Below are positions 1-64,000 of a stretch of 64,000 bases of DNA, in pieces. The notes beneath the pieces were generated by a model. That model worked only from the letters and a program-made list of their open reading frames with translations, was not told the DNA's origin and did not search any database. The stretch is taken from positions 74,501-138,500 of the forward strand of contig JAAXIF010000020.1 in the NCBI GenBank assembly GCA_012270485.1, written 5' to 3'. Both the position numbers and the translations under genes were made by a program. Source of the DNA: Sphingobacteriales bacterium. Lineage in GTDB: Bacteria > Bacteroidota > Bacteroidia > Chitinophagales > Chitinophagaceae. Positions within the stretch are counted from its first letter, which is position 1. Every line of letters starts with the position of its first letter.

Positions 1-208
1 TAGGGTAAAAAATAAGATTACGCTAATCAGTGATAATCCACAGTATGAGCCCTACAATGTAAATTCAGAAGATGTGTTGGAAGTATGGAAAGCTGTCTAT
101 ATTCTTCAAAAAGCCAATGCCGGTCCTCGATGGGACGTTAATCAATTGGCAGGTATGGTCAATAACTTACAGGAACAAGTGAGTACTTTGAAAAAGAAAC
201 TGAATTAA
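1..208 (+). CDS. C-terminal fragment of a CDS cut by the window edge, possibly S24/LexA-like HTH regulator
   Basis: Frame from nt 2: RVKNKITLISDNPQYEPYNVNSEDVLEVWKAVYILQKANAG...LQEQVSTLKKKLN*, TAA at 206-208; the N-terminal half resembles the end of XRE/S24 peptidase-like regulators. Confidence 0.5.
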   Translation, partial: RVKNKITLISDNPQYEPYNVNSEDVLEVWKAVYILQKANAGPRWDVNQLAGMVNNLQEQVSTLKKKLN

Positions 209-220
209 AATAGCTTTCAA

Positions 221-256
221 GAGGCTGTATCAAAAGTCCGATACAGCCTCTTTTTA
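221..256 (+). terminator. Rho-independent terminator inside the 109-bp element
   Basis: GAGGCTGTATC-AAAAGTCC-GATACAGCCTC followed by TTTTTATT. Confidence 0.8.
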
Positions 257-329
257 TTCGGGTACCTGATGGAGAAAGTTTTCATTTAGGCGATTCTCAA
301 AGCCTTCTTTTTACTTTTGAGACTTCCTC
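221..329 (+). mobile_element. 109-bp MITE-like element, copy A
   Basis: Identical over 109 bp to the reverse complement of 48488-48596; ends GAGGCTGTATCAAAAGT / ACTTTTGAGACTTCCTC form 17-bp TIRs (14/17 match). Confidence 0.75.
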
Positions 330-404
330 TTTTCTTGTTCCGTCTGTACAATTTTAATGTCATCGCAATCTGATTCCGCTATTTTTGCGGCACTTTTTAT
401 TTAC

Positions 405-2858
405 ATGAAGACATTGCTGCTATCTATTGCTTGCTCATTGACTAGTTTTTTGTTCGCTCAGGAACGAGGTCTCAAAGCTTTAAAAATTGATGTACCCATT
501 AAAATAGACGGTCAGTTGGATGAATCCATCTGGAAAGAAGCAGCGGCAGCAGAAGATTTTATTTTGAATAGTCCCAAATTTGGTGATCCTGCCAGTCAGC
601 GTTCAGTTGTCAAAGTACTGTACAGCGATCAGGCCATTTATGTTGGGGCGTATTTATATGATGAGCCATCTCTGATTCGTAAACAATTGACCTCACGTGA
701 TGGAGAACAACGCAATGATGTTGATTATTTCAGTGTTTTCTTTGACACATACAATGATGATCAGAACGGATTTCAATTCCTTGTTACATCACGAAATGTA
801 CAATCAGATGGTCGTTTATTGCCGAATTTGAATTCTCAGTTTGGTCCTCCCTCAGATTATAGTTGGGATGCTGTTTGGGAAAGTAAAGTACAAATACAGA
901 AAGATGGTTGGACGGTAGAAATGAAAATACCTTATTCTGCACTTAGATTTTCACAAAAAGAGATACAAGACTGGGGCGTGAATTTTCAACGATACAGTAG
1001 ACGAAACAATGAGAGTTCATTTTGGAATAAAATTGATCCCAATCAAAACGGGTTTGTGAATCAATTTGGAAATTTACAGGATATAAAAAATATTGTTCCT
1101 CCCTTACGATTATCTTTTCTTCCTTATGTCACTGCCGGTACGCGGATTGTTCCTTATGCCAATGGTAAAACCAAAACAGAATTTTTACGAAATGGAGGAA
1201 TGGATCTCAAATACGGTATCAATGAGAGCTTTACCTTGGATGCAACACTGATCCCTGATTTCGGACAAGTGATCTCTGATAATGTGGTACTCAACCTTTC
1301 TGCATTTGAAGTTCAGTTTCAAGAGAACAGACCTTTTTTTACAGAAGGAATCGAGTTATTCAATAAGGCGGGATTATTTTACTCCAGAAGGGTAGGGAAT
1401 ACTCCCGCGGGATACAATGCAATCAGGAGTATGGTGAACAATAATCCGAACCTGAATATTATTTCTAATCCAGGGATTACACAGTTGTACAATGCATCCA
1501 AATTTTCCGGAAGAAATAAAAAGAAATTGGGTATCGGTGTATTCAATGCAATAGGTGCGCCTATGCATGCTGTAATTGAAGATAAGACCACCGGTAAACA
1601 AACAAGAATTGAAACTGAGCCGTTGGCTAACTATAATATTTTTGTTCTGGATCAGGCATTGACGAATCGATCTTCTATAACGTTTACCAATGCCAATGTA
1701 TGGAGAAGTGGAGGTAGTAGAAATTCGAATGTGAGTTCCATGGATGTGAACTTATTTGATAAAAATAATCGAACGAACTTCAAATGGAGTGGTAGGTTCA
1801 GTCATATTACAGGTAAGGAAAATTACAATGGATTCACGAATGTATTATCGTATGGAAAAGTAAGTGGTAGAATTCAGTACCTGTTTCAGAATGTCATTGA
1901 ATCCGATCGATATGACCCCAATGATCTCGGCTTTTTGCAAGCACCCAATGAAATTACTGCTACTGCACGTTTGAGTTATAATCAATTTACACCTACTAAA
2001 AAATTCCTGAGCTACAACTATAGTCTTACCCTGATTCCTACTTATTTGTATAAGCCCAATGCCTATTCCAATTTTATCATTCAAACAAGGGCTTTCTGGT
2101 TTTTCAAAAATTTCTGGGACCTGAGTATCAACTTCAATTGGCAACCCGACTGGCAACGCGATTATTTTGACTTGCGTACCCCGGGAAGAATGATCCGTAA
2201 AACACCTTATTGGTATACCGGTGTGAGTGGAAGCAGCGATAGTCGAAAAAAATATTTTTTCAGATTTAATCTCGGCTTTGCAGAATCGCCCATACCCAAT
2301 GATCCTTTTATTGTGACCGGTATAGGGCAACGATATCGTTTTAATGAACATTTTAGTTTGGATATTGAAACAAGGCGTGATCGTGACAACGGACAGTTTG
2401 GTTATGCCTACAGAGATACCAATGGAGAACCCGTCGCAGGTAGAAGAAAGATTACCAACTTTACTACGCTCATCAATGGTGTTTACAACTTTACTCCCAG
2501 AATGAATCTCACTTTACGTACACGCCATTACTGGAGTCAGGTTCAATACGTCAGCTTTTTTGATGTTACATCCGATGGATGGCTTACTCCAAGACCTTTT
2601 ATTTCGAGTAGAGATCAAAACTTCAATGCTTTCAATATGGATATGTTCTATACCTGGGATTTTAAATATGGTAGTCGGTTTATTATTGGGTGGAAGAATT
2701 GGTTAGGTACAGATTTTCCGATATCAGGAACTTCACACAAGAGTTATGTAGATAACCTGCGACAAGTATTTCAGCAGCCATTGGGTAATGAGATTACATT
2801 TAGACTCATTTACTTTATTGACTATCTCACCTTACAGAAAAAGAGAAAAGATATTTAA
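405..2858 (+). CDS. DUF5916 domain-containing protein with N-terminal CBM9-like domain
   Basis: ORF 357-2858; start refined to MKTLLLSIACSLTSFLFAQ (signal peptide); IDGQLDESIWKEA and outer-membrane-like C-terminus. Confidence 0.8.
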   Translation: MKTLLLSIACSLTSFLFAQERGLKALKIDVPIKIDGQLDESIWKEAAAAEDFILNSPKFGDPASQRSVVKVLYSDQAIYVGAYLYDEPSLIRKQLTSRDGEQRNDVDYFSVFFDTYNDDQNGFQFLVTSRNVQSDGRLLPNLNSQFGPPSDYSWDAVWESKVQIQKDGWTVEMKIPYSALRFSQKEIQDWGVNFQRYSRRNNESSFWNKIDPNQNGFVNQFGNLQDIKNIVPPLRLSFLPYVTAGTRIVPYANGKTKTEFLRNGGMDLKYGINESFTLDATLIPDFGQVISDNVVLNLSAFEVQFQENRPFFTEGIELFNKAGLFYSRRVGNTPAGYNAIRSMVNNNPNLNIISNPGITQLYNASKFSGRNKKKLGIGVFNAIGAPMHAVIEDKTTGKQTRIETEPLANYNIFVLDQALTNRSSITFTNANVWRSGGSRNSNVSSMDVNLFDKNNRTNFKWSGRFSHITGKENYNGFTNVLSYGKVSGRIQYLFQNVIESDRYDPNDLGFLQAPNEITATARLSYNQFTPTKKFLSYNYSLTLIPTYLYKPNAYSNFIIQTRAFWFFKNFWDLSINFNWQPDWQRDYFDLRTPGRMIRKTPYWYTGVSGSSDSRKKYFFRFNLGFAESPIPNDPFIVTGIGQRYRFNEHFSLDIETRRDRDNGQFGYAYRDTNGEPVAGRRKITNFTTLINGVYNFTPRMNLTLRTRHYWSQVQYVSFFDVTSDGWLTPRPFISSRDQNFNAFNMDMFYTWDFKYGSRFIIGWKNWLGTDFPISGTSHKSYVDNLRQVFQQPLGNEITFRLIYFIDYLTLQKKRKDI

Positions 2859-3754
2859 TATAGGTCAGCGGCAAGTCTGAATGTATTACAATGTGCTTCT
2901 ACAATCATACGTACATCAGGAGAATATCCACCACCCATGGCTACTACGACGGGAATATTATTCTTTTGTAATGTCCTAAAAACAAAAGCATCTCTTTGTT
3001 TGCATTCTTCAAGTGTTACTTTAAGTTTTCCGAATTTATCTGTTTCAAGAATATCTACACCTGATAAATAAAATGCAAAATCAGGGTTTACTTTCTTGAT
3101 TAATTCCGGGAGCGTATCATGCAATATTTGTAAATATTGCTGTCCGCTAGTGCCATCTTTTAATGGAATATCAAGATCAGATTGTTCTTTGTGAAATGGA
3201 TAGTTGTGTGCACCATGCATGCTAAATGTAAAAACCGACGGATTCTTTTCAAATAATTTAGCAGTGCCATTTCCTTGGTGTACATCCAAATCAATGATCA
3301 GGATTTTATTGACTTTTTTTTGATGCAGTAAATAATTGGAAGCAACAGCCATATCATTCAATAAACAAAATCCTTCACCTCTATCAGCAAATGCATGATG
3401 TGTGCCGCCGGCTACATTTAAAGCCACACCATTTTCAAAAGCAAAGTCACAACAGTCAATCGTTCCTTGTGTGATGATGAGTTCTCGTTTGGTAAGTTCG
3501 GGTGATTGCGGAAATCCAATACGTCTTTGTTCGGATGTACTTAATGTTTGTAATAGGAGTTTATCTAGATATGTTTTCTCATGTGTAAGAAGTACAATGT
3601 TTTCATCACACATAGTTGGAGAAAAGAAATGATCTTTTGAAACAGATCCTTCATGTAATAGTTGTCCGGGTATCAATTCATATTTTAACATCGGAAAGCG
3701 ATGACCTTCCGGTAGGGGATGTGCATAAATAGGGTCAAAGGCAATCCGAATCAT
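2855..3754 (-). CDS. histone deacetylase family protein
   Basis: Motifs GGTHHAF, IIDLDVHQGNGTA, FSMHGAHNYPF, YLSGVDILETDKFG. Confidence 0.9.
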   Translation of the reverse strand: MIRIAFDPIYAHPLPEGHRFPMLKYELIPGQLLHEGSVSKDHFFSPTMCDENIVLLTHEKTYLDKLLLQTLSTSEQRRIGFPQSPELTKRELIITQGTIDCCDFAFENGVALNVAGGTHHAFADRGEGFCLLNDMAVASNYLLHQKKVNKILIIDLDVHQGNGTAKLFEKNPSVFTFSMHGAHNYPFHKEQSDLDIPLKDGTSGQQYLQILHDTLPELIKKVNPDFAFYLSGVDILETDKFGKLKVTLEECKQRDAFVFRTLQKNNIPVVVAMGGGYSPDVRMIVEAHCNTFRLAADLY

Positions 3755-4419
3755 TGTATCTGTAAAATAGACTGGTTCACAATAGCGTATACCTGATCCT
3801 TTTTCTTTGGTTCAATTGAGGCTAAACCTGAAAAATGACTGAAAGCAGGTAGGATAGCATGTTTTTCTGTGAAATAAAAACAAGGGAAGCGAAGACTTTG
3901 TTTGCCCAAGCCTCTTACAATTATACCCGGATGTAGATGACCGGAAAAAATAAATGATCTATCTTCTGTAGTTGTCACAGATTCGTTTGGATCATGGATA
4001 AAACTGAACTGATGTATTTGGTATTCATTTTTGACTTCTATCGAAGCTTCTTGATACCAGTTGCTTGGTAAAATATCATGATTCCCTTTGATTAATAGAA
4101 ACGGTAGCTGTGAAATATCTTTTCTCCATTTCAAAAAAAAATCCATTTCCCTGTTAACGATACTATGGAAAAGATCTCCAACAATCAATAATTGTTCGGC
4201 TTTGAAAAAACTGATTTGAGCAAACAGTCTTTGAAGATCTTCTTTATATACAGATTGAGGAACAGCAATACCACTTTTTCTAAAATGTCCCGTTTTCCCA
4301 AAGTGAAGATCTGAAACGATCAATGTTTTTTCTTGCTCCCAAAACAAAACCCTTTCCGGTGATAACCAGAAATGTTGATTGAAAAGTTGATGAAGTATGG
4401 GAGCTGTCATAACGGGCAA
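3751..4419 (-). CDS. pdeM: ligase-associated DNA damage response endonuclease PdeM (metallophosphoesterase)
   Basis: LIVSDLHFGKTGHFRKSGIAVP, IVGDLFHS, LIKGNHD, FSGHLHPGI motifs; operon context. Confidence 0.9.
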   Translation of the reverse strand: MPVMTAPILHQLFNQHFWLSPERVLFWEQEKTLIVSDLHFGKTGHFRKSGIAVPQSVYKEDLQRLFAQISFFKAEQLLIVGDLFHSIVNREMDFFLKWRKDISQLPFLLIKGNHDILPSNWYQEASIEVKNEYQIHQFSFIHDPNESVTTTEDRSFIFSGHLHPGIIVRGLGKQSLRFPCFYFTEKHAILPAFSHFSGLASIEPKKKDQVYAIVNQSILQIQ

Positions 4420-4442
4420 AGATATTGATCAAGGCAACAAAC

Positions 4443-6908
4443 CTATTGTAATTGTTGTTGCATTTTTCTAACACGGTCTTCCAATTGTTCGGACGACATG
4501 TTCTCACGCATACTGTCTACTTTGATGGGAAAACAGAATGGCGTTAATTGTTGTGGGAATTGAATGATGATCTTGCTTTTCAATATTCTCGATAAAGCAT
4601 TTCTAAGTCGCACTTCTTCCATTTGTTGATCAAATACTTCTTGATAAGCCTGACGAAGCAATAAATTATCAGGCTCGTAATCTGAAAACACTTTGAACAA
4701 AAGCGATGCAGAAGATTGCAAGTGTCTTGCTTTTTTTTGTTCACCTGGGTATCCTTGAAAGATCAATCCCCCGATAACAGCAATATCCCTAAATTTTCTT
4801 TTTGCCATTTCTACTGAGTTGACACTCTGTGTAATATCATTCATCAAATTTTCAATACTGAATAGTTCATACACATTACTATCATCTACCGGAATAGGCT
4901 GATCGCTTAAAAGTTCAAAGCCATAGTCATTCATAACAAAGGAGAAGGTGATAGGTATTTTTCTGCTGATACGCCAAGCTAATAAAGCCGCCATAGCCTC
5001 ATGTACCAAACGTCCTTCAAATGGGTACACGAATAAGTGAAATCCATCTTTTGTTTCAATATGCTCTATCAGTAACTCATTTTCTTTGGGTATATGGGAT
5101 AATGTTTCTTGTAATTCAAACAAGGGTGTGAGTGCTTTTAATTCCGGCTCTTTGGCTTTTTTGGTTAAGGCTACATCTAATGTTTTTCTCAACATCAAGC
5201 CCAGATTTGCAGTCAATGGCATTCTTCCACCCATCCAACTGGGTACAATTGACTTTTTAGAGGAGGAAGGTTTTACTGTAACGGTCATTTCTTTAATGCC
5301 AATCAATTCCAAATTCCTTCCTGCCAATGTGAATACTGTGCCGGGCTCTAGTCTACTAATGAACCATTCTTCAATGACACCAATGAATTTTCCATTCATC
5401 AGTTTTACTTTTAACATTGCATCACTAACAATGGTGCCAATATGCATCCGATGACGCATCGCAATTCTTCGGCTTTTAATTTTGTACATACCATTCTCTA
5501 TCTCTACCTTTCGGTACTCATCATATTGTTGTAAAGCAGTTCCTCCTTGTGTGATGTGTAAAAGTACTTCCTGCCATTCTTGCTCATTCATATCACTAAA
5601 ACAATGTGTTGTTTTAATTTCCTCCAACATTTCAATGGCTTTAAAACCTTCACTGATAGCTAGTGTACAGAGATATTGCAGTAATACATCAAAACAAAGC
5701 AACAATGGTTCTCTTGTTTCGATGGCTGTTTCACCGATTGCTTTCTTTAAAGCAGCGGCTTCAACAAGTTCGAGCGAATGTGTAGGTAAGAAATAAATTT
5801 TACTGACTTCACCAGGGCGATGTCCACTTCTTCCGGCTCTTTGTAAAAACCTCGCCACACCTTTTGGTGATCCCACCTGGATGACCGTGTCAACGGGACG
5901 AAAATCAACTCCTAAATCTAAGCTCGCTGTACAAACAACTGCCTTTAATTTTTGGGTATGTAAAGCATCTTCTACCCATAGTCGCAATTCTTGCTCAATA
6001 CTTCCATGATGCAAGGCAATAGTTCCTGCTAATTGTGGAGCAACATTTAATAAGGTTTGATACCAGGTTTCGCTCATCCCTCTGGTATTGATAAAAATCA
6101 GTGTGGTATTGCTTTGTTCAATGATGGGAACAATCTTCTCCGCTAATTTGATACCCAGATGCCCTGCCCATGGATATTTTTCAATCTCATCAGGAATCAC
6201 TGAAAGAACTTCAATGGGTTTGTGAATATTGGCTTTAATGATATACCCTTTCTTTTTTGAAGCATACAATAATACTTCCATCGCCTGTTCTAAATTGCCA
6301 ATAGTGGCACTAATACCCCATATAGAAAGCTGGGTTCTATGTTGTTTTGATAATGCTACCAAACGTGATACCGCCAATTCAACCAATATGCCCCTTTTGC
6401 CTCCTATTAATTCATGCCATTCATCTATAGCAATGAGCGAAAGTGATTTGAATATTTCAGGATATCCTTTTTGTGCGAGTAGCAGATGTAAACTTTCCGG
6501 AGTAATGATCAATACTTCAGGCATGTTTCTTTTTTGTTTCTGCCTTTCTGAAGTATCAGTATCCCCGTTCCTGATACCTACTTGCCAGGATATCCCTATT
6601 TCATGGATCGCTTCTTCCATGGCTCTTCCAATATCTTTGGCCAGGGCACGAAGAGGAGTGACCCATAATAACTGAAGTCCATTTTTCTTTGATGATTTGA
6701 ATGTTTCGGGATGTTGGTTGATGAATTGTATAACGGCACCCAGAAATACAGAAAAAGTTTTACCGTAACCGGTGGGTGCATTCACCAAACCCGAATGATG
6801 TTGGAAAATATGTTCCCATGTTTCAGCCTGGAATGCAAACGGACTGTACCCTTTCGAGGATAGCCAATTCGTTACCACTTTATATCCATGCGTTTCTGTA
6901 ATATTCAT
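4443..6908 (-). CDS. ligase-associated DNA damage response DEXH box helicase (Lhr-type)
   Basis: APTGYGKT, DEWHELIGGKRG, SATIGNLEQA, RAGRSGHRPG motifs. Confidence 0.93.
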   Translation of the reverse strand: MNITETHGYKVVTNWLSSKGYSPFAFQAETWEHIFQHHSGLVNAPTGYGKTFSVFLGAVIQFINQHPETFKSSKKNGLQLLWVTPLRALAKDIGRAMEEAIHEIGISWQVGIRNGDTDTSERQKQKRNMPEVLIITPESLHLLLAQKGYPEIFKSLSLIAIDEWHELIGGKRGILVELAVSRLVALSKQHRTQLSIWGISATIGNLEQAMEVLLYASKKKGYIIKANIHKPIEVLSVIPDEIEKYPWAGHLGIKLAEKIVPIIEQSNTTLIFINTRGMSETWYQTLLNVAPQLAGTIALHHGSIEQELRLWVEDALHTQKLKAVVCTASLDLGVDFRPVDTVIQVGSPKGVARFLQRAGRSGHRPGEVSKIYFLPTHSLELVEAAALKKAIGETAIETREPLLLCFDVLLQYLCTLAISEGFKAIEMLEEIKTTHCFSDMNEQEWQEVLLHITQGGTALQQYDEYRKVEIENGMYKIKSRRIAMRHRMHIGTIVSDAMLKVKLMNGKFIGVIEEWFISRLEPGTVFTLAGRNLELIGIKEMTVTVKPSSSKKSIVPSWMGGRMPLTANLGLMLRKTLDVALTKKAKEPELKALTPLFELQETLSHIPKENELLIEHIETKDGFHLFVYPFEGRLVHEAMAALLAWRISRKIPITFSFVMNDYGFELLSDQPIPVDDSNVYELFSIENLMNDITQSVNSVEMAKRKFRDIAVIGGLIFQGYPGEQKKARHLQSSASLLFKVFSDYEPDNLLLRQAYQEVFDQQMEEVRLRNALSRILKSKIIIQFPQQLTPFCFPIKVDSMRENMSSEQLEDRVRKMQQQLQ

Positions 6909-8503
6909 TTCCCATACACAGCCAACAGCTGCTTTAGATCATCTAATGTATTGATTTCATCAGGTTTTTTATCCGTTCTCCATCTGTTAATTCTCGGAAA
7001 ACGTAAAGCCACACCACTTTTATGTCTATTAGAAGCCGCAATTCCTTCAAAAGCAATTTCAAAAACCAGTTCTGGTTTTACGGTTCTTACAGGTCCAAAC
7101 TTTTCTATTGAATTATTTTTTACAAAAGCATCTACTTGTGCAAATTCTTTATCGGTAAGCCCTGAATAAGCTTTGGTAAAACTCACTAGTTTGTCCCCAT
7201 CTTTTACCGCAAAAGTATAATCAGTATAAAGATTGCTTCTACGACCATGTCCTTTCTGTGCATAGATCATCACCGCATCAATGGTTAATGGATCTATTTT
7301 CCATTTCCACCAATCTCCGGTTTTTCTTCCTACTTGATAAGGCCCTTTTTTTCTTTTGAGCATCAATCCTTCAGCATATTTTTCCCTTGCATTTTCTCGA
7401 ATGCTAATGAGTTCATTCCAGTTATTGAAATGAATAGATGGTGATAAAAATATATTCGGTTGATGTTGAATCGAAGTGATAAGATCTTCTAATAATGCTC
7501 TTCTTTCACCAGTAGCAACATGTCTGATATCTTTTCCTTCCCACTCTAAGAGATCGTATGCAAAAAAAGCAATAGGAGCTTCTACTAATTGTTTTTTTGT
7601 AATGGTCTTTCTGCCGATTCTGGTTTGTAAAACACTAAAGGGAAGTGGTTGTCCGTCTTTAGCTGGCATGATCTCACCATCTAAAACTGTTCCATCCGGT
7701 ATGGAATTGATAAATGAGCTGTATTCGGGAAATTTATCAGTCATGAGTTCTTCACCGCGACTCCAAACATAATGTGTACCCTTTCTTTTAATGATTTGTC
7801 CTCGAATACCATCCCATTTCCACTCCGCCTGCCATTCAGATGGCTCACCTAGCTCATGCGGCTCGCCATCGAGTGCATGCGCTAAATAGAAAGGATAGGG
7901 TTTAGAGTCATCGTTATTGCCATGGTCATGTAATAATAATTGATCAAAAGAAATTGTTTGAGGGTCCCAATTACCACTGATTTTATGTGCTATTAAAGAA
8001 GCATCCAGTTCTGTAGCTTTTGCTAAAGCATTCACCATCATTTTTTGTGAAACCCCAATCCTGAATCCACCCGTTATTAACTTGTTGAATACAAAAAGTT
8101 CATCTTTTCCCAACTCTTTCCAAACATTTATGATGAATTTCTTTTTTTCTTCTTCATCCTCATTTTGTAGTTGAATCAACCTTTCAATATAGTAGTGTAG
8201 TGGTAAGTTTTCTGTTGTGGATGATGTAGGCGGGAGTAGAAGTCCGATTGTTTCCGCCAGATCACCCACTGTATGATAGCATTCTTCGAACAGCCACTCT
8301 TGTAAGTGTGTTGATTCAATACACCATTGTTTTAACTGTGTAGTTGAAATTGCTCTTTTAGGTCTTCTCCCACTAAAAATGGCGATCACCCAAACCCTGT
8401 CTTTTGGATGTGCCGTTGAAAAATAATGCGATAGTGCATTTAATTTTTCAAGCGTACCGGTTGCATTACCCAATAACTGAACCAATGAAGCAAAGGCTTT
8501 CAT
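6905..8503 (-). CDS. ATP-dependent DNA ligase
   Basis: EWKWDGIRGQII nucleotidyltransferase motif, DGEIMP, EGLMLKRKKGPYQVGRKTGDWWKWK. Confidence 0.93.
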   Translation of the reverse strand: MKAFASLVQLLGNATGTLEKLNALSHYFSTAHPKDRVWVIAIFSGRRPKRAISTTQLKQWCIESTHLQEWLFEECYHTVGDLAETIGLLLPPTSSTTENLPLHYYIERLIQLQNEDEEEKKKFIINVWKELGKDELFVFNKLITGGFRIGVSQKMMVNALAKATELDASLIAHKISGNWDPQTISFDQLLLHDHGNNDDSKPYPFYLAHALDGEPHELGEPSEWQAEWKWDGIRGQIIKRKGTHYVWSRGEELMTDKFPEYSSFINSIPDGTVLDGEIMPAKDGQPLPFSVLQTRIGRKTITKKQLVEAPIAFFAYDLLEWEGKDIRHVATGERRALLEDLITSIQHQPNIFLSPSIHFNNWNELISIRENAREKYAEGLMLKRKKGPYQVGRKTGDWWKWKIDPLTIDAVMIYAQKGHGRRSNLYTDYTFAVKDGDKLVSFTKAYSGLTDKEFAQVDAFVKNNSIEKFGPVRTVKPELVFEIAFEGIAASNRHKSGVALRFPRINRWRTDKKPDEINTLDDLKQLLAVYGK

Positions 8504-9516
8504 AACTCATCAGAATTTTCTGTGAGCGATATTGTTTCTTCTTCACCATAGGCTGTTTTTACTTCAGCTGCTTCGATGCCTTTTTCATTCAAGTACCTGC
8601 TTAATACAGATTGAAATCCATGGGTTACAAAAACTTTGGTAGCACCGGTTGCTTCAATGGCACTGAGTAATCCTTTCCAATCCGCATGATCACTTAGTGC
8701 AAAACCCGCATCGGTATTATTTCTTCTGAAGTTGCCACGAACCTGCATCCATCCACTGCAAACTGCAGATGAAAAAGGCTGAAATCTTTTCATCCAACTG
8801 CTTTCCGTAGCACCGGGTGGTGCAATGACTACCGATGATCGAAATTTTTCCCTAGGAATATCAGGTGTTACTTTCTGCACATCCGGTAAATAAATACCAT
8901 GATCCTGTAATGTTTTATGCGTGTTCCAGATAGCGCCGTGTACAAAGATATTTTTTGTTATAGGTGTAATAGCTTGTAGTATTCTTTGTGCTTTGCCTAA
9001 ACTATAAGCAACCAATACACTGGTCTTTCCCTCTTGCTGATTCTTTGTGATCCATTGCCCGATTTTGTTGAACATGGTTTCCTGTGGCTCCCACTGATAA
9101 ATCGGAAGTGCAAAAGTGGATTCAGTCAGGAATGTGTGACAACGAACCGGTTCAAAACTTCCGCTGATGCCATCTGGTTCTGTTTTATAATCTCCACTTA
9201 CAACATACACTTCACCCTTGTATTCAATTCTTATTTGCGAAGAACCAATAATATGTCCTGCAGGATGTAGTGATATTTTCACTCCGTTTTTATAAACCGC
9301 TTCACCCCAAGCAACAGATTGTACTTGTATATTCCCCAATCTTAAACGAAGAATCGGTAAAGTATCGTGATGACAGAGATAGTGTCCCGATCCCCATCTT
9401 GCATGATCACTATGTGCGTGAGTAATAATAGCATGATCAACAGGTCGCCAAGGATCAATATAAAATTGTCCTGTTTCACAATAAAGACCTTGATCTGTAA
9501 ATGTAATAAGTGCCAT
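8500..9516 (-). CDS. ligase-associated DNA damage response exonuclease (metallo-beta-lactamase fold)
   Basis: HAHSDHARWGSGHYLCH, PAGHIIGSSQIRIE, SGDYKTEPDG, LSDHADWKGLL. Confidence 0.92.
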   Translation of the reverse strand: MALITFTDQGLYCETGQFYIDPWRPVDHAIITHAHSDHARWGSGHYLCHHDTLPILRLRLGNIQVQSVAWGEAVYKNGVKISLHPAGHIIGSSQIRIEYKGEVYVVSGDYKTEPDGISGSFEPVRCHTFLTESTFALPIYQWEPQETMFNKIGQWITKNQQEGKTSVLVAYSLGKAQRILQAITPITKNIFVHGAIWNTHKTLQDHGIYLPDVQKVTPDIPREKFRSSVVIAPPGATESSWMKRFQPFSSAVCSGWMQVRGNFRRNNTDAGFALSDHADWKGLLSAIEATGATKVFVTHGFQSVLSRYLNEKGIEAAEVKTAYGEEETISLTENSDEL

Positions 9517-9525
9517 GATGAGATG

Positions 9526-9664
9526 TAAGCTTCAAGCCACAAGCCTCAAGCTACAAGTCTTACTTTGAATATTTATCAAAAAATTTATCAAAAAAATATC
9601 TTCTTGCAATCTGTGGCTTTCAACTCTTTCCTTGTAGCCTGTTGCTTAAAGCTTGTGGCTTTCT
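9526..9664. repeat. Heptad-word inverted-arm repeat (AAGCNNN / GCTTNNN)
   Basis: Arm 1 9526-9562 taAGCttcAAGCcacAAGCctcAAGCtacAAG; arm 2 about 9613-9664 with GCTT every 7 nt, approximately the reverse complement plus one extra heptad. Confidence 0.7.
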
Positions 9665-9832
9665 TCTGCATCTATCAGAGCAGTACCTAACTTCCTCCCA
9701 TACTTTTTCCCATTTTTTACGCCAGGAGAAAGGTCGTTGACAGGAGACACAGATCTTTGAGGGTAAGGAAGATTTGTTGCCTTTAAAATCCTTCATTCAA
9801 CTTTAACAAACAGACCAATATTTTGTTGGCAT

Positions 9833-11005
9833 TTAGTTGACTGAACGAATCTGGCCATCCATTTTTCGGATGAAATACAGTTTTTTATTCTCTAGATAAT
9901 CTACAGCATTGGGGTTATTGCTATAGGGTTTTACAGGCTGCAGATCAAACTCATTAAAGAGCTTCAAACTTTTATCAGAGAGATTTTTCATCAGTAAACC
10001 TTCATATTTAATCAACAGTTTAGTAAAACGATACATGGCTTCAAATCCCTTAAAAACCATGTCACTAGGTCTACCTGAAAATTTGTTTCGATAGGTGTTG
10101 GTAATATCCAATCCAATCTTATCTGTTCTGATGAAATGATACGGTGTGGTATAAACTATTTCTATATTTCTATCAACACCCCTCAATGCATCCCATGTAG
10201 GCATACCAATGGCGATACTTCTATATTTTTTGGATTCACTCAATGATTTTACAAGATTGATTCCAAAATTTTCATTCAGTGTGCCACAGATCACAATATT
10301 TTGTCGACTGCTATCTAAATAGCTAATCACCTGACTTGTGGTAAAGCTATCTGTTAGTTCAACAGTTTTGATTTTTAAAGGAATCGATTTCGAACTTTTA
10401 GCAATCTCAGCAAAACTGTTCTGAATCATATCTTCTACCGCACCTTTTCTTCTGAACATCGTCATAGTGCTAGTGGGGTAGACTCTTTGTAAATAAGTAT
10501 ACAAACCTTCCAGATGTGTTCTTAATGTTGGATTGATAAGAATGAAATAGGGATTTTCAGTAAGCCCTGCGTCATTGGGATATGTAGCGGAGATCAATGG
10601 TATTTCATGTTCTAATGCAAAGTCAGCCAACGGTTTGATCTCATTTCTGTTATTGAAAGAGGCAATGATCAAAGAAACATCTGCAAGTGTAGAATCAAGA
10701 ATTGCATTTTGAGTACTGCCTTTTATACTTTTTGAATCGTAGAAAACTACTTCAATCGGTAATTTTTCTGCATTGAGGGAATCAACAGCTAACATGATGC
10801 CATTGTAAAAATCGAGACCCGGCATCATATAGCGAGGGAGTATTTGGTTGCTGAGACGATAGTCGCCATCCTGTGTATAAGCCGAGTCAAGGTATACAGG
10901 TGCAAATACCGCTACTTTCCAAACTTTTGGTTGTTCTTGAGCAGAAGCAGAATAGTGACTGATCAGAATGATGAATACAAGTATGAACTTTCTAAGTATA
11001 TGCAT
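9833..11005 (-). CDS. type 1 periplasmic-binding-fold (ABC substrate-binding-like) protein
   Basis: Signal peptide; WKVAVFAPVYLDSAY...LPGLDFYNGIMLAVDSLN; Peripla_BP-like pattern. Confidence 0.7.
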   Translation of the reverse strand: MHILRKFILVFIILISHYSASAQEQPKVWKVAVFAPVYLDSAYTQDGDYRLSNQILPRYMMPGLDFYNGIMLAVDSLNAEKLPIEVVFYDSKSIKGSTQNAILDSTLADVSLIIASFNNRNEIKPLADFALEHEIPLISATYPNDAGLTENPYFILINPTLRTHLEGLYTYLQRVYPTSTMTMFRRKGAVEDMIQNSFAEIAKSSKSIPLKIKTVELTDSFTTSQVISYLDSSRQNIVICGTLNENFGINLVKSLSESKKYRSIAIGMPTWDALRGVDRNIEIVYTTPYHFIRTDKIGLDITNTYRNKFSGRPSDMVFKGFEAMYRFTKLLIKYEGLLMKNLSDKSLKLFNEFDLQPVKPYSNNPNAVDYLENKKLYFIRKMDGQIRSVN

Positions 11006-11034
11006 AAGTGATCTTAACTACTCAAAAATAATGC

Positions 11035-12570
11035 CTATTCCCACTCGATGGTTGCAGGTGGTTTGCTGCTGATATCATAGACCACTCTGTTAATTCCCCT
11101 AACGTTATTGATGATCTCATTGGAAACATGTGCCAGGAACTCATAAGGTAAATGAGCCCAGTCGGCGGTCATACCATCAACTGAGGTAACAGCTCTAAGG
11201 GCAACCGTAAATTCATAAGTACGTTCATCACCCATTACGCCTACACTTTTAACAGGTAATAAAATGGCTCCGGCCTGCCAAACTTGAGAATAAAGACCAT
11301 GAGATTTCAAAGCCTTGATATAAATATCATCAGCCGCTTGGAGTAGAGTTACTTTTTCAGCCGTTACTTCTCCCAAAATTCTGATGGCTAAACCCGGTCC
11401 AGGGAACGGATGACGATTGATCATATCCGCAGGAATACCCAATTCCAATCCTACTTTTCTTACTTCATCTTTAAAAAGATAACGCAGTGGTTCCACCAAA
11501 TCCAAATGCATGGTATCTGGTAAGCCTCCTACATTGTGATGCGATTTAATGGTTTGTGATGGACCATGTACACTTACACTTTCAATCACATCAGGATAAA
11601 TGGTGCCTTGTCCAAGGAATTTTACACCGGCTACTTTTTTTGCTTCTTCTTGAAATACATCAATGAACAACCTACCAATCACTTTTCTTTTCGCTTCAGG
11701 GTCGGTTTTGTCTTTGAATTCATCATAAAAGCGCTGACTGGCATTTATACCGGTAACATTCAGCCCAATCGTTTTATAAGTATCTAAAACTTGTTTGAAT
11801 TCATCTTTTCTCAATACACCATTGTCTACAAATATTCCATGCAATCGATTACCAATGGCTTTACTGATCAAAGTAGCAGCCACCGTACTATCTACACCAC
11901 CACTCAGTGCCATGATCACATGATGGTCTCCAATCTGTTCTTTGAGTTGTTCCACCGTTTCGTGAACAAATGAAGCCGGCGTCCAGTCTTGTGTGCAACC
12001 GCAGATGTTGACTAAAAAGTTGCGGATGATTTTTTTGCCTTCCGTTGAGTGGTATACTTCCGGGTGAAATTGTATGCCGTATAAGGGAAAGGTGTCTGTA
12101 GTATTTTTTTTGAATGCAGCCACGGGAATACTTTCTGTTATTGCAGTGATCTCAAAGCCATCAGGTAGCGCAACAATCGAATCACTATGGCTCATCCATA
12201 CCTGAGATCCGTTGGCCACACCCATCAATAATTGGTCTTCTTTTAGCACTTCCATCTTTGCGCGACCATATTCTCTCTTATTTGATTTATCTACACGTCC
12301 TCCAAAATTCTTAGCAGTTAGTTGTGCCCCATAACAAACTCCCAGTACGGGTAATTGGCTGATCATGGAAGCAATATCAACATTGGGAGCATTCTCTTCA
12401 TTGACGCTGAAAGGAGAACCACTGAGAATAATGCCTTTTAATCCTTTTTCATATTGAAAGGGCTTATGAAAAGGGATGATCTCACAATACACATTGGCTT
12501 CACGAACAGCCCTAGCTATCAGTTGGGTATACTGACTACCGAAGTCAAGAATGAGGATTTTTTCTGTCAT
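11035..12570 (-). CDS. guaA: GMP synthase (glutamine-hydrolysing)
   Basis: [38 protein letters not shown]-terminal PPATIEWE; start refined from ORF start 12630. Confidence 0.97.
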
Positions 12571-12688
12571 GGCGCGAAGGTAAATGAAATTTGGTGGTCT
12601 TGGGAGCGTATAAATGGTCATAAAATCCACAGGAATGGTGATGGATTCAGGGGCCTTTTTGATAATTTCGAGGTCTTAAACCAACAAC

Positions 12689-13411
12689 ATGAGAATTTTT
12701 TTCATCACAGTGGCCATTGTTTCCCTGCTCGGTTCCTGTGTATTCATCGGATCAAAACGAGTGAAAGGGAATGGAAATGTTACTGTTGAAGAAAGACCAG
12801 GACTTACCGCTGAGAGAATTCATTTGAAAGGTTTTATGGATGTTGAACTCACCCAAGGAGAGGGAACAATCGTAAAAGTAGAAGCAGATGAAAATCTTCA
12901 AGAATACATTATTACAGAAATGGAGGGAGATGAACTCGTAGTGAAAATGAGAGGTAATATCAACTTTATAACCAGTGAAAAGCTGAAAGTATATATCACT
13001 ACTCCTAAACTCGAGCAGTTAAAGTTATCTGGTTCCGGAAGCATTATTGGCATGAATAAATTTACCGGATCTGATCGATTGAAAGTAAGTGTTTCCGGAG
13101 TGGGCGATCTGCGTTTGGAAACCAATACCCCTGAACTGGATGCCAAGATCAGCGGCAGTGGATCGCTTGTACTTTCAGGAGAAACCCGCGATGCAAAAAT
13201 TCAAATCAGTGGTATAGGCGATTGTAATGCAGAGGAGTTAAAAGCTGAAAACGCTTCTGTAAAGATATCAGGTGGTGGAGATGTTAAAATATTTGCTGAT
13301 TCTAAATTAGATGTATCCATTAGTGGTATAGGATCTGTCTATTACAAAGGAGAAGCAGTGGTATCCCAAAAAGTAAGTGGTAGCGGAGAAGTGAAAAAGC
13401 TAGAGCAATAA
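12689..13411 (+). CDS. head GIN domain-containing protein (DUF2807), lipoprotein-like
   Basis: Lipobox-like LLGSC; repeated SGSG/SGIG beta-helix-type repeats. Confidence 0.85.
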   Translation: MRIFFITVAIVSLLGSCVFIGSKRVKGNGNVTVEERPGLTAERIHLKGFMDVELTQGEGTIVKVEADENLQEYIITEMEGDELVVKMRGNINFITSEKLKVYITTPKLEQLKLSGSGSIIGMNKFTGSDRLKVSVSGVGDLRLETNTPELDAKISGSGSLVLSGETRDAKIQISGIGDCNAEELKAENASVKISGGGDVKIFADSKLDVSISGIGSVYYKGEAVVSQKVSGSGEVKKLEQ

Positions 13412-13414
13412 ATA

Positions 13415-13447
13415 AAAAAAGGTAACTCAATCGGGTTACCTTTTTTA
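13415..13447 (+). terminator. Rho-independent terminator
   Basis: AAAAAAAGGTAAC-tcaatcgg-GTTACCTTTTTT. Confidence 0.75.
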
Positions 13448-13491
13448 TGCAAGGTTATTAACCTTATCCCCGGAATTTTTAAAAGCTGATT

Positions 13492-14679
13492 ATGAACTGG
13501 AAAGAAAGGATTTTATTGATCTTACTGGCAAGCGTCAACTTTACACATATTCTTGATTTCATGGTGATGATGCCTTTGGGCAATTTCTTGATGCCTTATT
13601 TTAACATCACACCCGGACAATTCAGCGTGATTGTAGCTTCTTATAGTATCAGTGCGGCTGTATCAGGCTTTGCTGCTGCTTTTTATGTAGATGGCTACGA
13701 TAGAAAAAAAGTATTGCTTTTTGGATATATAGGATTTACAATCGGTACGCTTTGCTGTGGTATTGCTCCTTCTTATCTGTTGTTGTTACTTGCAAGAATT
13801 ACTGCCGGTTTATTTGGTGGATTGATCGGTGCACAGGTATTGAGTATCGTAGCTGATAGTTTTCCTTACGAAAAAAGGGGACAAGCTATGGGTATTTTAT
13901 TCTCGGCTTTTTCTTTGGCTTCCATTGTAGGTGTTCCTTCTGCTTTGTATTTGGCCGGATGGTTAGGATGGCATTCACCCTTCTTATCCATTGGAGGTTT
14001 GGGTATCATTATTACAGTACTGTTGATGCGTTACCTGCCTTCTATGTCTTCCCATATTCATGGACAAAGGATAAAGCCCATCGTCATGCTAAAAAATGTG
14101 ATGACCAGTCGAATGCAGTTGGTTGCACTGGGTTTATCCGCTGCATTGATGCTGGGTCATTTTCTAATCATTCCTTTTTTGAATCCCTATATGGAATTCA
14201 ATGTAGGATTTACAGATACACAGCGTAATATGATTTACATGGTAGGCGGTATCGCTACTTTCATTACTTCTCCGTTGATAGGTAAGATGGCTGATAAGTA
14301 TGGAAAACATAATACTTTCATGTTCTTTGCATTGGTATCGCTTATTCCCATATTCCTGATTACTAATATGCCAGCCATCAAGTATTACTATGTGTTGATA
14401 GTAACTGGAATCTGGTTTGTATTAAGTACCGGTAGAGGTATTCCAGCCCAAGCTATTATCAGTAATGTGGTGCCGGCAGAGCAAAGAGGTAGTTTCATGA
14501 GCTTTAATGGATCTATTCAACAATTATTCTCGGGAATTGCATCACTCATTGCAGGAATGATCGTCATCAGCAAACCAGACCATACCATTGTTCATTACTC
14601 TTGGGTAGGCTATCTCAGTATAGTGATTGTACTTTTTTCTGTTTTTATTGCGAAGAAGTTGAAGGGATACGAGCAGTAG
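13492..14679 (+). CDS. MFS transporter
   Basis: About 12 hydrophobic segments; DFMVMMPLGNFLMPYFNITPGQFSVIVASYSISAAVSG; DRKKVLLFGY loop. Confidence 0.9.
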   Translation: MNWKERILLILLASVNFTHILDFMVMMPLGNFLMPYFNITPGQFSVIVASYSISAAVSGFAAAFYVDGYDRKKVLLFGYIGFTIGTLCCGIAPSYLLLLLARITAGLFGGLIGAQVLSIVADSFPYEKRGQAMGILFSAFSLASIVGVPSALYLAGWLGWHSPFLSIGGLGIIITVLLMRYLPSMSSHIHGQRIKPIVMLKNVMTSRMQLVALGLSAALMLGHFLIIPFLNPYMEFNVGFTDTQRNMIYMVGGIATFITSPLIGKMADKYGKHNTFMFFALVSLIPIFLITNMPAIKYYYVLIVTGIWFVLSTGRGIPAQAIISNVVPAEQRGSFMSFNGSIQQLFSGIASLIAGMIVISKPDHTIVHYSWVGYLSIVIVLFSVFIAKKLKGYEQ

Positions 14680-14732
14680 TCGATAGACCATAGTCGATAG
14701 TCCATGGACCATGGTCTATCGACTATGGTCTA
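14677..14732. repeat. Heptad-word palindrome filling a convergent gap
   Basis: TAGTCGA TAGACCA TAGTCGA TAGTCCA TGGACCA TGGTCTA TCGACTA TGGTCTA; 24-bp arms (14684-14707 / 14709-14732) with one mismatch. Confidence 0.9.
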
Positions 14733-16463
14733 CTCCAACCTAAACACCGGATACCTCATATGTGCAGGCTCATAGTAAGGTGATTTCTTATATACAAAAT
14801 CTAGTTGTGCATTGGCGGATGCAGCAAACTTTTCATCTGCTTTCTTTTTGGCATCAAGTTCGGCTCTGAGCTCAGGGTGTGCTTGTAAATACGTAGCGGC
14901 AACATCTTCCCATCTATAATTACTATAGCCTTCTTTTTGCTGGAGGATGGCATCAAAAAAATTCCAGGAGAAATAGCTGTCATCGGTTCCAATTTCTAAG
15001 GTTTCAATCAGGAGTCGGTCAGCAGCTTGTCCGGTATAAATGATATAATCTCCTTTTAGAAAACGAATATTTTCTTTTTGTTGCGATACCCGGATGCCTG
15101 ACTGACGATAATGTTTTTCAAATGGTCTGGTAGCTGTTCTATAATCCGTGATTCTGCATACTTCTACTTCAATCACCGTATCTTTCTTCAGCCTTTGCAT
15201 TTCTACGTTGTTGATGGCTAATCTGTCAATTACTTCATGCCATCCTTGTGGAATGATATAGGCTTTAGGTTTACTCACCAACTGTTCACCTGTAAAATAA
15301 TTATAGTACTTGATATCCTTCGTATAGGGTTTTGATCGGTCATAATACATCCTGTTCATGCCGGTTACTTCACTGATCTTTTGAGCAGAAGTATATCCCA
15401 TGAATTTGATTTGATCGAATCGAGTGGTATCTACTCGATAGGTTTGCGGAAATTGCTGTTGCTGTTTTACAGCATCAATGGCTTTTTTTCTGGTTGCTTT
15501 AATAGCCACAGCTTGTTTGGATCCTTCTTCCAGAAATGTTTGCATCAAATCATACGTACTTTTCACGCGCTGGTCATAAGGTTTCAGCATATGTGTCTCA
15601 GGCATAAAGGCCATTGTCTGAAACAAAGCAGCATAACCGCTGCTATACCTAGGTGCATCATAAAAAGCAGTCCAGTTTCTTTCCGGATTTCCTCCTTCAA
15701 AACTTACATACGGAATCAAATTCCAGTTTTTTTGTTCCATTCCTTTATACAGGGAAGGCTCAAAAATATCATGAAGGTATGCACCCATAATTGGACCTAA
15801 CTTATTGTGTTGAGATGTCAGTAATGTCATGGTGTGTTGGTAATCGGCACCATCGCTCACATGGTTGTCTACCAATATATCCGGATTCAAGTAATGAAAA
15901 ATCTTTGCAAACGCTTTGGCATTGCGACTATCGTTTTTAATAAAATCACGATTCAGATCAAGGTTCTGTGCATTGCCTCGAAAACCGTAGCTCTCGGGTC
16001 CATTTTGATTGACCCTAGAAAAGGAATTTCTGTTTAAACTTCCACCAATATTATAAACAGGAATGATTCCTAATACTACATTATCAGGAGCTTTGATTTT
16101 ACCCGTGACCAAGTCTCTTAAAAACATCATACTTGCATCAATACCATCCGGTTCTCCGGGATGAATGCCGTTGTTGATCATGATCACCAGTTTATTTTTT
16201 TTATGCCAAATGGATGGGTCATGGTTTTTATCATTGCTGAATAGTACCAGATGCAAGGGATATCCAGCGTCTGTAAGTCCAAATTCTTTAATCCGGATGG
16301 TAGGAAAAGCAGTATCCAATGCGTTATAGTAGCGGATACATTCTTCATAGGTAATGGTCTTTTTACCTGCTGATTGTTCAAAAACTGTTTGCCATTTCTG
16401 TGCAAATAATTGTTGAAACATAAATAGTTGTAGGAGAAGCAGTAATTTTTTCATTATTTTCAA
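14730..16463 (-). CDS. M14 family zinc carboxypeptidase-like protein, secreted
   Basis: NNGIHPGEPDGIDASM, LDLNRDFIKNDSRNAKA, DNHVSDGADYQ. Confidence 0.85.
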   Translation of the reverse strand: MKIMKKLLLLLQLFMFQQLFAQKWQTVFEQSAGKKTITYEECIRYYNALDTAFPTIRIKEFGLTDAGYPLHLVLFSNDKNHDPSIWHKKNKLVIMINNGIHPGEPDGIDASMMFLRDLVTGKIKAPDNVVLGIIPVYNIGGSLNRNSFSRVNQNGPESYGFRGNAQNLDLNRDFIKNDSRNAKAFAKIFHYLNPDILVDNHVSDGADYQHTMTLLTSQHNKLGPIMGAYLHDIFEPSLYKGMEQKNWNLIPYVSFEGGNPERNWTAFYDAPRYSSGYAALFQTMAFMPETHMLKPYDQRVKSTYDLMQTFLEEGSKQAVAIKATRKKAIDAVKQQQQFPQTYRVDTTRFDQIKFMGYTSAQKISEVTGMNRMYYDRSKPYTKDIKYYNYFTGEQLVSKPKAYIIPQGWHEVIDRLAINNVEMQRLKKDTVIEVEVCRITDYRTATRPFEKHYRQSGIRVSQQKENIRFLKGDYIIYTGQAADRLLIETLEIGTDDSYFSWNFFDAILQQKEGYSNYRWEDVAATYLQAHPELRAELDAKKKADEKFAASANAQLDFVYKKSPYYEPAHMRYPVFRLE

Positions 16464-16484
16464 TTTGAAAATTTATTCAAAGTA

Positions 16485-17165
16485 ATGGAAAACCCGCATA
16501 GTATTCTACTGGTTGAAGATGAAGCCAAACTTGGTTCAATTATTAGGGATGAACTCAGGCGTCAGGGATACTTGGTAGATCTGGCCATTGATGGAAAAGA
16601 AGCAGAAGAGGTATTTCAAAATAAATTATATTCAATTGTTTTACTCGATGTAAATCTTCCGTATAAAAGCGGGCTCGAGCTCTGCAAAGAATTCAGGGCG
16701 GTTAATAAAACGATTCCTATTATTATGTTGACTGCCATTGGTCAGATACAGGACAAAGTAGAAGCATTTGACCTAGGTGCGGATGATTATCTCGTAAAAC
16801 CTTTCCATTTTGAAGAGTTATTCGTTCGCGTTAAAGCCCTGCTTAAAAGAACGGATAAGGGACAAGAAGATGAAAAAATTATTGTCGATGATCTTACAAT
16901 CGATATGAAAAATAAGTCTGTAGTTAGGGCAGGTATGAATATTAATCTTACGGCCAAAGAGTTTACATTACTTACTTTATTGGCACGAAATCGTGAGAGG
17001 GTGATTTCAAAGCAGGAAATTCTAGAAAAAGTATGGGACCTCACATTTGATACAGGTACCAATACCATTGAAGTGTATATCAGTTTTCTTCGGAATAAAA
17101 TTGATAAGCCTTTTGAGCATAAACTGATCCATACCAAACCCGGATTCGGTTATTACATCAAATAA
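16485..17165 (+). CDS. OmpR-family response regulator
   Basis: ILLVEDEAKLGSIIRDELRRQGY receiver domain; C-terminal winged helix NTIEVYISFLRNKID. Confidence 0.93.
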   Translation: MENPHSILLVEDEAKLGSIIRDELRRQGYLVDLAIDGKEAEEVFQNKLYSIVLLDVNLPYKSGLELCKEFRAVNKTIPIIMLTAIGQIQDKVEAFDLGADDYLVKPFHFEELFVRVKALLKRTDKGQEDEKIIVDDLTIDMKNKSVVRAGMNINLTAKEFTLLTLLARNRERVISKQEILEKVWDLTFDTGTNTIEVYISFLRNKIDKPFEHKLIHTKPGFGYYIK

Positions 17166-17173
17166 ATACCAAG

Positions 17174-18547
17174 ATGAGTTTCAAACTCCGTTTTGCCCTT
17201 CGTTTTACAGCTGTAGTGGCATTCATCTTGCTGAGTTGTTTTACTAGTATTTATTTTTTGTATGCCAACTTCCGTCAAGAAGAATTCACCAAGAGATTGC
17301 ATCATGAAGGAGAGGAGTTCTATGGTTTTTATCAAAAACAAATCCGATATCAATCACCGGTAGAACTGGTTTTTTTTGATGAGATCCAAGAGAATATTCT
17401 TGCCGGAGAAGAAATAGTGATATTGGATTCAGTGCAAAAAGTCATATTTACTTATCCGGCTACCCTACAGTTAGGTCTCTATCAAAAAATGATCAATGAC
17501 CTTAAATCTAACAAGGAACTTGAACAGATGGTAGGGGATAGATTTTATGGTAATGTATATTTCCCATCCGATAAAGTGAATGTTTTGATTTCAGGTATTG
17601 ATCTGGTGGGACAACAACAGTTATCCAGATTAATTTGGATTTTGGCTTTAGGATTTACATTGGCATTATTGGTAACGACTGTTCTTTCTTATTGGTTGAG
17701 TAAATCTTTTACCGCACCACTTCTTGAACTAGGTAAGCAAATGGGTGATATTACAGGTAGTGACTTGAAGAAAAGAATTCCTGAAAATGCTCAAATCGCA
17801 GAAGTGAATTTGATTGCTGGAAAATTCAATGCGATGCTTGCAAGACTTGAAAAAACATTTGAGTTTCAACGAAGTTTTGTTCATCATGCTTCACATGAAT
17901 TGAGGACACCGTTAGCAACCATGTTATCTCATACCGAATCGGCTTTAAAAAATCAATTGAATGAAGAAGAATACAGAACTGTTCTCGCTTCCTTGAAACA
18001 GGATCAGGAACGTATGATTGAACTCACCAATTCACTCTTATTGATCTCTCAATTTGAACAACAAAGTTTTGATAAAGCATGGCCCGTTTGCAGGGTAGAT
18101 GAGATATTGTATGATAAGATCAGTATCAGCGTGAAAATGTTCCCAGATATCGGTATATCATTGGTTTTTAAGAATACACCTTCATCAGATAACGACCTGA
18201 ATGTTCGAGGTAATGAAGCCTTGTTAAAATCGATGTTCAGTAACCTCATTCGGAATGGCTATCTCTATTCTATGAATAAAAAAGTAGAGATCATACTCGA
18301 ATTTGTTGAAAACGACATCTTGGTGCATGTGGAGACAAGGGGAGAGCACCTCAGTGAAGAAGAGCGAGAAAAGATAATGATTCCTTTTTTCAGGGGGCAA
18401 CAAGCCCGTCAAAAAGCTTCCGGTGTGGGATTGGGATTAACTATTGTGCATCGCATCCTGAATATGCATAAAGGCAGTTTGACGTATACACCCATGCCCA
18501 ATCAGGTAAACAGGTTTACTGTTACTCTACCAAAAGCTACCCCATAA
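17174..18547 (+). CDS. HAMP-domain sensor histidine kinase
   Basis: FVHHASHELRTPLATM H-box; GVGLGLTIVHRILNMHKG ATPase. Confidence 0.93.
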   Translation: MSFKLRFALRFTAVVAFILLSCFTSIYFLYANFRQEEFTKRLHHEGEEFYGFYQKQIRYQSPVELVFFDEIQENILAGEEIVILDSVQKVIFTYPATLQLGLYQKMINDLKSNKELEQMVGDRFYGNVYFPSDKVNVLISGIDLVGQQQLSRLIWILALGFTLALLVTTVLSYWLSKSFTAPLLELGKQMGDITGSDLKKRIPENAQIAEVNLIAGKFNAMLARLEKTFEFQRSFVHHASHELRTPLATMLSHTESALKNQLNEEEYRTVLASLKQDQERMIELTNSLLLISQFEQQSFDKAWPVCRVDEILYDKISISVKMFPDIGISLVFKNTPSSDNDLNVRGNEALLKSMFSNLIRNGYLYSMNKKVEIILEFVENDILVHVETRGEHLSEEEREKIMIPFFRGQQARQKASGVGLGLTIVHRILNMHKGSLTYTPMPNQVNRFTVTLPKATP

Positions 18548-18550
18548 AAA

Positions 18551-18570
18551 AACCAGCCATGGGGCTGGTT
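18551..18570. terminator. Bidirectional hairpin between convergent genes
   Basis: AACCAGCC-ATGG-GGCTGGTT flanked by A7 on the left. Confidence 0.65.
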
Positions 18571-18598
18571 TACTATTTTCTAACGAAAAGCTTAATAA

Positions 18599-18853
18599 TT
18601 AAGCAGTTACGTTTGCTTTCTTTGCTAATTTGCTCTTCAGGTTAGCAGCTTTGTTTTTGTGGATGATACCACGTTTTGCTAACTTATCGATCATAGAAAT
18701 AACGTTAGGCAGCTCTTCGGTATACGCTTTTACGTCAGTACCGGCTTTCAGGTCACGGATGGCGTTACGGGTAGTTTTACCATAATAACGGTTACGATCG
18801 CGACGCTTAGCAGCTTGTCTCACATCTTTCTTAGTAGCTGAATGATTTGCCAT
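18599..18853 (-). CDS. rpsT: 30S ribosomal protein S20
   Basis: MANHSATKKDVRQAAKRRDRNRYYGKTTRNAIRDL... typical S20. Confidence 0.95.
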   Translation of the reverse strand: MANHSATKKDVRQAAKRRDRNRYYGKTTRNAIRDLKAGTDVKAYTEELPNVISMIDKLAKRGIIHKNKAANLKSKLAKKANVTA

Positions 18854-18940
18854 TGTTCTTTTTTTTCAGGACGGCAAAGGTAAGGACTTGAAACCAAAAG
18901 AGGAAATTTTTATCAAAAAAACTCCAAGAAGCCTCATTTT

Positions 18941-18991
18941 GAGCCCCGTACACCCTGTAACTTGTTCACTTGCACCTTGATTCTTGAGCCG
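18941..18991. repeat. Candidate heptad-word repeat (CTTG/CCTG every 7-8 nt)
   Basis: caccCTGtaaCTTGttcaCTTGcacCTTGattCTTGagcc in the rpsT/sucA divergent gap. Confidence 0.45.
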
Positions 18992-19092
18992 AAGTGCTCA
19001 ATTGATTTTCGTCAAAATTTAGACATTTTTTCTGCCTTCAATGACCGATATTTGCCAACCTGTTTATCAAACCAGTTGTATAATCTTTACAC

Positions 19093-21837
19093 ATGAAGGA
19101 TTTTTCGTATATTACAAACTCCCATCCTGCATACATCGAGAGTCTTTATCAGGAATTTGTTCAGAATCCTGAGTCTGTTGATCCGGACTTAAAAAAGTTT
19201 TTCGAAGGTTTTGATTTTGCCGTGTCTAATGCTTCAGGTACTGTTGTGAGTAGCAATGGTCAAATCACAGCTGCGGAGAACATTGACTGGATGAAGGAGA
19301 TCAAAGTGTACCGATTGATCCTCGGATATCGTAATAAAGGTCATCTGATTGCTAAAACCAATCCCATTCGTCAGCGTAAAGACAGAGGGGCTAATCTTGA
19401 TCTTTCATTTTTTGGTCTTTCCGAAACAGATCTGAATACTACTTATCAGGCAGGTAATCTGATTGGATTGGGAGCTACTACATTGAAAAATATTTTACAG
19501 CACCTCAATAACTGTTATGCTTCGAATGTAGGAATTGAATTCAAGTATATCAGTGATCAGAAAAAAATTGATTGGCTGACCCGCGAAATGGAGCAGCAGT
19601 TTGTTCAACCACTTTCACTCGATAAGAAAAAGCGTGTGCTTGAAAAACTGAACCAAGGGGTGATGTTTGAAAAATTCTTGCACACAAAGTATATCGGACA
19701 AAAACGGTTTTCATTAGAAGGGGGCGAAACGACTATTGCAGCGTTGGATGCCATCATCAATGTAGCAGCCAATCATGAAGTGCAGGAAGTAGTGATCGGG
19801 ATGGCGCATCGCGGACGTTTGAATGTATTGGCAAACATCATGGGTAAAACCTATGAACAAATATTTAGTGAGTTTGAAGGAACTGCTGTGATGGATCAAA
19901 CCATGGGCAGTGGAGACGTGAAATATCACATGGGTTATGGAAGTGAAATTCAGACGCCTGATCAAAAAACCATTCATTTAAAACTCATGCCGAATCCTTC
20001 CCATTTGGAAGCAGTAGATCCGGTGGTAGTAGGTTTTGCCAGAGCAAAGGCAGATGTATTATACAATAGTGATTTTGATAAAATACTTCCCATACTCATT
20101 CATGGTGATGCATCTGTTGCCGGACAAGGTATTGTGTATGAAGTGTTACAGATGAGCAACCTGCGTGGTTATTATACAGGTGGAACCATTCACTATGTCA
20201 TCAATAACCAGATCGGATTTACGACAGACTTCGATGATGCAAGAAGTGCTGATTATTGTACATCGATTGCATCAATGGTACAGGCGCCTGTATTGCATGT
20301 AAATGGAGATGATGCAGAATCTGTAGTAAAATGTGCGGAGATCGCAACTCGTTATCGTCAGGAGTTCAACTCGGATATTTTCATTGACATGGTTTGTTAC
20401 CGCAAACATGGACACAATGAAGGAGATGATCCTAAATATACCCAACCACAGTTGTATGCGCTGATTGATAAACATCAGAATCCACGTGAGATCTATACGC
20501 AATACTTGATACAGAACGGAGAACCCGACGCACAACAATTGGCCAAAGAAATGGAGAAAAAATTCTGGGCAGATTTACAGGAGCGTTTGGATGAAGTGAA
20601 ACAAAATCCGCTCCCTTACAAATACCAAACCCCTGAATTGGTTTGGAAAAGTATGCGCAAAGCCACTGAAGAGGATTTTGATCAGTCGCCTGTTACAGCC
20701 GTTCCCCAAGAACAGATCCAGCAAATGTTTGGCAAATTGATGAGCTGGCCTGCTGAATTCAAACCATTGAAGAAAGTTGAGAAGTTGTTGCAGGATAAAA
20801 CAAAATTGCTGGAGACAGAACAGAAAATAGACTGGGCTACAGCAGAATTGTTAGCCTACGGCTCTATTTTAATGGAGGGAAATATTGTACGTATGAGTGG
20901 ACAGGATGTTCAAAGAGGAACATTCAGTCATCGACATGCGATTCTGCGTGATGAGAATACCAATAAAGGTTACAATCGTTTGAATCACTTTACTGAAAAC
21001 CAGGAGTCATTCCGTATCTATAATTCATTGTTGAGTGAATATGGTGTTTTAGGTTTTGAATATGGTTATGCCATGGCGAACCCTAATGCATTGGTGATTT
21101 GGGAAGCGCAGTTTGGAGATTTCTGTAATGGCGCACAAACCATGATCGATCAGTTTATTGCTGCAGGTGAACAAAAATGGCAGCGCCAAAATGGAGTAGT
21201 AATGTTATTGCCACACGGTTATGAAGGACAGGGTCCTGAACATAGTAGTGCAAGACTGGAACGTTTTCTGCAAATGTGTGCGGAATTGAATATGGTCATT
21301 ACCAATATCACAACTGCATCAAACCTATTCCATGCATTTCGTAGACAACTGGCTTGGAATTTCCGTAAGCCGATGATCAATTTTTCACCAAAAGCTAATC
21401 TCAGAAATCCTGCTACTTATAGCAGTATTACTGAGTTATCGGAAGGTGGTTTCAAGGAAGTCATTGATGATGTATTCATTGAAAATCCAACGCAAGTGAA
21501 AAAAGTGTTGTTGTGTACCGGAAAACTTTTCTTTGAGATGTCTGATAAACAGCAAAAAGAAAACAGAAAAGATATTGCGATCGTTCGTTTGGAGCAATTG
21601 TATCCATTACCACAAAAGCAATTGGAAGCATTGCACAAGAAGTATAATAAAGCTACCTGGTTCTGGGTTCAGGAAGAGCCATTGAATATGGGAGCGGCAT
21701 CATTCCTTCAAATGAATTTAAAAAATATCAATTTTGGAGTGATCAGCCGTAATGCAAGTGCTGCAACTGCTACAGGTTATGCAAAAGTGCATGCAGCAGA
21801 GCAGGCAGAGATCATCAATACAGCATTTGATATTTAA
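19093..21837 (+). CDS. sucA: 2-oxoglutarate dehydrogenase E1 component
   Basis: IGMAHRGRLNVL, HGDASVAGQGIVYE, GHNEGDDPKYTQP, EGQGPEHSSARLERFLQ. Confidence 0.97.
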   Translation: MKDFSYITNSHPAYIESLYQEFVQNPESVDPDLKKFFEGFDFAVSNASGTVVSSNGQITAAENIDWMKEIKVYRLILGYRNKGHLIAKTNPIRQRKDRGANLDLSFFGLSETDLNTTYQAGNLIGLGATTLKNILQHLNNCYASNVGIEFKYISDQKKIDWLTREMEQQFVQPLSLDKKKRVLEKLNQGVMFEKFLHTKYIGQKRFSLEGGETTIAALDAIINVAANHEVQEVVIGMAHRGRLNVLANIMGKTYEQIFSEFEGTAVMDQTMGSGDVKYHMGYGSEIQTPDQKTIHLKLMPNPSHLEAVDPVVVGFARAKADVLYNSDFDKILPILIHGDASVAGQGIVYEVLQMSNLRGYYTGGTIHYVINNQIGFTTDFDDARSADYCTSIASMVQAPVLHVNGDDAESVVKCAEIATRYRQEFNSDIFIDMVCYRKHGHNEGDDPKYTQPQLYALIDKHQNPREIYTQYLIQNGEPDAQQLAKEMEKKFWADLQERLDEVKQNPLPYKYQTPELVWKSMRKATEEDFDQSPVTAVPQEQIQQMFGKLMSWPAEFKPLKKVEKLLQDKTKLLETEQKIDWATAELLAYGSILMEGNIVRMSGQDVQRGTFSHRHAILRDENTNKGYNRLNHFTENQESFRIYNSLLSEYGVLGFEYGYAMANPNALVIWEAQFGDFCNGAQTMIDQFIAAGEQKWQRQNGVVMLLPHGYEGQGPEHSSARLERFLQMCAELNMVITNITTASNLFHAFRRQLAWNFRKPMINFSPKANLRNPATYSSITELSEGGFKEVIDDVFIENPTQVKKVLLCTGKLFFEMSDKQQKENRKDIAIVRLEQLYPLPQKQLEALHKKYNKATWFWVQEEPLNMGAASFLQMNLKNINFGVISRNASAATATGYAKVHAAEQAEIINTAFDI

Positions 21838-21886
21838 ACATTGAATTATAACCTTATCATTATAAAGTAATAAACAGATATCCCCG

Positions 21887-23104
21887 ATGATTGAGATAAA
21901 AGTACCAACAGTAGGAGAGTCCATTAACGAAGTAACCTTGTTAAAGTGGACTAAAAAAGACGGCGAGTGGGTTGAGCGTGATGAAGTGATCGCTGAATTG
22001 GAAAGTGAGAAAGCCACTTTTGAAGTAAATGCGGAACAAGCAGGTATACTTACCACTGTGGGTAAAGAAGGCGATACACTCAATATCGGAGATGTGCTGG
22101 CAAAAATTGATGAAACTGTAGCTAAGCCGGAAGGCGCCGCTGCTCCTGCACCCAAAGAAGCGGCAACAGCAGTGCCTGTGAAAAATGAAGCGCCAGTAAC
22201 AGCTGTGTCTAATGATATCAAAGCAACACCTGTTGCTTCAGCTATTATCGCTGATAAAAAAGTAGATCCTTCTAATATCAAACCAACGGGTGCCGGAGGA
22301 AAGATTGTAAAGCACGATGTATTGGAAGCTTTGGCCAATCCGGGTAAAAAAGCATTTTCGGGCGGAGAGTTATACAGCAGAAATATACGTCAGGAGAAGA
22401 TGAGCAATCTTCGTAAAACCATCAGCAAACGTTTGGTGGAGGCCAAGAATACAACAGCGATGCTCACCACTTTTAATGAAGTGGATATGACACGCATCAT
22501 GGACGTGCGTAAACAATACAAAGACAAGTTTAAAGAACTGCATGGTGTGAACCTCGGTTTCATGAGCTTCTTTGCAAAAGCTTGTGCTATTGCATTAGGT
22601 GAATGGCCATCTGTAAATGCGTACATTGATGGAGACCAATTGGTATACCATGATTATGCGGATATCAGTATCGCTGTTAGTACTCCACGTGGATTAACAG
22701 TACCTGTTATGCGTAATGTAGAAAGTCTAAGCATGGCTGATATCGAAAAGAAAGTAGTGGAATTAGCAGGTAAGGCCCGCGACAGCAAACTAACAGCCGA
22801 AGAATTACAAGGAGGAACATTTACCATCACCAATGGAGGTGTATTTGGCAGTTTAATGAGTACTCCTATCATCAATATCCCACAAAGTGCAATTCTTGGA
22901 ATGCACAAAATCCAGGAAAGACCAATGGCTATAAACGGACAAGTGGTGGTTCGTCCGATGATGTATTTAGCCCTGAGTTATGATCACCGCATCATTGACG
23001 GACGTGAAAGCGTTAGCTTCCTTGTACGAGTAAAGGAACTGCTTGAAAATCCTGAATTGTTGCTCTTCGGGAAAGACCCGGTGAAAACATTACTGGAAGT
23101 ATAG
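21887..23104 (+). CDS. odhB: dihydrolipoyllysine-residue succinyltransferase (E2 of 2-OGDH)
   Basis: Lipoyl domain [10 protein letters not shown]; catalytic domain [17 protein letters not shown]. Confidence 0.96.
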
Positions 23105-23133
23105 TTTTCGAAAATTTAATGTAAATTCATTAA

Positions 23134-23197
23134 GGCACATCTGGAAACAGAGCTCGCTTGAAACGAGGTATGTTTCCAGGTGCGCTGATGTAACCTC
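23134..23197 (+). promoter_or_regulatory. Structured intergenic leader with two competing hairpins (tentative)
   Basis: GCACATCTGGAAACA...TGTTTCCAGGTGC (bulged stem) versus GAGGT...ACCTC overlapping its 3' arm. Confidence 0.35.
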
Positions 23198-23204
23198 ATA
23201 CCCT

Positions 23205-24380
23205 ATGATGCGATTCCAGTCATACTTCAATACTGCCGTGTCCCTAATTCAAGGGTATAATGGATCGCAGCCTTTGGTACATTATCTGAAAGCATATTTT
23301 GCCCAAGAAAAAAAACATGGGGCTAAGGATAGAAAATACATCACTCACCTTTGTTATAGTTACTATCGGCTCGGACATGCACTAAAAGAGTTAACGATAA
23401 AAGAGCGATTGAAAATCGCCCTATTCTTTGCAGAAAAAACACCCGGGTATTGGTCCGGCTTGTATAAACCTGAATGGATAAAAAATTGGAATGCAGATTT
23501 AGAGCAAAGAGTCGGTTTTATTGAACAACTCTATCCTGTTTTTAGCATCCAGCATATTTATCCATGGAAAGAGGAAATGAGTGAAGGAGTAGAACTTCCT
23601 GAATTAAGCATTGGTGAGTTTACACAACCTGATCTTTTTATTCGTGTGAGACCCGGATTTGAAACTGTTGTCCGAACAAAACTGAGTGATGCAGCCATTC
23701 CTTTTCAGGAATTATCTGATGCTACACTGGCATTATCCAATGGAACAAAACTGGATACCATTCTTGAGATCGATAAGGAAGTAGTGATACAGGATTTGAA
23801 TTCCCAAAGAGTAAAATTATTATTACCGGCACAGCTACCATCACCTGTTCGGGTTTGGGATTGTTGTGCTGCCAGTGGGGGTAAATCTATTTTAGTGTAT
23901 GATCACTTGCGAGATGTGTCACTAACTGTATCAGATGCCAGGATTTCTATTCTCCACAATCTGAAGCAACGATTTGAAAGAGCAGGTATTGATCAGTATG
24001 ATGCTTTTATTGCAGATTTATCAGTCTCCACTTTTACTTATACCGGTGAACCTTATGATCTAGTCATTTGTGATGCACCCTGTACCGGCAGTGGTACATG
24101 GTCAAGAACACCGGAGCAACTTGCTTTTTTCAGTACCGATAAAATAACATTGTACACAGCACTGCAAAGAAAGATCACGCAGAATGTGGCAACAACAATA
24201 CAACCCGGCGGATATCTGTTGTATATCACCTGTTCTTTGTTCAGAAGAGAAAATGAAGAGATCGTAAAACAATTACTAGAACAGAATCATTCGCTTGAAT
24301 TGGTTGTGCAGCAACTGATGACAGGGTATCATCAAAAATCGGATACGATGTTTGCAGCTTTGTTAAGAAGAAAGCATTAA
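23205..24380 (+). CDS. RsmB/NOP-family class I SAM-dependent RNA methyltransferase
   Basis: VWDCCAASGGKSI, CDAPCTGSGTWSRTPEQ, YITCSLFRRENEE. Confidence 0.92.
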   Translation: MMRFQSYFNTAVSLIQGYNGSQPLVHYLKAYFAQEKKHGAKDRKYITHLCYSYYRLGHALKELTIKERLKIALFFAEKTPGYWSGLYKPEWIKNWNADLEQRVGFIEQLYPVFSIQHIYPWKEEMSEGVELPELSIGEFTQPDLFIRVRPGFETVVRTKLSDAAIPFQELSDATLALSNGTKLDTILEIDKEVVIQDLNSQRVKLLLPAQLPSPVRVWDCCAASGGKSILVYDHLRDVSLTVSDARISILHNLKQRFERAGIDQYDAFIADLSVSTFTYTGEPYDLVICDAPCTGSGTWSRTPEQLAFFSTDKITLYTALQRKITQNVATTIQPGGYLLYITCSLFRRENEEIVKQLLEQNHSLELVVQQLMTGYHQKSDTMFAALLRRKH

Positions 24381-25507
24381 AGTGCAATCAAATCACCCCG
24401 CTGAATAATCCCACCACCAATCACATCATTCCCTTCATAGAATACGGCACTTTGTCCGGGAGCAATGCTTTTTACATTTTCGTAAAAGCGAACGCGAATT
24501 CCATTTTCATGGTTGTATAAGTTGGCAAGTGCACCCTGATCTTTGTAACGGATTTTCGCCATTACTTCCATTCCATCAGAGATACCATCGTATTTGATCC
24601 AATTCATTTTGGTGACCAACATATCATTTTGTTCCAAGTCTTCTTCATCGCCTAGTACAACTGTATTTGTATCAGGATCGATAGCCGTTACATATGCAGG
24701 TTTCCCCAAAGCAATATCTAGACCTTTTCGTTGACCAATGGTATAAAAAGGATAGCCTTTATGCTGCCCCAATTTTTTCCCGTTTTTATCTATAAACCAT
24801 CCGCCGTTCACTTTTTCTTCCAGTCCATCTACATTTCTTTTTAAGAAACCACGATAATCGTTATCGGGAACAAAACATATTTCATAGCTCTCGCTTTTTT
24901 TAGCGAGTTCGGGATAGCCCAGATCCATGGCCATTTGGCGAATATCTTTTTTGTGGTATTTACCTAAAGGCATGATGGTTCTACTGAGCAGTTCCTGATC
25001 CAGTCCCCACAATACATAACTCTGGTCCTTGGTAGCGTCCAAGCCTTTGCTGATCACATAGCGGTCGTTGGTATGTTGTCTGATTTCTGCATAATGCCCT
25101 GTTGCGATAAAATCACAATTCAAAGCATTGGCTCTTTTGAGTAAGGCGCGCCATTTAATATGCGTATTGCACATGACACATGGATTGGGTGTACGTCCTG
25201 CAAGATATTCCTCCACAAAATTTTCAATCACAAAATCTCCAAACTCTTCACGGATATCAAGAATGAAATGGGGGAATCCATGATGTACTGCTGCCTGACG
25301 GGCATCGTTGAAAGAATCAATATTGCAGCAACCTGTTTCTTTAGAGCTGGTGCCACTGCTGGCATAATCCCATGTTTTCATGGTAATACCTACCACTTCA
25401 TATCCTTCATTATGGAGCATGAGTGCCGTAACGGTACTATCTATACCGCCACTCATCGCCACCAACACTTTTCCTTTACGGCTCATGTAATTTGAATTAG
25501 TCTGCAA
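24377..25507 (-). CDS. mnmA: tRNA 2-thiouridine(34) synthase MnmA
   Basis: KVLVAMSGGIDSTVTALML, PNPCVMCNTHIKW, SYEICFVPDNDYRGFL; start may be MSRKGKV (25486). Confidence 0.96.
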   Translation of the reverse strand: MQTNSNYMSRKGKVLVAMSGGIDSTVTALMLHNEGYEVVGITMKTWDYASSGTSSKETGCCNIDSFNDARQAAVHHGFPHFILDIREEFGDFVIENFVEEYLAGRTPNPCVMCNTHIKWRALLKRANALNCDFIATGHYAEIRQHTNDRYVISKGLDATKDQSYVLWGLDQELLSRTIMPLGKYHKKDIRQMAMDLGYPELAKKSESYEICFVPDNDYRGFLKRNVDGLEEKVNGGWFIDKNGKKLGQHKGYPFYTIGQRKGLDIALGKPAYVTAIDPDTNTVVLGDEEDLEQNDMLVTKMNWIKYDGISDGMEVMAKIRYKDQGALANLYNHENGIRVRFYENVKSIAPGQSAVFYEGNDVIGGGIIQRGDLIAL

Positions 25508-25582
25508 AAATACAGTAAGCGCCGGAATTCAGGGGTGTGTAGCGGCTTTTCAGTGCCAAACGGGGTTTCGAATAACGAAAAA

Positions 25583-26023
25583 TCACAGGTCTACCGCCAT
25601 TAACTTAAAAGTGTCGCTCCACCCGTCATACACAAAACTGCAATACCGAAGCACATCTCTGCCGATAATACCGTCATAGGGGGCATTGCTGTAATCGCCT
25701 TCTACCAGATCAATCGGTAAGGCTTTTTCCCTGAAAATGGGTAGGTAAAGGATCGCACGAAATAGTTTGAGTTCATATCGTCCTCCTGCACCATCAACTG
25801 TAGCATCATCACGATATCGATTCAATTGTAGGCGTTCGATGATGGATTTGTCTAGTCCGGAAATATTCGAACCGGTATCTATCAATAAGCGGGTGGTGAT
25901 ATAAGTATGGAATCCATTGAAGTTTTTGACATTCAAAAAAGTTTCTTCATCCGTATGAATTTCAGCTTCAACGATAGGGCCGTGATCTTGTAAGGTTGGA
26001 ATGGTTAATTGTAATCCCTGCAT
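25583..26023 (-). CDS. retropepsin-like aspartic protease family protein
   Basis: RLLIDTGSNISGLDKSIIERL; GIIGRDVLRYCSFVYDG. Confidence 0.75.
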   Translation of the reverse strand: MQGLQLTIPTLQDHGPIVEAEIHTDEETFLNVKNFNGFHTYITTRLLIDTGSNISGLDKSIIERLQLNRYRDDATVDGAGGRYELKLFRAILYLPIFREKALPIDLVEGDYSNAPYDGIIGRDVLRYCSFVYDGWSDTFKLMAVDL

Positions 26024-26169
26024 ATGGTAAACAATTTATCATCAGGTATTGATAATTGGAAAGCTTGTTAAACCAAATTCCTTACCTGATTAAACAACGT
26101 TGAAAATTTGCGGTAAATACGGTATCCACGATTAGTCATTTTGCCGATATTTACCGAAACTATTAAGCT

Positions 26170-26619
26170 ATGATAAAATTATTGGTGATCGGCAATCTGG
26201 GAAAAGATGCCATTTTGAACAATGTGAACGGAAAGAATGTGATCAATTTTACGGTAGCACATACTGAAAAATATAAAGATGCTCAGGGTGTACAAAAAGA
26301 CCGCACCGTATGGGTGGATTGTTCTTATTGGACAGACCGCACAGGTGTAGTTCCATACCTGAAAAAAGGAACGCAAGTGTATGTAGAGGGTAATCCGGAT
26401 GTGAGAACCTATACTACTCAAGATGGTAGAAACGGAGCTTCTCTTACTTTGCGGGTGTTGAGTATTCAATTGATAGGAACCAAAGGGGGTGAAGGAGCTA
26501 GTGGCAACCCCGCCTCCGGTAACAGTGGTTATACACCACAAACACCTGCCTATGGAGGTCAACCGGTCGTATCCTCACCCAATGAATTAACAGAGCCCAT
26601 GGATGATTTGCCGTTCTAA
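26170..26619 (+). CDS. ssb: single-stranded DNA-binding protein
   Basis: OB-fold LVIGNLGKDAILNNVNGKNVINFTVAHTEKYKDAQG; C-terminal acidic tip MDDLPF. Confidence 0.95.
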   Translation: MIKLLVIGNLGKDAILNNVNGKNVINFTVAHTEKYKDAQGVQKDRTVWVDCSYWTDRTGVVPYLKKGTQVYVEGNPDVRTYTTQDGRNGASLTLRVLSIQLIGTKGGEGASGNPASGNSGYTPQTPAYGGQPVVSSPNELTEPMDDLPF

Positions 26620-26645
26620 TCAAACCAAGTCACATAATTTATCAA

Positions 26646-26682
26646 GAGGTTGTATCAAAAATCGGATGCAGCCTCTTTGTTT
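26646..26682 (+). terminator. Terminator hairpin of the GAGGCTGTATC family (ssb)
   Basis: GAGGTTGTATC-aaaaatcg-GATGCAGCCTC-TTTGTTTT. Confidence 0.75.
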
Positions 26683-26685
26683 TAT

Positions 26686-26731
26686 CATCGACTACGGACC
26701 ATAAGCCATGAACCATACGCGACCAACCCAA
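26686..26731. repeat. Heptad-word repeat
   Basis: cat cgactac ggaccat aagccat gaaccat acgcgac caaccca. Confidence 0.55.
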
Positions 26732-26822
26732 TCTCAAGTTGCTTATTTCACTTCTGAGGCACCCAATTTATATGTTCAATTAATTTAATTTATTGATTAT
26801 TTGGTAGTTATCATGCAAAAAA

Positions 26823-26859
26823 ACGTAGAGATACGCTCATTTTGCGTAGTTCTACGTAG
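26823..26859 (+). promoter_or_regulatory. ACGTAG palindrome / possible LuxR-type response-regulator site
   Basis: ACGTAGAgaTACGC-tcatttt-GCGTAgtTCTACGTAG: 12/14 arm match upstream of the HK/RR locus. Confidence 0.45.
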
Positions 26860-27085
26860 TGCTATTTTTTAACTATGGAATAATATTGTATTGAAAGAGT
26901 GCTTCTATTTCTTCCAGGACATCAGAAGAATACTCATCAACTAACAGGATATTATTGAAATACCGGCTAACTGTTTATGACATCAAACCGGGCATTTCAA
27001 GAGCGGGTCGGTTCATGGGGGGATCAGCCCGCTCCTGTTTTATCTACTCTTCCCATATATTTACAAATCATAGTAATTAGAGAAA

Positions 27086-27391
27086 ATGCAACACTTAATT
27101 TCCTTACAGGAAGCTATTGATATGACTGCTCGATACCAAGCAGATGTTCCCGCAGGTATGGTGAACTCAGAAACATTTCATAAAGAAGCAGTCTCAGCCT
27201 TATTAAGTCAACCCGGATGTGTATCTCTTAGAGTTTATTATGGTAAACAAACAGATGATACGATCCATACGATATTAGTGGGCGTTGATGAACAAGGGGC
27301 AGACATGATTCAAACATCCGATCTTATTTTAGAGGAGGGTGCCCGCTGCCCACCGTTTTGTCCTCCTATGTCTTCACCATTGAACGGTTAA
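27086..27391 (+). CDS. small conserved-looking protein with C-terminal CPPxCPP tail
   Basis: 101 aa, no signal peptide; ...LILEEGARCPPFCPPMSSPLNG. Confidence 0.7.
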   Translation: MQHLISLQEAIDMTARYQADVPAGMVNSETFHKEAVSALLSQPGCVSLRVYYGKQTDDTIHTILVGVDEQGADMIQTSDLILEEGARCPPFCPPMSSPLNG

Positions 27392-27396
27392 TTTGA

Positions 27397-28059
27397 ATGG
27401 CAGACCAGATCAGACAAATAATATCGTACGGTTTAGTAATTGTGATGGCCTTAGGGGTAATATATGCCATCATCCGCAAAAAAAGGATGGGGGTCTATTA
27501 TAGACCGTTTTACGTCTATATGATTGTGGCATTTGTATTTGAATTATTGATTAAGACTATTATTCACTTAGGCTATAAAAGTCCACTCATCAGCAATTGC
27601 TATGTTTTAATTGAATTTCCCATTTTTTTATGGCTCTTTTATAATTGGAGTTCCCGAAACAATAAGATTTTTTTCATTGGACTATTTCTAGCCGGTGTAG
27701 TGATCTGGATATTTGATAATCTGATCCTGAACAGTATCTTTCAAATAAATTCTTATTATAGGATTTATTATTCTGCAGTACTTATTCTTTGTTCTATCAA
27801 TCAACTCAACAAAGTGATTTTTCAGGATGATATTACGCTCTGGAAAAATGCCGTTTTTTTGATCTGTGTCACTTCAATTGTTTATTATAGTTATCGTATT
27901 TTTATTGAGAGTTTATTCCTTTTTCAACAGGAATTCAGTAATGATTTCTTTAGAGGAGTATATTATATCATGGTTATTGTGAATTTTTTAGCACATTTGG
28001 TATATACATTAGCAGTACTATGTATTCCAGCGAAGCAAGAATTTACCTTACGATACTGA
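27397..28059 (+). CDS. multi-spanning membrane protein, putative separate sensor subunit
   Basis: 220 aa with about 6-7 hydrophobic segments; 3' end overlaps the HK start. Confidence 0.7.
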   Translation: MADQIRQIISYGLVIVMALGVIYAIIRKKRMGVYYRPFYVYMIVAFVFELLIKTIIHLGYKSPLISNCYVLIEFPIFLWLFYNWSSRNNKIFFIGLFLAGVVIWIFDNLILNSIFQINSYYRIYYSAVLILCSINQLNKVIFQDDITLWKNAVFLICVTSIVYYSYRIFIESLFLFQQEFSNDFFRGVYYIMVIVNFLAHLVYTLAVLCIPAKQEFTLRY

Positions 28060-28769
28060 TTACCACCCTGATAATTGGTACGATTCTCGCCTTTTTTCTT
28101 GTGACCGTTATTCGACAACATAAAAAAAGGTCAAGGCAATACGAGGACCGATTACGAATGGAAGTTGAATTGCTTGAAGCCGAAAGAGGGCGTATCGCTT
28201 CTGATCTTCATGATGATCTGGGTCCGCTATTATCTGTCATCAAAATGAATCTCCATTTATTGGATACAAAAGATAAAAATGATTTGATGATATTGGGTAA
28301 AACATCTACCCATATTGATCATACAGCCAAGAGACTCAGAGAGATATCCAACAATATCATGCCTTATACTTTGCAGAAGAAAGGTTTAGTTACGGCTATT
28401 ACTGAAATAACTGAGTTGTTGGCCGAGGGCAATGAATTATCTATAGAGTTCAATAATTCACTCAAAGATTTAGCGATCACCAAAGAGAAAGAAATCCATA
28501 TTTTCCGATTATTCCAGGAAGTGCTGAATAATACAATAAAACACGCGAATGCTTCTGAAATTAGGATTCATTTGTATGAGGAGAAAAATGAATTGAATAT
28601 CCTGATAAAGGATAATGGCTGTGGATTTGACAAAGAAAAAGTGATGGATCAGGGAAAAGGTTTAGGATTACAAAATATCCTTCGCCGAGCTGGAATATTA
28701 AAAGGGAAAGTATATCTTGAAACAATTCCCGGAAGTGGAACAGAATATCATTTCAGAATACCTTTATAG
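28020..28769 (+). CDS. sensor histidine kinase, HisKA_3/NarX type
   Basis: One TM; ERGRIASDLHDDLGPLLSVIKM; NTIKHANASEIRI; GKGLGLQNILRRA. Confidence 0.92.
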   Translation: MYSSEARIYLTILITTLIIGTILAFFLVTVIRQHKKRSRQYEDRLRMEVELLEAERGRIASDLHDDLGPLLSVIKMNLHLLDTKDKNDLMILGKTSTHIDHTAKRLREISNNIMPYTLQKKGLVTAITEITELLAEGNELSIEFNNSLKDLAITKEKEIHIFRLFQEVLNNTIKHANASEIRIHLYEEKNELNILIKDNGCGFDKEKVMDQGKGLGLQNILRRAGILKGKVYLETIPGSGTEYHFRIPL

Positions 28770-28771
28770 AT

Positions 28772-29443
28772 ATGGAACAACTGCCTCGTATTCGTGTTTT
28801 GATAGCAGACGATCATGATATTTTCAGAGATGGGCTCTCATTATTACTGTTGAAGGAGCCTGCGATCGAGTTAGTGGGAGATGCCGCCAATGGAAAACAA
28901 TTGATACAAATGGCAAAAGAGCTCCAGCCGGATATTGTTTTAACAGATTTGAAGATGCCTCAAATGGATGGTATTGAAGCCATCAAAAGAATCAAAGAAT
29001 TATATCCTGCTATCAAAGCCATTGCACTGTCTTCTTTTGATAGCGATGCAATGGTCATCGATGCTTTGGAAGCCGGTGCGATGGGCTATATCATTAAAAA
29101 TGCAGATCGGGGAGAAATTATAGATGCCATCAGAATGGTATACACAGGAAGTCCCTACTACTGTAAAACAACATCAGGCCGTCTAGTAAAGCTCATTGCC
29201 CGAAGTGAATTCAATCCTTATAAAACAGATACTTCCAAACTTTTCTCTGATAAAGAGAAAGAAATCATCCGACTCATTTGTGAAGAAAAAACCAGCAAAG
29301 AAATCGGAGAATTACTCTTCATGAGTTCTCGTACCGTGGAAGGCCACCGAGTAAAGATCTTGGAAAAAATGGATGTAAAAACTACCGCAGGTATTGCTAT
29401 CTATGCTATTAAGAATGGAATCTATAGCGCGCATCAGGAGTAA
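28772..29443 (+). CDS. LuxR/NarL-family response regulator
   Basis: VLIADDHDIFRDGLSLLL; TSKEIGELLFMSSRTVEGHRVKILEKM. Confidence 0.94.
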   Translation: MEQLPRIRVLIADDHDIFRDGLSLLLLKEPAIELVGDAANGKQLIQMAKELQPDIVLTDLKMPQMDGIEAIKRIKELYPAIKAIALSSFDSDAMVIDALEAGAMGYIIKNADRGEIIDAIRMVYTGSPYYCKTTSGRLVKLIARSEFNPYKTDTSKLFSDKEKEIIRLICEEKTSKEIGELLFMSSRTVEGHRVKILEKMDVKTTAGIAIYAIKNGIYSAHQE

Positions 29444-29493
29444 TATTTTCGTTTCATTTCTTTCCACTGCTTCTCCATTCGTAACTTGCAGCC

Positions 29494-30576
29494 ATGGATC
29501 AGGTATATACTTATGAATCGTTGTATGCATTTACCAAAGCAGTATTCATCAAAATGGGCTGTTCTGATATGGATGCCACTACTGCAGCCACTGTTTTGGT
29601 ATCCGCAGACCTGCGCGGTATTGATAGTCATGGTGTAGCCCGACTCAGTGGCTATGTTCGATTGTGGGAAGTGAACAGGATCAATGCAACCCCAAATATT
29701 CAAGTGGTTCATGAAACACCGTCAACTGCTGTAGTAGATGGGGATGCCGGTTTAGGTCTGGTAGTAGCTCCTTTTGCAATGCAGATCGCTATTGAAAAAG
29801 CCAAACAAGTAGGTACTGGATGGGTAAGTGTTCGCAATACCAATCACTTCGGTATTGCAGGTTATCATGCGATGATGGCATTGGGGCATCAAATGATTGG
29901 AATGGCCATGACCAATGCAAGTGCCTTGGTAGCCCCTACTTTTTCCATTGAAAGAATGTTGGGTACCAACCCTATCGCAGTAGCTATTCCTGCAGGAGAA
30001 CAACCTCCTTTTGTAGCAGACATGGCCACTACCACAGCCGCAAACGGCAAATTGGAAATACTGCAAAGAAAAAATGCAGAAGCACCGTTGGGTTGGGTAC
30101 AGGATAAAGAAGGTCAAGCATCTACTGATGCCAATATTTTAAAGAAAGAAGGTGCCCTACTTCCATTGGGTAGCGATCGCGAGCATGGAAGTCATAAAGG
30201 CTATGCATTAGGTGCCATCGTTGATATTTTTTCCGCAGTACTCAGTGGAGGAAGCTATGGTCCTTGGGCCCCACCTTTTCCTGCATATGTGCCCATGCCC
30301 GAAAATATGCCGGGGAAAGGTCTCGGACATTTTTTTGGCGCGATGCGCGTAGACGCTTTTCGTCCAGCAGAGGAGTTTACAACGCATATGGATAATTGGA
30401 TCACTCGTTTTCGTAATGCAAAGCCTGCGCCCGGACAAGACCGTGTGTTGATACCCGGAGATCCGGAAAGGGAATATGAAAAAGAGCGCATGGAAAAGGG
30501 AGTACCCATTGTGGCGAGTGTAGTAGAGGATTTGAAAGCAGTGGGAGAAAAATTCGGTATCGAATGGATGGCCTAA
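29494..30576 (+). CDS. Ldh family (malate/L-lactate dehydrogenase type) oxidoreductase
   Basis: RGIDSHGVARLSGYV; SVRNTNHFGIAGYHAMMA; GHFFGAMRVDAF. Confidence 0.92.
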   Translation: MDQVYTYESLYAFTKAVFIKMGCSDMDATTAATVLVSADLRGIDSHGVARLSGYVRLWEVNRINATPNIQVVHETPSTAVVDGDAGLGLVVAPFAMQIAIEKAKQVGTGWVSVRNTNHFGIAGYHAMMALGHQMIGMAMTNASALVAPTFSIERMLGTNPIAVAIPAGEQPPFVADMATTTAANGKLEILQRKNAEAPLGWVQDKEGQASTDANILKKEGALLPLGSDREHGSHKGYALGAIVDIFSAVLSGGSYGPWAPPFPAYVPMPENMPGKGLGHFFGAMRVDAFRPAEEFTTHMDNWITRFRNAKPAPGQDRVLIPGDPEREYEKERMEKGVPIVASVVEDLKAVGEKFGIEWMA

Positions 30577-30637
30577 CCCGCTGATCTAGCTAACAACTGT
30601 TCTTTAAAATCCCTGAGAACTTAACGTCTCAATAATT

Positions 30638-30647
30638 TACCTTTGCA
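30638..30647 (+). promoter_or_regulatory. Candidate Bacteroidota -7 element (TAnnTTTG) before aspartate kinase
   Basis: aatttACCTTTGCAcc, i.e. TACCTTTG; matches the known TAnnTTTG motif. Confidence 0.45.
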
Positions 30648-30685
30648 CCTCATTAACCAATAAAAAACGGGGGAGGGGGAATCTT

Positions 30686-32005
30686 ATGAAAGTAATGAAG
30701 TTCGGCGGTACCAGCGTAGGTAAGCCGGAACGTATGCATCAGGTATCACAATTAATTACCAAAGATGCGACACCGAAAATAGTAGTGCTCAGTGCACTTA
30801 GTGGAACTACCAATGCTTTAGTGGAAATCAGTAACAGTTTATCTCAGGGTGATAGACAGGCAGCTAAACAAAAAATCGATCAATTAGAAGCACATTATCG
30901 ACAGTTTGTGCTGGATCTCCTAAAAACAGATACTGTTCGCGCTAAAGCCAATGCAGTCATTGCCGAACATTTTGAATTCCTTAATATCATTTTGCGTATT
31001 TCTTTTAGTGAAGCGCTGAATAAAGATATTCTGGCACAGGGTGAATTGATGAGTACCAAATTATTCAGTTGCTACCTTGAGGAACAAGGAATCGATCATA
31101 TGTTGTTACCCGCTCTTGAATTCATGACCATTGATGCCAATGAAGAGCCACAGTTGGGGAGTATCAAAGTTAAATTGAGTCAGCAACTACAACTTCATAA
31201 AGACAAAAAATTATTCATTACCCAAGGCTATATCTGTCGCAACTCAAAAGGGGAGGTCGATAATCTGAAAAGAGGTGGTAGTGATTATACCGCTTCTCTT
31301 GTAGCTGCGGCTATTCATGCCAGTGTATGTGAAATCTGGACTGATATTGATGGTATGCATAACAATGACCCGCGTATCGTTAATAAAACGATAGCCATTG
31401 AACAATTAAGTTTTGATGAAGCAGCGGAGTTGGCATATTTCGGTGCAAAAATTTTACACCCTACTTGTATCTGGCCGGCACAGCAAGAGAATGTTCCTGT
31501 GAAATTGTTGAATACCATGCAGCCGGATGCTCCCGGAACCGTCATCACCAAAGAAGCAGGTAGTGTAGGTGTGAAAGCAGTAGCAGCAAAAGATGGGATC
31601 ATCGCCATCAAGATCAAGAGCAGTCGAATGCTGTTGGCTTATGGATTTTTAAGAAAAGTGTTTGAAGTATTTGAGAAATACCGTACTTCTATTGATATGA
31701 TCACTACTTCTGAGGTAGCGGTATCTGTTACCATTGATACGGATACGGCACTCAGTAGTATCGTAAAAGAACTAGAGCCATTCGGAACAGTAGAAGTAGA
31801 GAAAGATCAAACCATTGTTTCTATTGTAGGAAATGAAATAGCTCAAACGGATGCTGTATTACAAAAACTATTTAATGCAATTCAGGAAATACCGGTTACG
31901 ATGGTGAGTTATGGAGGAAGTACGCATAATGTCTCTTTACTGGTTCCTAGTGAGCATAAAACAAAAACATTACAACTCCTCAATATTGGATTGTTTGGCC
32001 TGTGA
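30686..32005 (+). CDS. aspartate kinase
   Basis: MKVMKFGGTSVGKPERM; LKRGGSDYTASLVAAA; C-terminal ACT domains. Confidence 0.94.
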   Translation: MKVMKFGGTSVGKPERMHQVSQLITKDATPKIVVLSALSGTTNALVEISNSLSQGDRQAAKQKIDQLEAHYRQFVLDLLKTDTVRAKANAVIAEHFEFLNIILRISFSEALNKDILAQGELMSTKLFSCYLEEQGIDHMLLPALEFMTIDANEEPQLGSIKVKLSQQLQLHKDKKLFITQGYICRNSKGEVDNLKRGGSDYTASLVAAAIHASVCEIWTDIDGMHNNDPRIVNKTIAIEQLSFDEAAELAYFGAKILHPTCIWPAQQENVPVKLLNTMQPDAPGTVITKEAGSVGVKAVAAKDGIIAIKIKSSRMLLAYGFLRKVFEVFEKYRTSIDMITTSEVAVSVTIDTDTALSSIVKELEPFGTVEVEKDQTIVSIVGNEIAQTDAVLQKLFNAIQEIPVTMVSYGGSTHNVSLLVPSEHKTKTLQLLNIGLFGL

Positions 32006-32030
32006 TCAATGTTAAAAGAGGTTAATATTT

Positions 32031-32060
32031 AAGCCATCCGTCTGGTCGGATGGCTTTTTT
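32031..32060 (+). terminator. Rho-independent terminator
   Basis: AGCCATCCG-tctggt-CGGATGGCT-TTTTT. Confidence 0.8.
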
Positions 32061-32088
32061 CATTGAAATTGTTACTTCAAATCATGGC

Positions 32089-33330
32089 ATGAGAATCATA
32101 TTGACACTGATCATCCTTATTGCAAGTCTTCATCTTTCCTTTGCTCAGCAAGCATTGAGAGGAAAAGTCATCGCCAGTGATTCTAAACAACCCATTCATT
32201 TGGCCAATGTCTTTTTAAGTAATACATCTATTGGAACTGTTACGAATGCAGAAGGTGTATTTGTTTTAGACAGATTTCCGCAAGGTCGTTTTGATGTAGT
32301 AATATCTTGTATTGGTTATGAAACCTATGTAACCACTATTCAATATGCGCAATTACCTGCTTTTATTGAAGTGGTATTAAAGCCTAAAGTGAATATCCTA
32401 CAAGAAGTAGTTGTAGAACCATATGAAAAAAATGGATGGGAACGATATGGAAAATTCTTTATAGAAAATTTTATAGGTACATCTGCTTTAGCTACAGATT
32501 GTAAACTTAAAAATCCGGAGACCATTCGTTTTCGTTATAATAAAAAAGAAAATATTCTTCGCGCATTTGCTGATGAGCCAATTATACTGGAGAACAGAGC
32601 ACTGGGGTATATTTTACGCTATGATTTAAAAGTATTTGAGTATAACTATGGTACAAGAATATTTTATTTTCAAGGGTATCCTTTGTTCGAGGATATTGAA
32701 ACAGATCGCAAAAGATTACTGAATCGTTGGGAAAGAAACCGCGCAGAAGCATATTATGGTTCTATGATGCACTTTATGCGATCGCTATTTAGAAACCAAT
32801 TGATTGAAGAGGGATTTGAAATAAGAAAGCTGATTAAGATTAGTGAAGAAGAAAAGAAAAGAGTCAGAAATATCTATAATTCCAGAACCTATATCAATAG
32901 TAATGGTAATATTGTTGTAAACGATAGCTTGTTGGGTAATGGAAATAAAGACAGCTCAGATTATTACCGAAAAGTAATACGACAACCTGAGAAAATGGCA
33001 ATATTGATCAATCAGCTTTTACCTGGCGATAGTATTGCATTTGCCATAGATAGCTTTACCGCCGGATTGTATTTTGATGATCATCTGCAAGTGATCTACA
33101 AATACAAACAAGCTCCAGATGAGTACGTACGAATGAATTCCTTATCTGTTCAACCGAAAACACCTGTTGTATCAGATATTGTCCTCCCTAAAAAAAATGC
33201 CATCTCCGTATTAGCCAATGGTAGTTATTTCGAAGGTCTGGATCTGATCACATCCGGTTACTGGGGTTGGTGGGAAAAATTGGCAACGATGTTGCCATTT
33301 GATTATAAGCCACCGAAAAAGAGGGAGTAA
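32089..33330 (+). CDS. carboxypeptidase-like regulatory domain-containing protein
   Basis: Start refined to MRIILTLIILIASLHLSFAQ; LRGKVIASDSKQPIHLANVFLSNTSIGTVTNAEGVF. Confidence 0.8.
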   Translation: MRIILTLIILIASLHLSFAQQALRGKVIASDSKQPIHLANVFLSNTSIGTVTNAEGVFVLDRFPQGRFDVVISCIGYETYVTTIQYAQLPAFIEVVLKPKVNILQEVVVEPYEKNGWERYGKFFIENFIGTSALATDCKLKNPETIRFRYNKKENILRAFADEPIILENRALGYILRYDLKVFEYNYGTRIFYFQGYPLFEDIETDRKRLLNRWERNRAEAYYGSMMHFMRSLFRNQLIEEGFEIRKLIKISEEEKKRVRNIYNSRTYINSNGNIVVNDSLLGNGNKDSSDYYRKVIRQPEKMAILINQLLPGDSIAFAIDSFTAGLYFDDHLQVIYKYKQAPDEYVRMNSLSVQPKTPVVSDIVLPKKNAISVLANGSYFEGLDLITSGYWGWWEKLATMLPFDYKPPKKRE

Positions 33331-33333
33331 GCT

Positions 33334-33452
33334 AACAGTTTATAGTTGACAGTTGACAGTAAATCATGGACTATATATTTTATATACTCATAATTAATGT
33401 AAAGTAATTAGCAAGAATTACTTTACTTCTTCCTGTCAACTATCAACTCAAC
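33334..33452. repeat. Heptad-word inverted arms (AGTTNNN / AACTNNN) in a convergent gap
   Basis: cAGTTtatAGTTgacAGTTgacAG (33334-33360) and cctgtcAACTatcAACTcaacc (33432-33454); arm 2 includes the bioA stop codon. Confidence 0.6.
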
Positions 33453-34711
33453 CCCCAACCCGAAAGAAGAAACTTATACACTTTCTCCAATTCCTCTTCT
33501 TCAATACAATAAGGCGGCATGATGTAAACTGTATTTCCTAGTGGACGAATGTACATGCCTGCATCCAATGCTTTTTTTGTGATGACTGAACTTACCTGAT
33601 TTAGGTATTCTTTTTTGCCCTGGTCTATTTCAAATGCAAGAATAGTACCCAAGCTGCGAATATCTTTAATTGGTAATTCAGTTGTACGTAATTGATCTGC
33701 AAATGAAATATTCGCCGCACTGATTTTTTCAATTTGTAATAAACATTCTTCTTTTTGTAACAAATCCAAACTTGCTAATGCCGCCGTACATGCTAGGGGA
33801 TTAGCGGTAAAAGAGTGACCATGAAAAAATGTTTTCATCGCATCATCATCTACATAAGCCTGATAGATACGATCTGTACAAGCTGTTACGCCTAGTGCCA
33901 TCGTTCCTCCTGTAAGACCCTTGCTCAAACAAATAATATCCGGTTTCTTATTCATGTAGTCACTGGCAAAAAACTTTCCTGTTCTTCCAAATCCTGTCAT
34001 TACTTCATCTGCAATACAAATGATATCATTGAGCTTAGCCGTATTCAACAGTTCATTCAGCAGGTAAGGATCGTACATGTTCATACCTCCAGCACCTTGA
34101 ACCAACGGCTCATAAATAAAAGCAGCTGTTTCTTCCGCATGCTGTTGCATGATGGTTTTTAATTCACTGATATTTTCTTGTGTAGGTGTATCGAGAAAAA
34201 CAACATCAAAAAGAAGTTCATGAAAAGCCAATGTAAAAACACTTCGATCACTTACACTCATGGCTCCGAAAGTATCTCCATGATAACTGTTTTTGAAAGC
34301 GATGAGCTTGTTTCTTTGTTTCTGATCCTGATTCCACCAGTACTGAATAGCCATTTTCAATGCTACTTCTGTAGAGGTAGACCCATTGTCACTATAAAAT
34401 ATTCTTGAAAAATTTCCCGGTAAAATTGTCAGTAGTCGTTCTGCCAGTTCCACGGCCGGCCGGTGTGTAAATCCGGCAAAGATTACCTGTTCTAATTCCA
34501 AAGCCTGCTGGTATAATTTTTCTGCGATATATGGGTGTGCATGTCCATGTAAATTTACCCACCAGCTACTGATAGCGTCAATATAGCTATTCCCTTGTTC
34601 GTCAAACAATAAGGATCCTTTACCCTTGACAATAGCGATGGGATCGGCCATATTTTTTTGTCGGGTAAAAGGGTGCCAAATAGAATTTTTATCCCGTATT
34701 GCAATACTCAT
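33443..34711 (-). CDS. bioA: adenosylmethionine-8-amino-7-oxononanoate aminotransferase
   Basis: SIWHPFTRQKN, SWWVNLHGHAHPYIA, IADEVMTGFGRTGKFFA, LSKGLTGGTMALG; start refined to MSIAIRDK. Confidence 0.95.
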   Translation of the reverse strand: MSIAIRDKNSIWHPFTRQKNMADPIAIVKGKGSLLFDEQGNSYIDAISSWWVNLHGHAHPYIAEKLYQQALELEQVIFAGFTHRPAVELAERLLTILPGNFSRIFYSDNGSTSTEVALKMAIQYWWNQDQKQRNKLIAFKNSYHGDTFGAMSVSDRSVFTLAFHELLFDVVFLDTPTQENISELKTIMQQHAEETAAFIYEPLVQGAGGMNMYDPYLLNELLNTAKLNDIICIADEVMTGFGRTGKFFASDYMNKKPDIICLSKGLTGGTMALGVTACTDRIYQAYVDDDAMKTFFHGHSFTANPLACTAALASLDLLQKEECLLQIEKISAANISFADQLRTTELPIKDIRSLGTILAFEIDQGKKEYLNQVSSVITKKALDAGMYIRPLGNTVYIMPPYCIEEEELEKVYKFLLSGWGLS

Positions 34712-34832
34712 ACGGCAAATGTAGGATGTAAATGGTAGTTGTTTTGGCATCGAATATGGTAGTTTTGCCACCATTTTTTACCCATATGCAACGCAAGTAC
34801 CATTAACCGGGTCAACCCCCTGAATATACTGC

Positions 34833-35393
34833 ATGTTAGACGAACAGAAATTGGTAAAAGACTGCCTGAGGCAACATCCGGCTGCACAAAAGCTGCTGTA
34901 TGACACATTTGCTGAGCAAATGCTGGGTACCTGTTTCCGTTATACCAAGAGTATGAATGATGCAGAAGAAGTACTGCAACAAGGTTTTATCAAAGTGTTT
35001 CAAAACCTGCATCAGTTTCGTTCAGAAGGTGATCTGGGCGCATGGATTAGAAGGATTATGGTGAATACGGCGATCAATTATTTGAAGCGCAAACCACAAT
35101 ATCAATTGGATCTTGGTTTTGAAGACAGTCATTTGCATCCTGTAGACAATCACCAGCCGGATTTGAAAATACAGATGAAAGATCTTTTAAATCTCATCAG
35201 GCAATTACCCGCCGGTTATCAAACCATTTTTAATCTCTATGCAGTAGAAGGATATTCACATGTGGAGATCGCTAAAATATTAGGGATCAGTGAAGGTACC
35301 AGTCGATCACAGTATGCTCGAGCCAGGGCATTATTGATTAGCTGGTTGGAAAAATATTCTGTTAACGGAAAAAAAGATCGATATGCCCAATAA
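34833..35393 (+). CDS. ECF RNA polymerase sigma factor
   Basis: Sigma-70 region 2 (AEEVLQQGFIKVFQNLHQFR) and region 4 (YSHVEIAKILGISEGTSRSQYARAR). Confidence 0.93.
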   Translation: MLDEQKLVKDCLRQHPAAQKLLYDTFAEQMLGTCFRYTKSMNDAEEVLQQGFIKVFQNLHQFRSEGDLGAWIRRIMVNTAINYLKRKPQYQLDLGFEDSHLHPVDNHQPDLKIQMKDLLNLIRQLPAGYQTIFNLYAVEGYSHVEIAKILGISEGTSRSQYARARALLISWLEKYSVNGKKDRYAQ

Positions 35394-36765
35394 ATCTTTT
35401 GAAGAACAAGTGAGGGAAGAACTTTCTGGTTTGCGCATCAAACCCAATGATGTAGTATGGCAGTCTGTTGCCGCAAGCCTGCAGCAAAAAAGAAGACGTC
35501 GTTGGGCAATTTGGCTGCTTACACTTTTAATAGGGTTATCTAGCGCCTCATTTTGGTTATTGATAGCAAGCAAAGAAGAGACATCTAAAAGCCTACAATC
35601 TTCTCAGCTAAAAACTAAGCAAGGCATCATTCAGAATACAGAAGCCGCTAAGATCAACCCGTCAACAAAAACTTCTTCACCATTACCGGAATCATTAATA
35701 CCCATTACAAACAGAACTACGCACCAAAAAAACAACCAAGCAGATGAGACTGTAATACCTACGGATCTTCTGGTATCTACAAAAACAACAAATAAAAACG
35801 AACTTGTATCGGTTAGTTCCCAAGAGATAGCTTCTTCTACTTTATCAATGAATGCGAACACTGAACAAGCAGATTTGCCTATTACGCATTCAAAAAATGA
35901 TAGCGTATTGATCATCCCTGAAATTATTGGCATCAGTGAAACAGCTACTATTGGTCTCTTGCAATATGATACAATAGCTGTTATAGCCCAAGAAACGCTG
36001 ACCCATTCAAAGAAAGTTTCTCAATGGAATTGGAAAGCTGAATTACTCATCGGGAAAAGTGGTATCCGTAACTCATTAGGCTCCCTTTTTGAAGGTAGTA
36101 GTAATGCTGCATACAATAACTTCATAGGCTCAGGATTGTCAACAACGGCATCTCCCGGTTCTGGTCCTATCAATTTGATCAGACCCAAAGTGCAGGATCA
36201 TTTTTCATTTGGTACGTCTGTTGAAATGAGTAAAACGATCGGTAAAAAGAAAAAGAATAGCTTGGGTATTCAGGTTGGATATCAGTTGTATCAAACAAAA
36301 TATAGAATTGGTGGTATTAATTCGGGAACATTACAATTTAGTAATGTGAATCGATCGAATGAATCCAATGTGTATTATGGGGTAAGAGATAGTGTAAATT
36401 ATATCGCCTCTTATCATTTCATTCGATTAGGTCTTCAATGGTATCGTTCATTGAAATGGTTGAAACAAACAGAGCTTAGATGGTATGCAGGTGTTGGTGC
36501 CAATCTTATGGTAAGTAGTAATGGTCTTCATGTAGGCATTACCAATAATAATATCTATTACTTTAAAAACAGATCCTTACTACGCAATATGCAATTTGAT
36601 GCGGTCACAGGTCTAGAAATTGGCATAGGAAAGCAGAAACGTTTATTTGTTGGTCCACAAATACATTATATGCTGAGTAATGTATCAAAACAAAATGGAT
36701 TTAACCAGCACTTGTATCGTCCTTCTATTAAAATGTCTTTATTGCTTTCTAAAAGCAAAAAATAA
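35383..36765 (+). CDS. single-TM protein with anti-sigma-like position and barrel-like C-terminus
   Basis: N-terminal soluble about 40 aa, TM WAIWLLTLLIGLSSASFWLLIA, then Ser/Thr linker and NSLGIQVGYQLYQTKYRIGG...RLFVGPQIHYML; 11-nt overlap with sigma gene. Confidence 0.6.
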   Translation: MPNKSFEEQVREELSGLRIKPNDVVWQSVAASLQQKRRRRWAIWLLTLLIGLSSASFWLLIASKEETSKSLQSSQLKTKQGIIQNTEAAKINPSTKTSSPLPESLIPITNRTTHQKNNQADETVIPTDLLVSTKTTNKNELVSVSSQEIASSTLSMNANTEQADLPITHSKNDSVLIIPEIIGISETATIGLLQYDTIAVIAQETLTHSKKVSQWNWKAELLIGKSGIRNSLGSLFEGSSNAAYNNFIGSGLSTTASPGSGPINLIRPKVQDHFSFGTSVEMSKTIGKKKKNSLGIQVGYQLYQTKYRIGGINSGTLQFSNVNRSNESNVYYGVRDSVNYIASYHFIRLGLQWYRSLKWLKQTELRWYAGVGANLMVSSNGLHVGITNNNIYYFKNRSLLRNMQFDAVTGLEIGIGKQKRLFVGPQIHYMLSNVSKQNGFNQHLYRPSIKMSLLLSKSKK

Positions 36766-36816
36766 GGTGCAACAGTTCTGTAAAGTGGGGTGTCAGTATG
36801 CTACAAATCTTCTTGT

Positions 36817-38073
36817 ATGCAAACGAAATACTTACTGCTGCTACTTCTTCCATTTACAGTTGCTTCTTGCATGAAAGATACTGTTAAAGAATCTTACAGT
36901 TTTTTTAGACCGGTGTATCAAACAAAAGATCAAGTTAAAGCCGGTATCAAGAACGCACCTTCTGTTGAGATTGAAAAACCCGGTAAGATTATTTTAAAAG
37001 ATCACTATCTCTTTTTGAATGATGTAGATAAAGGTGTTCACATCATCGATATTGCCGATCCTGCAAACCCTAAAAAAATATCATTTATTAGCATTCCGGG
37101 TTGTGTAGACATGGCTATTAATGGGAACTATCTCTATGCAGATTGTTATACTGATCTGGTAACCATTGATATTGCCAACCCTCTTCAGGTAACAGTTAAA
37201 CAATTTTTGAACGGTGTTTTCCCACATCGCTACTACGGAGCTTTTTTTGCAGATACGGGCTTGGTGATCCAAAAATGGATACGTGTTGATACAACCATAT
37301 CTTATCCCTATTCCAGTGGCTCACGCAATTATTTTTTTGAACGCACCGGTTTGTTCACGTTGAGTTCTCGTGGGGGCTTTTCCGCTTCTTCTTTCTCAGG
37401 AACAGCCTCTGTTGCTATTGCAGGTTCTACAGCAAGATTTGGGTTACAGCAAAACAGAATGTACACGGTAAGTCATGATGATTTGAAAGTATTCAATATA
37501 GCAAAGGCCGACGCACCAGCTTATGTGAATAAGGTTGATCTTATTCAAGGTAATATTGAAACCATTTTTCCTTATAAAAATAATTTATTCATTGGTGCCC
37601 AAGGTGGAATGTCTATTTATAGTGCATCCAATCCTGATCAGCCTTCACTACTTGGACAATTTACCCATGTTAGGTCTTGTGATCCTGTAGTAGCAGATGA
37701 TACACATGCATATGTTACTTTAAGTGGTGGATCATTCTGTGGCGGTTTTAGTAATCAGTTGGATATAGTAGATATCAAAAATCTTTTTAGTCCGAAATTG
37801 TTGAAGACCTATCCGTTAAAATCTCCGAAAGGACTCTCAAAAGATGGAAATACATTATTGATTTGTGATGGTACAGATGGATTAAAACTATTTAATGTAG
37901 CAGATCCGTCTAATGTTACACATATCAAAACCGTGAGTGGGTTTGATCCCCATGATGTTATTGCCATACAAGGGTATGCCATTGCTGTTGCATCTGATGG
38001 AATTTTCCTGATTGATTATCGTCAACCTATAAATGCCGAGATCATTGGGAAAATTGAAGTCAAAAAAAATTAA
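36817..38073 (+). CDS. LVIVD-repeat beta-propeller lipoprotein
   Basis: MQTKYLLLLLLPFTVASC lipobox; repeats GVHIIDIADPANPKKI, LVTIDIANPLQV, LKLFNVADPSNVTHI. Confidence 0.8.
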   Translation: MQTKYLLLLLLPFTVASCMKDTVKESYSFFRPVYQTKDQVKAGIKNAPSVEIEKPGKIILKDHYLFLNDVDKGVHIIDIADPANPKKISFISIPGCVDMAINGNYLYADCYTDLVTIDIANPLQVTVKQFLNGVFPHRYYGAFFADTGLVIQKWIRVDTTISYPYSSGSRNYFFERTGLFTLSSRGGFSASSFSGTASVAIAGSTARFGLQQNRMYTVSHDDLKVFNIAKADAPAYVNKVDLIQGNIETIFPYKNNLFIGAQGGMSIYSASNPDQPSLLGQFTHVRSCDPVVADDTHAYVTLSGGSFCGGFSNQLDIVDIKNLFSPKLLKTYPLKSPKGLSKDGNTLLICDGTDGLKLFNVADPSNVTHIKTVSGFDPHDVIAIQGYAIAVASDGIFLIDYRQPINAEIIGKIEVKKN

Positions 38074-38092
38074 TCATATTAATTAGCGAGAA

Positions 38093-38701
38093 ATGAAAAA
38101 TATATTCATTGCAGCCATTTGTTTTTTGTCAACTCATCTTCAGGCGCAAACAGGTAAAATAAAAAAAATGACTTCCTATCTTATGCCTCAGATAGCTTTA
38201 ATCGATGGGTCTAGCGGCACAAGTACACAAATTCAACTGGCTGGCGGATTGGTAAAAAATAATTGGCATTTTGGATTGGGGGCGGGTATTGATTATTATG
38301 AAATGAGAAGTGTGCCATTATTTACAGATGTGCGTTATCACTTTGGAAAAGAGCAAAAAGTATTTACCTATGCTAATGTTGGGTATAATTTCTCTTGGGT
38401 ACAAGATACACGTGATCCCCGCTTTATACTACCACCTTCCTCGAATGCAGTAAAACAAACTGATGGATTGTATACTGATATTGGAATTGGATATACTATA
38501 AAAATTGGTAAGCGAAACTCCTTATTGATGAGTACAGGTTTTTCGGTAAAGCAAATGGGGGAAGAATACCATCCATTGCCTTTTTCTAGTTGGGTATGGC
38601 CATCAAGTACGCCATGGATTAGTTCTGAATCAACAACAGTAAGAAAATTTGATTATACATTTAAAAGAGTGTGTTTCAAAGTAGCATATCGCTTATGGTA
38701 A
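38093..38701 (+). CDS. hypothetical secreted/outer-membrane protein
   Basis: Signal peptide MKNIFIAAICFLSTHLQAQ; alternating strand-like C-terminus. Confidence 0.65.
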   Translation: MKNIFIAAICFLSTHLQAQTGKIKKMTSYLMPQIALIDGSSGTSTQIQLAGGLVKNNWHFGLGAGIDYYEMRSVPLFTDVRYHFGKEQKVFTYANVGYNFSWVQDTRDPRFILPPSSNAVKQTDGLYTDIGIGYTIKIGKRNSLLMSTGFSVKQMGEEYHPLPFSSWVWPSSTPWISSESTTVRKFDYTFKRVCFKVAYRLW

Positions 38702-38718
38702 ATGATTTAGAAAATGAT

Positions 38719-38840
38719 GGTACGCAGATTTTTCCCATCTGAATCTTCGAAGGAGTTCTACGAACCTTTGGATATGATGAGTTATAATATGCGCGAATAA
38801 AATCAGCGTCAATCATGAAGATCATGACAATCTGCGTTCC
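38719..38840. repeat. Intergenic inverted repeat with CGCAGATT arms
   Basis: GGTACGCAGATT (38719-38730) and AATCTGCGTTCC (38829-38840), 11/12 complementary. Confidence 0.6.
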
Positions 38841-38885
38841 ATAATACAATATGATAAATGTATTTGGGTATCAAATAATGACACA

Positions 38886-39821
38886 TCAATGATCGCTTTT
38901 CAGAAACGATAAATTCCTTTGAATTCCTTTGAATTTGCTACGTTTCAATGGGGAATGACGAAATATGTTTTGAAATGCTTCTTCAGTCAGAAGTTCCCAT
39001 TCATGACTACTTAAATTCAAAATTTCAGGCAATGGACTAAACGCAGGCTCATGATGCGGTTTACTGAATCGATTCCAGGGGCAAACATCCTGACAGGTAT
39101 CACAGCCAAACATCCAATTATCAAATTTCCCTTTCATCTCATCCGGTATCAATGTGTCTTTAAGTTCTATGGTGAAATAACTGATGCATTTGCTTCCATC
39201 AATGACTTTATTATCTAAAATGGCTTCTGTTGGACAAGCGTCTATACATTTTTTGCAAGTACCGCAATAGTCTTTTGCAAAAGGGTCATCATAATCCAGT
39301 TCTATATCAACGATTAAAGTGGCAATAAAGAAAAAGGATCCGGCTTGTTTGGTGATCAGGTTTCCATTTTTACCGATCCAACCGGCACCGCTTCTCGTGG
39401 CCCAGCTTCTTTCCAATACGGGAGCTGAGTCTACAAAACCACGTCCCTGAATTTCGCCTACTGAAACCTTGAGTTCATCCAATAACTGTTTGAGTTCTGA
39501 GCGGATGACTTCATGATAATCTTCTCCCCAGGCATATTTAGAAATCTTTGGAGTAGTGGGTTGTTGCTGTTCAGAAGGGAAATAATTTTTTAGTAGTGTG
39601 ATCACTGATTTCGCTCCCGGTACCAACTTCGTAGGATCAATCCTGAGATCAAAATATCGCTCCATATACGACATAGATCCGTGCATATGACGGTTCAGCC
39701 ATTGCTCTAATCTGCGGGCATCTTCATCTAATGGAAGAGCTTTTGCGATGCCGCAATAATCAAAACCATTGCGGGATGCCAGATTTTTTAAGAGTTGGGT
39801 TGTTTTCACAGTGTCAATCAA
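38886..39821 (-). CDS. queG: epoxyqueuosine reductase
   Basis: CGTCKKCIDACPTEAI and CDTCQDVCPWNRF ferredoxin motifs. Confidence 0.95.
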   Translation of the reverse strand: MIDTVKTTQLLKNLASRNGFDYCGIAKALPLDEDARRLEQWLNRHMHGSMSYMERYFDLRIDPTKLVPGAKSVITLLKNYFPSEQQQPTTPKISKYAWGEDYHEVIRSELKQLLDELKVSVGEIQGRGFVDSAPVLERSWATRSGAGWIGKNGNLITKQAGSFFFIATLIVDIELDYDDPFAKDYCGTCKKCIDACPTEAILDNKVIDGSKCISYFTIELKDTLIPDEMKGKFDNWMFGCDTCQDVCPWNRFSKPHHEPAFSPLPEILNLSSHEWELLTEEAFQNIFRHSPLKRSKFKGIQRNLSFLKSDH

Positions 39822-39992
39822 TCGATCTGATCAAATGTACTAAGGATTTAATCAGGAATACGATATCAATATTTGATTGTCTGAATTTTAATTTTCTTGA
39901 GTTTCTTGATCCGCATCCCATCGAATTTAACATTCACCCACCTATAACAGAAAAATCAAACACTAATTTTATGCTTTATCTTACACCACAAA

Positions 39993-42401
39993 ATGATTGG
40001 AATGAAGCATTTTTATTTTCTCGTTGGATTATTTTTTTTGAGCATGGTACCCGGTAAAGTGGTTGCACAGGAAATAGACTCTATTATGGATGCATATGCC
40101 AATATTTTTCCAAAAGAGAAAATGCATATTCATTTTGACAAGCAATTGTATAATAAAGAAGAGACCATCTGGTATAAATTATACCTGTTGGCAGAATATA
40201 TACCAAGTCCGTTAAGTAAGAATGTTTATGTTAATTGGTATGATACAGAAGGTAAAATGTTGCGTCAGACTGTTGCTCCTTTGTTTCAGGCAACTGCCAA
40301 AGGGTCTTTTGATATTCCTACCGACTACAAAGGTGAATTTGTAAGAGTAAAAGCCTATACCAGCTGGATGTTGAATGATGATACCAGTTTCATTTACCAG
40401 CGGGATATTCCCATCAATAAAGGTATTCCTGTTGCTAAAACGAAACCCATACGTAAAACCCGACTAGAGTTATTTCCGGAGGGTGGCAATTTGGTATATG
40501 GGATCGATGAAAAGATAGCTTTTAAAGCCTCAGATCAACAGGGGCGTCCGGTAATGGTGAAAGCCCAGCTCATGAATCAAAAAAATCAAGTACTGGATAC
40601 CTTGCGTGTGAAGCATGATGGTATGGGTTTCTTTTTTCTGAAACCTGTACCGGAAGATCAATATAGAGTTGATTGGATAGATGAATATGGTATGAAAGGA
40701 AGTACGCAGTTAACGGGTATACAAAAAGAGGGATTATCGCTCAGTATTACCGGAACTAATGATAAGGCTTTAATACAAGTAGAAAGAACTGCAACAGTTG
40801 CTGAAAACATGAAGCAATTGTTTCTATTGGTTCATATGAATGAACGTCCTGTGTACAAACTGCGATTGAATATGACTGCTAAGACCGTGATCAATACTGC
40901 GGTCCCCATTGAAGAATTGCAGACAGGAATTCTTCAATTTTCTTTATTTACCAATGATTGGATACCCTTAGAAGAAAGGATTTTATTTGTGAACAATCGG
41001 ATGCATGAGTATAATTCTAAGATCAATCCAGGTATTGTAAGTCTTGAAAAGAGAGGTAAAAACATACTGGAAATATTGGTATCTGATACTGCGGCTGCTA
41101 ATATGTCTATTTCAATAACAGATGCCGAATTATCCGGTGAGGAACAGCATACAATATTCTCTGATTTTCTCATCAGCCATCAGCTCAGGGGTTATATCCA
41201 TAATCCGGCATATTATTTAAAAAGCGATGCAGATACCATTACTTCCAGATTAGATCTTGTAATGCTTACCAATGGGTGGAGACGTTTTGATTGGGATAAA
41301 TTGAAAGCAGCTACGCAACCTGTACTAAAGTATGCACCTGAGACAGAATTCATAAAACTAAAAGGAAAAGTATACGGGATGGAATCAGGAAGAGTTAATG
41401 GTCCTGAATTATTAAATGTAATTGTCAAAGGAAAGGACAGTAGTTCTAGTATCTATTTTATCCCTATTCAAAAAGATGGTTCTTTTGATGAACCATTATC
41501 TATTTTCTTTGATACAGCACGTGTTTACTACAATTTCAATGATAAAAATAAAACAGGTTTTGTTGGACAGGTACAATTGGGAAATGGTTTATTGAAGAAA
41601 GAACCGGGTAGTACTATTCGAATGGAGCAAATGCCTGTATTTCAGGTGTGGTCGGATAGTATTGGGCTGGCAAGGATGAATTTATTCTTACAGGAACAAG
41701 AGAAATTGCGTAGAAGCATGGCAACAGCTACATTACAAGAGGTAGTAGTAAAGGCGAAAGTCAAAGATCCCACTCAGATTTTGGATGAAAAATATGCGAG
41801 TGGGCTTTTCTCCGGTGGAGATGCTTACAGTTTTGATTTAGCCAATGACAATATGCCCGGTGCCTTGAATGTTCTTAGTTATTTACAAGGTAAGGTTGCA
41901 GGTTTACAAATTTCTGGTAGTGGTGCTCAAATGTCGATGAGTTGGCGAGGAGGTACCCCATCTTTGTATTTGAATGAAATGATCACAAATGTTGATATGG
42001 TGCAGAGTATTCCTATTACTGATATCGCTTACATTAAAGTGATGCGCCCTCCCTTCTTCGGATCAGGAGGTGGGGGTGCAGATGGAGCGATTGCTATTTA
42101 TACAAAGAAAGGTGGGGATGTGCAACGAAACGATCCCAATAAAAAAGGGATGGAAAGTACGATACTTGCAGGCTATTCCAAGTTTAAAGAGTTTTATAAT
42201 CCTGTTTATACCAAAGAACCTACTTACGAAGCAGATACCAGAAGTACACTCTATTGGAATCCTTATATTCTTACCAATAAAAAAACACCTCGTTTTCGGA
42301 TTGAGTTTTATAATAATGATTTCTCTAAAAAATTATTAGTGGTGTTGGAAGGCATCAATTCAGAAGGCAGAATGACAAGAACGGTGAGGTATCTCGAATA
42401 A
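39993..42401 (+). CDS. TonB-dependent receptor plug domain-containing protein with MG2-like N-terminus
   Basis: EKMHIHFDKQLYNKEETIWYKLYL (MG2-like); ALNVLSYLQGKVAGLQISG...VMRPPFFGSGGGGADGAIAIYTKKGG (plug). Confidence 0.8.
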   Translation: MIGMKHFYFLVGLFFLSMVPGKVVAQEIDSIMDAYANIFPKEKMHIHFDKQLYNKEETIWYKLYLLAEYIPSPLSKNVYVNWYDTEGKMLRQTVAPLFQATAKGSFDIPTDYKGEFVRVKAYTSWMLNDDTSFIYQRDIPINKGIPVAKTKPIRKTRLELFPEGGNLVYGIDEKIAFKASDQQGRPVMVKAQLMNQKNQVLDTLRVKHDGMGFFFLKPVPEDQYRVDWIDEYGMKGSTQLTGIQKEGLSLSITGTNDKALIQVERTATVAENMKQLFLLVHMNERPVYKLRLNMTAKTVINTAVPIEELQTGILQFSLFTNDWIPLEERILFVNNRMHEYNSKINPGIVSLEKRGKNILEILVSDTAAANMSISITDAELSGEEQHTIFSDFLISHQLRGYIHNPAYYLKSDADTITSRLDLVMLTNGWRRFDWDKLKAATQPVLKYAPETEFIKLKGKVYGMESGRVNGPELLNVIVKGKDSSSSIYFIPIQKDGSFDEPLSIFFDTARVYYNFNDKNKTGFVGQVQLGNGLLKKEPGSTIRMEQMPVFQVWSDSIGLARMNLFLQEQEKLRRSMATATLQEVVVKAKVKDPTQILDEKYASGLFSGGDAYSFDLANDNMPGALNVLSYLQGKVAGLQISGSGAQMSMSWRGGTPSLYLNEMITNVDMVQSIPITDIAYIKVMRPPFFGSGGGGADGAIAIYTKKGGDVQRNDPNKKGMESTILAGYSKFKEFYNPVYTKEPTYEADTRSTLYWNPYILTNKKTPRFRIEFYNNDFSKKLLVVLEGINSEGRMTRTVRYLE

Positions 42402-42408
42402 CTTTTAA

Positions 42409-42436
42409 CTTGCACAGGGCTTAAGCCCTGTGCAAG
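42409..42436. terminator. 28-bp perfect palindrome between convergent stop codons
   Basis: CTTGCACAGGGCTT/AAGCCCTGTGCAAG, directly abutting the minus-strand stop (42437-42439). Confidence 0.75.
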
Positions 42437-42793
42437 CTAAAAATCTTCTTCCAAATGTAAAATATGAAAAAACCTGTGTGCTAAAGGTGCCAGCACAATT
42501 CCGATATTTGTAATAAATGCTACTCCACTAAATATGGCATAGAAAGAAGAGAACCATTTTCCACCTATTGTTTCAATCTCCACTACAGGTCCCATACCAG
42601 ATAAAATCATAGACGCATTGTGAAAAGCATCCAGCCATTCAATATCGGCTGTATAATGATAGCCTAATACCCCTGTTAATAAACAAATTGCCAATACACT
42701 CAATGCGAATACAAGATTCTTAACCACTCTTCTATAGAAAAGCGGTTTGGATGCAAGTGGCTCTCGTTTATTTTCATACATAGATTGGGTCAT
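42437..42793 (-). CDS. hypothetical membrane protein
   Basis: 118 aa with about 3 hydrophobic segments; 4-nt overlap with upstream gene. Confidence 0.7.
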   Translation of the reverse strand: MTQSMYENKREPLASKPLFYRRVVKNLVFALSVLAICLLTGVLGYHYTADIEWLDAFHNASMILSGMGPVVEIETIGGKWFSSFYAIFSGVAFITNIGIVLAPLAHRFFHILHLEEDF

Positions 42794-43845
42794 TTACATG
42801 TAGAAGGAAGAATTCCATCAATGATATCCTTCATAGTAAGATACAATTGTTTTTTCTCTTCTCCGAGTGATCCTTTAGTAAAAAATATACATGCATAACC
42901 CCTGCATCGATCAATCATTGGCCATGTGCCGAATAATCCTGGAGAAGTCATAGAAGTACCTTTCCCATTCTCATCTGTGGTCATGATCCATTGTCCAAAC
43001 CCATATTGAAAACCTTCTGCAGCTTTGGGTGCATATTTAATCATATTCGTGGTTGTATAAACTGTTTCCATCTGCTCAATAGCTTTCTCACTCAAGATTC
43101 TTTTACCGTTATGAACTCCTTTATTTAAAATCATGGCTAGAAAAGTCATATAATCTCCCGCACTTGATTGTGCACCACCTGATGGGTTTACTGCATTGAA
43201 ACTGGCAAAGCTAGTATTACGCATTTGCAAAGGTCTTGTGATCTTTTCTGCCATGAGTTGCTCAAAGCTTCTTTTGGTAACGATTTCAAGAACTTTGGCC
43301 GCGATATTTAAACCAATATTACTGTATCTGAACTCCAATCCGGGATTGGAAATGATTTCTCTGGTAGATGCAAAATCATTGATCTCTTCCTCCAAGTTGG
43401 AATATTTTTTTCGATTCAACATCTCTTTCAGATTACGGATAGGATCGGATTCTATTCCTGTTAAATGAGCTAAACAATCCTTGATCGTAATATAACCTTT
43501 TGAATACTTGGTGAATATGGGAAGATATTTACTGACCTTATCATCTAAGGCAATTCTCCCTTCATCTACATATACCATTACCAATGCAGCTGTCAACCAT
43601 TTACTGGCACTGGCAATAGGTGCCTGTACCTTCGCATTAAAATCTGTACCAATGGCTTTCTGATAAATCACTTTACCATCTTTATAAATCATCGCCACAA
43701 TATGTCCCGCCAGTTCTTTTTTAGAAGCCTCTAGTTTACTATCTAAAGCACTAAAATCATATTGGGCATGTGCAAACTGTAAGAATAGCATAAAACACAG
43801 TGCTAGACTGACTTTCATGCAGGAATAATAAGATTTTACAGACAT
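42790..43845 (-). CDS. serine hydrolase, beta-lactamase/AmpC-like family
   Basis: APIASASKWLTAALVMVYVDEG (SxxK), YSNIGLNIAAKVLE (YxN). Confidence 0.9.
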   Translation of the reverse strand: MSVKSYYSCMKVSLALCFMLFLQFAHAQYDFSALDSKLEASKKELAGHIVAMIYKDGKVIYQKAIGTDFNAKVQAPIASASKWLTAALVMVYVDEGRIALDDKVSKYLPIFTKYSKGYITIKDCLAHLTGIESDPIRNLKEMLNRKKYSNLEEEINDFASTREIISNPGLEFRYSNIGLNIAAKVLEIVTKRSFEQLMAEKITRPLQMRNTSFASFNAVNPSGGAQSSAGDYMTFLAMILNKGVHNGKRILSEKAIEQMETVYTTTNMIKYAPKAAEGFQYGFGQWIMTTDENGKGTSMTSPGLFGTWPMIDRCRGYACIFFTKGSLGEEKKQLYLTMKDIIDGILPSTCK

Positions 43846-43977
43846 AATTTCAGAATTTCATGGTTTTATTCGCTAAAAAAAATAGTAGAACAGTTTTTGT
43901 GTACAAATTAGGAATTCATTTGTGAAGGCAGATCAAATTTCTTCCAAATACCATTTAATTATAACAAATACACGCAT

Positions 43978-46581
43978 ATGAACGTTAACAACTATACTAT
44001 AAAGGCTCAGGAAACTATTCAAGCTGCTCAACAGCTGGCTTTCAATGCCAATCACTCGTCTATCGAAACGGAACATTTACTAAAAGCATTGATCGCCGAT
44101 AAAGAAAGCCCAATTGCTTTTTTATTAAAAAAAAATAATGTCGCCATTACGCTTTTAGAAACAAAGCTGGAAGAAGCGTTTGCACGGTTACCCAAAAATC
44201 AATCAGGAGAACCTGCACAAACCATCAGCCGTGATCTCAATACCGTTTTTTTGAAAGCAAATGCGCTGTTAAAAGAATTCGGCGATGAATTCATTAGCCC
44301 AGAACATTTGATGTTGGCTTTACTTCAGATCAATGATAATACAGCTAAAACACTTAAAGATGCGGGTCTTACTGAAAAAGGTTTGAAAATAGCGATTAAA
44401 GACTTGCGCAAAGGTGAGAGTATTCAATCACAAACACAGGAAACACAATTCAATGTGTTGAATAAATATGCCCGTAATCTGAATGAGGCGGCAAGACAAG
44501 GAAAATTAGATCCTGTGATTGGGCGCGATGAAGAAATCAGAAGAACACTGCATATCTTATCACGTAGAAGTAAAAACAATCCAATTTTAGTAGGTGAGCC
44601 CGGCGTGGGTAAGACTGCTATAGCGGAAGGGCTGGCGATGAGGATCATCAATGGTGATGTACCCGAAAATTTAAAGTCTAAGATCATCTTTACATTGGAT
44701 ATGGGGCAGTTGATCGCCGGTGCTAAATACAAAGGAGAATTTGAAGAAAGATTAAAAGGGGTTGTCAAAGAAGTGGCAGCGAGTGATGGAGAGATTATAT
44801 TGTTTATTGATGAAATCCATACATTGGTTGGAGCAGGGGGCGGAGAAGGAGCAATGGATGCTGCCAATATCTTAAAACCAGCACTAGCTCGTGGAGAGTT
44901 GAGAGCCATAGGAGCCACTACTTTAAATGAATACCAGAAATATTTTGAGAAGGATAAAGCATTGGAACGTCGTTTCCAAAAAGTGATGATTGAAGAACCC
45001 GGTATTGAAGATGCTATTTCTATTCTTCGTGGGTTAAAAGATCGTTACGAAACACACCACCATGTTCGTATTAAGGATGAAGCGATCATAGCAGCTGTAG
45101 AATTATCCAATCGTTATATCACGGATCGTTTTCTTCCTGATAAAGCCATTGATCTTATCGATGAAAGTGCAGCCAAACTTCGACTGGAAATGAATTCCAT
45201 GCCCGAGGAGTTGGACACACTTGAAAGACAAATTCGTCAACTAGAGATTGAACGAGAGGCCATTAAGCGAGAAGATGATGAAGAAAAACTAAAAGAACTC
45301 AATATTGAAATTAGTAACCTGAGTGTACAAAGAGATACCCTTAAAGCTAAGTGGAAAAATGAAAAAGAGATCGTAGATAAAATTCAACAAGCAAAAGCAG
45401 GTATTGAAACCTTGAAACTGGAAGCAGAGCAAGCAGAAAGAAATGGAGACTATGGTAAAGTAGCAGAAATACGTTATGGTAAGATCAAAGAACAGGAAGC
45501 GGTGATTACTGATTATACGGAACAACTGAATCAACTAGGTGAACAAGGTCGACGATTAATGAAAGAAGAAGTAGATGCAGAAGATATTGCGGAGAATATT
45601 GCAAAAGCTACCGGTATTCCCGTGGCTAAGATGATGCAAAGTGAAAGAGAAAAATTATTGCACCTTGAAGAGGAGTTACATCAACGTGTAGTTGGACAAG
45701 AGGAAGCGATAACTGCAGTAGCCGATGCGGTAAGAAGAAGTAGGGCTGGATTGCAGGATCCGCGTAAACCTATTGGATCATTTATATTTCTAGGTACTAC
45801 CGGTGTCGGTAAAACAGAATTGGCAAAAGCATTGGCAGCCTATTTATTTGATGATGAACACCTGATGACAAGAATTGATATGAGTGAGTATCAAGAGAAA
45901 CATACGGTATCACGATTGGTAGGTGCTCCTCCGGGTTATGTGGGATATGATGAAGGTGGACAATTAACGGAAGCTGTAAGACGAAAACCTTATAGTGTAG
46001 TGTTGCTGGATGAGATTGAGAAAGCGCATCCGGATGTTTGGAATGTATTGTTGCAGGTATTGGATGATGGACATTTAACAGATAATAAAGGAAGAACCGT
46101 GAATTTCAAAAATACCATCATCATCATGACTAGTAATATCGGGAGTCATCTGATACAAGATGCTTTTGATGCTGTTCAAGAGGAAAATATTGCAGAGGCA
46201 ACTGAACGCGCTAAACATGAGGTTATGGATCTGTTGCGTAAAACAATTAGACCCGAATTTTTGAATCGTGTGGATGAGATCATTATGTTTAGTCCATTGA
46301 TGAAGAAGCAAATCATGGGTATTGTGAAAATACAGTTGGATGGATTAAAGAAGATGGTTGCTGAAACCGGAATTCGATTAGAGTTTAGCGAGTATTTATT
46401 AGAATTTTTGAGTGAACAAGGATATGACCCTCAAATGGGAGCAAGACCATTGAAACGGTTGATACAAAAACAGATCGTTAATGCACTGAGTAAAAAAATC
46501 CTAGCAGGCGAGATTGATAAATCACAAAAAGTATTGATTGATGCATTTGATGGGGTAGTGGTATTTAGAAATGAGGACTAA
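43978..46581 (+). CDS. clpB: ATP-dependent chaperone ClpB
   Basis: [30 protein letters not shown], coiled-coil middle domain, two AAA modules. Confidence 0.97.
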
Positions 46582-46587
46582 TGAAAA

Positions 46588-46625
46588 GAGGCTATATCAA
46601 AGTATTGATACAGCCTCTTTTTTTT
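46588..46625 (+). terminator. Terminator hairpin of the GAGGCTGTATC family (clpB)
   Basis: GAGGCTATATC-aaagtatt-GATACAGCCTC-TTTTTTTT. Confidence 0.85.
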
Positions 46626-46653
46626 ACCATGGACTATCGACTATTGACTATTT
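46626..46653. repeat. Heptad-word repeat (short)
   Basis: ACCATGGACTATCGACTATTGACTATT: (GACTATN) units in 7-nt steps. Confidence 0.55.
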
Positions 46654-46704
46654 GCCGTAACCCATCAATCTAATTACCAGCTTCTTTTGTATTTTGTAAG
46701 TGCT

Positions 46705-47217
46705 ATGACCCGCTTCACAACCTCACTTCAACAATTTGACGAGAAAGGCGAGAAATCCGGATGGACATATATTCTTATTCCCCAAGATATTGCCGAAATC
46801 TTAACTCAGGGAAGTCGCAAGACCTTTCGTGTGAAAGGAAAAATCGATGCACATGCCATCAAAGCTGTTGCGGTGATGCCAATGGGTGATGGATCTTTTA
46901 TTCTGCCGGTCAATGCTCAAATGCGCAAAGCCATCGGTAAACGAAAGGGGGCCATGGTCAATGTTTCATTAGGAGTAGACCATGCGCAGCCCGAAGTACC
47001 TCCTGTTTTAGCTGTTTGTTTGGCAGATGAACCAAAAGCAAAAGCATTCTTTGAGCAGTTGCCTCTATCCCAGCGGAATTATTACAGTAAATGGGTGGTG
47101 GCGGTGAAATCAGCCTCATTACAAGCCGAGCGAATTGCGCAAGTGATTGATGCCCTGTATCTTGGGTATAATTTCGTAAGTTTCATGCAACACCTAAAGG
47201 AAAAGAAACAACAATAA
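46705..47217 (+). CDS. YdeI/OmpD-associated family protein with DUF1905-like N-terminus
   Basis: SGWTYILIPQDIAE...FRVKGKIDAHAIKAVAVMPMGDGSFILPVNAQMRKAIGKRKG. Confidence 0.85.
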   Translation: MTRFTTSLQQFDEKGEKSGWTYILIPQDIAEILTQGSRKTFRVKGKIDAHAIKAVAVMPMGDGSFILPVNAQMRKAIGKRKGAMVNVSLGVDHAQPEVPPVLAVCLADEPKAKAFFEQLPLSQRNYYSKWVVAVKSASLQAERIAQVIDALYLGYNFVSFMQHLKEKKQQ

Positions 47218-47249
47218 GCTTTCACCGTTCATCATTTTTATAGACAAAA

Positions 47250-47267
47250 ACTTACTATTTAGTCAGT
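47250..47267. promoter_or_regulatory. Candidate TetR operator upstream of the TetR gene
   Basis: ACTTACT-ATTT-AGTCAGT; same arms as 47876-47893 with one mismatch. Confidence 0.55.
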
Positions 47268-47285
47268 TATTCTTAACTTTAGTTC

Positions 47286-47858
47286 ATGGCTGCCAGACAT
47301 ACAGATACTCGCGAAGAGATCGTTCGCATTGGAACCCAGTTGATCAAGAGTCATGGATATAATGCATTTAGTTATGCAGATATATCAGAACAATTACAGA
47401 TCAAAAATGCGGCGGTTCATTATCATTTCAGGGGTAAGGAAGACTTACTGGCAGAAGTACTGGATCAATACATTGATCAGTATCAATTGTTGAAGAAGCA
47501 GTTGGTTCAATTGAATGCCAGTGCAACATTTGCAATGGAAAAATTCATTGAACGATATTCTATTTTGGTGGATGCTAACAGTATATGTATCATCGGTTCT
47601 ATTGCATCAGATTACAATACCTTACCTGAATCTGTAAAAGAAAAAGTACATCAACTTGTGACGATGGTCTTGAAAATGGTAGAGGAAACCCTAGCATCGG
47701 GCAAACGTTCGGGGGAATTTCAGTTCAGTGAAACAGCTAAAACCCAAACATTACTCGTTATGACGAATCTTGCTGCAGGCGTTCAATTGGCTAGAATCAC
47801 CGGGAAAAAAGATTATGATACAATAAAGCGGGCGATCATTCGTCAACTTAAAGGATAA
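47286..47858 (+). CDS. TetR/AcrR family transcriptional regulator
   Basis: REEIVRIGTQLIKSHGYNAFSYADISEQLQIKNAAVHYHFRGKEDLLAEVL. Confidence 0.93.
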   Translation: MAARHTDTREEIVRIGTQLIKSHGYNAFSYADISEQLQIKNAAVHYHFRGKEDLLAEVLDQYIDQYQLLKKQLVQLNASATFAMEKFIERYSILVDANSICIIGSIASDYNTLPESVKEKVHQLVTMVLKMVEETLASGKRSGEFQFSETAKTQTLLVMTNLAAGVQLARITGKKDYDTIKRAIIRQLKG

Positions 47859-47875
47859 ATTTTTTTATATTCAAA

Positions 47876-47893
47876 ACTTACTTATTAGTAAGT
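47876..47893. promoter_or_regulatory. Candidate TetR operator upstream of the 185-aa secreted protein
   Basis: ACTTACT-TATT-AGTAAGT perfect 7-bp arms. Confidence 0.6.
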
Positions 47894-47917
47894 AATTAAT
47901 AAACTAAAATCAAAACC

Positions 47918-48475
47918 ATGAAAAAAGCATCCGTTTACATCGCTATCCTATTTGGCATGTTACCGTTGTTCATGTCTGCACAAACAGATACCAAAGGATC
48001 AGTTGTCACTGCTTCTAATGAAGTACTGGAAGGAACCATCAAAGACCAGTTACAGAAAAAAGGGAATATTTTATTCACCAATGCTTCCGGTAGTAAGAAA
48101 TTGTATTCACCGGCTGATCTGTCAGAATTTTCGATCAATGGGATCCGATACGTTTCTTACGCAAATGATTTTTATAAAGTAGTTACAAGCGGTAATAAAG
48201 CGCTACTCTATATCCGCGTTACTGATAACAGTGGTAAACTTTTATACAATGGTGCTGAAATGGTAACTGTATCTACCGCAGAAGGAAAATCAGGAGACTA
48301 TTATCTTCAGTTAAAAAAAGATGATAAACTGAATTGGTTATCAAAAAAGAACTTTAATGATGTGATCACGAATGCATGTGCTGATTGCAGTACTGTGATC
48401 AACAATATTAAATCGGGACAATTTGATTACACCCAGTTAACCAAACTGATCGAACAATACAATAATTGCCAATAA
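47918..48475 (+). CDS. hypothetical secreted protein, probable TetR target
   Basis: Signal peptide MKKASVYIAILFGMLPLFMSAQ; directly downstream of candidate operator. Confidence 0.65.
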   Translation: MKKASVYIAILFGMLPLFMSAQTDTKGSVVTASNEVLEGTIKDQLQKKGNILFTNASGSKKLYSPADLSEFSINGIRYVSYANDFYKVVTSGNKALLYIRVTDNSGKLLYNGAEMVTVSTAEGKSGDYYLQLKKDDKLNWLSKKNFNDVITNACADCSTVINNIKSGQFDYTQLTKLIEQYNNCQ

Positions 48476-48487
48476 AAATGAAAGGAT

Positions 48488-48596
48488 GAGGAAGTCTCAA
48501 AAGTAAAAAGAAGGCTTTGAGAATCGCCTAAATGAAAACTTTCTCCATCAGGTACCCGAATAAAAAGAGGCTGTATCGGACTTTTGATACAGCCTC
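48488..48596 (-). mobile_element. 109-bp MITE-like element, copy B (inverted)
   Basis: Reverse complement identical to 221-329 over all 109 bp. Confidence 0.75.
48567..48596 (-). terminator. Terminator in copy B serving the NIPSNAP gene
   Basis: On minus strand GAGGCTGTATC-AAAAGTCC-GATACAGCCTC followed by TTTTTATT, about 7 nt after the stop at 48604. Confidence 0.8.
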
Positions 48597-48603
48597 ATCT
48601 TAT

Positions 48604-49374
48604 TTAAAGATCAGAATACGGTGTGGGTGTTAAAAACACAATATCAATTTTACTGACTGTATTTTGATATTCAGGCATAGAAGAGAGTCTTTTCCATTCC
48701 GAATCTACAACAAAACTTTTCCAATGCTCGTTCCGGTCATTCATATTTTCAAAACTGGTCATGTACATCAGATTGGGCATTCGAGTACCGCTCAATACTT
48801 CACCATAAAAAACGGCATTAAAGTTCAACCGCTTGAATAGTTTGATCTCGCCTCCTTCATTGAACATCTCAACTTTCTTCCGATAGATTTTTTCTGAAGC
48901 TGATTCATAGCTTCTCAATTCATAGACCCGCATGGGAGCAGGATTTTTTAAAGTAGGGGTAGCTAAATAAGGCATATCAGTAAATGCCCGTAATACAATT
49001 GTTTCAAAGCGTTCGTAGGTTGGATGATCATGTTTAGTCTGTATATATTCGGCACCATCTCCCTGAAATCTAGCATCACCCATCATGCGATCCTCAAGTT
49101 GATAAAAATGATCTGTCGAAGGAGCCGGAATCAACAGGTATAACTTTTTCATCACTGCAGTATCATTGGTGATGGGCTTGAATACTCCAATTTTAGTAAT
49201 ACCATATCTTTTGGCAGCAGGCTTCCAAGCTTTTTCAATAAATGTTTCTGTTCTGATTAATTGGTCATCATTTTTGCAGTGGTACACTCTGATCAGATAA
49301 AAGTCTCTTTTCGATTGTGTATAGCCTGTAAAAGTTAATAAGATCAAATAAATCAATATCCATTTCTTATTCAT
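48604..49374 (-). CDS. NIPSNAP family protein
   Basis: MRVYELRSYESASEKIYRKKVEMFNEGGEIKLFKRLNFNAVFYGEVLSGTRMPNLMYMTSF. Confidence 0.88.
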   Translation of the reverse strand: MNKKWILIYLILLTFTGYTQSKRDFYLIRVYHCKNDDQLIRTETFIEKAWKPAAKRYGITKIGVFKPITNDTAVMKKLYLLIPAPSTDHFYQLEDRMMGDARFQGDGAEYIQTKHDHPTYERFETIVLRAFTDMPYLATPTLKNPAPMRVYELRSYESASEKIYRKKVEMFNEGGEIKLFKRLNFNAVFYGEVLSGTRMPNLMYMTSFENMNDRNEHWKSFVVDSEWKRLSSMPEYQNTVSKIDIVFLTPTPYSDL

Positions 49375-49380
49375 ATGTAA

Positions 49381-50688
49381 TTATTGAGTTTGTGTGAGAC
49401 GATAAATTAATATTGCAGCACGTTGTATTAAAAGCGGTAGATCGTTGAGATTGATGGTCTCGCCAACAGCATGCGCCCCTTTGCCAGAAGCACCCAATCC
49501 ATCAATACAGTCTACATATTTTGCTACATAAGAAATATCTCCGGCACCCCTTGAACCAGGGTCGCCGGCATTAGCCGGTCCTAAGCCCATATCTCGCGAA
49601 ACCTTATCCACCCATAATCTCAATATATTATTGCCTTTGGTAGGTTCCATGGCCGGAATACCATCTGTGAATGAAATTTTAGCCTTTGTGCCGTTTAAAT
49701 TTTCTTTTGAAACAATCGCTCGCATTTTTTCACGGGCATTTTCTCTTTGTTGCTCGGTTAAAAAACGAAGGTCACCTTCTACAACTACTGCAGGTGAAAT
49801 AATATTGGTCTTGCCCAATACAGATGCTTTTATTTGTTTGTGATCATATTGCATTTCTGATCCACCTGCAATGATACCGGGATTGAAAGTCAGGTATTTT
49901 TCATTGGATAAATTTTCTCGAAATGCATTCAAAATACGCGCTGATTCAAAAATGGCTCCATAACCCGAACCTTGACCAAAAACACCGGCTGAATGCCCGG
50001 TTTTTGCGTTTACTTCTAATTTCCAACTGCTAAAACCACGTCTACCAATAGCAATTGTATTCCTACCTTGTGCCGTTTCAAATCCAAGAGCCACATCAGC
50101 AGCTTTTGCTCTTTCGATAAAATCGGCGCGACTAATACTGGTAGGTTTACCTGACTCTTCTTCATCCCCGGTAAAATAGACTACAATAGAAGTATTTTCT
50201 AATAAACCCAAAGATTCCAATGCCTGTAATGCCATGACCACCACCACATCACCCCCCTTCATATCATTTACACCTTGTCCTGTAGCTGTTGAATCATTGA
50301 TTTTGGTATAGGGTGTAAAAGGCATATCCGGTTCAAAAACGGTATCCAGATGTCCGATAATGAAGATTTTTTTTCCTTTGTTTCCTTTTCTGGAAGCTAC
50401 CAAGTGTCCGGCTCTTTTTAATGAATCGGGTAATAGTACCCATTCAGTTTGTAAGCCGGCTTTTTTTAATTCCCTGCTAAAAACTTCACCTGTTTTTTTG
50501 ACACCGGGAATATTAAATGTGCCACTATTAATATTAACCGTCTCTTCTAATAATTTTTCAGCGCTTATCCGGTTTGATTTTACCCAATTGATGATCTTGA
50601 TTTCTGTATCGGAAAGTCCTTGCGAAAAAATTTTTTGAATCAGAAGCAACGCAATAACTAAAGCTGGTATCTTTTTCATGTAACTCAT
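49381..50688 (-). CDS. M20 family metallopeptidase
   Basis: IIGHLDTVFEPDMPF, GQGVNDMKGGDVVVVMAL, FTGDEEESGKP. Confidence 0.9.
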   Translation of the reverse strand: MSYMKKIPALVIALLLIQKIFSQGLSDTEIKIINWVKSNRISAEKLLEETVNINSGTFNIPGVKKTGEVFSRELKKAGLQTEWVLLPDSLKRAGHLVASRKGNKGKKIFIIGHLDTVFEPDMPFTPYTKINDSTATGQGVNDMKGGDVVVVMALQALESLGLLENTSIVVYFTGDEEESGKPTSISRADFIERAKAADVALGFETAQGRNTIAIGRRGFSSWKLEVNAKTGHSAGVFGQGSGYGAIFESARILNAFRENLSNEKYLTFNPGIIAGGSEMQYDHKQIKASVLGKTNIISPAVVVEGDLRFLTEQQRENAREKMRAIVSKENLNGTKAKISFTDGIPAMEPTKGNNILRLWVDKVSRDMGLGPANAGDPGSRGAGDISYVAKYVDCIDGLGASGKGAHAVGETINLNDLPLLIQRAAILIYRLTQTQ

Positions 50689-50716
50689 TTGATGAAGACC
50701 AAGTTAATGAGTTTTT

Positions 50717-50761
50717 CGCTATCTAATAAAGGAATTCGGTCATATGCTTGATTAGATAGCG
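50717..50761. promoter_or_regulatory. Perfect 11-bp inverted repeat in a divergent promoter region
   Basis: CGCTATCTAAT-23 nt-ATTAGATAGCG. Confidence 0.5.
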
Positions 50762-50972
50762 TTGTTACAAGCCGGTGATAAGCCGACTTATTTATCCAAA
50801 ACTTTTATTGAGAAAAATGATGCCAGTCGGTAAATAGACGTCTTATGTCAACACTTAGCTATAAAATATCCTTTAACAAAACCTTAGTACACATTAGGCA
50901 TTCTTTTTGTCTCTAATCAAAAAAAGATAAAAAAGTGCCGATGATTGAATGCTACGCTAAAAACAAGCACAC

Positions 50973-51857
50973 ATGAAAACAAAACAAGCATTACTCGGAA
51001 CCCTGATGTTATTTGCCATTGCATTTACCATCACATCTTGTCAAAAATCTGAATCTGCGCAAGCGCCCGCAGGAAAACAAAATCTTAGTTTGTATATGAC
51101 CGATGGTCCTGGTTTTTTTGATCAGGTATTCGTAGACATCAAAGCTGTTAAGGTATTGGTAGATACAACAAAAGATACTCGTAAAAATGATACCTGTAAT
51201 TGGGATCGCTTAGGTGCTTATATTGGGTCTACATTAGGAAATAGAAAAGATTCAGGTCTAGTATGGACAAATCTAAATATTCGTGCAGGTGTATATGATA
51301 TTTTGAATTTGCGTAATGGAGTTGATACGCTATTAGCAGCTACAGATATTCCTAAGGGTGCTATCCGTTTAATTAGAATTGAGATTGGAACACAAAACTC
51401 AGTGGTAAAGGATAGTGTAACTTATCCGCTTTACTGGCCGGAGAATAAGCCCAATTATATCCTGATTAAATTGAAAGGAAATGAATGTGAAGAGTACCTG
51501 CCCGGTAGAATACGTTTATGGCTTGACTTTGATATCAGCAGATCTGTAATAGTCGTAAACAATAATAAGTTTTACCTGAAACCCATCTTCCACATCTTTA
51601 TTGAGAAAAAAACAGCGAGTGTTTCCGGTAAAGTAAAACCTGAGGATGCAAAAGCAGTATTGACACTGTTTAATAGTACCGATACAGCTTATGCCTTGCC
51701 GAATAAAAACGGGGAATTTAAAATGAGGGGATTAAAAGACGGTACTTACTCCTTATACATTAATGCTTCGAATAATTATAAGGACACTACCATTAATAAT
51801 ATTAAAGTTGAAGCACCTAAGAATACTCATATAGGTGTGATCGAACTCAAGAAGTAG
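50973..51857 (+). CDS. DUF4382 domain-containing lipoprotein
   Basis: Lipobox ITSC; LSLYMTDGPGFFDQVFVDIKAVKV; C-terminal carboxypeptidase-regulatory-like repeat. Confidence 0.85.
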   Translation: MKTKQALLGTLMLFAIAFTITSCQKSESAQAPAGKQNLSLYMTDGPGFFDQVFVDIKAVKVLVDTTKDTRKNDTCNWDRLGAYIGSTLGNRKDSGLVWTNLNIRAGVYDILNLRNGVDTLLAATDIPKGAIRLIRIEIGTQNSVVKDSVTYPLYWPENKPNYILIKLKGNECEEYLPGRIRLWLDFDISRSVIVVNNNKFYLKPIFHIFIEKKTASVSGKVKPEDAKAVLTLFNSTDTAYALPNKNGEFKMRGLKDGTYSLYINASNNYKDTTINNIKVEAPKNTHIGVIELKK

Positions 51858-51877
51858 GTTTTCAAGAGCAAGGGTTA

Positions 51878-51906
51878 AGGGGAGCTTTCGGGCTCCTCTT
51901 TTTTTA
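51878..51906 (+). terminator. Rho-independent terminator
   Basis: AGGGGAGC-tttcg-GGCTCCTCT-TTTTTT. Confidence 0.75.
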
Positions 51907-51983
51907 TGCCCAAATCCCAGTTATTTGCTCAATCTTCACAGGAATACGGCAACTTTGCAAAGGCCCTTTTCAAATGAGCAAGT

Positions 51984-53204
51984 ATGCAAAACCGTAAAGC
52001 TGCAATTGGATTTATTTTTATCACGCTGTTGATTGATGTAACCGGACTGGGACTTATTATCCCGGTAATGCCAAAATTGATTGAAGATCTTTTACAAACT
52101 TCAGATATTAGTAAGGCTTCTCAGTATGGTGGGTGGCTTACTTTTGCTTATGCATTTGTACAATTTCTTTTTGCACCCGTTTTGGGTAATCTAAGTGATA
52201 AATACGGTCGTCGACCTGTATTACTTCTATCACTATTAGGATTTGGAATTGATTATCTTTTTCTTTCATTTGCTCCTTCTATCGGATGGTTATTTATTGG
52301 AAGAATTATCGCCGGAATTACAGGCGCCAGTTTTACAACTGCTTCAGCTTATATCGCTGATATTAGTACCCCTGAAAATCGTGCACAGAACTTCGGGATG
52401 ATAGGCGCTGCTTTTGGACTAGGCTTTATCCTCGGACCTATGATTGGAGGGTTATTGGGTGAGTTAGGTGCTCGTGTCCCGTTTTTTGTTGCCGCTGGTT
52501 TAGCATTACTGAACTGTGCCTATGGCTATTTTGTTTTGCCTGAATCTTTATCAAAAGAAAACAGGAGAAATTTTGAATGGAGAAGAGCCAATCCGGTCGG
52601 ATCTTTATTACAGCTAAAAAAATATCCTGCAGTAGCGGGATTGATCATCTCCATGGTCCTGATTTATATTGCCGGACATGCTGTGCAAAGTAATTGGAGC
52701 TTTTTTAATATTGAACGTTTCGGATGGAGTCCTAAAATGATCGGTATCTCTTTAGGGATTGTGGGATTATTGGTGGGCGGCGTACAAGGTGGACTCGTTC
52801 GTGTCATCAATCCGCGAATTGGCAATGAGAAAAGTGTTTATGTGGGATTGGGATTATATGCACTTGGTTTATTACTATTTGCATTTGCTACCGAAGGATG
52901 GATGATGTTTGTTTTTTTAATTCCTTATTGTTTGGGTGGTATTGCAGGTCCGGCCTTGCAATCTATTATATCAGGTCATGTTCCACCCAATGAACAAGGG
53001 GAATTACAAGGAGCACTGACCAGTTTAATGAGTGCTACTTCTATCATTGGGCCACCCTTAATGACAAATCTCTTTGCATATTTTACACATAAAGAAGCGC
53101 CCGTTTATTTTCCGGGCGCCGCATTCTTTTTAGGTGCTGTATTAATGATGGCAAGTACTTATTACGCTTATAAAGCTTTGCACACAAAAAAAATAACTGA
53201 TTAA
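51984..53204 (+). CDS. MFS transporter, TetA/TCR-like
   Basis: [47 protein letters not shown]. Confidence 0.92.
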
Positions 53205-53719
53205 TTTTCAACTTCAACAATCATTTCAATTTCAACGGCCATATTCATTGGTAGTGATGCTATACCCACTGCACTTCTAGCATGTTTACCTTTATCGCCA
53301 AATATGGCTACCATCAAATCTGAAAAACCATTAATCACTTTTGGTTGATCGGTGAACTGCTCAGTGCTATTAACCATTCCCAATACTTTTACGATTCTTT
53401 TTACTTTCGAAAGATCCCCAACAGCAGCCTTAAGTGTTGACAATAAATTGATACCAGTCAACTTAGCTGCATTATAACCTTCTTCTATGGAAAGTTCTTT
53501 TCCCAACTTACCGGTAGTATACTTGCCATCTGCATTGGCAGGTCCATGGCCGGATAGGAAAATGAGATTACCGGTACGTACAAACTTAACATAGTTGGCA
53601 ATAGGATTGGTTGGAGCTGGTAAGACAATACCCAACGATTGCAATTTTTGTTCCGGTGTTTGTGCAAATGTTGTGGTTATGAAACAGTAGCCAATAAACA
53701 GCAATAATACTTTTCTCAT
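53201..53719 (-). CDS. RidA family protein with signal peptide
   Basis: [38 protein letters not shown]. Confidence 0.88.
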
Positions 53720-53750
53720 TTGTACTTTGATTAATGAAGCGACTATTAAA

Positions 53751-55580
53751 TTACAAGTTTGTTTTCGAAGTGAACCAACTATCTCTGATCTTTTTCATGT
53801 CGTTAGTAATGGTTTGTCCTGTAGTACTTATATCTACTATCGATAAGCTACTATTTTCCTTCAGCGTCAAAGATGTTGTTTTCTCCTTACCGCGGTGTTT
53901 ATAAGTAACTTTAACGATATCTCCCGGCTTTTTATTTAGCATATAGTTGTTGACATCTGCCGGGGTTTTCATTGGAGTTTCATCAATTTGCAGAATCTCG
54001 TCATTGATATCTAAACCTGCTTCATAAGCAGCCGTTCCTCTGGTAGTGGTTGAGGCGATCACAAGTTTGCTATCTCTTTCATTGGTTTTGAGATTCAGTC
54101 CTGACACTGCTTTTCCTTCGTTTGATTTTTTAACGATGTATCCTGCTTTCGCTAGTAATGCTGCATAATTGATGGGTTCATGTCCGGTAATATATTTTTT
54201 GAAAAATTTATCGGCAAAAATTGGATTGCTGATAGCCGCCAAATTTTGTTGCATGGTAGAAAGTGTATAGGGTATTTCCTGTTTACCATGATTCTTCCAC
54301 ATTACTTTCATATAGTCATCTAGCGTTTTACCAAATTCAGTCTGCAACTCTAAATCCAGTGCCAGTGCAATAGCGGCACCATAAGTATAGTAGGAGGTAA
54401 ACATATTTCCATAGTTATTTTTATCGATGGACACAGATGCATCAACAAATACAGCATGATTACTTGCATCAACGGGAGAATAATAAACAGCACCCGGGGA
54501 GTTTGTTTTTGTGTTCACAAGCGAATTGACTGTTCCGATAAAACGTTGAGGTGAGTTGATTCCGGCTCTGGCTAATAATAACTCACCATAATACTGCGTA
54601 AATCCCTCAGCAAACCATAGCTCATGGCTCATATTACTTTTCTCAAAATTGAAGGGCTCTAATGTTTTTGGTCTGATACGCTCCACATTCCAGTTATGAA
54701 AAAATTCATGTGATGTAACGCCATACAGAAACGCAGGATTGAAAGTAGCAGTGGGCTGAGAGATCATAGTCGAATTTCTGTGTTCCATTCCATCTCCTTG
54801 TACATAGCTGTTAGCGCTCATGATAAAAGTATATCGACCGGTTTCATAAACCGGGTATTCTCCAAAAACTGCTTTTGCTTCTGCTACAATTTTTTTGGTT
54901 TTTTCTGTCAGTTCATCAACCTGCTCATTGCTGGCATCGGCTTCCAAGGCAATACGAATGGTATAAGACTTGCCATCTGCATTGGATACTTTCCATTCAC
55001 GAATAATGAGGTCACCTATTTTAGTAGGGCTATCCATAAAGTATTGCAGTCGGGGTGCAGTAAATGTATGAGGACGATCAGTAGGAAATAATTGTGTTGC
55101 TACGATGCCTTTATTTTCTGCCGGGAGATCAAAACTGATTTCAATCGGTACACGATCATATCCTTTGATCCACATAAAAGCTGCCGGCATATTGAAGTGA
55201 ATACTTTCAGGATCAACACCCGCATAAGTACCATCGGCATGATTGGCAAATAAATTATAAGTAACAGTAATGGCGCCTTTATGATCCGATACCTCAAATA
55301 TATCTCCATCTATTCGTTGGATTGTTAGTTTATTTCCCTGTAAATCTGATGCTGTAACATCGTATACATTTTTCCCAAATTCATGTGTTGCATATCTACC
55401 CGGGGAAGAACGGCTCATTTTGAAGACAGCCGTTTTTTGTGCAATACCTGTTACAGTCAAACTAATTTTTGCTTCATGATGTACTGCATTCGGGAAAGCA
55501 ACTTTGTAGCTGATATTTTGCGCAATGCTATCGAAGATGCTGGTAATTAGTAAAAGGGATACAATGAATTTTTGTAGCAT
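53751..55580 (-). CDS. M61 family (glycyl aminopeptidase-like) metallopeptidase with PDZ domain
   Basis: GVTSHEFFHNWNVERIRP (HExxH); LWFAEGFTQYYGE; PDZ AAYEAGLDINDEILQID. Confidence 0.92.
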   Translation of the reverse strand: MLQKFIVSLLLITSIFDSIAQNISYKVAFPNAVHHEAKISLTVTGIAQKTAVFKMSRSSPGRYATHEFGKNVYDVTASDLQGNKLTIQRIDGDIFEVSDHKGAITVTYNLFANHADGTYAGVDPESIHFNMPAAFMWIKGYDRVPIEISFDLPAENKGIVATQLFPTDRPHTFTAPRLQYFMDSPTKIGDLIIREWKVSNADGKSYTIRIALEADASNEQVDELTEKTKKIVAEAKAVFGEYPVYETGRYTFIMSANSYVQGDGMEHRNSTMISQPTATFNPAFLYGVTSHEFFHNWNVERIRPKTLEPFNFEKSNMSHELWFAEGFTQYYGELLLARAGINSPQRFIGTVNSLVNTKTNSPGAVYYSPVDASNHAVFVDASVSIDKNNYGNMFTSYYTYGAAIALALDLELQTEFGKTLDDYMKVMWKNHGKQEIPYTLSTMQQNLAAISNPIFADKFFKKYITGHEPINYAALLAKAGYIVKKSNEGKAVSGLNLKTNERDSKLVIASTTTRGTAAYEAGLDINDEILQIDETPMKTPADVNNYMLNKKPGDIVKVTYKHRGKEKTTSLTLKENSSLSIVDISTTGQTITNDMKKIRDSWFTSKTNL

Positions 55581-55768
55581 ATAGATGTATTTGAATACTC
55601 GCTAAGTTAAATGACTCATTCGATTTAACAGATCATTCTCAAAAGAGAAGGATGAATGGTAAAAGGCTGCTATGTACTGATTGTTAGTGTATTAGATTGC
55701 TTTTATTGCTATCAAAAATGGAATCATCAGTCGTTGAAGACTTCATTTAATTGGTGGGGTAGTTTTTT

Positions 55769-55776
55769 AGGCGTAC
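55769..55776 (+). promoter_or_regulatory. Candidate Bacteroidota -7 element before the cold-shock gene
   Basis: gcgTACATTTGCAC matches TAnnTTTG. Confidence 0.45.
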
Positions 55777-55812
55777 ATTTGCACTCTTAATTTACAATTT
55801 ACAATTTTACAA

Positions 55813-56016
55813 ATGGACACACAAATTCAGGGAACTGTAAAGTTCTTCAACGAGGAAAAAGGTTTTGGTTTTATTAAGCATGATAACTCCAGCAAAGAAA
55901 CTTTCGTACATGCTAACGGTCTGATCGATCAGATTGAAGCAAACGATAAAGTTATCTTCGACGTGCAAGAAGGTCGTAAAGGACCTAACGCCGTTAATGT
56001 TAAGCGTATCAACTAA
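55813..56016 (+). CDS. cold-shock domain protein
   Basis: GTVKFFNEEKGFGFIKHDNSSKETFVHANGL; 67 aa. Confidence 0.95.
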   Translation: MDTQIQGTVKFFNEEKGFGFIKHDNSSKETFVHANGLIDQIEANDKVIFDVQEGRKGPNAVNVKRIN

Positions 56017-56041
56017 TTCAAGTATACATCTTAACCTTATG

Positions 56042-56074
56042 AACCATCCCGCCAAAAGCGGGATGGTTTTTTTA
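56042..56074 (+). terminator. Rho-independent terminator
   Basis: AACCATCCCGC-caaaa-GCGGGATGGTT-TTTTT. Confidence 0.88.
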
Positions 56075-56141
56075 TGTATCTACCTATAGAATGCACATAT
56101 GCTTATAGCTTTGGTTATATTTGCCCATTAAATTAATAGCT

Positions 56142-56963
56142 ATGTCATTGGTGATGCAACAGTTGCAAGAAACAAGTGCTTTTATTCGTGAAAAAGTCTC
56201 CGGAAGTGCTAGTATAGGAATTATTCTGGGAAGTGGCTTGGGTAATCTGGCCAATGAAATCATCCCGGAATTTGAAATTGCTTATCATGATATTCCTCAC
56301 TTTCCTGTGAGTACAGTTGAAGGTCACAAGGGTAAACTTATTTTTGGAGAGCTGGGTGGTAAGAAAGTTTGGGTGATGGGTGGTCGTTTTCATTTTTATG
56401 AAGGATATACTCCCATGCAGGTAGCTTATCCTGTAAGGGTGATGCGTATGTTAGGTGTAGATACTTTATTACTATCTAATGCAGCCGGAGGTGTGAATCC
56501 TGCATTTCATGTTGGGGATTTAATGATTATTAAAGACCATATCAGTTTTTTTACCGTAAATCCGTTATTGGGTAAAAATGAAGATGCGATCGGTACCCGC
56601 TTTCCTGATATGAGTGAACCCTACAATAAAGGGTTGATCAACACTGTCAAAGAAATAGCCCATAAAAATAATATCCATGTGCATGAGGGCGTATACACAG
56701 GGGTAACAGGTCCTACATTTGAAACAAGAGCGGAATATAAATTAATCAATGTGTTAGGAGGCGATGCTGTTGGTATGAGTACTGTACAAGAAACTATTAC
56801 AGCGGTTCATTGCGGGATGAAGGTTTTTGCCATGAGTGTCATTACTGATCTGGGTATTCGTGAGGAAGAAAATACCATTACCCATGAAGAAGTATTGCAA
56901 GCGGCTACAGATGCAGAACCAAAGCTTACTCTATTGTTCCGAGAACTGATCCAAACACTATGA
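56142..56963 (+). CDS. purine-nucleoside phosphorylase
   Basis: GIILGSGLGNLANEI, GRFHFYEGY, SNAAGGVNPAFHVGDLMIIKDHISF, GVTGPTFETRAEYK. Confidence 0.94.
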   Translation: MSLVMQQLQETSAFIREKVSGSASIGIILGSGLGNLANEIIPEFEIAYHDIPHFPVSTVEGHKGKLIFGELGGKKVWVMGGRFHFYEGYTPMQVAYPVRVMRMLGVDTLLLSNAAGGVNPAFHVGDLMIIKDHISFFTVNPLLGKNEDAIGTRFPDMSEPYNKGLINTVKEIAHKNNIHVHEGVYTGVTGPTFETRAEYKLINVLGGDAVGMSTVQETITAVHCGMKVFAMSVITDLGIREEENTITHEEVLQAATDAEPKLTLLFRELIQTL

Positions 56964-57029
56964 TTTATTTGATAGTTTTAACTTACCTGCAAGCAGGCTT
57001 TACCCTTATTTTGCAGTAGATTTTACCAC

Positions 57030-59075
57030 ATGCGTTTAGTGAAAAGACCTTTTTTTGGTTTACTGTTTCTCCTCATGAGTTATATGCTGCATGCGCAGAC
57101 AGGTACTCTTCGTACACGTAATTTGGGCAATCAATCATCTACGCAGGGCAATGCTATTGCGTATGACCGTAATGGCAGACCTATGCGCAATTCAGGAGGT
57201 AATGACTCTTTGAAGACACGTAATAGTTTGGCCGACTCTATCACGATCTTCTATCGCTATTTTGATTCTACACGCAATAGAACGATTGATTCCTCTATCA
57301 ATGACTTTTATACGCGATTTCCATTACCGTATCAATACCAGTCTTTAGGAAATTATGGAACAGCTGCACAGTCGCTATTATTTACACCTTTTATGCGGGC
57401 TGGTTTTGATGCTGGATTTCATGCGTTTGATATTTACCAATTTACCATTCAGCAGACAAAGTTTTATCAGACTACTCGTCCATACACAGAATTGTCTTAT
57501 TTGCTGGGTAGCAAAGCAGAGCAACTGATCAATGTGCTGCATACACAGAATCGAAAAGACAATTTCAATTTTTCATTGGAATACCGTTTCAGTAATGCAC
57601 CCGGCAACGTGAAAAATCAAAACGCTAGTCATAATAATTTCAGATTCACGTCTCAGTATAAATCTCCGAATAGAAAATATGGACTCTACTTTATTTTCCT
57701 TTCCAATAAAGCAGCATCTTCTGAGAATGGAGGTTTGCAGAATGTAAAAAAACTGGATAGTTTATCCTTGAATGATCCTTATGAATTGGAAACAAGACTT
57801 GCTAGGTCAGGTGCAGCCAGTCGAAATCCTTTTAATACTGCAGTAAGTACAGGTAATATCTATAAAGAGTCTACACTATTCATCAGACATTTTTATGATT
57901 TTGGTAAAAAGGATTCTTTAGTTACTGATTCTACTACCTATAAGATATTTTATCCAAGATTTCGTTTGGAACATACGCTACGATATTCAACCCATAGTTA
58001 TCTGTTCATAGATAATGCAGTAGATTCTTTGCGATATGAACAATATTTTAATCGTACGGTACCTGATAGAGTAAATATTGGTTACAACGACCGTTGGACC
58101 AGTATTATCAATCAGTTCAGCATGCTAACATTTCCTGATAAGAATAACCAAAGTCAGTTTATAAAAGCGGGAATTGCATTACAGAATCTAAGTGGTCGAT
58201 TTGATTCCATACTGAGGATGAGTACTTATAATATCTATGCCTTGGGTGAATATCGTAATCGGACAAGGAATCAGGTCTGGGATATTGAAGCAAGGGGTGA
58301 ACTGTATTTGAATGGATGGAATGCAGGTGATTATGAAGCTTGGATCAGTATGAAAAGATTGTTGGGGAAGAAGCTTGGATACTTGAATGTAGGTTTTCAT
58401 AATGTAAATCGATCTCCATCATTCATTTTTGATCCACTTAGTCGCTTTCCCATAGATAACCGTACAAATTTTGGGAAAGAAAATATAGTACATCTTTTTG
58501 CGAATTATGAGAACCCAAAAAATGGATTAAGAATTTCCGGGAACTATTATGTAGTAAATAATTATATCTATTTTGATAGTTTTTTTCAAGCAAAACAAGA
58601 AGCTACATTATTCAATGTGTTTCATGTGAGTCTGGAGAAGAAATTCAAATTATCTCGCTATTGGAATTGGTATACTGAAGTACATGTTCAGCAAAAGACC
58701 GGTCAGGCTCCGGTTAATATTCCCTCTATACTCACACGCAACCGGATTGCATTCGAAGGTAATTTTTTTACCAACCTTTTTTTATCAACCGGATTGGAAA
58801 TTCGTTATCATACCCCATATAAAGCAGATGGCTATTCTCCTTTTGTAGGACGTTATTTTTACCAGAATACTGAAACCATCTCAAATCGTCCGGATATCAA
58901 TTTATTCCTTCATTTCAGAATAAAGAGCTTTAAAGGCTTTGTTCGGTTTGAAAACCTGAATACACTCAATACAAGTAAAGGCTTCGAATTCAGTAAGTTG
59001 AATATGGTTTCATCTGTTTATCCATCTTTAGGACTCTGGACCAGGGTAGGCATTTGGTGGAACTTTATCAACTAG
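57030..59075 (+). CDS. putative porin / outer-membrane protein
   Basis: Signal peptide; long aromatic-rich strand pattern ending LGLWTRVGIWWNFIN. Confidence 0.75.
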   Translation: MRLVKRPFFGLLFLLMSYMLHAQTGTLRTRNLGNQSSTQGNAIAYDRNGRPMRNSGGNDSLKTRNSLADSITIFYRYFDSTRNRTIDSSINDFYTRFPLPYQYQSLGNYGTAAQSLLFTPFMRAGFDAGFHAFDIYQFTIQQTKFYQTTRPYTELSYLLGSKAEQLINVLHTQNRKDNFNFSLEYRFSNAPGNVKNQNASHNNFRFTSQYKSPNRKYGLYFIFLSNKAASSENGGLQNVKKLDSLSLNDPYELETRLARSGAASRNPFNTAVSTGNIYKESTLFIRHFYDFGKKDSLVTDSTTYKIFYPRFRLEHTLRYSTHSYLFIDNAVDSLRYEQYFNRTVPDRVNIGYNDRWTSIINQFSMLTFPDKNNQSQFIKAGIALQNLSGRFDSILRMSTYNIYALGEYRNRTRNQVWDIEARGELYLNGWNAGDYEAWISMKRLLGKKLGYLNVGFHNVNRSPSFIFDPLSRFPIDNRTNFGKENIVHLFANYENPKNGLRISGNYYVVNNYIYFDSFFQAKQEATLFNVFHVSLEKKFKLSRYWNWYTEVHVQQKTGQAPVNIPSILTRNRIAFEGNFFTNLFLSTGLEIRYHTPYKADGYSPFVGRYFYQNTETISNRPDINLFLHFRIKSFKGFVRFENLNTLNTSKGFEFSKLNMVSSVYPSLGLWTRVGIWWNFIN

Positions 59076-59131
59076 TCATTTAACAAAAAAATAGCCGGTA
59101 TTCATCACTTCTTACTTAATTTTGTCATGTA

Positions 59132-59524
59132 ATGAAACATGTACTCGCATCCATAATTGCATTGATCTATTTCACTGTCAGCAGTGGAATGGTAATGAGT
59201 GTACATTATTGTATGGGTGAAGTCAGCAATATCCAGGTCAACCAAGTTCCTGAAGAGCGTTGTATTTGCAGAATGTCCAAAAAAGAAACTTCATCAAAAG
59301 GCTGTTGCAAAACAGAATTTACGATGGTGGAGTTGGCAGATACCCACAAAGCTTCTTCTGCCTCTTATGATATACAAACCCAAGTATCTTTAGTATCTCG
59401 TTCCTTGAGTCAACTGGAAGCTCCTCTATACAATACCGGTATAAAAATCTATACAGATATACATGGCCCGCCATTATTATCTGAACAAGATACGTACCTC
59501 CTTAACTGTGTTTTCAGAATCTGA
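59132..59524 (+). CDS. HYC_CC_PP family protein
   Basis: SVHYCMG, CICRMSKKETSSKGCCKTEF, DIHGPPLL conserved Cys/PP pattern. Confidence 0.85.
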   Translation: MKHVLASIIALIYFTVSSGMVMSVHYCMGEVSNIQVNQVPEERCICRMSKKETSSKGCCKTEFTMVELADTHKASSASYDIQTQVSLVSRSLSQLEAPLYNTGIKIYTDIHGPPLLSEQDTYLLNCVFRI

Positions 59525-59619
59525 TACCATTACTTATATTGGACTTGTATGCTAGTCAGTGACTGGTGTATGCTTTCTATTTTATTATTTCAGATTCCCA
59601 TCATTTAAATTTTATTGTC

Positions 59620-60087
59620 ATGAAAACACAATCTATTTGTTTAAGCATATTATTTTCTTTCATTTCAGTTTTTGCTATTGCACAAACGAAATCTCCGGCT
59701 GTAAAATCAGAAGAGATCAAAGTTTGGGGTAACTGTGGTATGTGTAAATCTACCATTGAAAAAGCGGCTAAATCAGGTGGTGCCACTTTTGCACTTTGGA
59801 ATGAAGACACCAAAATCCTAAAAGTAAAGTATGCTGCTACTAAGACCTCGAATGCGAAAATTCAAGAGAAAATTGCTGCTGCAGGATATGATACCAAGGA
59901 TCTAACTGCTAATAATGATGCTTATAACAATCTTCATGAGTGCTGCAAATATGAGCGTAAAGGCAATACAGAAACAGTAAAGCATGATAAGGCTTGTTGC
60001 AGTGATAAAGAATGTGAGCCCGGTAAAGAGTGTTGCACTGATAAATGTGCAAAAGACAGCAAAGATTGTTGCGCTAAAACCAAATAA
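59620..60087 (+). CDS. secreted heavy-metal-associated (HMA) domain protein with Cys-rich tail
   Basis: Signal peptide; WGNCGMCKSTIEKAAKSGG; tail HECCKYE...ACCSDKECEPGKECCTDKCAKDSKDCCAKTK. Confidence 0.85.
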   Translation: MKTQSICLSILFSFISVFAIAQTKSPAVKSEEIKVWGNCGMCKSTIEKAAKSGGATFALWNEDTKILKVKYAATKTSNAKIQEKIAAAGYDTKDLTANNDAYNNLHECCKYERKGNTETVKHDKACCSDKECEPGKECCTDKCAKDSKDCCAKTK

Positions 60088-60114
60088 TCAAAACACCTAA
60101 TTTTTATCATCAGC

Positions 60115-60147
60115 GGATATGTCACTATGAAAAGTAGTGGCATATCC
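60115..60147 (+). other. Strong intergenic hairpin without a T-tract
   Basis: GGATATGTCACTA-tgaaaag-TAGTGGCATATCC (12/13 plus one GU). Confidence 0.55.
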
Positions 60148-60171
60148 TTGCGATCATCAACCTAATTTTAT

Positions 60172-60681
60172 ATGAAAAAGATTTTATTCTTATTATTTAT
60201 ATCTTTTGGATTACTAGCGAATGCCCAGTTTACAAAAGCCAATCTACGTGCGAGTGGACTTACTTGTGCCATGTGCTCTAAAGCAGTATATAAGTCTTTA
60301 TCATCAATTGCTTTTGTAGAAAAAATAAATGTAGACATTCAAAAATCAACTTACGAGATCGTTTTTAAATCGGGTATGGGTGTTGATTTCGATGCATTGA
60401 GTCGCGCAGTAGTAGATGCCGGATTCTCTGTTGCACAATTACAAGTTACATCAGTATTCAATGGAGTAAAAGCAAAAAAGGGATCCCAGGTTGAAGTAGA
60501 TGGTAAGATGATTCAATTCATCAATGGGAATGATCAGTTATTAAATGGCGAAAAAACTTTTAGTATCGTCGATAAAAATTTTGTTTCTGCCAAAGAGTTT
60601 AAAAAATACAGTGCTTCTGCAGGTAAAACCTATGAGTCTGGTTTTGCAGAAGGAAAACGTGTATATCATGCTATTCTCTAA
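60172..60681 (+). CDS. secreted heavy-metal-associated domain protein
   Basis: Signal peptide; ASGLTCAMCSKAVYKSLSSIAFVEKINVDIQKSTYEIVF. Confidence 0.82.
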   Translation: MKKILFLLFISFGLLANAQFTKANLRASGLTCAMCSKAVYKSLSSIAFVEKINVDIQKSTYEIVFKSGMGVDFDALSRAVVDAGFSVAQLQVTSVFNGVKAKKGSQVEVDGKMIQFINGNDQLLNGEKTFSIVDKNFVSAKEFKKYSASAGKTYESGFAEGKRVYHAIL

Positions 60682-60707
60682 TTGATTTTACAATTTTAAA
60701 TTCTTTT

Positions 60708-61520
60708 ATGAAGCAAATATTAATTGCAGCAGGACTGTTATTCTCTATTTACTTACCTGCACAAGAACTGTATGTATTCACAGAGCCTGCTAGTAATATG
60801 CCTGCAAAGTCTATCGGAGTAAAGCAATCCGGAAAGTGGTTGAATAATGCCATATCCGGTAGAACTGAAAGCAGACATACTTCAGAAATCATGTTTGGTG
60901 TCAATAAAAATTTGATGGTTCATGGTGCTGTTACTTTGTCTGACATGTATAGTAATAATGTGAGAGTAGAAAGTTATCGGACATATGCTAAGTATCGGTT
61001 TTTAACAATTGATGGTATGTACAGTCATTTCAGATTGGCAGCTTTTGCTGAAGCATCCAAAAGTCGGAATCGTTCACCTTATGATGAATTGAGTTTGGAA
61101 GGTGATCAGAGTGGTGTTCAGGCGGGGATCATTGCAACACAGTTATTGCATAAACTGGCCATCTCAACAACCTTGAGTATGACGGAATCTCTGCAGGAAG
61201 GTAGAAATGCACCCGGACCTAAACTGGTTCCTTATCGTGCATTCAATTATTCTTTGTCAGCAGGATATTTATTGTTCCCCAAGAAGTATACCAGTTATGA
61301 ACAAACCAATCTTAACCTGTATATAGAGTTGTTAGGTCAGCGTACCTATGATAAGAAGCGCTATTTTGTCGATCTCGCACCGGCAGCACAATTGATCTTT
61401 AACAGTCAGGCCAAATTGAACCTGGGTTATCGTTTTCAGTTAGGTGGAGATATGATGCGAATGGCAGATAAAAGCTGGATGCTGAGTTTTGAGTGGCTTT
61501 TCCTGAATGCTTTTAAATAG
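60708..61520 (+). CDS. hypothetical outer-membrane protein of the metal-efflux cluster
   Basis: Signal peptide; beta-strand-rich; between HMA genes and cusA. Confidence 0.7.
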   Translation: MKQILIAAGLLFSIYLPAQELYVFTEPASNMPAKSIGVKQSGKWLNNAISGRTESRHTSEIMFGVNKNLMVHGAVTLSDMYSNNVRVESYRTYAKYRFLTIDGMYSHFRLAAFAEASKSRNRSPYDELSLEGDQSGVQAGIIATQLLHKLAISTTLSMTESLQEGRNAPGPKLVPYRAFNYSLSAGYLLFPKKYTSYEQTNLNLYIELLGQRTYDKKRYFVDLAPAAQLIFNSQAKLNLGYRFQLGGDMMRMADKSWMLSFEWLFLNAFK

Positions 61521-61567
61521 TCTGAAAAACCTATACAATGGCTATCGGATTTATGTACCTTTAGTCG

Positions 61568-61951
61568 GTGCGTAAAACGGTAGCCATATTATTTACTGCT
61601 CTTTATTTATTTGGAGCAACCGAGGCCAGTCAGCTCTTAAAGCTGCCTATCTTGGTACAGCATTATTATGAGCATAAAGCAGGTAATGCTTCTGTAACAC
61701 TTTTTGCCTTTTTACGAATGCATTATCTGGGTAATGATAATGATAATACCGATAACCTCAGAGATGAGGCTTTACCATTCAAGACAATGGACGATTGCTG
61801 TGTAATGGCTTTTAATAGTTTACCTCCTCAGAAATTACAGATGATTCATATTGATTTCAATGAAGTAGAACAAGAGTTTACTTTGTTGAATGATCCATCC
61901 CGATTTTTCATCTCTCCGGAAGATATCTTTCAACCTCCACGGATCTCTTAA
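61568..61951 (+). CDS. hypothetical protein of the metal-efflux cluster (GTG start)
   Basis: 127 aa, signal peptide-like N-terminus; HYLGNDNDNTDN..LPFKTMDDCC. Confidence 0.65.
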   Translation: MRKTVAILFTALYLFGATEASQLLKLPILVQHYYEHKAGNASVTLFAFLRMHYLGNDNDNTDNLRDEALPFKTMDDCCVMAFNSLPPQKLQMIHIDFNEVEQEFTLLNDPSRFFISPEDIFQPPRIS

Positions 61952-62064
61952 ATAGTAGAAGACATAGTATTAGAATAGGGGATACCATTTGCCGTTTACC
62001 GATCGCAAAATAGATCTCATAGAGATCAGTGTATCTTAATTGATCAGAAGTTAAAATTAAGCGC

Positions 62065-64000
62065 ATGTTAAATGCCATTATTCATTTCTCCATCAGGAAT
62101 AAGCTGATAGTAGGTTTGATGGTGCTGGCACTCATAATAGTGGGTGTTATTGAGACCACCAAACTGCCTATTGATGCAGTTCCGGATATTACCAATAATC
62201 AGGTGTTGGTCATTACTACTGCCCCCAGTTTAGGAGCACCAGATGTAGAGCGATTCATCACTGTACCCATTGAACAGGCGACACGCAATGTGCCGGGTAT
62301 CGTAGAACAAAGAAGTTTTTCAAGATTTGGATTGAGTCTGGTAACCATTGTATTCAATGAAAAAACCGATGTGTATTGGGCGAGAACCCAAATTAGTGAA
62401 CGATTGGCTCAGGTACGGCAACAAATTCCAGAAGGAATGGGTGTACCCGAGTTGGGTCCTGTTAGCACAGGATTGGGAGAAATATTTCAATATGTAGTTA
62501 GACCCAAACCAGGGTATGAACAAAAATTCTCTCAAACAGAATTAAGAACCATTCAAGATTGGATCATAAGGAAACAACTATTAGCAACAGAAGGTATTGC
62601 TGATGTGAGCAGCTTTGGCGGACAATTAAAACAATACGAAGTTTCTGTTCGAACCGATAAGCTAAGGAGTTTAGGTGTGTCCATTGGTGATGTATATGAT
62701 GCATTACAGAATAACAATCAAAATACAGGTGGTGCTTATATTGAAAAGGGGCCTACTGTTTTATTTATTCGTACAGACGGGCTGGCTAAATCGATTGAGG
62801 ATATTCAACAGATTGTTATCAAACGATCCAATGGCATTCCGGTATTGGTAAGAGATGTAGCCGATGTAAAATTTGGCGCGGCTACACGTTATGGTGCGTT
62901 GGCTTACAATACAGATGGGGAAGTTGCCGGTGCAGTAGTAATGATGTTGAAAGGAGAAAATAGTAATAAAGTCATCAGAAATATTAAAGAAAAGATCAAG
63001 CAAATAGAAGCATCACTCCCAGAGGGTGTAATGATTGATCCTTTTCTCGATCGAACGAAAATGGTGAATAATGCCATTGGAACTGTTGAGACCAATTTAC
63101 TGGAAGGAGCATTGATCGTTGTGTTTGTATTGGTGTTATTTCTCGGAAATTTCAGAGCAGGTTTTATTGTCGCAACAGTTATTCCGCTGTCGATGTTGTT
63201 TGCAATCATTATGATGAATGCATTCGGGGTTAGTGGTAATCTGATGAGCTTAGGGGCGCTTGATTTTGGACTCCTTGTGGATGGTGCTGTAATTATTGTA
63301 GAAGCGGTCATGCATAAAATGGCGAAGTTGAATGGAGTAGCTACGGGGACTAAGCTGAGTAGAGAGCAGATGGACAGAAATGTTGAAGAATCCAGTGGTA
63401 AGATGATGAGTGCGGCCGTTTTCGGACAAATCATTATCCTGATTGTTTATCTCCCCATTCTTTCTCTTCAGGGAATTGAAGGAAAAATGTTCAAACCGAT
63501 GGCACAAACGGTTTCATTTGCTATACTGGGCGCATTTATTTTATCACTTACCTATGTTCCTATGATGAGTGCTTTCTTTTTGAGCAGAAAGCAAGGTCAT
63601 AAAGAAAATATTTCTGATAAGATGATGCAAAGACTACAACAATGGTATAAACCGCTATTGCATAAATCCATGAAAGCGCCGGGTATTATTATTGGTTCGT
63701 CAGTGGTATTTTTTGCGGCAGCTGTTGTGGTGCTATCCTCGTTGGGTGGTGAATTCATACCCAAGTTGGAAGAAGGGGATTTTGCAGTAGAAACAAGGGT
63801 CCTTACAGGATCTTCACTTACAACCACTTTGCAGGAGAGTCAGAAAGCAGTGAAGATTTTATTAAAAGAATTTCCTGAAGTAAAGAAGATCGTCACCAAA
63901 GTTGGAACGGGAGAAATTCCGTCAGATCCCATGCCCATTGAATCTGCAGATATGATCATTGTATTAAAAGATAAAAAAGAATGGACGAGTGCTAAAACTT
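62065..64000 (+). CDS. CusA/CzcA family heavy-metal efflux RND transporter, truncated by the window end
   Basis: Open from ATG 62065 to the end; MLNAIIHFSIRNKLIVGLMVLALIIVGVIETTKLPIDAVPDITNNQVLVITTAPSLGAPDVERFITVPIEQA; absent from ORF track because it has no stop in the window. Confidence 0.93.
   Translation, partial: MLNAIIHFSIRNKLIVGLMVLALIIVGVIETTKLPIDAVPDITNNQVLVITTAPSLGAPDVERFITVPIEQATRNVPGIVEQRSFSRFGLSLVTIVFNEKTDVYWARTQISERLAQVRQQIPEGMGVPELGPVSTGLGEIFQYVVRPKPGYEQKFSQTELRTIQDWIIRKQLLATEGIADVSSFGGQLKQYEVSVRTDKLRSLGVSIGDVYDALQNNNQNTGGAYIEKGPTVLFIRTDGLAKSIEDIQQIVIKRSNGIPVLVRDVADVKFGAATRYGALAYNTDGEVAGAVVMMLKGENSNKVIRNIKEKIKQIEASLPEGVMIDPFLDRTKMVNNAIGTVETNLLEGALIVVFVLVLFLGNFRAGFIVATVIPLSMLFAIIMMNAFGVSGNLMSLGALDFGLLVDGAVIIVEAVMHKMAKLNGVATGTKLSREQMDRNVEESSGKMMSAAVFGQIIILIVYLPILSLQGIEGKMFKPMAQTVSFAILGAFILSLTYVPMMSAFFLSRKQGHKENISDKMMQRLQQWYKPLLHKSMKAPGIIIGSSVVFFAAAVVVLSSLGGEFIPKLEEGDFAVETRVLTGSSLTTTLQESQKAVKILLKEFPEVKKIVTKVGTGEIPSDPMPIESADMIIVLKDKKEWTSAKT

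Follow-up and report, generated by a model that had tools for sequence, protein, structure and literature searches.

Some mobile elements are known to target DNA hairpins. In staphylococci, IS1272 and TnSha1 of the IS1182 family target inverted-repeat hairpins that have no sequence consensus and several of which are terminators; the stem-loop is wholly or partly removed by a blunt deletion and no target site duplication (TSD) is made (PMC5678879, PMC4923244). The SPRITE repeats of Streptococcus pneumoniae are terminator-like and are enriched at the 3' ends of genes and between converging genes; their terminal inverted repeat (TIR) is described as only AAAA/TTTT and no TSD was found (PMC3049150). 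In the Bacteroidota, BrickBuilt and other MITEs of Porphyromonas gingivalis are intergenic and have TIRs that match those of resident insertion sequences (IS) (PMC4596501). A search of the open-access literature, with subscription papers outside its scope, found no IS1182-derived MITE of the kind described below, and open-access work on MITEs and on Bacteroidetes or Chitinophagaceae terminators held no direct match.

The window (the whole 64,000-nucleotide stretch of Chitinophagaceae DNA analysed here) contains two copies of a 109-bp element. As the original prediction had stated, positions 221-329 are the exact reverse complement of 48488-48596, and a repeat search returned them as 109-nt arms with 100% complementarity. 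The 17-bp inverted repeats, 14/17 identical in the source genome, are likewise as described; perfect 18-bp TIRs exist in some copies of a relative (G193), and the window has 5 occurrences of the TIR pattern where 0.14 would be expected. The ends of the element are GAGGCTGTMTCAAAAG, and the left one forms a predicted terminator hairpin. With 109 bp and no ORF of at least 60 aa overlapping 221-329, the element has the dimensions of a MITE (50-1000 bp, no transposase gene). A search of the window against Rfam found no family. Copy 1 starts 12 nt 3' of a stop codon (ORF end 208), and copy 2 has the end of a minus-strand gene (48604) at 7 nt on one side and that of a plus-strand gene (48475) at 12 nt on the other; in both, the hairpin end is oriented toward the 3' end of a gene. 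The spacing of 7-12 nt after a stop codon and the common orientation that had been reported stand, with the small correction that copy 2 is flanked by two converging genes and so lies downstream of both. The features are the following:

219-220, no strand: AA, left foot of the terminator stem replaced at copy 1, with its partner TT at 330-331 (sister species: CAA, AGCCTGTGATCCAATATCACAGGCT, TTTTCTTG)
221-329, plus strand: element copy 1 (109 bp), its left end, with the hairpin, being at 221 (14 full copies in the genome; empty site in a sister species)
221-255, plus strand: left TIR and predicted intrinsic-terminator hairpin of copy 1, stem 221-231/240-250, T tract 251-255 (folding, terminator scan, compensatory changes)
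313-329, minus strand: right TIR of copy 1, GAGGAAGTCTCAAAAGT (sequence; similar to IS1182-family ends)
26646-26764, plus strand: decayed copy with its left hairpin at 26646-26675 and a recognisable right end (85% over the hairpin; right-end motif AATCTCAAG...TTCTGAGGCACCC by eye)
46588-46617, plus strand: either a remnant reduced to the hairpin or a terminator that resembles it (83% over the leftmost 40 bp of the element)
48485-48487, no strand: GAT, left foot of the stem replaced at copy 2, with its partner ATC at 48597-48599 (sister species: GATAGCCTGATA...TATCAGGCTATC or AATAGCC...GGCTATT)
48488-48596, minus strand: element copy 2 (109 bp), its left end, with the hairpin, being at 48596 (reverse complement of copy 1 at 100%; three sister species have the empty site)
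48488-48504, plus strand: right TIR of copy 2 (identity with copy 1)
48562-48596, minus strand: left TIR and predicted terminator hairpin of copy 2, with its T tract (identity with copy 1)

The whole source assembly (4.04 Mb, 108 contigs, 99.55% complete) contains 14 full-length copies: 8 are identical, 4 have one substitution and 2 share the same 4-bp insertion. A 15th copy is 76% identical, and at some 15 additional loci the match is confined to the left hairpin (~30-39 bp), although a decayed right end can be recognised at some of them. Since the sequences outside GAGG...CCTC are unrelated between copies, the element is not part of a longer duplication. Thus, neither of the two outcomes that would have spoken against a mobile element, a lone pair of copies in the genome or an ordinary longer duplication, was encountered. 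The identity of the two window copies had been attributed to recent spread or conversion; spread is upheld, but conversion is not needed, because the unrelated flanks and the empty sites presented below show transposition. One locus (L025, G000:C101:58537-58587) is a 51-bp internally deleted derivative that has kept both ends.

The copies were aligned with their flanks in search of TSDs and empty sites, as the original prediction had proposed. None of the 100 copies with distinct flanks has a TSD of at least 3 bp, and none of the TSD lengths from 1 to 11 bp rises above chance. The duplication by which many MITEs are recognised is thus missing, an absence that is expected if the element behaves like IS1272. 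The two flanks of a copy are complementary to each other across the element above shuffled pairings (mean run 1.95 vs 1.35 +/- 0.10, 0/2000 shuffles, 100 copies), which we read as the trace left by insertion into hairpins. At one copy (L007) the complementary run reaches 14 bp, with TTCAGTACAAAAA on the left and its complement on the right, and both outer flanks of an IS1182 copy (L220) are GTGGCACACCTATAG read inward.

A genus-wide search (147 genomes) for the surroundings of copy 2 gave species with 79-90% identity there. Where the window has GAT, the element and ATC, the sister species G403, G404 and G426 have a stem-loop, AATAGCCTGATA...TATCAGGCTATT or GATAGCCTGATA...TATCAGGCTATC, and G411 has yet another hairpin. 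For the other 13 copies of the genome, the joined flanks were searched in the three sister species; 10 could be aligned across the junction and a different terminator-type stem-loop is found in the sister at every one of them. All the alignable copies (11/11, both window copies included; L008, L010 and L014, which gave no junction alignment, are outside this count) therefore correspond to a different terminator stem-loop in species without the element at that site. At copy 1 the sister reads CTTTCAA, AGCCTGTGATCCAATATCACAGGCT, TTTTCTTG, and the window CTTTCAA, element, TTTTCTTG. L004 has replaced a stem that reads AGCCCCGAAA...TTTCGGGGCT in the sister, and its flanks match up to the stem foot, as do those of L006, L009, L011 and L012; the flanks near the stem are more diverged at L003, L005, L007 and L013, where the breakpoint is less exact. 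The element occupies the place of the replaced stem-loop, usually with the outermost stem pairs alone retained. In most of the 11 cases two or three sister species have the same stem sequence at the site, and since it is shared in this way the replaced stem represents the ancestral state. Moreover, a perfect 9-bp stem is present within 70 nt of 24.5% of 110 control stop codons (long ORFs, same genus), so 11/11 is not expected by chance. The 11 alignable sites thus all display what is known from IS1272: a stem-loop target, partly deleted, and no TSD.

One could consider instead an ordinary TIR-bearing MITE of an unrelated DDE family, with a preference for AT-rich intergenic DNA and a proximity to terminators that results from selection against insertions into genes. 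The copies are indeed located behind genes and bordered by A and T tracts, as is the case for many MITEs. Yet, selection on position cannot explain a stem-loop that is missing exactly at the insertion in 11/11 sites, and neither the lack of a TSD in all 100 copies nor the match of the ends to IS1182 (see below) agrees with such a family. We consider this explanation very improbable.

Other dispersed repeats occur in the same surroundings. Clusters of CCATGGACTATGG-type half-palindromes (e.g., TTTAGTCAATAGACCATAGTCCATGGTCCATGGACTATGGTCTATTGACTAAA; window 14702-14714) are found in the flanks of L003 and L016-L030 of the source genome, in many cases next to or within decayed copies of the element, and they are abundant in G403, G404 and G426. 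Another dispersed palindrome, TTCGCCGGACTAAAGTCCGGCG, lies in the right flank of L009 and is common in the same three species (joined-query positions ~1838-1875).

As RNA, the left end of the element folds into an 11-13-bp stem with a T run behind it (-21.5 kcal/mol when the foot is included, z -8.5), and it is the only terminator-like site in window positions 1-1000. By its sequence, a GC-rich stem and then a T run downstream of genes, it has the features of an intrinsic terminator. Across 30 diverse copies, 97.3% of the stem cells are paired, 22 stem cells are double-changed against a shuffled mean of 6.6, and the covariation score is 0.270 vs 0.133 when shuffled. The folding and the compensatory changes agree with the terminator hairpin that had been proposed for the left end; since the stem overlaps the TIR, a part of these changes may reflect recognition by the transposase and not termination. 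The position of the copies speaks for termination: the gene on the left is directed at the element in 79/100 copies and the gene on the right in 72/99, with the gene end usually 5-50 nt away (simple ORF calling). When copies of the source genome lie between co-directional genes, it is mostly the upstream gene that reads the hairpin and then the T run (one copy is reversed), and two more copies follow tRNA genes (by eye). Given the compensatory evolution of the left hairpin in different genera and the location of most copies behind genes, the element probably restores the terminator that it deletes. The suggestion that it inserts at, or carries, terminators holds in both senses: an existing terminator hairpin is replaced and another, predicted one is carried in the left TIR.

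The proposed comparison of the ends with IS families leads to a single clade of the IS1182 family. The NF033551 (IS1182) elements of Chitinophagaceae relatives have GAGGCTGTCTCAAAAG ends at both sides, often with a hairpin and then a T run, and the left ends of the MITE match IS ends over up to 38 bp at 95%. In a tree of 36 IS1182 transposases, the 21 whose elements carry this TIR all fall inside one 23-member clade (support 98/99), the other two members of which (L217 and L229) were scored as lacking it; the 13 proteins outside the clade all have other ends. The sharing of ends with IS that encode an IS1182 transposase is thus clade-specific. MITE variants ending in GGGGCTGACC or GGGGCTGACT have IS1182 counterparts with the same ends (L235 and L234), so that variation in the TIR runs in parallel in MITE and IS. 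TIR-matching IS1182 elements are also present in congeners of the species analysed here (L297, L298, L299 and L308). In the source genome itself (G000) there are 0 matches to an IS1182 transposase (NF033551 at E <= 1e-10, PF13751 at E <= 1e-3); therefore, the mobiliser is deduced from the relatives and may have been lost or be unassembled. A non-autonomous element does not need a transposase gene in its own genome, from which the source may have disappeared. The middle ~50-bp core of the MITE has no match beyond the ends in 30 IS1182 loci; hence, the element did not arise from the examined IS by simple internal deletion. The original description as a non-autonomous element is therefore retained and made more precise: it is IS1182-related, devoid of TSDs, and replaces its target rather than plainly inserting. 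In G296, a MITE (left flank of L139) and an IS1182 copy (right flank of L237) are both placed at the foot of one repeated sequence, which ends in CGACTAAATTGGAC; this suggests a target preference shared by both.

A REPIN-like element moved by a Y1 (RAYT/TnpA-REP) transposase would also have hairpin ends and no TSD, and the genome does encode two Y1 proteins. Nevertheless, both are of the IS200 type (126 and 82 bits vs a cut-off of 55) and far under the REP-transposase cut-off (23 and 35 vs 80), and neither gene is flanked by the repeats of the element as a RAYT gene would be; REPIN membership was consequently rejected. Since the protein encoded by the IS that shares these ends belongs to the IS1182 family, a REPIN origin is very improbable. 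Just as improbable is an immobile sequence, such as a host terminator or RNA that is conserved and kept uniform by gene conversion, which would fit the compensatory upkeep of the hairpin and the abundance of hairpin-only relatives but neither the copies with sharp edges at GAGG...CCTC in loci that have unrelated terminators in the sisters, nor the presence of the same termini on a transposase-bearing IS.

The hairpin pattern is also present in Chitinophaga, Niastella, Sediminibacterium and further Chitinophagaceae, where most matches run on into the same core; the exact pattern was not found in IMG/VR viral contigs. With one such copy as query, related ~109-bp elements were detected in 51/297 sampled Chitinophagaceae genomes and 29/104 genera. 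A deeper search of 20 of the matching genomes gave up to 32 matches each and revealed genome-specific subfamilies; together with the 14 full copies and the remnants of the source genome, these numbers are those of a dispersed MITE. Full copies in the family mostly measure 104-113 bp, typically 109, and have the consensus GAGGCTGTATCAAAAGTACGATACAGCCTC-TTTTTATTCGGGTACCTGATGGAGACnGGTnnTCGTTTAAGCGATTCTCAGnGCCTTCTTTTATTTTTGATACAnCCTC. Partial matches were considered as candidate autonomous IS and rejected, all of them being ~100-110 bp variants. Two subfamilies exist side by side in G193 (L189-L201), one with the left terminator hairpin GGGGCTGACCAAAAAGTACTGGTCAGCCC and the other with an 18-bp TIR free of mismatches and an inner hairpin of another sequence, ACCCGTTTTTATACGGGT; therefore, the TIR hairpin is not obligatory. 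In L188 (G193:C1:1544440-1544624) and L190, the right flank passes straight into the core of another copy, AATTTATTCGGCTACCTGATGG; such fused or tandem elements are what would be expected if the element also targeted its own hairpin.

We estimate at roughly 90% the probability that the element is a 109-bp non-autonomous MITE that is moved in trans by an IS1182-family transposase, replaces stem-loops and carries a stand-in terminator. The sequences themselves establish the dispersal, the IS-like ends, the lack of TSDs, the replacement of stem-loops at 11 sites and the compensatory evolution of the hairpin. An IS1182-family transposase would recognise the GAGGCTGTMTCAAAAG ends and mobilise the element in trans, and its target would be a stem-loop rather than a sequence, as for IS1272; the commonest intergenic stem-loops are intrinsic terminators. 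Upon insertion, the inner stem and the loop of the target are deleted, the outermost pairs (usually A and T tracts) remain and no target duplication is made. The stem-loop and T run of the left TIR would then put a working-looking terminator where one was destroyed. This swap probably makes insertions nearly neutral, and the hairpin would persist after the rest of the copy decays. A broader hypothesis, to which we give even odds, is that of a terminator that spreads by itself: an IS1182-driven MITE lineage would keep overwriting Chitinophagaceae terminators with its own hairpin; the stem would coevolve with the TIR that the local IS1182 clade recognises, and the remnants would stay as ordinary terminators. 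In that case, some of the terminators of a genome would derive from transposons, and SPRITE-like repeats in other bacteria, whose ends are AAAA/TTTT, may have arisen likewise. These results suggest that the turnover of terminators between species is partly driven by transposition.

As far as open-access papers show, the kind of mechanism is known from staphylococci and its gene-less, terminator-carrying and family-wide version in the Bacteroidota is undescribed. BrickBuilt is, like the 109-bp element, an intergenic Bacteroidota MITE with IS-matching TIRs, but these belong to other IS groups, TSDs exist in 3/4 intact copies, it has an internal minisatellite, and at least one copy left the neighbouring terminator intact (PMC4596501). 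The likeness to SPRITE, compared by published description alone, is one of function; AAAA and TTTT ends could be what a replaced terminator leaves behind, and the 109-bp element provides a testable way to account for dispersed repeats that resemble terminators and, like SPRITE, had no explanation for their mobility. The Chitinophagaceae IS1182 elements (NF033551; e.g., L227, L235 and L297) have the same TIRs as the MITE and, in many cases, the same end hairpin and T run, but they measure ~1.7-1.9 kb, encode a transposase of ~480-550 aa and have an interior without match to the MITE core. Finally, the hairpin targets, the deletion of the stem-loop and the lack of TSDs are shared with IS1272/TnSha1. 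Contrary to these elements of the Firmicutes, which have a transposase gene (TnSha1 reaches 3 kb), the 109-bp element is gene-less, belongs to the Bacteroidota and has a predicted terminator inside its own end. Stem-loop-replacing transposition, described for IS1272/TnSha1 of staphylococci, is thereby extended to another phylum and to an element that has no gene, with empty sites resolved to the base, and a simple reason for the success of this element would be that terminators are swapped, not broken.
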